DNA from: Lachnospiraceae bacterium
GTDB taxonomy: Bacteria > Bacillota > Clostridia > Lachnospirales > Lachnospiraceae
DNA: 40,405 nt
Direction: 5' to 3'
Assembly: GCA_017938315.1 (NCBI GenBank)
Contig: JAGBBV010000026.1
Span: 1 to 40,405 of the forward strand
A model generated the notes under the pieces. It had not been told where the DNA came from. It saw nothing but the letters and a program-made list of their open reading frames with translations, and did not search any database. Each line of letters begins with the position of its first letter. Position 1 is the first letter of the stretch. Positions 1-40,405 of the stretch are shown here, one piece after another. Position numbers and translations under genes: made by a program.

Positions 1-2
1 AT

Positions 3-68
3 GTCGGTGTGGAAGCGGCACAGGAAATTTATGAACAGGGGATATGTTTAGAAGAATATTTTGAATAA
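3..68 (+). CDS. 3' end of an unidentified protein-coding gene (partial)
   Basis: An open frame enters the window and ends at TAA 66-68. The 21 visible residues are acidic and look like a C-terminal helix ending in LEEYFE. Ten bases past the stop there is a ribosome binding site (GAAAGGGG, 78-85) for the next gene, so the two are probably one operon. The visible part is too short to name a family. Frame choice is supported by the tight spacing to the downstream ribosome binding site; the other two forward frames also stop early. Confidence 0.4.
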   Translation, partial: VGVEAAQEIYEQGICLEEYFE

Positions 69-91
69 TTATTATCAGAAAGGGGCTGATT

Positions 92-502
92 CTGATTGAA
101 AAAATACTGATTTTATCAGTACCCGAATCAAAAGGCGAAATTTTTGATAAAATATTGGATGTTGTAAAGCAGTCTGGAATATCGGATGTGACAGAAATAA
201 AAGTAAGTAATGAGAGTGTTATACAAGTTGGCGAATTGATTATTGATTCTTTGCAACACACAATTCATAAAGGAAAGAAAGAGATTAGTGTAACCAATAT
301 AGAATTTCAAATGTTGTATTTTCTAGCATTGCATAAAGGAATGGCAATGTCAAAAGAGCAAATCTATGAATATGTATGGAATGGAGAATATGTTTTTGAA
401 GATAGTAACATTACATCACATATTCGTAGATTGCGAGTGAAAATAGAAGATGATCCGGCAAAGCCTAAATATAATTCAAACGGTTCGTGGGATTGGATAT
501 AA
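92..502 (+). CDS. OmpR/PhoB-type winged-helix DNA-binding protein with frameshifted C-terminus
   Basis: Residues from about 50 onward form a Trans_reg_C winged helix: a core with NIEFQMLYFLALHKG, the recognition-helix region SKEQIYEYVW, and HIRRLRVKIEDDPAKPKY at the start of the wing. The N-terminal part (EKILILSVPESKG) is not a normal receiver domain and shows no phospho-acceptor pattern. No ATG fits. CTG 92 is six bases after GAAAGGGG and keeps the first strand and helix, so I prefer it; TTG 155 would cut a helix in half. The family normally ends in a conserved wing (T-V-R-G-x-G-Y-K). Here the frame changes after PKY, at A473, and ends early at TAA 500-502. Reading one base later restores IQTVRGIGYKV and runs to TGA 528-530. 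The protein may have an altered or non-functional DNA-binding wing, or the extra base may be a sequence error. Confidence 0.7.
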   Translation: MIEKILILSVPESKGEIFDKILDVVKQSGISDVTEIKVSNESVIQVGELIIDSLQHTIHKGKKEISVTNIEFQMLYFLALHKGMAMSKEQIYEYVWNGEYVFEDSNITSHIRRLRVKIEDDPAKPKYNSNGSWDWI

Positions 503-515
503 GGTGGCAAAGGTG

Positions 516-552
516 GACAACGTAGACTGATGAGGGGTGCGTTGTCTTTTTT
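516..552 (+). terminator. Rho-independent terminator after the winged-helix gene
   Basis: GACAACG (516-522) pairs with CGTTGTC (540-546) around a 17-base loop and is followed by six T (547-552). The left arm overlaps the end of the unshifted reading frame of the upstream regulator, which argues that the ancestral stop was at 528-530. It closes the first operon before the promoter at 628. Confidence 0.65.
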
Positions 553-627
553 GCTTAAAATGCAAATGGACAAAAATATAATAAATGGTTTTGATGGAAT
601 ACAAAAAATAAAATAAGACTTTTTGTA

Positions 628-656
628 TTGACATTTTTGGAGAAAAGCCCTATAAT
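628..656 (+). promoter_or_regulatory. Perfect consensus SigA promoter of the defence-like gene block
   Basis: TTGACA at 628-633 and TATAAT at 651-656 are separated by exactly 17 bases. Transcription should start near 663, about 12 bases before the ribosome binding site of the next gene (GGAGGT, 675-680). A promoter this strong suggests the block is either constitutively expressed or held down by a repressor; the XRE-domain protein two genes on is the obvious candidate. Confidence 0.9.
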
Positions 657-687
657 GGTAAAAAATGAAATAATGGAGGTGCTTTAG

Positions 688-1449
688 GTGAAAGATAAAG
701 CATTTAGTTTGGAGGATAAGAACATAGTAAGTATTATCAAGTGTCTGTCAGAGGCTATTGGGGATGATGTAAAGGGTTGTTTACGACGTGAAAATCTTAA
801 TGAAAAACAATCTAATGGAAAGAAGCTTCTAAAGTGGGATTTTATTAATCGAAACTTTATTATGAATTTTTCTGTTGGAAATCTTACGGCAGAATATGCT
901 AAACGTGGTGCATGGAATATGGTGCCGTTGCATGATAAAGAAACTGGAGCGATTTATACTGTGATGAGAGAAGAACGTTTCAGAGAGATTCAAAGGAAGC
1001 AATCGAAGCGTAAAAAAGCTCACTATGTTGATGCACTTGTACAATCATTTAATTTTGACTTGAATACAGAGCATCAGTTATCTTTGTTTGAAGAACAATC
1101 CTTTGATGAAGAGGAAGTTAAGAGTATTGTTGATGATATTATAAAAGATTTTGATATTGAAAAAACAGTTATTAAGAGATATAAGACAATATTATTTGAG
1201 GAATATAACTCTGAATTGATAGCTGTACGTTGTTGTGTATTGGACAGCTCATTACAAGTAGTTGAAGAGGAAGATTGGAGCACATACATTACACATAGCG
1301 AGTCTGTGGTAGTGGATACAGTTGCGGATTCAAATGAATCTCATACTTCAAATATCAAGTTAAAGGATAAGGCACGTAAGAAGGCAGGACAGAGAGAACT
1401 TGTTGCGTTGAAAGAAAATTCACAAGAACAGAAAGTACAAAATAATTAG
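688..1449 (+). CDS. Unknown protein upstream of an XRE-ImmA/IrrE gene
   Basis: First gene after the consensus promoter, with a GTG start at 688 eight bases after GGAGGT. The 253 residues have no signal peptide or membrane segment. The N-terminal half (about 1-110) looks like a compact domain with KWDFINRNFI and GAWNMVPLHDKETGAIYTVMRE; a basic stretch (RKQSKRKKAHY) follows, then an acidic region around 135-155 and a lysine-rich tail. It lies 19 bases before an XRE-ImmA fusion, a pairing seen in toxin-antitoxin-like and prophage-control loci, so it may be the partner (toxin or target) of that protease. I suspect, but cannot confirm, the DUF5986 family. No catalytic motif is evident. Confidence 0.75.
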   Translation: MKDKAFSLEDKNIVSIIKCLSEAIGDDVKGCLRRENLNEKQSNGKKLLKWDFINRNFIMNFSVGNLTAEYAKRGAWNMVPLHDKETGAIYTVMREERFREIQRKQSKRKKAHYVDALVQSFNFDLNTEHQLSLFEEQSFDEEEVKSIVDDIIKDFDIEKTVIKRYKTILFEEYNSELIAVRCCVLDSSLQVVEEEDWSTYITHSESVVVDTVADSNESHTSNIKLKDKARKKAGQRELVALKENSQEQKVQNN

Positions 1450-1468
1450 TTTTGAAGGAGCGGTTATT

Positions 1469-2653
1469 ATGGGAAATGTAATTCCGTTTGAACAGGTAAC
1501 AAGTGGTAAACATTTTAATGGTGAACGTTTGAGAATTGCGAGGATGTGGAGAGGGTATTCGGCTATACAGTTGGCTGAGATGATAGGTGTTAATCGCCAG
1601 ACTATTTCTATGTATGAAAATGGTAAATTGGATAGTCCGGAATTTTCTACGATTCAGAAATTTAGCGAAACATTACAGTTTCCAGTTAAGTTTTTCTTGG
1701 AGGACACAAAAGTTGAAGTTGAAAAGAGTGCAACATATTTTAGATCTTTGCTAACAACAAATAAGAAATATAGAGTTGAACAAGAGGATAAAATAAATTT
1801 TATTGCAGTAATTTATAATATGTTGAATGAATACTTAGAGTTTGAAAAGCTGAATTTGCCACACGTTCCTCGAAATTCAACTCCACAGGAGGCGGCTGAA
1901 TTATTAAGAAATCATTGGAAACTTGGAAATAAGCCTATTGAAAATATTGTTTATTTGGCTGAATCAAATGGACTGATTGTAACTGATTTTGCAACTTCTA
2001 CAGGAGATGTTGATGCATTTAGTCATAAGATAGTATATGGACAAGATGAAACATATTTAATCGGATATTCGAAAAATAAGAAAACGGCAGCCAGAATTCA
2101 CTTTGATATAGCTCACGAACTAGGGCACATATTACTTCATAATTGGAAAGAAGACCTAGAAAATATAGATAAGGAAGATTTTAAAGATATTGAACAAGAG
2201 GCCCATTCTTTTGCTGCTGCCTTTCTTTTACCAGAAAAAGAATTTGCGGAAGATGTAAGACCTTATGCCACAAATTTAGCATATTATGCGGAATTGAAGA
2301 AGAGATGGAAAGTTTCGATTGCGGCTATGATTCGTAGGGCTAAAGATTTGGGGATCATTACGAACGATGATTATAGTAAGCTGATGCGAAACATGCAAAA
2401 ACAAGGAATACGAAAAGTAGAACCCTTAGATGATGAGTTGATGACGGCTGAGCCGTCATTATTGCGTCAAGCAATTAAAATTTTGTTTGAGCAAAATGTA
2501 TTTACGCCGAGTGAATTTTTAGAAGAACTTTCATCAGAATATGGCTTGACCATTTATGCAGATGATATTGAATCGTTATTAAGTTTAAAAGCTGGAACTT
2601 TTGAGGAAGAAAAGAAGACGAAAGTGGTTGTTAGTGTTAAACCAAGGGAATAA
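1469..2653 (+). CDS. XRE-family HTH protein fused to an ImmA/IrrE zinc metallopeptidase
   Basis: The 394-residue protein has an XRE helix-turn-helix at about residues 18-72 (QLAEMIGVNRQTISMYENGK) and an ImmA/IrrE (COG2856) peptidase domain at about 140-300. The zinc-site motif HELGH is at 216-220 and a downstream EQEAHSFAAAFLLP (from 242) supplies the likely third ligand, E244. In ICEBs1 the ImmA protease cleaves the separate repressor ImmR; here DNA binding and peptidase are on one chain, as in fused antitoxin-type regulators such as those reported for RosmerTA-like loci. A C-terminal extension (about 305-394) is of unknown role. AAGGAG lies before the ATG. It probably represses the promoter at 628 or controls its neighbours' activity. 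Confidence 0.9.
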   Translation: MGNVIPFEQVTSGKHFNGERLRIARMWRGYSAIQLAEMIGVNRQTISMYENGKLDSPEFSTIQKFSETLQFPVKFFLEDTKVEVEKSATYFRSLLTTNKKYRVEQEDKINFIAVIYNMLNEYLEFEKLNLPHVPRNSTPQEAAELLRNHWKLGNKPIENIVYLAESNGLIVTDFATSTGDVDAFSHKIVYGQDETYLIGYSKNKKTAARIHFDIAHELGHILLHNWKEDLENIDKEDFKDIEQEAHSFAAAFLLPEKEFAEDVRPYATNLAYYAELKKRWKVSIAAMIRRAKDLGIITNDDYSKLMRNMQKQGIRKVEPLDDELMTAEPSLLRQAIKILFEQNVFTPSEFLEELSSEYGLTIYADDIESLLSLKAGTFEEEKKTKVVVSVKPRE

Positions 2654-2680
2654 TCATAGCAAAAAGGAGAGTAATTTAGA

Positions 2681-3238
2681 ATGCCGAAACTAGAGGATTA
2701 CTTGAAAATTATTGGAGATGATAGATTTGAGATAACTGAAATAAGAGCAGAGGAAGAATGTATAGTTACATTGGATGAACTGAAATCTATTATTACTAAA
2801 TCAAGTGAAATTGAAGCTCAACCCATATGCAACGAAGAGCAGAAGTATTGCGTTTGTTGTATATTAGAAGGAAAAGTAGTTGCGTTTGATGTGCGTAATA
2901 GAACGAAAGATGTGAATTTTTTGGATTTCTATTTTAATGATGAAATTCATGATTACAATGATTTAATGAGTCTCTTACAAAAAGAAAAAGTTTTTCCGGC
3001 AGGAATCATAGATGGAGATTATAGGAAACGCTTTAATGTAGAAAGTGATTTTGTTGTTGCGTCTGATCTGATATATGTGAATGATAATGCATATCCATAT
3101 AAGATTTATAAAGAGAAATTTTCTTATTTTAGATATGATTACAGTTTTGAAACATTTGGGGCTTGTGATAATTGTTTGTATATATATTTTAAAGATAATA
3201 CAAGTGTTAAAATGTGTATTGCTGATTACAGCAAATAA
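2681..3238 (+). CDS. Unknown 185-residue protein, third gene of the block
   Basis: The ATG is preceded by AAAAGGAGAG and lies 27 bases after the XRE-ImmA stop, so it is co-transcribed and may be functionally tied to it. The protein has no signal peptide or membrane segment, is rich in aromatic residues (FSYFRYDYSF) and has scattered cysteines, including a CVCC cluster near residue 58 and a C-x2-C (CDNC) near 163, which do not form a clear zinc site. The fold looks mixed alpha/beta. I do not recognise the family. A secreted role is unlikely; a toxin, immunity or adaptor role in the block is possible but is inference only. Confidence 0.7.
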   Translation: MPKLEDYLKIIGDDRFEITEIRAEEECIVTLDELKSIITKSSEIEAQPICNEEQKYCVCCILEGKVVAFDVRNRTKDVNFLDFYFNDEIHDYNDLMSLLQKEKVFPAGIIDGDYRKRFNVESDFVVASDLIYVNDNAYPYKIYKEKFSYFRYDYSFETFGACDNCLYIYFKDNTSVKMCIADYSK

Positions 3239-3278
3239 ATCTGAGCATTAAGAATGAAAATACAGGTATGTTTTTGTG

Positions 3279-3304
3279 AAAAGTGGCGACACGTCGCCAC
3301 TTTT
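3279..3304 (+). repeat. Perfect 12-bp palindrome upstream of the DUF1016 nuclease gene
   Basis: AAAAGTGGCGAC (3279-3290) and GTCGCCACTTTT (3293-3304) are exact inverted repeats separated by AC. As RNA this is a hairpin ending in four U, which could be a weak terminator after the 185-residue gene; as DNA it could be an operator. Its left 14 bases recur exactly inside the next gene at 3617-3630. Confidence 0.75.
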
Positions 3305-3320
3305 GAGAAAGGAGAATTAG

Positions 3321-4367
3321 ATGCCTGAGGAATTAATGAACACGACAGATGTAGAGACTATATTTTCTGATATATCGACAATGATTTATGATGCCAAGAA
3401 TGAGGTGATGTTGAGAGTAAATACCTCAGTCATCACATTATACTGGAATATAGGAAAGAAACTGTCAGAAGAGGTATTACAAGGGAAAAAAGCAGATTAT
3501 GGTAAGAATATAATTGGTGATTTGAGCGAAAGACTGACGGCTGAATACGGAAAAGGCTTTGAAAAATCTTCAGTTTTTAAAATGGTTAAATTTTATCAAG
3601 AGTTTCCAGAGTATGAAAAAGTGGCGACACTGTCGCAACAATTGACATGGTCACATTTTGTAGAACTTTTACCTATCGAGGATGAGTTGAAAAGAGATTT
3701 TTATGCTGTTATGTGTAAGAATGAAAATTGGTCAGTAAGAACTTTACGTGAACGGAAAAAATCAATGTTATATGAACGTACAGCGATATCTAAAATGCCG
3801 GAAGAAACAATAGCAAATGAAATCGCCGAACTGCGTGACGACAAAAAAATGTCGTTGGATATGTTTTATAGAGATCCCTATATGTTGGATTTCCTCGGAT
3901 TAAAAGACACATATAGTGAAAAAGATTTAGAAAATGCGATTTTGGCAGAATTGGAAAAATTCATTCTTGAAATGGGTTCTGATTTTGCTTTTCTGGCACG
4001 CCAAAAGCACATTGTTTTAGATGGGAAAGACTACTATATGGATTTATTGTTCTATCATCGTACATTGAGGAGATTAGTATTGATAGAATTAAAACTTGGT
4101 GAATTTGAACCACAAGATAAGGGGCAGACAGAGTTATACCTTCGGTGGCTTGAAAAATATGAGAAAGCTGAAGGAGAAGAAAGCCCGGTGGCATTAATTT
4201 TGTGTGCAGAGAAATCACAAGAAACGATTGAATTAATGGAATTAGATCATGGAAGTATACATGTAGGGCAGTATTTAACGAAAATGCCACCTAAAGAACT
4301 ATTGGAGAAGAAACTGTCATTGGCAATTGCTAATGCAAGGAAACAGTTGGAGCAACGAAAAGAATAG
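3321..4367 (+). CDS. DUF1016 / PDDEXK-family nuclease (YhcG-like)
   Basis: The 348 residues match the DUF1016 architecture: an N-terminal helical, winged-helix-like domain (about 10-150) containing the family hallmark LSQQLTWSHFVELLPI, and a C-terminal PDDEXK nuclease domain (about 175-335). The likely catalytic residues are D241 (YYMDLLFY) and E256-x-K258 (LIELKLG), followed by the conserved DKGQTELYLRWL. All expected active-site residues are present, so it should be an active nuclease. The family is common in restriction-modification and defence islands, but its substrate is not well established. GAAAGGAG precedes the ATG. A palindrome sits just upstream. Confidence 0.93.
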   Translation: MPEELMNTTDVETIFSDISTMIYDAKNEVMLRVNTSVITLYWNIGKKLSEEVLQGKKADYGKNIIGDLSERLTAEYGKGFEKSSVFKMVKFYQEFPEYEKVATLSQQLTWSHFVELLPIEDELKRDFYAVMCKNENWSVRTLRERKKSMLYERTAISKMPEETIANEIAELRDDKKMSLDMFYRDPYMLDFLGLKDTYSEKDLENAILAELEKFILEMGSDFAFLARQKHIVLDGKDYYMDLLFYHRTLRRLVLIELKLGEFEPQDKGQTELYLRWLEKYEKAEGEESPVALILCAEKSQETIELMELDHGSIHVGQYLTKMPPKELLEKKLSLAIANARKQLEQRKE

Positions 4368-4486
4368 GTATTATATAGATAGCACTTGGTGGGACACATA
4401 GTTGGAACATGAGATGTAGGAAAATAGCAAAACATAGATGATAAAATTACGAAATGTCAATTCATATCGCAGAGGGAGAATGTAGG

Positions 4487-5716
4487 ATGAAAGAAAAATT
4501 ATTGTCTTTAATTAATAAAATTGATGATATAAAAAAGCTAGCACATGAAGAGCATGTTTCGGGATTTTTTGAGTCGGATTTTGTTATCTATGATGTTCCG
4601 GAATTTATCATGTGGAAACAACAAATATTATTAGAATTGAAAGAAATAAGTAAGGGTGATGATTTTATTTGTTCAACAATAGAGCTCGCAGAGAAATTTA
4701 AGGGATTTGATGATAAAAAGAATTTTAATGAGCTAACAGGTGCTTTGTTTGCAATTAAGGAAAATATAGATAAATATTATAAAGAAAATGGACAGGGAGA
4801 TAGCAATATGGAAGAAAAAAGCAAAATGATATTTATTAGTCATTCTTCAATAGATAAGGAATACATTGTTGCGTTTATTGAACTGTTAGAAGGAATTGGT
4901 TTGCATGAAGATGAAATTGTTTGCTCATCGATTCCACCATATTGCATTCCACTTGACGGAAAGGTATATGAGTGGCTTGTAGATAAATTTCAGAATTGTG
5001 AATTACATGTATTCTATATGTTGTCTCATAATTATTATAGTAGCGCAGCAAGCTTAAATGAAATGGGAGCGGCATGGGCTATGAAACAAAAATGGAGTGC
5101 TATTTTGCTACCTAGTTTTGGATTTAATGAGATTGCAGGGTGTATAGACCCTACGCAAATAGGAATAAAATTGGATGATAGTGATCTTCAAACTTTGAAG
5201 TATAGGCTTGGAGAATTGAAAGATAATCTAATATCTGAATTTGGCTTGCGTGGAATATCGCATTCATTATGGGAACGAAAGAGAGATGCTTTTTTATCAA
5301 AAATAAATGTGATAGTTGAAGAGCAAAAAAATAGAGAAGAAATAGAAACAGAAGAAAGTACTGACATATATAGAGTGGTGAGCCCTATAAAACAAGATAA
5401 AATAACGATTTATGCGTGTATATTACTGGCGTACGCTGCAGAGGACCCATATGGTCAAATAATGTTAATAAGAACATTAGGATCAACAGGAATATCTACG
5501 AATAAATTTACTTTCAATAAGGATACGTCAGCAAGAGAAATTGCTAGATGGACTTCCGCAATTGATGAGTTGATGGTGCAGGGATATATAAAACTTGTTG
5601 GTAGAAAGGATAAGATATATCAGGTTACAGATATTGGATATAATTTTGCGGATCAGATTAAAAAAGAGTTAAGCATAGATACTAATAATGAGCCATGTAC
5701 ATATATAACGGACTAG
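4487..5716 (+). CDS. TIR-domain protein with helical N-terminus and winged-helix-like C-terminus
   Basis: A start at ATG 4487 is chosen because GAGGGA lies nine bases upstream; an in-frame ATG at 4454 has no ribosome binding site. In this 409-residue form residues 1-105 are mostly helical and unrecognised, about 112-235 form a TIR domain (MIFISHSSIDKEYIVAF for strand A and helix A; SSAASLNEMGAAW at the helix that carries the NADase glutamate, E192), and about 300-400 resemble a winged helix (EIARWTSAIDELMVQGYI, then a beta hairpin with YQVTDIGYNFA). Bacterial TIR domains commonly cleave NAD+ or make cyclic ADP-ribose signals in phage defence (Thoeris ThsB and others). The gene is followed by a membrane protein gene 67 bases on. 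A role in signalling or abortive infection is inferred. Confidence 0.85.
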   Translation: MKEKLLSLINKIDDIKKLAHEEHVSGFFESDFVIYDVPEFIMWKQQILLELKEISKGDDFICSTIELAEKFKGFDDKKNFNELTGALFAIKENIDKYYKENGQGDSNMEEKSKMIFISHSSIDKEYIVAFIELLEGIGLHEDEIVCSSIPPYCIPLDGKVYEWLVDKFQNCELHVFYMLSHNYYSSAASLNEMGAAWAMKQKWSAILLPSFGFNEIAGCIDPTQIGIKLDDSDLQTLKYRLGELKDNLISEFGLRGISHSLWERKRDAFLSKINVIVEEQKNREEIETEESTDIYRVVSPIKQDKITIYACILLAYAAEDPYGQIMLIRTLGSTGISTNKFTFNKDTSAREIARWTSAIDELMVQGYIKLVGRKDKIYQVTDIGYNFADQIKKELSIDTNNEPCTYITD

Positions 5717-5783
5717 TCAAGATAGGTTTATAGTGGAAGAATTTCTGATGTGTCACAAGACAAACGGATAATAAACAAAAGAA

Positions 5784-7817
5784 GTGGAGAAGTATGCCTT
5801 GGAATTTTTTTTAAAAACTTTAATTGATTATGCATTTAATAATCAGTTGGTTATTGATAAAGGTACATATTTAACAATTGTAATTGGTCAGATTACGGTA
5901 TATGCAATCTTATTGACCTTTTACCAATTTATTGTGTCGTTTCAAGGAACAAACGATAGGAGTGTTCTGAAATATTTGGGGATTAATTTGATAGAATACT
6001 TTGTAAACAAGAGACTAGTGATTTACAACCGAATAATTTCAAAACCACTGTTTGGATTCCTATTTATTTTAGAGATTTTGTACAAGCCTATAATTTCTAT
6101 ATATGAAAATGAAATTCCGGATAATATAATAACTGTATTCAATTTTATTTGGTATACATATGTTGTTTGTTTCTTTGTAGTATTTGTTATGTTGTTTTTT
6201 CAATGTACGAGGTGCATTTTATCTATTAAAATGGTAATAGATAGAAGACGTAATGCAAATATAATAAGATGTATTAACAATGATTTTAGAAAAAAGACAT
6301 TTGCTGAGCTATTGAAGAAAAGCAGCATAGATATGCTTATGGATGACATGAAATATTTAAGATATTCAATTGCAGAAGATGACGATTCAGAATTACAAGC
6401 GGAGTATAATAAATTAATTATTGATATATTTGACGACTATGTAAAAAGAAAGGAACAAGAAATAACGCTTCTATTAGCAAAGAATAAAAAAGTTAAGAAT
6501 CAAATAGCATGGATATATAATATGAACAATGAATGCTGGTTGCTCAGTGAATTCATGAAGGGAAAATATATTCAAGTAGATTATTTACTAGAGAAATATA
6601 TTCAAGATTTACATTTGAGTTTGTTGAATCTGAATTTGAAAAGAGGAGGGGCGGATGGATATGAGAAGATAGCTATTGATATTTTTGATTCTAATAAAGA
6701 TGCAATAGAATGCAGAGAATGGAAAGAACTTACAGAAGATATATTTGAAAAATCAAATCTTAAGAATAAGAAAAGAATGATTGAATCTTTATATAATGGA
6801 TATTATTCTGAGAATAATCTAATAAAAAAGTATTGCGAGACAACATTGTTATGTATAATGAGAAAGTTCATATGGGAGGTGTTCGAAGACAAGAGACAAC
6901 AAGAAGACTTTGCATATGTGTTTGCATACGTATTGCATAATGATGGATTTAATGATTTCTATGCGAGGAAAATGTGTGATAGTTTGATTTCGTATAATGA
7001 AAAAAATGTCACAGAGTTAATTAAATTGGTAAATAAAGAAAATTGCACATATATATTTGCTTATTTAGTAATTTATTATTCTATATACAAATTTAGGTTT
7101 GAGTGGAAAAATATAAACATTGCAATGCTCAAAGAACTTATCGGGAATGGGAAAAACTTAGAAAGCGAATTTGAAAGAATTAATAGTATAATTACAAATT
7201 CCTGTATTAATCATCGTTATTCTAACGATATGTATATAGCGTTAGTAGAAAATTTAGATAAAACAATTACGGGGAAATGGCTAGAAGAGATTTATCAACA
7301 AAAAAATATTGATGCCTTTTATGTGACAATTATAAAATTGTGTGTGTTTGGGCAGACCTACTGCTCGTTTTATCAAGAAGGTGGGATAGAAGCTAAAATC
7401 TCTTTTATTAGTGAATTGGCCAAACACAAAGAAGTTTTGCTCTTTGATAATGTAAAGAAGATGTTTTTACAATTGCAATATAATGATTTCCGTGAACTAG
7501 GGTATTGGCCTGAAAAATTGCATATTACACTGCGGAGCTTGTTGTTAATGAATATGGGTATATTGGATGAACTATTAGATGATAAGATTAAATATCTCCA
7601 TTATACAAGTGTAGGTCAATACTTACTTATTAAGCATGCAGGAGAAAATAGCATTAGCGAAGTAAAAAGGGATTTAATAAGAAAGGCATATGTGGCCAGC
7701 AATATGTCGATTCAAGAGTATGTGGAACTCTTATGTAGTGAATGTTGTATTTGTGGTGTAGAACTTAGTTATGTAATAAAAGAAAAAATGAAAAGTTATT
7801 TGATGGAAGTAATATAG
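5784..7817 (+). CDS. Large unknown protein with three N-terminal membrane segments
   Basis: Hydrophobic stretches at about residues 29-53, 88-108 and 115-140 predict three membrane helices; the remaining 530 or so residues are charged, helix-rich and probably cytoplasmic, with no nuclease, ATPase or other motif that I recognise. The start is uncertain: GTG 5784 has a poor upstream ribosome binding site, while TTG 5799 sits nine bases after a GGAG (residue numbering here uses GTG). It is the last gene of the block, directly after the TIR gene, and is as AT-rich as the others. A plausible but unproven role is the membrane-acting effector of a TIR-triggered system. It could also be an unrelated element protein. 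Confidence 0.7.
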   Translation: MEKYALEFFLKTLIDYAFNNQLVIDKGTYLTIVIGQITVYAILLTFYQFIVSFQGTNDRSVLKYLGINLIEYFVNKRLVIYNRIISKPLFGFLFILEILYKPIISIYENEIPDNIITVFNFIWYTYVVCFFVVFVMLFFQCTRCILSIKMVIDRRRNANIIRCINNDFRKKTFAELLKKSSIDMLMDDMKYLRYSIAEDDDSELQAEYNKLIIDIFDDYVKRKEQEITLLLAKNKKVKNQIAWIYNMNNECWLLSEFMKGKYIQVDYLLEKYIQDLHLSLLNLNLKRGGADGYEKIAIDIFDSNKDAIECREWKELTEDIFEKSNLKNKKRMIESLYNGYYSENNLIKKYCETTLLCIMRKFIWEVFEDKRQQEDFAYVFAYVLHNDGFNDFYARKMCDSLISYNEKNVTELIKLVNKENCTYIFAYLVIYYSIYKFRFEWKNINIAMLKELIGNGKNLESEFERINSIITNSCINHRYSNDMYIALVENLDKTITGKWLEEIYQQKNIDAFYVTIIKLCVFGQTYCSFYQEGGIEAKISFISELAKHKEVLLFDNVKKMFLQLQYNDFRELGYWPEKLHITLRSLLLMNMGILDELLDDKIKYLHYTSVGQYLLIKHAGENSISEVKRDLIRKAYVASNMSIQEYVELLCSECCICGVELSYVIKEKMKSYLMEVI

Positions 7818-7911
7818 AAGTAATGAATTAGCAGGTGGAAAAGATTTCTTTACGTCATCCTTTGACTATGCTAAAATAATCAATAGGTGAACGAAAAGTA
7901 TTCAAATCCTG

Positions 7912-7933
7912 TGATACAAATTTGATACACATT
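7912..7933 (+). repeat. Tandem 11-bp direct repeat near the element end
   Basis: TGATACAAATT (7912-7922) is followed immediately by TGATACACATT (7923-7933), one mismatch in eleven. It lies in a gene-free stretch about 100 bases left of the tuf remnant. Recombinase arm sites and excisionase sites often look like this at element ends, but a short AT-rich repeat can also occur by chance. Confidence 0.4.
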
Positions 7934-8033
7934 CCCCGAAGAAAAACAGAATAACGCCAAGAATGCATATAATAAGTGGATAAAATGGTACAAAAAAGTA
8001 ACAGACCGGTTACTGTGCTCAACCCAATCAGAC

Positions 8034-8087
8034 CGTGAAGGTGGACGTACTGTAGGTTCAGGTAGTGTTGCTACTATCATCGAATAA
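8034..8087 (+). pseudogene. tuf: 3'-terminal fragment of tuf (elongation factor Tu), probable integration junction
   Basis: The frame ending at TAA 8085-8087 reads REGGRTVGSGSVATIIE, the conserved C-terminus of bacterial EF-Tu. Homology stops abruptly at the R codon: the preceding codons bear no resemblance to EF-Tu and no start is present, so this is a 17-codon remnant and not a gene. The terminator right after it fits a native tuf 3' end. The simplest reading is that an element integrated in or next to the 3' end of tuf, leaving this copy at the junction and an intact tuf (or tuf plus element) to the left of the window. Rearrangement without site-specific integration is also possible. Confidence 0.8.
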
Positions 8088-8136
8088 TTTTAACTGATTA
8101 TTTAAACTAGTTAAAATAGAATTGATTTAATAATCA

Positions 8137-8175
8137 AGTCGCAATCTTATAGAAATATAGGATTGCGGCTTTTTT
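8137..8175 (+). terminator. Strong Rho-independent terminator after the tuf remnant
   Basis: A 15-bp stem (8137-8151 with 8156-8170, two G-U pairs in RNA) is capped by a GAAA tetraloop and followed by five T. It is 50 bases after the tuf stop and isolates the racemase operon from anything upstream. Confidence 0.9.
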
Positions 8176-8176
8176 A

Positions 8177-8205
8177 TTGTGGTAATATTTTACAACTGTT
8201 ATAAT
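8177..8205 (+). promoter_or_regulatory. SigA promoter of the racemase operon
   Basis: TTGTGG (8177-8182) and TATAAT (8200-8205) are spaced by 17 bases. Directly downstream, 8214-8227 reads GATAATGATAATAG, two copies of the GATAAT hexamer used in Fur boxes, so metal control of this promoter is possible. Only two hexamers are clear, and in AT-rich DNA this may be chance. Confidence 0.65.
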
Positions 8206-8255
8206 AGAAAAATGATAATGATAATAGTAAAACACAGACGCAGGAGAGAATGCTT

Positions 8256-8948
8256 GTGAAAAAGATAGGTCTTGTAGGTGGTATCGGACCGGCATCAACG
8301 GTAGAATATTACCTTGGTTTGATTCAAAAATGTCAAAATGAGTTGGGGCAAAATGTGTATCCGGAAATTGTGATTGATAGTGTAAATATGACGAAGCATG
8401 ATGAGGCTCTTAGAGAGAAAAATTATGATAAATTGTGTGAGTATTTATTAGTAAGTCTATCCAATTTGAAAACTGCCGGTGCGGAAGTTGCTGCAATTAC
8501 AGCAAATACGGAGCATATCGTTTGGGAGATGATTGCTGATAAGGTTCCCCTGCCTGTTATTAATATAGTGGATGCTGTTGTAAAGTCTATTCGCGAGAAA
8601 AAATACAAACGGGTTCTTGTTTTTGGTACAGAGTTTACGATGAGGAGCGGCCTGTATAAAAGCGAGTTACTAAAAAGAGGTATTGTGCCTATTATTCCAA
8701 CAGGCGAAGACATTGAGCACATTGGAAAATTAATTTATCCTAATTTAGAAAATGGCATTGTTGTGGAAGCGGACAAAGCAAAATTGTTGGAGTTGGCAGA
8801 AAAGTATATTGCCAGAGAAAAAGCAGATGCGTTATTGCTTGGATGCACAGAACTTCCACTTGCCATTAAAGAAACGGATGTGAATGTTCCACTTTTAAAC
8901 TCTACAGAAATACATATTAATGAAATATATTATGAAGCTATAAAATGA
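8256..8948 (+). CDS. Aspartate/glutamate racemase family protein lacking the first catalytic cysteine
   Basis: The 230-residue protein begins KKIGLVGGIGPASTVEYY, typical of the Asp/Glu racemase superfamily, and ends its second domain with GCTELPL (C197). The first catalytic position, normally the Cys of a C-N-T-x-H motif, is Ala here (ITANTEH, A83). A similar asymmetry occurs in some family members (the E. coli YgeA type uses Thr there), so the enzyme may use one cysteine, a different substrate, or be a lyase. GTG 8256 is nine bases after AGGAG; ATG 8250 is only three bases after it. The next gene, a P5C reductase-like protein, follows after 36 bases, suggesting a shared amino-acid pathway. 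Confidence 0.85.
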   Translation: MKKIGLVGGIGPASTVEYYLGLIQKCQNELGQNVYPEIVIDSVNMTKHDEALREKNYDKLCEYLLVSLSNLKTAGAEVAAITANTEHIVWEMIADKVPLPVINIVDAVVKSIREKKYKRVLVFGTEFTMRSGLYKSELLKRGIVPIIPTGEDIEHIGKLIYPNLENGIVVEADKAKLLELAEKYIAREKADALLLGCTELPLAIKETDVNVPLLNSTEIHINEIYYEAIK

Positions 8949-8984
8949 TAAAATAATGCATTAACAAAACAAGAGAGGAAGAAA

Positions 8985-9797
8985 ATGAAAGTCGGAGTTA
9001 TTGGTTATGGAAGTATGGGTAAGATGCTTTTGGAGAAACTCTCCTTAAATAGCAATCTAATTGATGAGAAATTATATGTGGCAAATAGAAGCTATGAGAA
9101 AATAGCTGATTTGGCTAAAGAGTATCATGTATGTCACAGCAATCAAGAGATTGCCAAAGAGGTCGATATACTTTTTATCTGTGTCAGACCTATTAATATG
9201 AAAAATGTGTTGGAAGAAATAAAAACCACTTTAAGGGAAGAACAGATGATTGTGTCTCTCAATGGAAGTATTACTTTTGAACAGATAGAGAGTGTATGTA
9301 AGAATAAAGTGGTAAAGGCGATACCAAGTGTGTTGGCCGAGATAAATAAATCGCAAACATTGCTTTGCTGTAATGCATTGGTAAATGAGCAGGATAAAGT
9401 AACTATAAAAGATTTGTTATCCGGTATAGGTTCTGTAATAGAATTACCGGAGTCAGAGATGGGAATGGGCTCAGAACTTGTTAGTTGTATGCCGGGATTT
9501 ATAGCAGCGATATTTAATGAAATTTGCTTATCGGCACAAAAGCATACAAGCATTGCAACTGAAAAAATTGTTCAAATGGTATTAAATACAATGATAGGAA
9601 CAGGGCAATTAATGATTGAAAACGATCATTCCTATCAGGAAGTTATTACAAGAGTAGCGACAAAAGGCGGAATTACAGAAGAAGGTGTAAAGGTAATACA
9701 AGAATCGTTTCCGCAAGTTTCTGACTCGATTTTTGAAAAAACATTAGAGAAACGAAGACAGACTGCTTTGAATGCGCAGAAAGCATTTAAAGAATAA
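8985..9797 (+). CDS. Pyrroline-5-carboxylate reductase family protein (ProC/ComER-like)
   Basis: 270 residues with an N-terminal NAD(P)-binding Rossmann fold (GYGSMG at 7-12) and the C-terminal dimerisation domain bearing the family signature (VATKGGITEEGVKVI). P5C reductase makes proline from pyrroline-5-carboxylate. The CDS is co-directional with the racemase upstream and has a ribosome binding site AGAGAGGAAG. It is slightly divergent from canonical ProC, for example in the region before the signature (MPGFIAAIFNEICLSAQKH), and could be a ProC paralogue such as ComER acting on another imine. proB lies 17 kb away, so this is not a classic pro operon. Confidence 0.85.
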   Translation: MKVGVIGYGSMGKMLLEKLSLNSNLIDEKLYVANRSYEKIADLAKEYHVCHSNQEIAKEVDILFICVRPINMKNVLEEIKTTLREEQMIVSLNGSITFEQIESVCKNKVVKAIPSVLAEINKSQTLLCCNALVNEQDKVTIKDLLSGIGSVIELPESEMGMGSELVSCMPGFIAAIFNEICLSAQKHTSIATEKIVQMVLNTMIGTGQLMIENDHSYQEVITRVATKGGITEEGVKVIQESFPQVSDSIFEKTLEKRRQTALNAQKAFKE

Positions 9798-9823
9798 TTT
9801 TTATGAAAAAGGAGAGTTTATTT

Positions 9824-10399
9824 ATGAAACAACATTTGAAAAAATCCATTTTGAGTGTATTACTTACTTCCTGCATTCTATTCACTGTTGGATGCGGGAC
9901 AACATCATTAAATTCTGATTATGATGACGATAAAAATGCGGAAGTATCTGTTTCTAAGTCGCAGGAAGATGAAACTTCTTTTATTACTGAATATAAGTGG
10001 CAGGGAGCTAAGGATGGTTCGCTTATGGTATTTGAACCGGACGGAAATTTTAAATATTATCGTTATGCCGATGATTTAGACGACAATTATTATTACGGAA
10101 CTTATGTATTTAATATTGGAAGTTCAGCAGTACAATATTTAACTACTGACTTAGCTGATAATGGTGTTACAGCAGACGAATTGCAGACCATTTTCGATAA
10201 CAATGAAGGATATGATGAATCCAATTTTGTATGTCTGGTACTAAATAATGAAGCATGTATTATTGATGGGGAAAATCAGGTGGAAAATCCTTATCAGACT
10301 CCTTACTTTGGATTCTGCTTGGAGGATACGGATGGAACGTTGGTTTTAGATCTTGCGAATATGAACACCGGAAATTATTCCACGTTTATTGCAAAATAA
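9824..10399 (+). CDS. Small secreted lipoprotein of unknown function
   Basis: ATG 9824 is nine bases after AAAGGAG and gives a 191-residue protein with a lipoprotein signal: basic KQHLKK, a hydrophobic core (ILSVLLTSCILF) and a lipobox ending TVGC, C24. An in-frame ATG at 9803 lies before the ribosome binding site and is rejected. The mature part is acidic, with a linker rich in Asp and Ser, then a beta-rich domain (KWQGAKDGSLMVFEPDGNFKYY, GTYVF) similar in style to small cell-surface lipoproteins of clostridia. No enzymatic motif. It follows the P5C reductase-like gene closely and may be in its operon. Confidence 0.8.
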   Translation: MKQHLKKSILSVLLTSCILFTVGCGTTSLNSDYDDDKNAEVSVSKSQEDETSFITEYKWQGAKDGSLMVFEPDGNFKYYRYADDLDDNYYYGTYVFNIGSSAVQYLTTDLADNGVTADELQTIFDNNEGYDESNFVCLVLNNEACIIDGENQVENPYQTPYFGFCLEDTDGTLVLDLANMNTGNYSTFIAK

Positions 10400-10425
10400 A
10401 AAAAGGTGTAGACGAGTAATAAGTT

Positions 10426-11100
10426 ATGGCATTTCAGATGATACATATGGAAATTGCATACAGACTTTTGGAACGCATTCCGCAAATAGAAAATGCTGCA
10501 GAATTTATTCTTGGTTCTGTGGCTCCGGACAGTGTGCATATGAATCCATGTTTTAATATTCAGATGAAGGTGAAATCCCATATGTTTGAAGGCTGCGGAA
10601 ACTGGAGTGACACGCAGGACTATGACCGATGGAAAAGCAATATCCATTCAGTATTTTCCCAAGTTGCCTATGAAAAAGACAAAAGATACAGAGATTTCAC
10701 ATTAGGCTTATGTGTCCATTGCCTTACTGACTACAGGAATGATTTAAACATATGGAGAAAATTACAAAAACAATACATACCTCCGATGAAGTTAGAAGAG
10801 TTTAAAGAAGCATATTATCCGGAAGCAAGAGGCATTGATTTGTGGCTTTATCAAAACAGTGAGCATACTGAAACAATTAGAAAAATGCTGTCAGAGGCTG
10901 TTGCTTTACCGGTAGAAAGATTAGTAAACAAAGAAGATATAGAAAGCCAACGGAAGCATTTGTTAAATGTACAATATAATGTTAATATAGTTGATATAGT
11001 AAATTATCATTTTTTATCAGAAAGTACACTTAGAGAGTTTATAGATTTTACAGTAAATGATATTGCAGAAACAATAAAGACTTGGAAAGTGAGAGAATAA
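10426..11100 (+). CDS. Zinc-dependent phospholipase C-like family protein
   Basis: 224 residues with the pattern of the zinc-dependent PLC / S1-P1 fold family: H7 (MIHMEIA), D35 in GSVAPD, H52 (KSHMFEG), and H98 and D102 in GLCVHCLTDYRND, which would ligate the zinc cluster. It lacks a signal peptide, so it acts inside the cell, unlike secreted clostridial alpha-toxin. Substrate unknown. The ribosome binding site before ATG 10426 is weak (AAAAGGTG is about 18 bases upstream). Its stop codon overlaps the next start by one base (TAATG at 11098-11102), so it is translationally coupled to the deacetylase. Confidence 0.8.
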   Translation: MAFQMIHMEIAYRLLERIPQIENAAEFILGSVAPDSVHMNPCFNIQMKVKSHMFEGCGNWSDTQDYDRWKSNIHSVFSQVAYEKDKRYRDFTLGLCVHCLTDYRNDLNIWRKLQKQYIPPMKLEEFKEAYYPEARGIDLWLYQNSEHTETIRKMLSEAVALPVERLVNKEDIESQRKHLLNVQYNVNIVDIVNYHFLSESTLREFIDFTVNDIAETIKTWKVRE

Positions 11101-11735
11101 TGGAAAAAGAAAAATTAGTAGCATTTACCTTTGACGACGGTCCGGTAGAATACTCTGAAGAGAGTACGGCAATGAAGATATTACGTACATTGGAGAAGTA
11201 TGGTCAGAGATCAACGTTTTTCTATATAGGGGAACAAATGAATGAAGGCAATAAAAAGGAACTGGAATTTGCACAGAAATTAGGATGCGAAGCGGCAAAT
11301 CATACATATACCCACTGTTTTTTGACCAAATGCACGAAAGAACAGGTGGAGGAAGAGTTCGCAAAAACCACAAAGCTGCTGGAAGAATATACGGGAAAAA
11401 CTCCCACACTTGGAAGAATTCCTTATATGGAATGGAATGATATGGTGCTGAAGGCAGCAGGATTTCCGCTAATCGGATGCAGTGTGGACAGTAGAGATTA
11501 TGCACAGATTCCTACAGAAGAAATTATTAAGCGGATTATGGATGCAGAGGCAAATGGTGAACTGGAAAATGCAGTAGTATTATTACATGAGCATTACCCT
11601 ACCACTGCACGGGCAGTGGAATATTTAATTCCTGCATTGATTGAAAAAGGTTATCGCTTTGTGACTGTTTCCGAATTGGCAGAGCACAATGGTATTACAC
11701 TGAAAAAAGGGATAACATACGATAAGATGCAATAG
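11100..11735 (+). CDS. Polysaccharide deacetylase (NodB domain) family protein
   Basis: The 211-residue protein is a bare NodB domain: motif 1 TFDDGP at 10-15 (D12 and D13), motif 2 NHTYTH at 67-72 (H68, H72 metal ligands), a modified motif 3 (GRIPYMEWND in place of R-P-P-Y-G) and a C-terminal LLHEHYPTT motif. Family members remove acetyl groups from peptidoglycan or other N-acetyl sugars; with no signal peptide this one may be cytoplasmic or leave by another route. ATG 11100 shares its A with the upstream TAA and has GTGAGAG before it; TTG 11082 is a poorer choice. A strong terminator follows. Confidence 0.88.
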   Translation: MEKEKLVAFTFDDGPVEYSEESTAMKILRTLEKYGQRSTFFYIGEQMNEGNKKELEFAQKLGCEAANHTYTHCFLTKCTKEQVEEEFAKTTKLLEEYTGKTPTLGRIPYMEWNDMVLKAAGFPLIGCSVDSRDYAQIPTEEIIKRIMDAEANGELENAVVLLHEHYPTTARAVEYLIPALIEKGYRFVTVSELAEHNGITLKKGITYDKMQ

Positions 11736-11743
11736 AAAAGTTG

Positions 11744-11789
11744 GCAATGTAAAGAAAGCCTATGCACGACTTTCTTTACATTGCTTTTT
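11744..11789 (+). terminator. Terminator between the deacetylase and the convergent diguanylate cyclase
   Basis: A perfect 15-bp stem, GCAATGTAAAGAAAG (11744-11758) with CTTTCTTTACATTGC (11770-11784), is followed by TTTTT on the plus strand. The right arm lies inside the last codons of the opposite-strand GGDEF gene, whose stop is at 11760-11762, so the hairpin is shared between a terminator and coding sequence. Confidence 0.85.
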
Positions 11790-12896
11790 ATTTTCATACA
11801 TATGTGCATCTGCAGTTTCAATTACTTTAAGAATTTGTTTCCCTCTTCCACTTGCATGGCCTACTGCACTGGATATTTTGACTTCTGCATTTTCATTAGC
11901 AAGTTGCAACTGCTTTTCAACGGCATTCATAATCATCCTTGCCTCATTAGGCTCCGGATAATCAATAATCATGACAAACTCATCCCCGCCGACGCGGTAG
12001 ATACGGCAGTAATCCGTGGAATATTCGCGCAAGATGGAGGATAACTTCTCAATCATTTTATCTCCCATGAGATGACCGTATTTATCATTGATATATTTCA
12101 GGTTGTTCAGATCCCAGAAGATGACGGCAATGCGGTCAACTCTCGGATAATATGTGGTTACCATTTCTTCATATTTATTCTTATTAAAGACGCCGGTTTT
12201 GGTATCAGTTTCCTTGAAATAGGTAAGCTGTGCAATCCGATAAGCATCTTTATTATGGCTGGTAACCGTGTATTGCATCATAATAGCGAATACAAAGAGA
12301 ATAATTGAGCGGGGCAAAACGGCAAATACCGTTATGACGAACAGGGGATGTTCGTTGAAAGGGAGCGAAAGGGCTAAGCCGCTGGCAGAAGAAAGGTAAT
12401 AGCTCCTAACATGCTGACTTTGAAGTAATATGTTTAAATCACATAATCCAAAATAAAAACCCAGTACGGTACTGATAAGCATAGTGAAAATATTGACAAT
12501 ATAGGTAAACCAAATGGTTTTCTTCCGACGGTATTGGATGGCAAATAATAAGGGAATGACATAAAGCATAACTGCATGAAAAGATAAAATGGCAACAATA
12601 ATGCCGGAAACAACACAAATGAGAAACAGAAAGAAATATTTGATTTCCGGTTTTGCCAAATCACCTTTGATGTAAATGTATAGCGGTGGAATAAACAATA
12701 AAAAAGTAGATAAAAGGGCAATGGTAACCAGCTTTTTATCCACTTCAAATAATCCGGCCATGTTAAGTAACCAGACAAGGGCGAGTGCAATTAGAATCCA
12801 AAGAAATCCTTTCAAAGTATGCTTGTTAGAATTGACTTCTTGGATAACTAATTCCTGTTTATATTTTTTCCTGAAGTCTTCTTTGGGAGTATTCAT
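11760..12896 (-). CDS. Membrane-bound GGDEF diguanylate cyclase
   Basis: 378 residues: about six membrane helices (from about 30 to 210), then a GGDEF domain (about 225-375) with DTKTGVFNKNKYEE, the metal-binding WDLNNLKYIND (D262), and an intact GGDEF at 303-307. It should therefore make cyclic di-GMP at the membrane. The inhibitory I-site (R-x-x-D a few residues before GGDEF) is missing: those positions read TDYCRIY. The membrane part is not a known sensor family that I can name. It starts eight bases after the stop of the upstream 104-residue gene with a short GGTG ribosome binding site, so the two are coupled. Confidence 0.93.
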   Translation of the reverse strand: MNTPKEDFRKKYKQELVIQEVNSNKHTLKGFLWILIALALVWLLNMAGLFEVDKKLVTIALLSTFLLFIPPLYIYIKGDLAKPEIKYFFLFLICVVSGIIVAILSFHAVMLYVIPLLFAIQYRRKKTIWFTYIVNIFTMLISTVLGFYFGLCDLNILLQSQHVRSYYLSSASGLALSLPFNEHPLFVITVFAVLPRSIILFVFAIMMQYTVTSHNKDAYRIAQLTYFKETDTKTGVFNKNKYEEMVTTYYPRVDRIAVIFWDLNNLKYINDKYGHLMGDKMIEKLSSILREYSTDYCRIYRVGGDEFVMIIDYPEPNEARMIMNAVEKQLQLANENAEVKISSAVGHASGRGKQILKVIETADAHMYENKKQCKESRA

Positions 12897-12903
12897 ACTT
12901 ATT

Positions 12904-13218
12904 TCACCATATAGTCATTTTGCTTATCTTTTTGACCTTTTTAGACAGGGTATAACGTAGATTTTCAAACTTATCATCCGGCAAAGCAGCCAAATCACCG
13001 CCGATACATTCTTTAATTTCGGCAATGGGTTTATCCAAGAACGCAATAACTTCATCAGGGTTATATCCTTGAAGTGGTGAAACGCCTTTTTGGCGACAAA
13101 TATAAATCGTAATAGCCTTTAAAAGAGACTGCTCGTTTTCAATTGCAATTTCTTCTTCTTTTTTGATTTCTTTAGCAAATGCTCTCTTTAAATCATTTAC
13201 ATTATCGTAGGTACCCAT
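12904..13218 (-). CDS. Small unknown protein cotranscribed with the diguanylate cyclase
   Basis: ATG 13218 (minus) follows AAAAGGAGAGGGA and gives a 104-residue soluble protein starting MGTYDNVNDLKRAF; GTG 13236 would lie before the ribosome binding site. The protein is highly charged and mostly helical, with a central QKGVSPLQGYNPDEVIAFLDKP and a basic end (LSKKVKKISKM). I do not recognise the family. The seven-base gap to the GGDEF gene suggests a partner or regulator of that enzyme, but this is inference from position only. Confidence 0.7.
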   Translation of the reverse strand: MGTYDNVNDLKRAFAKEIKKEEEIAIENEQSLLKAITIYICRQKGVSPLQGYNPDEVIAFLDKPIAEIKECIGGDLAALPDDKFENLRYTLSKKVKKISKMTIW

Positions 13219-13287
13219 ATTCCCTCTCCTTTTCACGTCTGTGATGTAACCCTCAAATTATTAATAGTACAAATTTCCTATACCAAT

Positions 13288-13316
13288 ATATTACATGAAA
13301 AGAGTGATAATAGCAA
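13288..13316 (-). promoter_or_regulatory. Probable promoter of the small protein-GGDEF operon
   Basis: On the minus strand TTGCTA (13316-13311) and TAATAT (13293-13288) are spaced by 17 bases, about 70 bases upstream of the ribosome binding site of the small gene. Confidence 0.5.
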
Positions 13317-13387
13317 CTTATTTTTAGGAATTGTGTAACAATTATTAGCTGTCTATTTATACATTTTATAAGGAGGTGAGAAAAAAG

Positions 13388-13423
13388 GTGACAACAACTT
13401 TCATGTTGCCCGTATGTTTATAG
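13388..13423 (+). CDS. Possible 11-residue leader peptide with an ideal Shine-Dalgarno
   Basis: AAGGAGGTGA (13370-13379), a full ten-base match to the usual anti-Shine-Dalgarno, is followed after eight bases by GTG and the short frame MTTTFMLPVCL, ending in TAG at 13421-13423. A weak promoter (TTGTGT 13331-13336, 17 bases, TATTTA 13354-13359) lies upstream. It could be a leader peptide or a ribosome standby site for the zinc-ribbon operon, or a relic. No homology can be claimed for 11 residues. Confidence 0.25.
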   Translation: MTTTFMLPVCL

Positions 13424-13434
13424 AATGATAAAAT
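13406..13434 (+). promoter_or_regulatory. Probable SigA promoter of the zinc-ribbon operon
   Basis: TTGCCC (13406-13411) and TAAAAT (13429-13434) are spaced by 17 bases, about 40 bases before ATG 13473. Confidence 0.55.
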
Positions 13435-13472
13435 GAAAATGTTGAAAATATGTGTAAATAGGGAGAAAAATT

Positions 13473-14240
13473 ATGATTTGTAAAAACTGCGGCGGTGAAT
13501 ATTCCGATGAGGCATTGCATTGTCCTTATTGCCATACCGAAAACAAAAAGGTGGCAGCAAGACAGAAAAAAGCAATTTTGAATAGCTATGATATAGAAGC
13601 AGAAAAGATAAAAGATCAGGCGAAACAGTATCCTCAAAAGACAGTAAATAAGTGGACGAGATACATATTTGTGGGAATGGGAATCTTAGTAGCAGTAGGC
13701 TTTACCGTAACTATGATTAGCATATTGGCGACCAAGATCGGCAGCAACCATAAGTATGCAAAAATGCAGAGCCATAAGCAAAAACTGGAAGAGATGCTGA
13801 CAGGAGAGGATTATGAAGGCATAAAGGAATATATGTCAAAAGAAGAACTTTACAGCTATGGATATGAGACTTACTGGCAGGTGCAGGATGCATATACACA
13901 ATGCTTGAATATAGAAGAAAGCATTGCCGGTATCGTTACCTTAGAGGATGACATTTACAAAAGCCGTGAAGAATGGGAACTGTATATAGAATATGACATC
14001 AGCAGGATTTTAAGAGGAGCAGAGATACTCCTTTCCTATTATGAGGATGAGTGCAGGGATGATGTATTTAGGGGAAACGAAGCAGCTTTGGCGAGCATTT
14101 GCGAACAGGGATTGGGACTGTTAGAGGAATTTGATTTTTCAAAAGAGGAAATGAGGGAAATCAAACTGGGAAGTGAAAGCAGCCAAAGAGAAGTACTGCT
14201 TCAAAAGCTGGAAGATTATTTTTGGAGTAAAGAGAAATAG
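13473..14240 (+). CDS. Zinc-ribbon membrane protein, first of a three-gene set
   Basis: 255 residues: an N-terminal zinc ribbon with C3, C6, C17 and C20 (MICKNCGGEYS and HCPYC), a basic linker, one membrane helix at about 65-87 (YIFVGMGILVAVGFTVTMISIL), then an acidic helical region of about 160 residues that should lie outside the membrane. Ribosome binding site GGGAG. The next gene has the same plan and identical cysteine spacing, so the two are distant paralogues. Function unknown; such ribbon-plus-TM proteins are common in clostridia and rarely characterised. Confidence 0.8.
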   Translation: MICKNCGGEYSDEALHCPYCHTENKKVAARQKKAILNSYDIEAEKIKDQAKQYPQKTVNKWTRYIFVGMGILVAVGFTVTMISILATKIGSNHKYAKMQSHKQKLEEMLTGEDYEGIKEYMSKEELYSYGYETYWQVQDAYTQCLNIEESIAGIVTLEDDIYKSREEWELYIEYDISRILRGAEILLSYYEDECRDDVFRGNEAALASICEQGLGLLEEFDFSKEEMREIKLGSESSQREVLLQKLEDYFWSKEK

Positions 14241-14254
14241 AGAGGAATGGATAG

Positions 14255-14914
14255 ATGAAATGTCCGTATTGCGGAGGCGAAGTTTCCTCCCAAAGCGTTG
14301 CATGTCCTTTTTGCGGCAGGGAAAACCCGGAAGGAATTGCATTCCAAGAGGAAGTACAGAAAAAAATTGAGAGAAATAAACTGCTGAAACCATTTTTGAT
14401 CAGACAAAAGAAGCCGGAGCTTGTCCAGCGTCTGCTTTCAAGAATGATAGGCATTCTTTTAATCATTAATATAGTAATGTTGACGCTTACTTTTATTGCT
14501 TTTTTATTAATAGAAAGAGAGCCAAACAGAAAGCCGGAAAAAGGGAGCTATGCAGAACTATATTTTTCAGATTTTCAAGGCGTAAATGATTATTATTTTG
14601 ATAGATATTATAAAAACGTTATAGAGTTTATGGAACATATCGATAATGGAGAAATGGCAGATGACTATGAAGTGGAATCCCTGATAGATAGTGCACGCAG
14701 GGCATTGGAAGAAAGCCAGGAGCAAGAATATCAGGAAGAAATTTATCTGTACACCAAAGCTTTTTTCGAAGGAGTTTTAGGCCTGACGGAAGAGGAAAGT
14801 GCTTTTTTAGAGCCGGATGAAGAGGGAGAGTATGGGTACCTGTATAGTGATGATATCAGACGGGAAACGGCAATCGGGGCTGTAAAGAAAAAGATGAAGG
14901 AGAACGAAAAGTGA
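14255..14914 (+). CDS. Zinc-ribbon membrane protein, second of the set
   Basis: 219 residues with a zinc ribbon at the N-terminus (C3, C6, C17, C20), a basic stretch, a membrane helix at about 65-87 (IGILLIINIVMLTLTFIAFLL) and a strongly acidic, helix-rich C-terminal part (about 95-219). Same architecture as the preceding gene, 14 bases upstream. Its stop overlaps the next start (GTGA at 14911-14914), so the three genes are translationally linked. Function unknown. Confidence 0.8.
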   Translation: MKCPYCGGEVSSQSVACPFCGRENPEGIAFQEEVQKKIERNKLLKPFLIRQKKPELVQRLLSRMIGILLIINIVMLTLTFIAFLLIEREPNRKPEKGSYAELYFSDFQGVNDYYFDRYYKNVIEFMEHIDNGEMADDYEVESLIDSARRALEESQEQEYQEEIYLYTKAFFEGVLGLTEEESAFLEPDEEGEYGYLYSDDIRRETAIGAVKKKMKENEK

Positions 14915-15411
14915 TAGGATTTCTTTTGATACTGGCAGGTGCCGTTGCCTTTTATAATTCAGTATATACGCATTGGGATTATGCACGTAAGCTGGTCTGC
15001 AAGAGTGTGCTTTTTTATATAGGGCTGGGTATTACCGTACTTACTTTTTTTGCAACCATCAGTTTTATGGGAACAGTGGTGGAAGATGTACAGGACGCCC
15101 AACTGATATCCAGACTTGGCTTTATAGAACGTGCGGCAGAAGACAATGATTACGCGTGGCTTCCTGTTTACATGGAAAGCGATAAGGACTATGAGGAAGA
15201 GTTCGAATGTTATTGGGAACGTATGATTATGCATGAATGTGCCATGCAATATAGGATTTATGCGGCAGCCAAAGAAAGTGGCATGGGCAGGGAGTATGAG
15301 CAAAAAGCTGATGAATGGGAGTTGCTAATGAAACAATATTGCGCAAATCCGACTTATGCAATCAATCAACCTTATGGAAAATATTTTATGGAATTAGCGG
15401 GAGGAAAATAA
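14911..15411 (+). CDS. Small membrane protein, third of the zinc-ribbon set
   Basis: 166 residues starting with GTG in a four-base overlap with the previous stop. Two membrane helices (about 2-17 and 33-54), then an acidic soluble domain of about 110 residues with several Tyr and Glu (MESDKDYEEEFECYWERM). It lacks the zinc ribbon of its neighbours but shares the TM-plus-acidic-tail design, so the three may assemble together. Family not recognised. Confidence 0.7.
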   Translation: MIGFLLILAGAVAFYNSVYTHWDYARKLVCKSVLFYIGLGITVLTFFATISFMGTVVEDVQDAQLISRLGFIERAAEDNDYAWLPVYMESDKDYEEEFECYWERMIMHECAMQYRIYAAAKESGMGREYEQKADEWELLMKQYCANPTYAINQPYGKYFMELAGGK

Positions 15412-15412
15412 A

Positions 15413-16309
15413 ATGAAAATTACAATTGTAGGAATGGGCGCCCTAGGTATTTTATATGGAGACCGGATTGTAGAAAACCTTGGCAAAGAAGCAGTTACTT
15501 TTCTGGCAGATGAGGAGAGAATAAATAAATACCAAAAGGAAAATGTCTATTGTAATGGAAAAGCATGTGATTTTCAGATGACCTCCCGGGCAGAGGTAGC
15601 AGACCTTCTTATTTTTGCAGTAAAGGGAACTACTTTAAAAGATGCCATGGAATTTGCCAAAGACGCGGTGGGGAAAGATACCATTATCTTGTCTGTGCTA
15701 AACGGAATCAGCAGTGAAGAAATGCTGGAGTCATATTATGATAAAGGACATGTGGTTCATTGCATCGCCCAGGGAATGGATGCAGTAAAACTGGGAAATA
15801 AGTTAACCTATGCACACGAGGGTGAACTTCGCATAGGAACTCCTTATAAAGAAAGAGTATGTTATGTAGAACGAGCGGCAGAAATGCTAAAAAAAGCCGG
15901 AATCCCTTATGTGGTAGAGTCGGATATTCTTCACAGACTTTGGGGCAAATGGATGCTCAATGTAGGTGTCAATCAGGTGGTAATGATTTCTGAGGGAACA
16001 TATGAAACCATTCAGAGGCCCGGCAAAGAACGTGATATGATGCTTGCGGCTATGAATGAGGTGCAGAAATTATCTGAGCTTGCCGGTACAGGCGTGACAA
16101 AGGAAGATTTAGAAGCATATGTGGCGTTGGTAGACAGCTTAAATCCGGATGGCATGCCTTCCATGCGTCAGGACGGACTTGCAAAGCGGTATTCCGAAGT
16201 GGATTTCTTTGCGGGAACGGTAATTGAAAAAGCAAAGAAATACGGAATGGATGTGCCAGTGAATCAAATGTTATACGACACTGTGAAAAAAATGGAATCA
16301 GAGTATTAA
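15413..16309 (+). CDS. 2-dehydropantoate 2-reductase family protein (PanE/ApbA-like)
   Basis: 298 residues: an N-terminal NADP-binding Rossmann domain (GMGALG at 7-12; VLNGIS at 96-101) and the ApbA C-terminal domain with HRLWGKWMLNVGVNQV, which contains the family's catalytic lysine (K179) and an asparagine (N183). The reaction in the family is NADPH reduction of ketopantoate to pantoate in pantothenate and CoA synthesis. No panB, panC or panD is nearby, and paralogues of unknown substrate are common, so I withhold the gene symbol. It starts one base after the preceding stop with GGGAGG before the ATG, and probably ends the zinc-ribbon operon. Confidence 0.87.
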   Translation: MKITIVGMGALGILYGDRIVENLGKEAVTFLADEERINKYQKENVYCNGKACDFQMTSRAEVADLLIFAVKGTTLKDAMEFAKDAVGKDTIILSVLNGISSEEMLESYYDKGHVVHCIAQGMDAVKLGNKLTYAHEGELRIGTPYKERVCYVERAAEMLKKAGIPYVVESDILHRLWGKWMLNVGVNQVVMISEGTYETIQRPGKERDMMLAAMNEVQKLSELAGTGVTKEDLEAYVALVDSLNPDGMPSMRQDGLAKRYSEVDFFAGTVIEKAKKYGMDVPVNQMLYDTVKKMESEY

Positions 16310-16325
16310 ACGAAATAGAAAAAGG

Positions 16326-16357
16326 AAAGCGTCTGCAAACCAGTGCAGACGCTTTTT
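16326..16357 (+). terminator. Terminator after the PanE-like gene
   Basis: GCGTCTGCA (16329-16337) pairs with TGCAGACGC (16344-16352) around AACCAG. AAA before and TTTTT after make it usable from both strands, serving the convergent DUF3048 gene as well. Confidence 0.9.
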
Positions 16358-16374
16358 CATATACAGAACATATT

Positions 16375-17466
16375 TTAGGAATAAAGTACATTCTTTCCTA
16401 CCTGTGCAATAGCAATATAGGTTTTTCCTTCATTGATTTGGATTTCATTTCCGTTATCATCATAATACTTGGTAGGAGCATAATCACTTGTCTTTTTCCA
16501 TGTAATGTGAATGCCACGGCCTTTTGTGAAATAATATCCATCCTGCGTGGAATCTATGGTTTGGAAGGCAAGATATCCTTTTGCATCCCGCTTAGACCAG
16601 TTGGTGTTTTGGATAATCACATTTGAAAATGTGAGCTGTTCACCGGTCATACCATCTGTCTGTGCTTTTCCATGAATGTTTTTGTAATAAAGTCCGGTTT
16701 CGGCATTGTATGTAAAGAAACTCTTGGTATAACTGAAAATCTGTGATAAATCTATCACATTACCGGGAATTGCACCGGGATATTGTTCTAAGGTATTTAC
16801 TCCATTTGCAAAGGTGAAATGGGAAGCATTGTAATATTCAGGTCTTACGCCTAAGGAATACCCAAGCTTTTGGCAAGCTTTGATGATGCCTGTTGCACTG
16901 ATGTAAGCATTGTGAGGTGCCTTTCTATCAGTGGTGCGGAAAAATTGTCCGCTTCCGGGACGGTCACCGCCGGTACCATATTCGTAGGTGCCGGAAAGAT
17001 TGTTAATATCCGGCGCGGTAATCCGGTTTTGCATATAGTAAACACCACCGAAATGAATCAAAATAGGATCCCATTCGGTTGCAATGGTTATATAGTAATC
17101 ACGACAACTTCTGATATTACCGATTCTTTCAAGACCCTGCCAATTGTCAATGACAGCAAGCTGCCTTGAGATATTTCCTTCTTCCATGATTTCATAAAGG
17201 ATTTTCGCATTTCCGATACCATAGGAAGGCTGTGCGGACTTGTCCGTGGGCATCATAACAGCGATGGGGCGTTGACCTGCCTGGGATGCGGGAATCAGTT
17301 CGTTTGTATATACGCTGCGGACTTGCTCCTCAGCCGGAGCAGGGGCAGGAGCAGGAGCTTCTGTAGCATATGCGGTTATGCCGGGACAAAAGAAAACAGT
17401 TCCGACGCATAAAGAAAAAGTAAGCCCTACTGAAAACAGTGCTTTTGTGATTCTGTTTGCTTTCAT
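16375..17466 (-). CDS. Secreted DUF3048 (YerB-like) protein
   Basis: 363 residues with an N-terminal signal peptide (about 1-36: basic start, hydrophobic core, AYA-like cleavage site), an Ala-Pro linker, and DUF3048 N- and C-terminal domains. Recognisable family blocks are RPIAVMMPTDKSAQPSYGI, RIGNIRSCRDYYI, DRKAPHNAYIS and near the end YFTKGRGIHITWKKTSD. It lacks the lipobox cysteine of B. subtilis YerB, so it is probably released or wall-bound. Function of the family is unclear; a cell-envelope role is likely. It is transcribed alone, convergent to the PanE-like gene and divergent from the two-component system. Confidence 0.9.
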   Translation of the reverse strand: MKANRITKALFSVGLTFSLCVGTVFFCPGITAYATEAPAPAPAPAEEQVRSVYTNELIPASQAGQRPIAVMMPTDKSAQPSYGIGNAKILYEIMEEGNISRQLAVIDNWQGLERIGNIRSCRDYYITIATEWDPILIHFGGVYYMQNRITAPDINNLSGTYEYGTGGDRPGSGQFFRTTDRKAPHNAYISATGIIKACQKLGYSLGVRPEYYNASHFTFANGVNTLEQYPGAIPGNVIDLSQIFSYTKSFFTYNAETGLYYKNIHGKAQTDGMTGEQLTFSNVIIQNTNWSKRDAKGYLAFQTIDSTQDGYYFTKGRGIHITWKKTSDYAPTKYYDDNGNEIQINEGKTYIAIAQVGKNVLYS

Positions 17467-17570
17467 AATCGTAAAATTTCCTTTCCGGTTTGTTTTCCTC
17501 CTTAAAAGAGGTGAGTATTATCAGAATACCGCATTTCCCGGTGTTTCGTCAATAGATGTGTTACAAATAC

Positions 17571-17599
17571 TGGACTTTCAGATGTGGTCAGAGTAAAAT
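17571..17599 (+). promoter_or_regulatory. Probable promoter of the two-component system
   Basis: TGGACT (17571-17576) and TAAAAT (17594-17599) are spaced by 17 bases, about 30 bases before the ribosome binding site GGGGAG at 17633-17638. Confidence 0.5.
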
Positions 17600-17645
17600 A
17601 GATACTGCATGAGAAGTTTATCTATGCAGATAGGGGAGACAGATG

Positions 17646-18350
17646 ATGAAATATAAAATACTGGTAGTAGAAGATGATAAAGATATTGCGGAGGTAATAC
17701 GCTTATATTTGGGTAATGAGGGATATGAAATTATAACAGCACAGGATGGACTTTCGGGATATGAGATTTTACAGAAAGAGGACATTCATCTTGCGGTGGT
17801 AGATATTATGCTTCCCAAAATGAATGGCTATGATTTGGTAAAGAAAACAAGGGAAAACAGCAATGTTCCTATTTTGATTCTTTCTGCCAAGAATATGGAT
17901 AGCGACAAGATATTGGGACTTGATTTAGGGGCAGATGATTATCTGACCAAGCCTTTTAATCCGCTTGAACTGGTAGCCCGTGTAAAATCAAATATCAGAA
18001 GATATTATAGTATGGGAAATGCACAGACAGAAGCAGACATTTCAAATAGAAAGTGGCAGGTAGGGGAACTTGTGTTGGACGAAGATGCCGTAACCCTTAC
18101 AAAAGCAGGCGAGGTGGTTGCCATTACGCCTACAGAGTATAAGATGCTTGCACTTTTTATGAAAACACCGGGAAAGGTATACACCAAAAAGCAGATCTAT
18201 CAGGAAGTAAGCGGAGAATGTTATGTGAATGACGATAATACACTCATGGTACATATTTCTAATCTCCGTGATAAAATAGAGGATAATCCCAGAACCCCCA
18301 AATATATTAAAAATGTCAGAGGAATAGGATACAAAATTGAAAAAATATAA
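17646..18350 (+). CDS. OmpR/PhoB-family response regulator
   Basis: 234 residues: a receiver domain (acidic pocket E9, D10, D11; phospho-acceptor D53 in VVDIMLP; K102 in LTKPF) and a C-terminal winged helix ending in the expected YIKNVRGIGYKIEKI. Two ATGs are adjacent (17643 and 17646); the second has better spacing from GGGGAG. It overlaps the histidine kinase gene by 14 bases and works with it. The sequence resembles VanR-type regulators responding to cell-envelope signals, but no target gene can be named; the flanking DUF3048 gene is a candidate by position only. Confidence 0.95.
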   Translation: MKYKILVVEDDKDIAEVIRLYLGNEGYEIITAQDGLSGYEILQKEDIHLAVVDIMLPKMNGYDLVKKTRENSNVPILILSAKNMDSDKILGLDLGADDYLTKPFNPLELVARVKSNIRRYYSMGNAQTEADISNRKWQVGELVLDEDAVTLTKAGEVVAITPTEYKMLALFMKTPGKVYTKKQIYQEVSGECYVNDDNTLMVHISNLRDKIEDNPRTPKYIKNVRGIGYKIEKI

Positions 18351-19926
18351 GACAAAAGAAAAAAGCTTATATACACTTCTGATTAAAAACTACATTATTT
18401 TTACGTTTGTCATGGCAACATTAATGTTTCTGCTTTACTTTGCAGAAGCATGGGTAGAAAACAGAATTATTCAGCCGCCCAGGAAAGAAGAACCAATTGG
18501 CGGTGAAGAACTGCTGAAAAACGGGGATTATGAACGGTTAAGCATGAAAAAGCTGCTTGGAACATCCGGAGAATTTGAAGTTCTTGATGAGAACGGTGTA
18601 GTGATTTTTGCGACGGAGGAAGAGGGCGAGTATTCGCCGCAGGAGATAGCATATATTCCGCTCTACAACAGTCCGCTTTCTTATAAGGCCTCGACGTATA
18701 TTACAGAGTCAGGGCAAGAGGTCATTTTGGTAACTGGAAAATATTATGAGTGGGATACCGGCTATGAAAAGAACGAATCATTTATGATTTTAAACAGCAA
18801 TTATCAAATGATATCTTCCAATGATTCTTCCTTAAGCACTCACTATACAAAGAGAGAACTTGATTATCTGACGGGAAAAGGTAAGGCCGGTTATGATATT
18901 TGTAAATATGAGTATACCGGAAATGATGGAAAAGAGTATACCCTGATTATGCATGTAAAGAGGATGGACGGTCAGCGGTATAAGCAGCTATTAGCAGTGT
19001 GGAATACTTTCGTTGTAATTTACGTGATTACTTATGTGATTATCACGGTGTTATTTGCATTTTATGTGCACAGAAAAGTAAAGGATCCGCTGGATTTGCT
19101 CAATAAAGGGATTTTAGCATTTGCGAAGGGTGAAAGGGACGGTGAAATAACCTATCGCGGACCCAAGGAATATGAAACCATATTTTCCAGCTTTAATCAG
19201 ATGTCCAGGCTGTTAAAAGAAAGCGAAGAATCTAAGGAACATTTGATCATAGAAAAGCAAAGGATGTTAGCAGACATTTCCCATGACTTAAAAACACCGA
19301 TTACTGTTATACAAGGCTATGCAAAAGCAGTAGCTGACGGCCTTGTGACGAAGGAAACGCAAGTACAATATTTAAATACAATATTACAAAAGACAGAAAA
19401 TCTTACGGAACTGATTAATACTTTTTACGATTATAGTAAGTTGGAACATCCGGAATTCCGGTTGGTAAAAGAAAAGAAAGATTTGGCAGAATTTTTAAGG
19501 GAATATCTGGCAAATAAGTATGATGAAATTGAGTTCGCAGGTTTTGGACTGGAGGCAGAAATACCGGAAGAAGTCATAGAGTTTGAGTTTGATGAGTTAC
19601 AGTTTGGCAGGGTTTTTGACAACATTTTATCAAATGCCTTAAAACACAATCCAAAAGGGACTGTCATATATGCAGCGATGCAGCAAACGGAGAGAAGTAT
19701 TCAAATTGAAATCGGAGACAATGGGCTTGGCATTCCGGATGAAATTAAAGAAAGTTTATTTGATCCTTTTACCATGGGGGATTCGTCCAGGGGAAACAGG
19801 CAAAGTTCAGGTCTTGGACTTGCAGTTGCTGCTAAAATTGTAGAATTACACGGTGGTGCATTGTTCCTTGGTAAACAGGGAAATCCTTATATTAGCACAT
19901 TGTTTGTAATCAGAATGTTAAAATGA
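18337..19926 (+). CDS. Membrane sensor histidine kinase paired with the upstream regulator
   Basis: 529 residues from TTG 18337. Layout: TM1 (about 18-38), an extracellular sensor region (about 40-220), TM2 (about 224-244), HAMP (about 245-297), HisKA with ISHDLKTPI (phospho-acceptor H316) and HATPase_c with NILSNALKH (N429-H437), DNGLG (461-465) and SSGLGLAVA. All catalytic boxes are intact. The gene overlaps the regulator by 14 bases, so the two are coupled. No upstream ATG exists in frame and the TTG gives a natural basic N-terminus before TM1. The signal is not known. Confidence 0.95.
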   Translation: MKKYKTKEKSLYTLLIKNYIIFTFVMATLMFLLYFAEAWVENRIIQPPRKEEPIGGEELLKNGDYERLSMKKLLGTSGEFEVLDENGVVIFATEEEGEYSPQEIAYIPLYNSPLSYKASTYITESGQEVILVTGKYYEWDTGYEKNESFMILNSNYQMISSNDSSLSTHYTKRELDYLTGKGKAGYDICKYEYTGNDGKEYTLIMHVKRMDGQRYKQLLAVWNTFVVIYVITYVIITVLFAFYVHRKVKDPLDLLNKGILAFAKGERDGEITYRGPKEYETIFSSFNQMSRLLKESEESKEHLIIEKQRMLADISHDLKTPITVIQGYAKAVADGLVTKETQVQYLNTILQKTENLTELINTFYDYSKLEHPEFRLVKEKKDLAEFLREYLANKYDEIEFAGFGLEAEIPEEVIEFEFDELQFGRVFDNILSNALKHNPKGTVIYAAMQQTERSIQIEIGDNGLGIPDEIKESLFDPFTMGDSSRGNRQSSGLGLAVAAKIVELHGGALFLGKQGNPYISTLFVIRMLK

Positions 19927-19928
19927 TA

Positions 19929-19962
19929 AAAACGGTCACTCCTTATAGGAAGTGACCGTTTT
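19929..19962. terminator. Bidirectional terminator between the kinase gene and trpS
   Basis: AAAACGGTCACT (19929-19940) pairs with AGTGACCGTTTT (19951-19962) around a ten-base loop. The A and T ends allow termination on both strands, serving the convergent kinase and trpS genes. Confidence 0.85.
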
Positions 19963-19969
19963 GTATGTA

Positions 19970-21055
19970 TTATTCTGCATATTTTTTTGACTGTTCGGTA
20001 ATCAATGCATTGTCATCAAAGTAGTTGATTTTCATGGATTTCTTAACATCATCCAGTGTAGCGGATGCAACTTCTCTTGCAGCAATGCTTCCCTTGCGAA
20101 GGATTTCATATACTTCAGGAATCTGTTTTTCCCATTCTTTTCTCTTGGTACGGATGGGAGCAAGTTCTTCCTGCAATACATTGTTTAAGAATTTTTTTAC
20201 TTTAACGTCGCCCAAACCGCCCCTAGTATAATGTGCTTTTAATTCATCAAGGTTTGCATATTCAGGAAGGTACTCTGCAAACATGCCATCCTTACAGAAT
20301 GCATCCAGATAAATAAAAACAGGATTTCCTTCTACCTTACCGGGATCGGATACCTGTAAGTGATTGGGGTCTGTAAACATGGACATTACTTTCTTGCGGA
20401 CATCTTCTTCTGTGTCAGATAAGTAAATACAGTTGTTTAAGGACTTACTCATTTTTGCCTTTCCGTCAATACCGGGGAGGCGAAGGCAGGCTTTATTATC
20501 AGGTAAGAGTACCTCGGGTTCTACCAGAGTATCACCATATACGGAGTTAAACTTACGGACAATTTCCTTTGTCTGTTCAATCATGGGAAGCTGGTCTTCA
20601 CCAACAGGAACAGTGGTTGCCTTAAAAGCAGTAATATCAGCAGCCTGGCTGATGGGATATGTAAAGAAACCAACCGGAATACTTGCCTCGAAATTACGCA
20701 TTTGAATTTCGGATTTTACAGTAGGATTTCTCTGTAATCTGGAAACTGTAACCAGATTCATGTAGTAGAATGATAATTCACAAAGTTCGGGAATCTGGGA
20801 CTGGATAAACAATGTGGACTTTTCAGGATCAAGTCCGCAGGATAAGTAATCCAGAGCAACCTCCACAATATTCTGACGCACCTTTTCAGGATTTTCCGCA
20901 TTGTCGGTAAGTGCCTGTGCATCCGCAATCATAATAAAAATTTTATCAAACATACCGGAATTTTGAAGTTCTACTCTTCTTCTTAAGGAACCAACATAGT
21001 GTCCAACATGAAGTCGGCCTGTAGGTCTGTCACCGGTTAAAATTATTTTAGACAT
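19970..21055 (-). CDS. trpS: Tryptophanyl-tRNA synthetase
   Basis: 361 residues of a class I synthetase that charges tRNA-Trp. Signature motifs are present: [10 protein letters not shown] (HIGH-like motif at 16-19) and KMSKS at 201-205. The middle block with [20 protein letters not shown] is characteristic of TrpRS. The protein is somewhat longer than the compact bacterial form (about 330 residues). Upstream on the minus strand a TATAAT (21094-21089) lies about 30 bases before the start; no T-box leader fits in the 160 bases shared with the divergent ktrB. Confidence 0.95.
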
Positions 21056-21218
21056 AAATTTTACTCCTTTACCAATGTACTATTATTGATTATACACATT
21101 TCTTTGAAAATTTCCACCAATTCTTTTGATTTCTTTTTTCTTTTTTTAGTAGAGAATAGGTAGATTTTATGTCGATTTTATTATAAAATGAAAAGCAAAT
21201 GTATGAGTGAGGTACCAA

Positions 21219-22574
21219 ATGAAATTTTGGCGTAAGGTAGAAGATAGATTAACATATGTAAGAATTATTGCGCTGGGTTACTTGGTGGTTATCCTAGCCG
21301 GCACATCGCTTTTAATGCTACCCATTTCAACCCGGGCAGGTGAGAAGACTGATTTTTTAACAGCTCTTTTTACAGCAACCACCTCCACTTGTGTGACAGG
21401 GCTTGTAGTGGCAGATACCGGCAGTCATTGGACAAGCTTTGGTCATGTAGTTATTTTGCTGATGATACAAATTGGCGGTTTGGGATTTGTAACCATGGGA
21501 GTTATGCTTGCCATGGCATTAAAGAAAAAGATTACCCTTCGTACCAGAGGACTTCTGCAGGAAAGTATGAACGGCATGAATATGGGCGGAATAGTAAGAT
21601 TGGTCCGATATGCACTGAAAGGTACATTAATTATTGAAGTGACCGGTGCCGCACTTCTTGCTATTTGTTTTGTTCCGGTTTTTGGCTGGGGCAGAGGAAT
21701 TTGGTATGGAATCTTTCATTCCATCTCGGCTTTTTGTAATGCGGGAATCGATTTATTAGGACCACACTATGGAGAGTATAGTTCGTTTGTTCCCTTTTGT
21801 GATAATATCATGATAAATGTGGTACTTATGATGCTCATTATTTTAGGTGGTATCGGTTTTTTTGTATGGGATGATTTGAAGGCGAAAAAGTTCCACGTCA
21901 AGAAATATGCATTGCATACAAAGATGACATTATATATGACGTTCCTATTAGTAATTGGCGGAACGGTATTGTTTTTAATTTTTGAAAACGACAATCTTTT
22001 AAAGGAAATGAATACGGCGGATAAGATTTTGGCAGCAATGTTCAGTTCTGTTACGGCCAGAACAGCCGGTTTTAATACGATTGATACGGCAGGACTTACG
22101 AATGCATCCAAACTACTGACGATAGTCTTTATGTTCGTAGGTGGAAGTCCCGGTTCTACGGCCGGTGGAATCAAGACCGTGACGGCGTTAGTGTTACTTT
22201 CTTATGTGTGGTCCAACTTAAGAGCCAGTAAAGGGGTAAATATTTTCAATCGGAGATTGGATGATGACGTGATTCGTAAGGCAAGTAATGTGGTTGTAAT
22301 TAGTATGTTGCTTGCTGTCACATCATGGATATTGATTTGTTTTATACAACCGGAATTATCAGTAATTGATGTAATGTTTGAAATTTTCTCGGCAATCGGT
22401 ACAGTGGGAATGTCTACAGGACTTACCAGAGAGTTGAGTGTTGGGTCGAGAATCGTAATTATATTGCTTATGTATTGTGGGCGAATCGGAAGTATGTCAT
22501 TTGCGCTTTCCTTTACCGAACGTAAGAAGGTAGCACCTGTCCAATTGCCCACAGAAAAGATTATGATAGGATAA
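21219..22574 (+). CDS. ktrB: Potassium transporter membrane subunit KtrB (TrkH family)
   Basis: ATG 21219 is preferred (GAGGT five bases upstream) over GTG 21207, giving 451 residues. The four selectivity-filter loops of the TrkH/KtrB superfamily are visible: STCVTGL, SAFCNAGIDLL, TARTAGFNTID and SAIGTVGMSTG. These surround about ten membrane helices. With KtrA encoded immediately downstream it forms a Na+-dependent K+ uptake system. It is divergent from trpS and shares a short promoter region with TATAAA at 21182. Confidence 0.95.
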   Translation: MKFWRKVEDRLTYVRIIALGYLVVILAGTSLLMLPISTRAGEKTDFLTALFTATTSTCVTGLVVADTGSHWTSFGHVVILLMIQIGGLGFVTMGVMLAMALKKKITLRTRGLLQESMNGMNMGGIVRLVRYALKGTLIIEVTGAALLAICFVPVFGWGRGIWYGIFHSISAFCNAGIDLLGPHYGEYSSFVPFCDNIMINVVLMMLIILGGIGFFVWDDLKAKKFHVKKYALHTKMTLYMTFLLVIGGTVLFLIFENDNLLKEMNTADKILAAMFSSVTARTAGFNTIDTAGLTNASKLLTIVFMFVGGSPGSTAGGIKTVTALVLLSYVWSNLRASKGVNIFNRRLDDDVIRKASNVVVISMLLAVTSWILICFIQPELSVIDVMFEIFSAIGTVGMSTGLTRELSVGSRIVIILLMYCGRIGSMSFALSFTERKKVAPVQLPTEKIMIG

Positions 22575-22587
22575 GAAAGGGGAATTT

Positions 22588-23265
22588 ATGAAATCAGTAT
22601 TAATTATAGGGCTCGGTAGATTCGGTCAGCACTTGTGCAAAAAGATGGCTGAGATGAAGAATGAAATTATGGTTATTGATGTGGTGGAAGAGAATGTAGA
22701 AGCGGTAATGCCCATTGTAACCAGTGCGAAAATCGGTGACTGCACCAATGAAGAAGTCTTAAAAAGTCTTGGTGTGGCGAATTTTGATGTATGCTTTGTT
22801 TGTATCGGAACAAATTTCCAAAGCAGCTTGGAGATTACGTCTTTATTAAAAGAAAATGGTGCGAAGTATGTAGTGAGTAAAGCAACAAGGGATATTCAGG
22901 CAAAATTTTTGCTTCGAAACGGAGCAGACGAAGTGGTGTATCCGGATAGGGATATTGCTGAAAAGACGGCAGTACGTTTTAGTGCAAGCCATGTATATGA
23001 TTACATTGAGTTTAGTGAAGATTTCTCTGTGTTTGAAATTCCTGTGCATAGAGAATGGATTGGTAAATCCATCAAAGAAGTAAACTTCCGTGCGAAGTAC
23101 CGTGTAAGTATTTTGGGATATAAAATAGGAGAAAACACGCAGTTGATGCCCATGGCAGACCACGTTTTTAGAGAAGAAGAGCATCTCATGATTTTGGGAA
23201 GAGTAGATGATGTGGAGAAACTGCTGGAAATGTTTGAACATGAAAAGGATAAAAGAAAGTGGTAA
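22588..23265 (+). CDS. ktrA: Potassium transporter regulatory subunit KtrA (RCK domains)
   Basis: 225 residues with an RCK_N Rossmann domain (GLGRFG at 8-13, then the acidic VIDV binding the nucleotide ribose) and an RCK_C domain (about 140-220). KtrA rings bind ATP/ADP, and in some species c-di-AMP through RCK_C, to gate KtrB. It follows ktrB by 13 bases with GAAAGGGGA. Its end overlaps the next gene by about 26 bases. Confidence 0.95.
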   Translation: MKSVLIIGLGRFGQHLCKKMAEMKNEIMVIDVVEENVEAVMPIVTSAKIGDCTNEEVLKSLGVANFDVCFVCIGTNFQSSLEITSLLKENGAKYVVSKATRDIQAKFLLRNGADEVVYPDRDIAEKTAVRFSASHVYDYIEFSEDFSVFEIPVHREWIGKSIKEVNFRAKYRVSILGYKIGENTQLMPMADHVFREEEHLMILGRVDDVEKLLEMFEHEKDKRKW

Positions 23266-23725
23266 ACGTTTTTGGGCGGATGTAAAGCAATATGGACCGG
23301 CCCTGATTGTTTTTGCAGTTTATTATGGAATTGTGCATCTGTTTAGAGCGGCTTTTTGTCCCATGATTCAGATAACGGGACTTCCCTGTGCAGGGTGTGG
23401 TCTTACAAGAGCATTTCTTTTTATGCTTCGAGGGGAATTTGAGAGGGCTGTTTATATTCAGCCCATGGCTTTTGCTGTGGTAGCGTTTGTCTCCTACTGT
23501 GCTTTTTTTAGATATCTGAAAGGAACAAAAGTGGTTGCTTTTTCTTCGCTCTTTGTGATTTTGGTGAGTGGAATCCTTTTGTTTTATGTAATAAGAATGG
23601 TCTTGTATTTCCCTGACAGGGTACCTTATGTGTATGCCCGGGATAATTTGCTGGCAAACTATCTTCCGGGTTATCAGGAATTTATCACAAGGGTGATAAC
23701 ATCACTCCGGAATATGCGTCTATGA
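23240..23725 (+). CDS. DUF2752 membrane protein
   Basis: From ATG 23240 the protein has 161 residues, with the DUF2752 hallmark CPMIQITGLPCAGCGLTRA followed by FLFMLRGEF and three membrane helices. The family is found in many bacteria, function unknown; the conserved cysteines suggest metal or redox binding. An earlier ATG at 23207 would overlap ktrA by 59 bases and is less likely. It is translated from within the 3' end of ktrA and overlaps the convergent methyltransferase gene by six bases, with no terminator between them. Confidence 0.85.
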   Translation: MKRIKESGKRFWADVKQYGPALIVFAVYYGIVHLFRAAFCPMIQITGLPCAGCGLTRAFLFMLRGEFERAVYIQPMAFAVVAFVSYCAFFRYLKGTKVVAFSSLFVILVSGILLFYVIRMVLYFPDRVPYVYARDNLLANYLPGYQEFITRVITSLRNMRL

Positions 23726-24583
23726 TGCAGTCCACCGTCCGGAAGCTCCGCAAGGAAGGACTAATCCGTTTGAAGAAACGGGAAGACCGATTTCGGAAGC
23801 CGCTACTTTACCGCCGAGTTTTTTTACCACGGTAGTGTTAATCATGTAAGAAAGTACAGCAGGTTGTAAGCCTGTAGTATAAGAATTAATTAAGAAGAAC
23901 AAGGCATCCTTAGAAAGAAGCTTGGTAGTAAGTTCAATAAAAGGATAGATGCTTTCTTCAATTTTCCAGATTTCACCCTTGGGCCCTCTTCCGTAGGAAG
24001 GTGGATCCATAATAATTCCGTCGTAGGTATTGCCACGGCGGATTTCTCTTTCTACAAATTTTACACAGTCATCCACAAGCCAGCGGATGGGTGCGTCGCC
24101 AAGTCCTGATGAAACAGCATTTTCTTTTGCCCAGGTAACCATACCCTTGGAAGCATCTACATGGGTAACGGCAGCTCCTGCCTTGGCTGCGGATAAAGTG
24201 GCACCGCCGGTATAGGCAAATAAATTTAGAACCTTCACAGGCCGGTTCGCTTTTTTGATAATATCAGAGAACCAGTCCCAGTTGGTGGCTTGCTCCGGAA
24301 AAAGACCTGTATGCTTAAAACTGAACGGTTTTAAGTTGAAAGTCAAATCACGATAGTGGATGCTCCATTCTTCGGGAAGGTCAAAAAACTCCCATTCGCC
24401 GCCACCTTTAGCACTACGGTGATAGTGTCCGTTCATTTTCTTCCAGCCGGGCTGTGTCTTGTTTGTATTCCAAATAACCTGAGGGTCGGGACGTACCAAT
24501 AAATATTCGCCCCAGCGTTCTAATTTTTCTCCGCAGGATGTATCAATTACTTCATAGTCTTTCCAGTTGTCAGCAATCCACAT
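23720..24583 (-). CDS. Class I SAM-dependent rRNA methyltransferase-like protein (RlmI/YccW-like)
   Basis: 287 residues. A first region (about 1-100) containing GEWEFFDLPEEWSIHY precedes a Rossmann methyltransferase domain with NLFAYTGGATLSAAKAGA (SAM-binding motif I), THVDAS and the catalytic-type motif IIMDPPSYGRGP. These features place it with RlmI-like 23S rRNA cytosine-5 methyltransferases, though it lacks an N-terminal PUA domain. Substrate is inferred. Ribosome binding site AAAGGA is 11 bases before the ATG. Confidence 0.85.
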   Translation of the reverse strand: MWIADNWKDYEVIDTSCGEKLERWGEYLLVRPDPQVIWNTNKTQPGWKKMNGHYHRSAKGGGEWEFFDLPEEWSIHYRDLTFNLKPFSFKHTGLFPEQATNWDWFSDIIKKANRPVKVLNLFAYTGGATLSAAKAGAAVTHVDASKGMVTWAKENAVSSGLGDAPIRWLVDDCVKFVEREIRRGNTYDGIIMDPPSYGRGPKGEIWKIEESIYPFIELTTKLLSKDALFFLINSYTTGLQPAVLSYMINTTVVKKLGGKVAASEIGLPVSSNGLVLPCGASGRWTAS

Positions 24584-24660
24584 AATGATGGTCCTTTCCG
24601 TATTTTCTATGTAAAAGTGTAATAAGTCGTTATCTATCCATTAATAATAGAGAAAATCTG

Positions 24661-24689
24661 TTAAAAAAGCAAGAGAATTGTGGTATGCT
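24661..24689 (+). promoter_or_regulatory. Possible extended -10 promoter of the ASKHA gene
   Basis: TTAAAA (24661-24666), a 17-base spacer ending in TGG, and TATGCT (24684-24689). The TGn before the -10 box supports the call; the hexamers are imperfect. Confidence 0.35.
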
Positions 24690-24724
24690 AAGTAAGTAGT
24701 GCAAAGAAAGGCATGGATGTTTGT

Positions 24725-26158
24725 ATGAAGAAAAAGATATGTGCCGGCTGTAAAAAACCTTCTTGTGACGGATGCCGGTGGAATATGAAAGAAAAATTAC
24801 ATACAAATAAAACGAAAACGATAGGATCAATGTCCGGGCTTGCAAATGGCGGGAAAGGAGATTATGGCCTTGTTTTTGACGTGGGAACAACTACTGTGGC
24901 CGGCTATCTTTGGAATATGCAAACCGGGGAATGCATATGTGCAGAGAGTATGGCAAATCCACAGAGAAAGTATGGAAGCGATGTGGTTAGCCGTATCACA
25001 TATTGTCTGGATGAAAAGGGAACGTGTGAGGAAAAGCGACTGCAGGAATTGCAAAAAATGATTGTGGAAACACTTGATTATTTGGCAGGGAATTTAGATT
25101 CTTCTGTATTGCAAACAGAAGAAGGACTTCCGGGGTGCAATATAAGAAAAGTTGTTGTGGTAGGAAATACCGCTATGTGCAGTATCGTGGCAGGTATATC
25201 TGTGGAAAGCCTTGGTAAGGCACCTTTTAAACTTCCTTATTTCCAAAGTGTAAGATGCAGAGGGAGTGAACTTGGATTTGTACATTTGAGAGAAACAGAT
25301 ATTGTCACTCTTTGTGCAATTGATGGTTATGTGGGGGCAGATGCACTTTCTGTCTACCATTATGTAAAAGAAATGGATCATAGAAAAAATATATTGGCAG
25401 TGGATATAGGTACCAACGGTGAGATTATACTGATAGGAGAAAATAAGATTTATGCCTGTTCCACGGCGGCAGGACCGGCATTGGAAGGTGCAGCGGTAAC
25501 ACAGGGAATGTGCGGCACAGAGGGTGCTATAGAGGAAGTGAAAATGATTGGCAGTTTTCCGCAGGAAGATATATTGTGCAGGGCAATCGGGGAAATAAAG
25601 CCTCAAGGGATTTGCGGTTCCGGATTGGTAGATGCATTGGCACTTCTTTATAAGTTGCAGGTAATCGACAAGGACGGTTATTTGAAAAGCCGGGATGAAG
25701 CAAGAAAGGCAGGAGCAAGGGAGCGTATCTGTCGAAGGATTATAGAAATCGGAGGCGAAAGAAAGTTTCTTTTGACAGATGAGGAATATCCGGTATATTT
25801 GACGGCCGGGGATATCAGACAATTACAGCTTGCCAAAGGAGCGATTGCGGCTGCGATACAGATACTTTTGGATAAGGCGGATTTAAATGTGGGAGACCTT
25901 TCGGGGATTTACCTGGCAGGAGCTTTCGGTAACTATATAAAAACAGAGAGTGCGATTGCCATCGGACTTTTACCGGGCGTAAATAAAGATATGGTTATGC
26001 CAATCGGAAACTGTGCTGCACTGGGAGGAGCAATGGCGCTTTTGTCGGAAGATGCCATAAAGGAAATGGAACAAAGTGCTTTGGAAATAGAGCATGTGGA
26101 GCTTGCAAAGGAAACGGATTTTGAAAAGTATTTTGTACAGTTTATGTCGATGCCGTAA
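24725..26158 (+). CDS. ASKHA/DUF4445 protein resembling the RACo corrinoid-activator core
   Basis: 477 residues of the RACo C-terminal type: ASKHA ATP-binding motifs FDVGTTTVAGYLW, AVDIGTNGEIILIG and YLAGAFGNYI, with VVGNTAMCSIVAG between them. RACo proteins use ATP to drive reductive activation of corrinoid proteins, with electrons from an N-terminal 2Fe-2S domain. Here that domain is absent and replaced by a short four-cysteine motif, C6-x2-C9-x4-C14-x2-C17, that could hold an iron-sulfur cluster or zinc. ATG 24725 is chosen since ATG 24713 is only one base after AGAAAGG. No corrinoid protein or methyltransferase lies nearby. Confidence 0.85.
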   Translation: MKKKICAGCKKPSCDGCRWNMKEKLHTNKTKTIGSMSGLANGGKGDYGLVFDVGTTTVAGYLWNMQTGECICAESMANPQRKYGSDVVSRITYCLDEKGTCEEKRLQELQKMIVETLDYLAGNLDSSVLQTEEGLPGCNIRKVVVVGNTAMCSIVAGISVESLGKAPFKLPYFQSVRCRGSELGFVHLRETDIVTLCAIDGYVGADALSVYHYVKEMDHRKNILAVDIGTNGEIILIGENKIYACSTAAGPALEGAAVTQGMCGTEGAIEEVKMIGSFPQEDILCRAIGEIKPQGICGSGLVDALALLYKLQVIDKDGYLKSRDEARKAGARERICRRIIEIGGERKFLLTDEEYPVYLTAGDIRQLQLAKGAIAAAIQILLDKADLNVGDLSGIYLAGAFGNYIKTESAIAIGLLPGVNKDMVMPIGNCAALGGAMALLSEDAIKEMEQSALEIEHVELAKETDFEKYFVQFMSMP

Positions 26159-26161
26159 AAC

Positions 26162-26190
26162 TTGCTTTTTTGGAAGAAGTCTGATAGTAT
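26162..26190 (+). promoter_or_regulatory. Promoter of proB
   Basis: TTGCTT (26162-26167) and TAGTAT (26185-26190) are spaced by 17 bases. The distance to ATG 26230 leaves a short leader of about 35 bases. Confidence 0.55.
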
Positions 26191-26229
26191 CATAAAAGTG
26201 CATATGAATTTGAGAAAAGGGAACGGTAA

Positions 26230-27030
26230 ATGAACAGAGATTTTTTAAAAGATAAAAAACGTATTGTTGTAAAGATTGGTACGTCAACAATCACACACAT
26301 GAGTACAGGCAATTTAAACCTGGATACTTTGGAGAAGTTTGTGCGTGTGCTTACCAATTTGCGGAATCAGAATAAAGAGGTAGTGGTAGTATCATCAGGT
26401 GCAATCGGTGCGGGAAGGAAAGCCCTTGGTATCAAAGAAAAGCCGAAGACACTTTCTGTAAAGCAGGCATGTGCAGCAGTAGGACAGGCGAGGCTCATGA
26501 TGATTTATCAGAAGCTTTTTGCAGAATATAATCAGAACATTGCACAGATTTTGATTACCAAGAGAATCATGCTGAATGATATCAGTAAAGAAAATGCGGA
26601 AAACACTTTTGAGGAGTTGCTTTCCATGGGTGTGATTCCCATTGTAAACGAAAATGACCCGATTTCCACGGATCAGATTCAGGAGGATGTTTTTGGAGAC
26701 AATGATACACTCTCCGCAAACGTTGCAGAGCTTGTAAAAGCAGACTTGCTGATCTTGCTTTCTGACATTGACGGACTTTATACGGATGATCCGCATAAGA
26801 ATCCGGATGCAAAGTTTATTAATTATGTGGAAAACATTGATGGGGAGCTTGAGGCTATGGCAAAGGGAGCAGAAACTTCCCTGGGAACCGGTGGTATGAC
26901 CACAAAGATTGCTGCGGCAAAGATTGCAAATGAAGCGGGAGTTGACATGGTGATTGCCAACGGCGATGACGTACATAATATCAACAAGATTATGAATGGC
27001 GAAGAAATCGGAACATTATTTAAGGCATAA
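26230..27030 (+). CDS. proB: Glutamate 5-kinase
   Basis: 266 residues of the amino-acid kinase fold: RIVVKIGTSTI, VVVSSGAIGAGRKALG, IPIVNENDPIS, and GTGGMTTKIAAA. The enzyme phosphorylates glutamate as the first step of proline synthesis. It stops after the kinase domain and lacks the C-terminal PUA domain of longer enzymes (about 365 residues in E. coli), as in several clostridia. It stands alone with its own promoter and terminator; proA is not adjacent. Confidence 0.95.
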   Translation: MNRDFLKDKKRIVVKIGTSTITHMSTGNLNLDTLEKFVRVLTNLRNQNKEVVVVSSGAIGAGRKALGIKEKPKTLSVKQACAAVGQARLMMIYQKLFAEYNQNIAQILITKRIMLNDISKENAENTFEELLSMGVIPIVNENDPISTDQIQEDVFGDNDTLSANVAELVKADLLILLSDIDGLYTDDPHKNPDAKFINYVENIDGELEAMAKGAETSLGTGGMTTKIAAAKIANEAGVDMVIANGDDVHNINKIMNGEEIGTLFKA

Positions 27031-27050
27031 CAAATGACAGAGAATAATAA

Positions 27051-27087
27051 GGCGTGGAACCGAATCATACGGTTCCACGCCCTTTTC
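27051..27087 (+). terminator. Terminator after proB
   Basis: GCGTGGAACCG (27052-27062) pairs perfectly with CGGTTCCACGC (27070-27080), loop AATCATA, extended by one more G-C pair and followed by a T-rich tail. It may also serve the convergent DUF1015 gene. Confidence 0.9.
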
Positions 27088-27107
27088 TTATATGTTGGCA
27101 AGTACTT

Positions 27108-28346
27108 TTAGGCAAGAGAATGAATAAAAAGTCCGCTTCTAAGTTTGGGTTCAAACCAAGTAGACTTAGGGGGCATCAAAAGTCCTGCATCAGCTACCTG
27201 AAGGAGCTCACCGATGGAAGTGGGATACATGGAAAATGCCACAGTCATATCTTCGGAAACTCTCTTTTCTAATTCAGCTAGTCCGCGGATACCTCCTACG
27301 AAATCAATGCGGTTATCGGTTCTGGGATCCTCAATTCCGAGGATAGGTTTTAACAGATGATTCTGAAGGACAGATACATCAAGGCCTTCTACAGGGTCAT
27401 CGGATTTAAGGGAATCATTTGCGGTAAGTAAATACCATTGTCCATCAAGATACATACCGAAGGTTCCTTTTTCAGTAGGAGATACGGGAGAACTTTCTGC
27501 CGTAATCTGAAAACCTGCTTTTTCAACTAAAGCAAGGAATTCTTCTTTGGAAGCACCCTTTAAATCTTTTACCACTCTGTTATAAGGAAGAATGGCAAGC
27601 TGGTCATCGGGGAAGAGTACGGAAAGAAAACGGTTGTACTCTTCATCACCTGTGTAATTCGGGTTTTGCTCGCGGCGTTTTAAACCTACTTTTACGGCAG
27701 AAGCACATCTGTGATGGCCGTCTGCAATGTAAGTGCAGGGAACTTCTGCAAATAAAGTGGCAAGTTTTTTAATTGTTTCCGCTTCAGAGATGCACCATGC
27801 TCTGTGAGTAATGCCGTCATCGGAAGTAAAATCATAGAGAGGTGTTTTGGCTTTTTCTGCGGTAACGATATCATTAATCGCAGCCACAGAACGGTAAGCA
27901 AGAAAAATCGGACCGGTATGTGCATTTGTGGTATCCACGTGTCGGATGCGGTCGATTTCCTTTTCTTCTCTGGTATTTTCATGCTTTTTGATAATCTGGT
28001 TCTGATAATCGTCAATATCAGAGCAGGCAACAATACCTGTCTGGGAACGTCCGTCCATAATCAATTCATATATGTAGTAACAAGGTGTTTCTTCTATTAC
28101 ATAGTTTCCCTTTGCAATGGCTTCATCCAGCATTTCTTTTGCCTTGGCATAAACGCGGTCATCATAGGTACTTACATCATCAGAAAACTGGGTTTCCGCT
28201 CTGTCGATTGCAAGGAAAGATAAAGGTTCTTTTTTAACAATTTCAAGTGCTTCCTTGCGGTTATAAACATCATAGGGAAGTGCAGCGATGCGGCTTACCA
28301 ATGAAGGCGCAGGACGGACACTTTTAAAAGGTGTTACTTTAGGCAT
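27108..28346 (-). CDS. DUF1015 (COG4198) family protein
   Basis: 412 residues matching DUF1015 throughout: ALPYDVYNRKEA near the N-terminus, KHENTREEKEIDR in the middle and the hallmark YIADGHHRCASA (D209-R213). This DGHHR block recalls ParB/Srx-fold enzymes such as ADP-dependent serine kinases, and the family often sits near serine biosynthesis genes in clostridia. Here no serA or serC is adjacent, so the function stays open. It is expressed from a perfect consensus promoter, so it is probably abundant. Confidence 0.9.
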   Translation of the reverse strand: MPKVTPFKSVRPAPSLVSRIAALPYDVYNRKEALEIVKKEPLSFLAIDRAETQFSDDVSTYDDRVYAKAKEMLDEAIAKGNYVIEETPCYYIYELIMDGRSQTGIVACSDIDDYQNQIIKKHENTREEKEIDRIRHVDTTNAHTGPIFLAYRSVAAINDIVTAEKAKTPLYDFTSDDGITHRAWCISEAETIKKLATLFAEVPCTYIADGHHRCASAVKVGLKRREQNPNYTGDEEYNRFLSVLFPDDQLAILPYNRVVKDLKGASKEEFLALVEKAGFQITAESSPVSPTEKGTFGMYLDGQWYLLTANDSLKSDDPVEGLDVSVLQNHLLKPILGIEDPRTDNRIDFVGGIRGLAELEKRVSEDMTVAFSMYPTSIGELLQVADAGLLMPPKSTWFEPKLRSGLFIHSLA

Positions 28347-28382
28347 AATGATTCCTCCGTTGTAATATTAGATTCATGGTAA

Positions 28383-28411
28383 ATTATACGTTCCTTATTA
28401 ACAAGTGTCAA
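28383..28411 (-). promoter_or_regulatory. Perfect consensus promoter of the DUF1015 gene
   Basis: On the minus strand TTGACA (28411-28406), 17 bases, TATAAT (28388-28383). The ribosome binding site GGAGGA lies just before the start at 28346. Confidence 0.9.
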
Positions 28412-28468
28412 ATGAAACCATGAAAAAGATTTGCCACTGCAACACTGTATCATAATAAAATATTTTTA

Positions 28469-28497
28469 TTGACGGAAGTTAGAGAGTCATATATATT
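28469..28497 (+). promoter_or_regulatory. Promoter of putP
   Basis: TTGACG (28469-28474) and TATATT (28492-28497) are spaced by 17 bases. The leader of about 75 bases contains a small hairpin, AAGGAC-GAAG-GTCCTT (28541-28556), ten bases before the GAGGG ribosome binding site. Confidence 0.75.
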
Positions 28498-28577
28498 TAT
28501 AGAAGAGACATTTTTCGACAAATAATTATGAAATTTTAGGAAGGACGAAGGTCCTTTGGAAAGATGAGGGAAACGAA

Positions 28578-30134
28578 ATGACTGGTAACAATTTAGGATG
28601 GATTATTCTGGCATTTGTGCTATACCTGTTACTTATGGTAGTAATCGGTGCACTTTGTGCAAAGAAAAACAGCAGCACGGCAGACTATTTTTTGGGCGGA
28701 AGAAAGCTTGGCGGTTTTGTAGCAGCTTTGTCAGCACAGGCGTCTGATATGAGTGGATGGCTTCTGATGGGACTTCCCGGTTCCATTTATGCGCTGGGAA
28801 CCGGTCAGGCATGGATTGCAATTGGTTTGTTTATTGGTACGGTGTTGAACTGGATTTTTATTTCCGGAAGACTTCGCCGTTATACCATCAGAGCGAATAA
28901 TGCATTGACACTGCCTACCTATTTTGAAAACAGATTCCATGATAAGAAGAAAGTGCTTCTTTTCATTTCTTCTGTGACAATTGTGGTATTTTTCTTAGTA
29001 TATACAGCGTCTGCGTTGGCAGCAGGCGGAAAACTCTTCAACTCCGTGTTTGGTGTTGATTACAGAATTGCTCTTACTATTGGAGCGGTAGTAATTCTTG
29101 CATATACATTTATGGGTGGTTTCCTGGCAGTTTGTACCACTGACTTTGTACAGGGAATGTTGATGCTTGTGGCACTCCTTGTGGTGCCGATTATGGCATT
29201 CAGTATTATCGGGGGAGCAGACGGTATTATGGCACAGCTTGATGCAAGTGGTGTAGCAGGTGGTTCCGCATCATTCCTCAGCTTGTTCTCTAACGGTGGA
29301 GAACCTTACCGCGCAGTAGATATTATTTCCGGACTGGCATGGGGACTTGGATATTGTGGTATGCCTCATATCTTAGTTCGTTTCATGGCAGTGAAGAATG
29401 AAAAGGAATTAAATAAGTCAAAGAGTGTAGCAATCATTTGGGTATTCTTATCTTTGGTTGCCGCTTGTGTGATCGGTGTAATCGGAAGAGCGTATCTTTA
29501 TCCGGAACTTCTTTCCGGCGGAGAAGAAGAAAATGTATTTATTCATATGATTTTGAAATTATTTATGAATGATGCATCCGTTCCGATTATCGGTGGTTTA
29601 TTCCTCTGCGGTATTTTGGCAGCAATTATGTCTACAGCTGATTCACAGCTTTTAGTTAGTGCATCCAGTGTAGCGGAAGATATTGTTAAGGGCATTGTTA
29701 AGAAAGATGCGAAGGAAGAAACTATATTTAAGATTAGTAAAATTACAGTGCTTGTAATCGCGGTGCTTGCATATTTAATCGCATTAAATCCTAACAGCTC
29801 CATTATGGGACTTGTATCCAATGCATGGGCAGGACTTGGTGCAGCATTCGGACCCACCGTGCTTTTATCCTTATACTGGAAACGAACCAATTTCCAGGGG
29901 GCAGTAGCAGGTATTGCTTCCGGTGCACTTACCGTTATTGTTTGGGACTATATTCCTTTAATGGGCGGACAGACACTTGGAAGTGTTACAGGTCTTTACT
30001 CTTTGGCAATTGGATTTGCAATCAGCCTTGTAGCAATTGTAGTGATTAGTCTTGTGACTCCGGCACCCACATCTGAAATGGTTGAGGAATTTGAAGACGT
30101 GAGCCAAAGAAGAATTAATTTTGATGAAGAATAA
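28578..30134 (+). CDS. putP: Sodium/proline symporter
   Basis: 518 residues of the sodium:solute symporter family with about 12-13 membrane helices. PutP-specific blocks are visible: ADYFLGGRKLGGFVAALSAQ and SDMSGWLLMGLPG near the N-terminus, GGFLAVCTTDFVQG, and IMSTADSQLLVSASSVAEDI in the sodium-site region. It imports proline with Na+. proB and a P5C reductase-like gene in the same window make a proline link plausible. Confidence 0.93.
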   Translation: MTGNNLGWIILAFVLYLLLMVVIGALCAKKNSSTADYFLGGRKLGGFVAALSAQASDMSGWLLMGLPGSIYALGTGQAWIAIGLFIGTVLNWIFISGRLRRYTIRANNALTLPTYFENRFHDKKKVLLFISSVTIVVFFLVYTASALAAGGKLFNSVFGVDYRIALTIGAVVILAYTFMGGFLAVCTTDFVQGMLMLVALLVVPIMAFSIIGGADGIMAQLDASGVAGGSASFLSLFSNGGEPYRAVDIISGLAWGLGYCGMPHILVRFMAVKNEKELNKSKSVAIIWVFLSLVAACVIGVIGRAYLYPELLSGGEEENVFIHMILKLFMNDASVPIIGGLFLCGILAAIMSTADSQLLVSASSVAEDIVKGIVKKDAKEETIFKISKITVLVIAVLAYLIALNPNSSIMGLVSNAWAGLGAAFGPTVLLSLYWKRTNFQGAVAGIASGALTVIVWDYIPLMGGQTLGSVTGLYSLAIGFAISLVAIVVISLVTPAPTSEMVEEFEDVSQRRINFDEE

Positions 30135-30150
30135 GAGAAATGGATTTACT

Positions 30151-31068
30151 ATGCAGATAAAGAATGAGATTAAAGATTCAGGCCGTCATGGTCTGAATCT
30201 TTCTGCACTTTATGTACTGATTGCAGGATGCCTTTGGGGATTTATGGGGATTCTTGTACGAACACTAAATGAAGAGAGTCTTGATTCTATGGAAATCACA
30301 TTTATCAGAAGTGTGGTTACTTTAGCGGTTATGTTGGCAGGGCTTTTTGCATGGAATAAAAAAGCATTTAAAATAAGAATAAAAGACATTTGGTGCTTTA
30401 TCGGTACCGGTGGACTTAGTGTAGCTTTTTTTAATTATTGCTATTTTAAAACAATGACACTGACTTCACTTTCCGTGGCGGCAGTACTTCTTTATACAGC
30501 CCCTGCTTTTGTAATGTTAATGAGTGCTTTCTTATTTAAAGAGACCCTTTCCAGAAAAAAGCTGCTTGCGTTGTTATTGGCATTTTTAGGATGCACTTTT
30601 GTTTCGGGAATTGTAGGAGGTGCAGGGACACTTTCGGCGGAGGGGATACTGTATGGACTGGGAGCCGGATTCGGCTATGCACTGTATAGTATATTTGGAA
30701 GATATGCTCTTGAGAAAAATTATAGTTCTGCGACAATTTCTTTTTATACGTTTGTATGCAGTAGTGTGGTTACTTTCTTTTTTGTAGACGCCGGAAAGGT
30801 GATTGCGGTTGTCAGTGGAGATGGAGTGCTTTTAACAAAGACGATATTGCTGGTATTGCTGGTTACGTTGCTTCCGTATCTTTCTTACACAAAGGGATTA
30901 AACGGAATGGAAAATGGGACAGCAGCAGTACTTGCTTCTATAGAACCGGTGGTGGCAACGCTGGTAGGGATGATGATATATAAGGAAACTTTAAATTTAT
31001 GGAATATAACCGGTATTATTTTGGTACTTGGTTCCATTATATTAATTAATATTAATAAGAAGAAATAA
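30151..31068 (+). CDS. EamA/DMT-family transporter
   Basis: About 305 residues with ten membrane helices in two EamA repeats (from ALYVLIAGCLWGFMG and from GILYGLGAGFGYALYSIFGR, each ending near an acidic or basic loop). Family members export amino acids or other metabolites; the substrate is unknown. The start is uncertain: ATG 30151 has only a weak GGA upstream, while ATG 30124 and TTG 30121 overlap the putP end. A 13-bp hairpin covers codons 8-18. Confidence 0.88.
   Translation: MQIKNEIKDSGRHGLNLSALYVLIAGCLWGFMGILVRTLNEESLDSMEITFIRSVVTLAVMLAGLFAWNKKAFKIRIKDIWCFIGTGGLSVAFFNYCYFKTMTLTSLSVAAVLLYTAPAFVMLMSAFLFKETLSRKKLLALLLAFLGCTFVSGIVGGAGTLSAEGILYGLGAGFGYALYSIFGRYALEKNYSSATISFYTFVCSSVVTFFFVDAGKVIAVVSGDGVLLTKTILLVLLVTLLPYLSYTKGLNGMENGTAAVLASIEPVVATLVGMMIYKETLNLWNITGIILVLGSIILININKKK
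30172..30202 (+). repeat. Hairpin straddling the 5' coding end of the EamA gene
   Basis: AAAGATTCAGGCC (30172-30184) pairs with GGTCTGAATCTTT (30190-30202), one G-U, loop GTCAT. It lies 38 bases after the putP stop and could be a weak putP terminator or a translation-control element for the transporter gene. Only three T follow the stem. Confidence 0.7.
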
Positions 31069-31092
31069 AGCCTGGGAAAGGAGAAAACATCT

Positions 31093-31599
31093 ATGGAAGA
31101 GAAGAAAGCAAAAATGGGTATCAGCGGTATGCTGATAGTTGCCATTGTCTTTATTATAATGGGTATGGTTTTTTTCCCTGTAGGAGTGGGTATCTATTTG
31201 AGCGGAATAGGGACCGCGTCGGAAACGATTATTTTCCTCGCAGTATTTGGTGGTACGGGAGGAGTATTTCTAATAGTGGGAGGAATATTGCTTGCACTAT
31301 TTATTAATAAGAAGAAACGCTATAACAGACTTTTAAAAAATGGTCAATATGTGATGGCTGAAATCGCAGAAGTCAGAATCAACTATTCTGTACAAGTGAA
31401 TGCGAGACATCCGTATGTGGTGCATTGCAGATATCAGGACAATTATGGAAATATACATATATTTAAAAGTAGGAATCTGGTATTTAATCCTACAGACCTT
31501 TTGAAGGATCATATGGTCAAGGTCTATGTTGAGGGTGAAAACTATAAGCATTATTATGTAGATATTGATGAAATATTACCGAATGTAATCGAACATTAA
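31093..31599 (+). CDS. Small membrane protein with DUF3592-like domain
   Basis: 168 residues: two membrane helices (about 10-35 and 45-70), a basic patch (NKKKRYNRLLKNG), then a beta-rich domain (YVMAEIAEVRINYSVQV, HPYVVHCRYQDNYGNIHIFKS, VKVYVEGENYKHYYVDID) that resembles DUF3592. AAAGGAG precedes the ATG. It follows the EamA gene by 24 bases. No function is known for the family. Confidence 0.75.
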   Translation: MEEKKAKMGISGMLIVAIVFIIMGMVFFPVGVGIYLSGIGTASETIIFLAVFGGTGGVFLIVGGILLALFINKKKRYNRLLKNGQYVMAEIAEVRINYSVQVNARHPYVVHCRYQDNYGNIHIFKSRNLVFNPTDLLKDHMVKVYVEGENYKHYYVDIDEILPNVIEH

Positions 31600-31616
31600 T
31601 GAATTCGCAAGATATT

Positions 31617-31650
31617 GTGGTGGAAAAGTTTTTTTCTACCACATATATTT
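31617..31650 (+). terminator. Terminator-like hairpin before the S10 operon
   Basis: GTGGTGGAAAA (31617-31627) pairs with TTTTCTACCAC (31632-31642), one G-U, loop GTTT, followed by ATATATTTT. The T-run is imperfect. Confidence 0.55.
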
Positions 31651-31731
31651 TGTAATGGGATATAAAAATGCAGATGTATATATTGTACAAAAAAACATGC
31701 AAAATTTTATGAAAAATTTTCAAAAAACCTC

Positions 31732-31760
31732 TTGCACGTTTGTGAAACATCATGTATACT
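31732..31760 (+). promoter_or_regulatory. Promoter of the S10-spc ribosomal protein operon
   Basis: TTGCAC (31732-31737) and TATACT (31755-31760) are separated by exactly 17 bases. The predicted start near 31767 leaves about 305 bases of leader before rpsJ. An A-rich tract just upstream (31689-31727) may act as an UP element. Confidence 0.8.
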
Positions 31761-31766
31761 ACTAAT

Positions 31767-32071
31767 TGCTGTGGCATGATAGCTGTGAAGCGTGAGGTTG
31801 CTACAGGGCTGAAAAGCACTGTAGGTTTTCCGTGGAGCGAATGTCAAGATGGTCGGCTGGGCAGCCAGACCTAAGAACCTGACGGCAAGTCACTGTACAA
31901 ACATATGTCTGCTAAATAGTAGAAACACGTGTGTTAAGAATGATTTTTGAAAGAAATGCGACTTGGTTCGCAGTTTTTCTGTAGAGAAGCAGGACACACA
32001 CGGAAGAGTGTACAGTCACCGCTTGTCGTACTTAAGAAATTAGAAAGTGCGAAAAGGAGGCGACTTTTTTT
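31767..32071 (+). promoter_or_regulatory. Structured leader of the S10 operon with a possible attenuator
   Basis: Several helices can be drawn by eye: CTACAG with CTGTAG (around 31801-31825), GGTC/GGCTG with CAGCC/GACC around 31853-31873, and TGCGA with TCGCA (31957-31972) followed by GTTTTT (31973-31978), which resembles an intrinsic attenuator. The last hairpin is at 32044-32067 and holds the rpsJ Shine-Dalgarno in its loop. Ribosomal protein leaders often bind a protein of the operon, L4 in the E. coli S10 operon; the ligand here is not known. No long reading frame is present. Confidence 0.55.
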
Positions 32072-32389
32072 ATGGCAAGTCAAGTAATGAGAATCACACT
32101 CAAGGCTTATGATCATCAGTTAGTAGATGCATCTGCCAAGAAAATCATCGAAACAGTTAAAAAGAACGGATCACAGGTAAGCGGACCGGTACCCCTTCCT
32201 ACTAAAAAGGAAGTTGTTACTATCTTAAGAGCGGTTCACAAATACAAAGATTCCAGAGAGCAGTTCGAACAGAGAACTCACAAAAGACTGATCGATATCA
32301 TCACACCTACACCCAAGACTGTAGACGCTCTGCAGAGACTTGAGATGCCCGCTGGTGTGTACATTGATATTAAAATGAAGAATAAATAA
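32072..32389 (+). CDS. rpsJ: 30S ribosomal protein S10
   Basis: 105 residues, full length. Recognised from [20 protein letters not shown] and the conserved [17 protein letters not shown]10 is part of the 30S head and also works with NusB in antitermination. First gene of the operon. The ribosome binding site GGAGG is 11 bases from the ATG and sits in a hairpin loop. Confidence 0.98.
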
Positions 32390-32408
32390 AAAATTCTTCA
32401 AGTAACCC

Positions 32409-32443
32409 CTACACTAGAATGGCCCGATCGAGGCCCGCTGTAG
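32409..32443 (+). repeat. Intercistronic hairpin between rpsJ and rplC
   Basis: CTACA (32409-32413) pairs with TGTAG (32439-32443), and inside it GGCC (32421-32424) with GGCC (32432-32435) around CGATCGA. It ends eight bases before the rplC ribosome binding site and has no T-run, so it is not a terminator. It may tune translation of rplC or mRNA processing. Confidence 0.45.
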
Positions 32444-32464
32444 AATTGAATGGAGGTAAAAGAA

Positions 32465-33148
32465 ATGAAAAAAGCTATTTTAGCTACCAAAGTCGGAATG
32501 ACTCAAATCTTCAACGAAGACGGAACTTTAGTTCCCGTAACTGTACTTCAGGCTGGTCCTTGTGTTGTTACACAGGTTAAGACAGTTGAAAACGACGGTT
32601 ACAGCGCAGTACAGGTTGGCTTTGTTGACAAGAAAGAAAGAATTGTAAACAAAGACAAGAATGGCAAGAAAGAAGTAATCCACAGACATGGCGTTAACAA
32701 GGCTTTGAAGGGACACTTCGAAAAAGCCGGCGTTTCCTGCAAGAGATTCGTAAGAGAATTCAAGTTTGAAAACGCTGAAGAATATACACTTGGAAGTGAG
32801 ATTAAAGCTGATATGTTTGAAGCCGGCGATAAGGTTGATGCTTCTGCAATTTCCAAAGGTAAAGGATTCCAGGGCGCAATCAAGAGACACGGACAGCACA
32901 GAGGTCCCATGGCACATGGTTCCAAATTCCATCGTCATCAGGGTTCCAACGGTGCCTGCTCTTCACCGAGCCGTGTATTCAAAGGCAAAGGAATGCCCGG
33001 TCACATGGGCTGTGTAAAGGTTACAGTACAGAACCTTGAAGTAGTAAGAGTTGATGCAGAAAACAACTTGCTTCTTGTTAAGGGTGCAGTACCCGGACCT
33101 AAGAAAGCCTTAGTGACAATCAAAGAAACTGTAAAGGCTGGTAAGTAA
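32465..33148 (+). CDS. rplC: 50S ribosomal protein L3
   Basis: 227 residues from ATG 32465; the in-frame ATG 32450 overlaps the ribosome binding site GGAGGT and is rejected. Starts [19 protein letters not shown]; the conserved loop [15 protein letters not shown] reaches toward the peptidyl transferase centre, and GKGMPGHMG follows. L3 starts 50S assembly. Confidence 0.97.
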
Positions 33149-33180
33149 TCAGTCTAAACAATGAAAGGAGGACCATTCAG

Positions 33181-33801
33181 ATGGCAAACGTATCTGTTTA
33201 TAATATGGAAGGCAAAGAAGTTGGTACAATTGAATTAAACGATGCGGTATTTGGTGTAGAAGTTAATGAACACCTTGTACACATGGCAGTTGTACAGCAG
33301 CTTGCAAACAATCGTCAGGGAACACAGAAAGCTAAAACACGTTCTGAAGTTTCCGGTGGCGGAAGAAAACCTTGGAGACAGAAAGGAACCGGTCATGCAA
33401 GACAGGGTTCAACAAGAGCTCCCCAGTGGACAGGAGGCGGCGTTGTATTCGCTCCCGTACCGAGAGACTATTCTTTCAAGTTAAATAAGAAGGAAAAGAG
33501 AGCAGCACTTAAGTCCGCTCTTTCCAGCAGAGTAGCAGACGGTAAGCTCATCGTAGTTGATGAACTTAAGTTTGACGAAATCAAGACAAAGAATTTCAAA
33601 GCAGTTATGGATAACTTAAAAGTAAGCAAAGCACTCGTTGTTCTTGCTGACAATGATGAAAAGGTTGTTATGTCTGCTAGAAATATTCCCACTATTAAGA
33701 CAGCATTAACCAACACAATTAATGTATATGACATTTTAAAGGGCGATACACTGGTTCTTACCAAGGATGCAGTGGCTAAGATTGAGGAGGTGTATGCATA
33801 A
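33181..33801 (+). CDS. rplD: 50S ribosomal protein L4
   Basis: 206 residues. The extended loop with [18 protein letters not shown] and [13 protein letters not shown] lines the exit tunnel and is a site of macrolide resistance changes. In E. coli L4 represses its own operon; the leader here makes this worth testing. The stop overlaps the rplW ATG by one base (TAATG). Confidence 0.97.
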
Positions 33802-34100
33802 TGGCAGCAATCCAGTATTATGACGTAATCCTCAAACCGGTTATTACCGAAAAGAGTATGGCTGGTATGAGCGAAAAGAAATATACTTTTTTGGTTCATC
33901 CCGAAGCAAATAAGACAATGATTAAAGAAGCTGTTGAAAAAATGTTCGACGGAGCAAAGGTAGCAAAGGTAAACACCATGAACTGCGATGGTAAGACAAA
34001 GAGACGTGGTATGGTTTACGGAAAGACTGCTAAAACAAAGAAAGCAATCGTTCAGTTAACAGCTGACAGCAAAGATATCGAAATCTTCGCTGGACTCTAA
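33801..34100 (+). CDS. rplW: 50S ribosomal protein L23
   Basis: 99 residues, normal length, with [23 protein letters not shown] at the N-terminus split over strand and helix, and [18 protein letters not shown]23 sits at the exit-tunnel mouth and docks trigger factor and SRP. Overlaps rplD by one base; GAGGAGG precedes the ATG. Confidence 0.97.
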
Positions 34101-34162
34101 TTAAAAGAGATATGCACATACAAGTGCGATAATAAATGTAGAACTCGAAAGGAGAAAAAGTC

Positions 34163-35008
34163 ATGGGAATTAAGACATATAACCCATATACACCTTCAAG
34201 AAGAAATATGACCGGTTCTGACTTCTCCGAAATTACAAAGAACACTCCTGAAAAGTCTCTTTGTGTTTCCTTAGACAAGAACGCTGGTCGTAACAATCAG
34301 GGTAAAATCACTGTAAGACACCGCGGAGGCGGTTCCAGAAGAAAATACAGACTTGTAGATTTCAAGAGAAATGCTAAGGATGGTATTCCTGCAACAGTAA
34401 TCGGTATTGAATACGATCCTAACAGAACAGCAAACATCGCATTAATCTGCTACGCAGACGGCGAAAAGGCATACATCCTTGCTCCTGAAGGATTAAAGGA
34501 TGGCATGAAGGTTATGAACGGACCTGAAGCAGAAGTTAGAATTGGTAACTGCTTACCTTTAGCTAACATTCCTGTTGGTACACAGGTACACAACGTAGAA
34601 TTATATCCCGGTAAGGGCGGACAGTTAGTTCGTTCTGCAGGTAACAGCGCACAGTTAATGGCGAAAGAAGGAAAATATGCAACACTTCGTCTTCCTTCAG
34701 GCGAAATGAGAATGGTGCCTATCATTTGTAGAGCAACCGTAGGTGTTGTAGGTAACGCAGATCACAGCCTGATCAATATCGGTAAGGCAGGACGTAAGCG
34801 TCATATGGGTATCCGTCCTACAGTTCGTGGTTCCGTAATGAACCCCAACGACCATCCTCACGGTGGTGGTGAAGGTAAGACAGGTATCGGACGTCCCGGC
34901 CCTTGTACACCTTGGGGCAAACCCGCTCTTGGTCTTAAGACACGTAAGAAGAAAAAAGCTTCTAACAAGTTGATCGTAAGAAGAAGAGACGGCAAGGCCA
35001 TCAAATAA
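34163..35008 (+). CDS. rplB: 50S ribosomal protein L2
   Basis: 281 residues, full length. [18 protein letters not shown] at the N-terminus, [12 protein letters not shown], and near the C-terminus [19 protein letters not shown] containing the conserved histidine close to the peptidyl transferase centre. Preceded by AAAGGAG and a 62-base spacer, the longest between rplC and rpsQ. Confidence 0.98.
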
Positions 35009-35027
35009 TTAAGGAGGAGAGAAGAAA

Positions 35028-35309
35028 ATGGCTAGATCACTGAAAAAAGGACCCTTTGCAGATGCAAGTTTACTGAAAAAAGTAGATGCAATGAATGCAG
35101 CAGGACAAAAGCAGGTTGTTAAGACCTGGTCCCGTCGTTCTACAATCTTCCCCTCTTTTGTGGGACATACATTTGCAGTACACGACGGAAGAAAGCATGT
35201 TCCTGTATACGTAACAGAAGATATGGTTGGACATAAATTAGGTGAATTCGTTGCAACCAGAACTTATAGAGGACATGGAAAAGACGAGAAGAAGTCTAAA
35301 GTAAGATAA
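35028..35309 (+). CDS. rpsS: 30S ribosomal protein S19
   Basis: 93 residues, standard length: [39 protein letters not shown] and [18 protein letters not shown]. It is in the 30S head next to S13 and contacts the A-site tRNA region. Ribosome binding site AAGGAGGAG. Confidence 0.98.
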
Positions 35310-35322
35310 GGAGGTTTTAGCA

Positions 35323-35709
35323 ATGGCAAAAGGACATAGATCCCAAATTAAAAGAGAGAGAAATGCGCAGAAAGACACAAGACCTTCAGCTAAGTTATCT
35401 TACGCAAGAGTGTCTGTTCAGAAAGCATGTTTCGTGTTAGATGCCATCAGAGGCAAAGATGTAGCAACTGCCTTGGCAATTTTAGAGTACAATCCCAGAT
35501 ATGCTTCCAGCATCATCAAGAAGTTATTACAGTCTGCAATTGCAAATGCTGAAAATAATAACGGTATGAATGCTGAAAACCTTTATGTAGCAGAATGCTA
35601 TGCAAATAAAGGACCTACAATGAAGAGAGTAAAACCGAGAGCACAGGGTAGAGCTTACAGAATCGAAAAGAGAATGAGCCACATTACACTCGTGCTTGAT
35701 GAAAGATAG
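35323..35709 (+). CDS. rplV: 50S ribosomal protein L22
   Basis: 128 residues: [20 protein letters not shown], a beta-hairpin tip region ([22 protein letters not shown] split around the tunnel loop) and the end LVLDER. It spans the exit tunnel with L4. A short N-terminal extension ([15 protein letters not shown]) is basic and typical of Lachnospiraceae-type sequences, by my recollection. Confidence 0.97.
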
Positions 35710-35720
35710 GAGGAAAAATA

Positions 35721-36389
35721 ATGGGACAGAAAGTTAATCCTCACGGCCTCAGAGTCGGTGTTATTAAGGATTGGGATTCTAAATGGTATGCAGATGCAGA
35801 ATTTTCTGATTTCCTCGTAGAAGACTACGACATCAGAAAATACCTTAAGAAGAAATTATTTAGTGCCGGAATTTCCAAAATTGAAATTGAAAGAGCGGCA
35901 GGCAGAGTTAAAGTTGTTATTTACACAGCTAAGCCCGGTGTTGTAATCGGTAAGGGCGGTGCTGAAATCGAAATTACTAAGAAAGAACTTGCTAAAATGA
36001 CAGGCAAGAAAGTATTAGTAGATATCAAAGAAATCAAGAGACCTGATAAGGATGCACAGCTTGTAGCAGAAAATATTGCTCAGCAGCTTGAAAACCGTGT
36101 ATCTTTCAGACGTGCAATGAAGTCCTGCATGGGTAGAACAATGAAATCCGGAGCTCTTGGTATCAAGACATCCTGTTCAGGACGTCTCGGCGGTGCTGAT
36201 ATGGCTCGTACAGAGTTCTACAGCGAAGGTACTATTCCGCTTCAGACATTACGTGCAGATATCGATTACGGATTTGCAGAAGCAGATACAACCTATGGTA
36301 AAGTAGGTGTTAAAGTATGGATTTACAAGGGTGAAGTACTTCCTACTAAGAAGAATGAAGAAAAAGTGCAGGAAGGGAGCGATAAATAA
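35721..36389 (+). CDS. rpsC: 30S ribosomal protein S3
   Basis: 222 residues: [20 protein letters not shown], a KH domain with [12 protein letters not shown] (G-x-x-G loop), and the C-terminal domain with [11 protein letters not shown] and [13 protein letters not shown]. Contacts mRNA at the entry channel. The TAA overlaps the rplP ATG by one base. Confidence 0.98.
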
Positions 36390-36826
36390 TGTTAATGCCT
36401 AAAAGAGTTAAACGTCGTAAACAGTTCCGTGGCACCATGAGAGGTAAGGCAAGCCGTGGCAACACAATTACTTACGGTGAATTCGGTATTGTTGCAGCAG
36501 AACCTTGTTGGATTAGATCTAACCAGATCGAAGCAGCCCGTGTAGCTATGACTCGTCATATCAAGCGTGGTGGTAAGGTTTGGATTAAGATTTTCCCTGA
36601 TAAACCAGTAACAGCAAAACCAGCAGAAACACGTATGGGTTCCGGTAAAGGTACACTGGAATACTGGGTAGCAGTTGTTAAACCCGGCCGTGTAATGTTT
36701 GAAATCTCAGGAGTAGCTGAAGAAACAGCGAGAGAAGCGTTAAGACTTGCAACACATAAGCTTCCTTGTAAGTGTAAAATCGTTTCTAAGGCAGACTTGG
36801 AAGGCGGTGTATCAAATGAAAACTAA
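36389..36826 (+). CDS. rplP: 50S ribosomal protein L16
   Basis: 145 residues beginning [15 protein letters not shown], the family's standard N-terminus, which decides the start despite a second ATG at 36395. [12 protein letters not shown] and [11 protein letters not shown] are further family blocks. It helps position A-site tRNA. The 3' end overlaps rpmC by 11 bases. Confidence 0.97.
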
Positions 36827-37022
36827 TAAGTATGTAGAAGATTTAAAAGCAAAATCAGCTGCAGAATTAGCACAGGAATTAGTAGCTGCTAAGAAAGAAC
36901 TTTTCAATTTGAGATTCCAGAATGCAACCAACCAGCTGGATAATACAGCAAGAATTAAAGAAGTAAGAAAGAATATCGCAAGAATTCAGACAGTTATTAC
37001 TATGAAACAGAAAGAAGCTTAA
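36816..37022 (+). CDS. rpmC: 50S ribosomal protein L29
   Basis: 68 residues from ATG 36816, normal for L29; a longer in-frame reading from 36747 lies wholly in rplP and is rejected. Two-helix hairpin with [19 protein letters not shown] and [16 protein letters not shown]. Ribosome binding site GGCGGTG is inside the rplP end, so it is coupled to L16. Confidence 0.96.
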
Positions 37023-37064
37023 GGTTGTAAGCTGAATGTCAAGAAAGGAAAGGAGACGTAAGTC

Positions 37065-37319
37065 GTGGAAAGAAATTTAAGAAAAACACGTACCGGTAAG
37101 GTTATCAGTGATAAAATGGATAAGACAATCGTTGTAGCTGTTGAAAATCACGTAAAACATCCTCTTTACAAGAAGATTGTAAAGGATACTTACAAATTAA
37201 AAGCACATGACGAAAACAACGAATGCCGTATCGGTGATACAGTTAAAGTTATGGAAACAAGACCCTTATCTAAAGACAAGAGATGGAGACTTGTAGAAAT
37301 CGTAGAGAGAGCAAAATAG
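37065..37319 (+). CDS. rpsQ: 30S ribosomal protein S17
   Basis: 84 residues with GTG start ten bases after AAGGAG. OB-fold with [18 protein letters not shown] and a conserved C-terminal [18 protein letters not shown]. Primary 16S rRNA binder. Confidence 0.97.
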
Positions 37320-37380
37320 TTTTTGCTCAGCAAAATAATAAAACATTCGCATTTGGGCGAAGTTTGGAAGGAGAATTAGC

Positions 37381-37749
37381 ATGATTCAACAAGAAAGCAG
37401 ACTTAAGGTTGCTGATAACACAGGTGCTAAGGAAATCCTCTGCATCAGAGTTATGGGCGGATCTACAAGAAGATATGCACAGATCGGCGATATCATTGTT
37501 GCTACGGTTAAAGATGCAACACCTGGTGGCGTTGTAAAAAAAGGCGATGTAGTAAAAGCTGTCGTTGTTCGTACTGTAAAAGGCGCTCGTCGTAAAGACG
37601 GATCTTATATTAAATTTGACGAAAATGCTGCTGTTATCATTAAAGATGATAAAACTCCCAGAGGAACCCGTATTTTTGGACCGGTAGCAAGAGAGCTTCG
37701 TGAAAAACAGTTTATGAAAATTGTTTCCCTGGCTCCCGAAGTATTATAG
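37381..37749 (+). CDS. rplN: 50S ribosomal protein L14
   Basis: 122 residues, standard length: [34 protein letters not shown] and [14 protein letters not shown]14 forms part of the intersubunit face and binds the silencing factor RsfS. First gene of the spc-type part of the operon; 61 bases after rpsQ with AAGGAG. Confidence 0.98.
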
Positions 37750-37761
37750 GAGGTGCACAGC

Positions 37762-38073
37762 ATGGCAACTTTAAAGATTAAAAAAGGTGATACTGTAAAA
37801 GTTATCGCCGGCAAAGATAATGGAAAAGAAGGCAAGGTGCTTTCTGTAGACGCTAAGAACGGCAAAGTAATCGTAGAAGGCGTTGGCGTAGTAACAAAGC
37901 ATACAAAACCTTCAGCAGCTAACCAGAATGGTGGAATTATTCAAAAAGAAGCTCCCATTGACATTTCAAACGTTATGTACGTTCACAAGGGAAAAGCTAC
38001 AAGAGTAGGCTTTAAGATGGACGGAGATAAGAAAGTACGTATTGCAAAGTCAACAGGTGAAGTGATTGACTAA
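37762..38073 (+). CDS. rplX: 50S ribosomal protein L24
   Basis: 103 residues from ATG 37762, after AGGAGGTG; GTG 37753 is part of that ribosome binding site. KOW domain with KKGDTVKVIAGKDNGKEGKV and a C-terminal GFKMDGDKKVRIAKS. One of the two initiators of 50S assembly. Confidence 0.97.
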   Translation: MATLKIKKGDTVKVIAGKDNGKEGKVLSVDAKNGKVIVEGVGVVTKHTKPSAANQNGGIIQKEAPIDISNVMYVHKGKATRVGFKMDGDKKVRIAKSTGEVID

Positions 38074-38097
38074 TTCTAGGAAAGGAGAACTGGAAGC

Positions 38098-38637
38098 GTG
38101 AGCAGACTTAAAACATTGTATAATGATGAGATCGTAGATGCTATGATCAAAAAGTTCGGATATAAGAACATCATGGAAGTACCTAAGCTTGACAAGATTG
38201 TTATTAACATGGGCGTAGGCGAAGCAAAAGATAACGCAAAGTTACTTGAATCTGCTGTTAAAGACATGGAAACAATCACAGGTCAGAAGGCTGTACTTAC
38301 CAAAGCTAAAAAATCTGTTGCTAACTTCAAAATCAGAGAAGGTATGGCTATCGGATGTAAGACTACACTGCGTGGTGAAAAGATGTATGAGTTTTTAGAT
38401 CGTCTTGTAAACCTTGCATTGCCTCGTGTGCGTGACTTTAGAGGTGTAAATGCCAATGCATTTGACGGAAGAGGAAACTACTCCTTAGGTATCAAAGAAC
38501 AGCTTATTTTCCCTGAAATCGAATACGATAAGGTTGATAAAGTAAGAGGTATGGATATCATCTTTGTTACCACAGCTAAGACAGATGAAGAAGCACGTGA
38601 GTTATTAAGATTATTCAATATGCCATTCGCAAAGTAA
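38098..38637 (+). CDS. rplE: 50S ribosomal protein L5
   Basis: 179 residues from a GTG after AAAGGAG. Family blocks: [57 protein letters not shown] and [14 protein letters not shown]. Binds 5S rRNA with L18. Confidence 0.98.
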
Positions 38638-38658
38638 AGAAGGAGGTAAATAGAATCC

Positions 38659-38844
38659 ATGGCTAAGACTTCAATGAAGATTAAACAACAGCGTAAACCG
38701 AAATTCTCTACAAGAGAATATACTCGTTGTAATATTTGTGGACGTCCACATGCTGTATTAAGAAAATACGGAATCTGCAGAATTTGCTTCCGTGAATTGG
38801 CATACAAGGGACAGATTCCCGGTGTCAAAAAAGCGAGCTGGTAA
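38659..38844 (+). CDS. rpsZ: 30S ribosomal protein S14 type Z
   Basis: 61 residues, the short zinc form. Two C-x2-C pairs, C24/C27 and C40/C43, bind zinc ([19 protein letters not shown]). Many Firmicutes keep a second, zinc-free S14 elsewhere for zinc starvation; none is in this window. AGGAGGT precedes the ATG by about 12 bases. Confidence 0.97.
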
Positions 38845-38867
38845 AAAGTTTAAAGGAGGAAAAAACA

Positions 38868-39269
38868 ATGACAATGAGCGATCCTATTGCAGATATGCTT
38901 ACAAGAATCCGTAATGCAAATACTGCAAAACACGATACAGTAGATGTTCCCTCTTCAAAAATGAAACTGGCAATTGCAGATATTCTTGTAGAGGAAGGAT
39001 TTATTAAGAAATATGACCTGATTGATGAAGGAAACTTCAAAACTATCCGCATCACATTAAAGTACGGTGCTGACAGAAATGAAAAGATCATCACAGGATT
39101 AAAGAGAATCTCAAAACCCGGTCTTCGTATTTACGCAGGCAAGGATGAGCTTCCCAGAGTACTTGGTGGATTAGGAATTGCAATTATTTCTACAAACCAG
39201 GGTGTTGTAACTGATAAAAAAGCTAGAGAATTACAGGTAGGCGGCGAAGTGCTTGCGTACGTATGGTAA
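38868..39269 (+). CDS. rpsH: 30S ribosomal protein S8
   Basis: 133 residues: [31 protein letters not shown], and the C-terminal [19 protein letters not shown]. In E. coli S8 represses the spc operon; no matching site is assigned here. Two near ATGs exist; 38868 has the better spacing from AAAGGAGG. Confidence 0.98.
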
Positions 39270-39302
39270 TCCTCTCATAGTATATTAATAGGAGGTACGG
39301 GC

Positions 39303-39845
39303 ATGTCACGTATAGGAAGAATGCCAATCGCGATTCCTGCAGGCGTAACTGTAGAAGTTGCAGAAAATAATAAAGTGACTGTAAAAGGTCCTAAAGGAAC
39401 ACTGGAAAGAGTGCTTCCCGCAGAAATGGAAATCAAAGTAGAAGGCGCTGAAATCGTAGTAAGCAGACCTAATGATTTAAAGAAAATGAAATCTTTACAT
39501 GGCCTTACAAGAACACTTATCAACAACATGGTAGTAGGTGTTACTGCAGGCTATGAGAAGAAGCTGGAAGTAAACGGTGTTGGTTACAGAGCAGCAAAAG
39601 CCGGAAAGACTTTAACCTTATCTTTAGGATATTCACATCCGGTTGAGATGACTGACCCTGAAGGAATTGAAACAGTTCTTGAAGGACAGAACATCATCAT
39701 TGTAAAAGGTATCGACAAAGAAAAAGTTGGCCAATTCGCAGCTGAAATCAGAGACAAGAGAAGACCTGAACCTTACAAAGGTAAAGGTATCAAGTATGCT
39801 GATGAAGTTATCAGACGTAAAGTTGGTAAGACTGGTAAGAAATAA
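39303..39845 (+). CDS. rplF: 50S ribosomal protein L6
   Basis: 180 residues, full length: [27 protein letters not shown], and near the C-terminus [19 protein letters not shown]. Located close to the factor-binding site. Ribosome binding site AGGAGGT. Confidence 0.98.
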
Positions 39846-39865
39846 GAGATAAGGAGAGTGTAAAA

Positions 39866-40234
39866 ATGGTTAGTAAAGAATCAAGACAGAAAGTCCGTGT
39901 AAAAAAACACATGAAAATACGTAACCGTTTCAGCGGTACCGCGCAGAGACCTCGTTTAGCTGTGTTTAGAAGTAATAATCATATGTATGCTCAAATTATT
40001 GACGATACAGTTGGCAATACTTTAGTTGCAGCTTCTACACTTGAAAAAGATGTAAAGGCTGAGCTTGAAAAGACCAATAACGTTGATGCAGCAGCATACC
40101 TTGGAACAGTTATTGCAAAGAGAGCAATCGAAAAAGGTATTGATACCGTAGTCTTTGACAGAGGCGGCTTTATATACCAGGGTAAAATTGAAGCATTAGC
40201 TGATGCAGCCAGAGAAGCTGGCTTAAAATTCTAG
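39866..40234 (+). CDS. rplR: 50S ribosomal protein L18
   Basis: 122 residues: [30 protein letters not shown] and [20 protein letters not shown]. Binds 5S rRNA with L5. Ribosome binding site AAGGAGAG. Confidence 0.98.
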
Positions 40235-40252
40235 GAAAGGAAGAAGTAGATC

Positions 40253-40405
40253 ATGAAGAATACTATCATAGATGTAAGCCAGTTAGAGTTAAGCGATAAA
40301 GTTGTTGCTATCAAGCGTGTAACCAAAACTGTAAAGGGTGGACGTAACATGCGTTTCACAGCTTTAGTAGTAGTTGGTGACGGCAACGGTCATGTAGGTG
40401 CTGGA
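40253..40405 (+). CDS. rpsE: 30S ribosomal protein S5 (5' part, cut by the window end)
   Basis: ATG 40253 after AGGAAGAAG; 51 codons are visible. [19 protein letters not shown] and [13 protein letters not shown] are the S5 N-terminal signature, matching its place after rplR. rpmD, rplO and secY would be expected next, outside the window. Confidence 0.97.

Follow-up and report, generated by a model that had tools for sequence, protein, structure and literature searches.

Do six genes that stand in a row on one strand, behind an exact promoter, make up a single antiphage machine, or are they several systems that share an address? The question is posed by contig C21 of a 2.63-Mb Lachnospiraceae genome (the window, by which we mean the whole stretch of DNA analyzed, 40,405 nucleotides). 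A sequence-only reading had recognized a repressor-protease, a nuclease, a TIR protein and a membrane protein among the six, had pointed to defense islands, and had left open whether this was one system or two or three. We are fairly confident of our answer: the six genes are defense cargo, made up of separate modules stacked together instead of forming a single machine, and they lie at the attR end of an integrative element that sits in the 3′ end of tuf. Its defense-island character is supported by what follows. The features are collected in Table 1.

Table 1. Features of the block and its borders (window positions)
Feature	Position	Strand	Basis
OmpR-type winged-helix gene fragment (Trans_reg_C)	97-502	+	Pfam Trans_reg_C 3.3e-17
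Perfect sigma-70 promoter, TTGACA-N17-TATAAT	628-656	+	exact motif scan
G1, RmrT toxin of RosmerTA (DUF5986), 253 aa	688-1449	+	PADLOC RmrT 5.8e-65; Pfam DUF5986 4.4e-51
G2, RmrA antitoxin/repressor, XRE HTH + ImmA/IrrE metalloprotease, 394 aa	1469-2653	+	PADLOC RmrA 1.2e-157
G3, 185 aa	2681-3238	+	no credible relative in searches made
Strong hairpin, possible weak terminator, in the G3/G4 gap	3279-3304	+	-19.4 kcal/mol, z -4.3
G4, DUF1016_N + YhcG_C PDDEXK nuclease, 348 aa	3321-4367	+	Pfam 5e-45 and 5.5e-45; PADLOC PDC-S02 2e-123
G5, SpbK-type TIR NADase + C-terminal AUX, 420 aa	4454-5716 (TIR about 4811-5323)	+	PADLOC spbK 5.6e-64
AUX domain of G5, winged helix, aa 316-420	5399-5713	+	47/100 identical to DUF4062 protein C-terminus, 5e-22 (two-sequence test)
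G6, 677 aa, N-terminal hydrophobic stretches	5784-7817	+	hydropathy
tuf 3′ end copy, read as attR	8033-8087	+	30-bp exact core 8033-8062; 51/56 bp overall vs intact tuf on contig C16
Terminator-like hairpin just past tuf remnant, chromosome side	8136-8171	+	hairpin scan

The list of open reading frames in the window confirms six co-directional genes, and the promoter ahead of them is exact. Its motif occurs twice in the window where 0.03 copies are expected (the second at 28383-28411 on the minus strand); at lower stringency, promoter-like sites show no excess over chance, with 32 against 41 in shuffled sequence. From G1 to G6 the genes are separated by 19, 27, 82, 86, and 67 bp, and co-transcription in the block is presumed. 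A strong hairpin lies in the 82-bp gap, and the idea that everything lies behind one promoter is supported as to where the promoter is, but not as to its serving all six genes. Base composition divides in the same way. The block (31.9% GC) is indeed much more AT-rich than positions 11001-40405 (40.0%) but not than the nearer flank at 8088-11000 (34.6%). On the upstream side, three-frame translation places a frameshift near the end of the OmpR-type fragment, and the contig starts just before it.

The first two genes are, by sequence, a RosmerTA pair: an RmrA made of an XRE helix-turn-helix and an ImmA-type protease, adjacent to an RmrT and following it, both with near full-length PADLOC matches. 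The XRE-ImmA/IrrE assignment already made for G2 was right, as Pfam finds HTH_3 and Peptidase_M78 (the latter at 3.6e-17), and a HELGH motif stands at residue 216; the NCBIfam spr1629 antitoxin model gives 223.6 of 335 bits, under its cut-off. Homologues of G1 and G2 are direct neighbors in phage phiCD418 (33% and 51% identity) and are paired again in genome G087 (24% and 40%); loci that carry the pair include L100 and L104. In the 8-11 kb read around the phiCD418 and G087 pairs there are no homologues of G3-G6. According to the available text of PMC10440598, RosmerTA couples different toxins to an ImmA-protease antitoxin, and one such system has been validated against phages. Our pair resembles RosmerTA in both genes, their order and their adjacency, just as in phiCD418. 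It differs in having the 185-aa G3 downstream and in its toxin, a DUF5986 protein, whereas the membrane-depolarizing toxin studied in the available part of PMC10440598 is of another family. A literature search for ‘DUF5986’ found no mention.

G4 is the DUF1016 PDDEXK nuclease that had been proposed. Both of its Pfam domains score above their gathering scores over nearly the full length, and we see no difference from the DUF1016/YhcG family, listed by PADLOC as candidate PDC-S02, a family whose role in defense is itself that of a candidate. We inspected the surroundings of six top G4 matches, in two of which G4 is short or split, and these six regions contain no homologue of the remaining five genes. 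A palindrome before G4, GTGGCGAC, was considered as a family trait and rejected, being unmatched in the 33 upstream regions listed; L057 alone has a palindrome rich in G+C close to the start, and its sequence differs.

G5 brings us to NAD⁺-destroying enzymes. Its start is more likely the ATG at 4487, which has a ribosome-binding-site-like GAGGGAG upstream and aligns with the starts of relatives L025 and L026. Pfam TIR_2 is sub-threshold (0.067), yet the earlier TIR call is right, because G5 matches both the PADLOC spbK model and SpbK in the PDB (9phb, 2.4e-24). Residues N202/E203/G205/W208 fall at the positions of N191/E192/G194/W197 in SpbK (PMC12847820, available text), and the catalytic Glu is kept. 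SpbK is the TIR NADase of ICEBs1 in Bacillus subtilis. As the available texts have it, its N-terminal bundle is the portal sensor (PMC12847820, PMC11984713), its product is N1-cADPR, and the protein ends after the TIR domain (both PMC12847820). G5 shares the TIR domain with its NADase residues but is longer by about 130 residues, which form a long helix and a winged helix that we call AUX, and because of this extra domain we describe it as SpbK-like and not as SpbK proper. The structure model (pLDDT 81.9) has four N-terminal helices and the C-terminal winged helix. These four helices resemble those of SpbK in predicted layout alone, the PADLOC match beginning at residue 72; by analogy, G5 may sense phage portals too. 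Fold searches with the whole of G5, in a library that runs to April 2026, gave mainly TIR proteins among the matches listed, and barely probed AUX.

We read eleven regions around G5 matches, two of which (L032 and L033) match through AUX only, on DUF4062 proteins. In the six other regions that were typed (all but L028, L030, and L031), G5-type TIR genes keep varied company. In PADLOC terms, one lies between PglX and PglZ (L025), one after BrxL (L026) and one is flanked by the R and S genes of a type I system (L029); others neighbor an HNH_5 protein (L027), a CHAT protein (L024), and a protein with an HNH match slightly below the cut-off (L023).

That leaves G3 and G6, which may be passengers or partners. 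Neither has a match below E 0.01 in Pfam, PADLOC, NCBIfam, or PHROGs. For G3, 249 other family genomes yield one weak partial match of 52 residues, and plasmids and viral contigs yield none. The three-transmembrane description of G6 agrees with hydropathy, our one guide here: hydrophobic stretches at 27-52, 78-107, and 114-152, plus a weak fourth at 647-665. Among 37 genomes of the genus G6 is found in its own alone, and among 299 of the phylum in three, its own and two (G632 and G843) that we take for chance because the frames there read as purine-synthesis and penicillin-binding genes. Plasmids, phages, and viral contigs hold no relative, nor does a pattern scan of genome contigs whose reach is close relatives only; a weak match in G000:C15 (34% over 85 aa) contains one internal stop. 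The structure model of G6, built without relatives, has a mean pLDDT of 40.3 and is too poor to use.

The AUX domain of G5 is shared with DUF4062 proteins. It matches 14 of 14 long DUF4062 proteins, whereas the N-terminal and TIR parts of G5 match none of the 14, so the DUF4062 effector domain itself is absent from G5; the best of 100 shuffled AUX sequences reached 23.9 bits against 83.6 for the real one. A scan of genome contigs with a three-sequence AUX alignment returned 171 pattern stretches, 17 of which encode a relative, and two scans of viral contigs added one relative each. Of these 19 frames, 14 encode long proteins that open with the motif typical of DUF4062 starts; in the two of them submitted to Pfam, DUF4062 is found at 2.3e-29 (L032, the same protein as L070) and 1.1e-29 (L080). 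Two more are SpbK-type TIRs (L063, and L085, which is L023), one has sub-threshold DUF4062 (L084, 0.0026), and two are short (L075, L083). An identical or nearly identical AUX-DUF4062 protein occurs in three named genera (L069, L070, L071). AUX also lies C-terminal to a TIR domain in L026, L067, and L089, the last with a different N-terminal region. Plasmids gave five AUX matches, all Synechococcus elongatus proteins annotated DUF4062 (1e-5; sub-threshold in Pfam). We call the domain uncommon, since a class-wide draw has it in five of 341 genomes, its own included. A tree of 19 AUX domains places G5 next to the copies from DUF4062 proteins, but its branches are long and support is weak (80/41), so that a recent swap of AUX is at most suggested.

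Why the company of DUF4062 matters is explained by Swarozyc. In the available text of a preprint (PMC13174449), the effector of this system is DUF4062, and a C-terminal auxiliary domain, helix-turn-helix or winged, binds the phage portal and is needed for defense. Since AUX sits on DUF4062 proteins, G5 thus has a domain in common with the family that supplies the effector of a system sensing portals. The Swarozyc protein KpSwz is matched at 8.9e-26 by the DUF4062 domain of L032. Differences are seen as well. The effector of G5 is a canonical TIR and not DUF4062, a TIR-like NADase, and the AUX of KpSwz has no sequence match to that of G5: PDB searches with AUX, as a single sequence and as profile A4, did not find it (the best A4 match is FliG at 0.0082), nor did one with a cyanobacterial DUF4062-like protein. 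A DUF4062 protein from an Acinetobacter plasmid matched KpSwz over residues 4-197 only, leaving AUX unmatched, so the C-termini of DUF4062 proteins vary. KpSwz is also absent among the matches listed in the whole-G5 fold searches, which is uninformative either way. SpbK, for its part, senses portals through another domain than AUX. A literature search, with subscription papers mostly outside its scope, found no statement of AUX sharing; of four papers found that mention both DUF4062 and phage, one, PMC13174449, is about defense, and the name ‘SpbK’ is absent from its main text.

Beyond G6 lies the tuf remnant, and it is real, a repeat of the 3′ end of an intact tuf gene on contig C16. On that contig, 3.8 kb from tuf, is a tyrosine integrase (Pfam 3.2e-21), with the contig end beyond it; in between are other genes, among them an XRE-like regulator and an excisionase-like gene, both named from sequence reading. 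What one expects of an element in tuf is here, an integrase on the side of tuf and a repeat of the target on the opposite side, although the two ends are joined by inference only because they are split over contigs C16:1 and C21:1. To judge from the sequence, a single element apparently occupies tuf and has the block beside its attR, and it would be mobile. Genes of our right flank recur near tuf remnants in relatives, a racemase 5.6 kb off in G589 and a deacetylase 3.4 kb off in G587.

The tuf tail is matched in 18 of 37 genus genomes, at 28 places. We read 26, all but a 28-bp match in G623 and the one at the end of contig G626:C76: 14 are tuf genes, either intact or cut by the contig end, and the other 12 are remnants, in 11 genomes. 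Three remnants (L120, L155, L158) are too near a contig end to judge. Five of the other nine, the window included, border PADLOC defense genes, a raw count uncompared with random sites. The neighbors are AbiEi/AbiEii at L118; PDC-S53 and DUF1016 at L154; BrxL, PglZ, and DUF1016 at L160 (DUF1016 through a match to G4 and the same start as that of L154); and DruE, a NERD-helicase-like protein, and DUF1016 at L161. Two are ambiguous, with weak Argonaute-associated matches (L153) or a type II methyltransferase 3.3 kb away (L164), and at L156 and L157 there is no PADLOC match among three proteins tested. DUF1016 genes adjoin four of these nine remnants, although they are widespread in the family. 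An integrase after the L154 remnant is supported by Pfam. A literature search on tuf as an integration site gave nothing on point among the matches listed.

Could the six nevertheless be one system, with RmrA as master regulator? Their shared direction, the perfect promoter upstream and the short gaps (19-86 bp) are what one would want of an operon. We searched G1 and G3-G6 in the same 250 family genomes at E 0.001, their own genome counted, and the genes go their own ways: G1 is found in two, G3 in two, G4 in 109, G5 in 16 (G027 and G118 through AUX alone) and G6 in one. Within what was searched, homologues of the six do not co-occur as a unit, the outcome that the sequence-only reading had said would count against a single system. 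Modules that occur apart and a hairpin between G3 and G4 make that system very improbable. The alternative of adjacent systems, which the sequence-only reading also offered, fits better, because G1-G2 are paired elsewhere, the best G4 relatives live without the other five, and relatives of G5 have BREX or type I restriction genes around them. The remark in that reading that no named system has this set is true of the set but not of the parts: G1-G2 are RosmerTA, G5 is SpbK-like, and G4 belongs to PDC-S02. A smaller union, Thoeris-like, would have the TIR of G5 make a cyclic ADP-ribose signal for the membrane protein G6 as effector. The two are adjacent on one strand, G6 has its hydrophobic N-terminal stretches, and SpbK does make a product of this kind; against this, no G6 relative turns up around G5 relatives or anywhere else searched, and the G6 model offers no help. 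We consider this pair unlikely.

Two further doubts concern the address and the sensor. The remnant could be the relic of a tuf duplication, with the genes gathered by other routes and no element using tuf at all. More than one tuf tail per genome does occur, as 28 places in 18 genomes attest, and in its own genome no single contig spans the element. However, integrase genes lie beside intact tuf in L119, L121, L163, and L168 (by sequence reading, with Pfam on L119), and the remnants in the window, L118, and L120 have the same start point; a duplication relic seems improbable to us. AUX is harder to call. Possibly it is a sensor that two NADase folds have exchanged. In its full form, which we hold as a tentative and rather doubtful reading, AUX is a portable phage-portal sensor exchanged between SpbK-type TIRs and DUF4062 proteins of the Swarozyc type, and G5 has portal-gripping domains on both sides of its TIR, with which it can read the portal ring from two faces or recognize portals of two kinds. 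Short of probable, though a serious contender, is that AUX is a DNA-binding or assembly domain and no phage sensor, G5 sensing by its N-terminal bundle alone, as SpbK does. Winged helices are common DNA-binding folds, and A4 fails to reach KpSwz in the PDB. The N-terminal 115 residues of SpbK, moreover, are enough for portal binding (PMC11984713, available text). Against a non-sensor stand the place of AUX as C-terminal accessory domain of DUF4062 proteins, the portal-binding domain of the one DUF4062 system described in the available part of PMC13174449, and L089, where AUX follows a TIR with a different N-terminal region.

The stack of modules that we prefer might work as follows. RmrA, repressor and protease-type antitoxin, would hold RmrT in check until infection upsets it, whereupon RmrT would arrest the cell. 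The G4 nuclease would work alone, presumably cutting foreign DNA. The N-terminal helical bundle of G5, its AUX winged helix, or both would bind a structural protein of the phage, the portal ring being the likeliest; binding would cluster the TIR domains, NAD⁺ would be destroyed, and the infected cell would die before phage release.

This is a defense island on a probable mobile element and not a new six-gene system. Most of its parts are of known kinds, and RosmerTA and DUF1016 are of little importance by themselves. What is new is the architecture of G5 and the tuf address. An apparent suicide enzyme with a sensor-like part common to another family of suicide enzymes points to an exchange of such parts among bacteria. 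Should AUX be a shared sensor, recognition by NADases could be studied by moving a domain of ~100 residues between two effector folds, and SpbK and Swarozyc, described separately, would be different pairings of sensor and effector drawn from a common stock of parts. The 3′ end of tuf, in turn, would be a defined address for collecting the defense cargo of gut bacteria.

SpbK-like TIR genes, relatives of the block's fifth gene, G5, also lie inside or beside BREX and type I restriction operons in other genomes: between PglX and PglZ (L025, 7931-8986), after BrxL (L026, 8057-9211) and between the R and S genes of a type I system (L029, 7301-8155). At L028 (960-1806), the N-terminal and TIR parts of such a relative are two separate ORFs, and stops fall between these parts in the match to G5, so this is probably a broken gene.

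The C-terminal winged helix of G5, AUX, turns up in other company too. A viral contig (L089, 4828-6795) encodes a 655-aa protein in which a long, different N-terminal region precedes TIR and AUX. One AUX-bearing DUF4062 protein, identical or nearly so, occurs in Fusicatenibacter, Hominisplanchenecus and Blautia (L069, L070 and L071), and we read it as having moved recently between these gut genera.

Some genes for DUF1016 nucleases, the family of the block's G4, have a palindrome of 8-12 bp per arm closely upstream (L057, L154 and L160). These palindromes differ in sequence, the L154/L160 pair being the sole exception.

Features of the window outside the six genes
Feature	Position	Strand	Remarks
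OmpR-type winged-helix gene fragment	97-502		no receiver; frameshift near end; between contig start and block
Second perfect TTGACA-N17-TATAAT promoter	28383-28411	-	upstream of 412-aa gene
412-aa gene	27108-28346	-	downstream of second perfect promoter

At L154 (11314-12487), another tyrosine integrase directly follows the tuf remnant, an arrangement that would fit insertion of a second element at that remnant. Across the genus, copies of the tuf 3' end (L118, L153, L154, L160, L161, L164 and window 8033-8087) mark sites with varied defence genes, which makes the tuf 3' end a candidate hotspot where defence cargo integrates.
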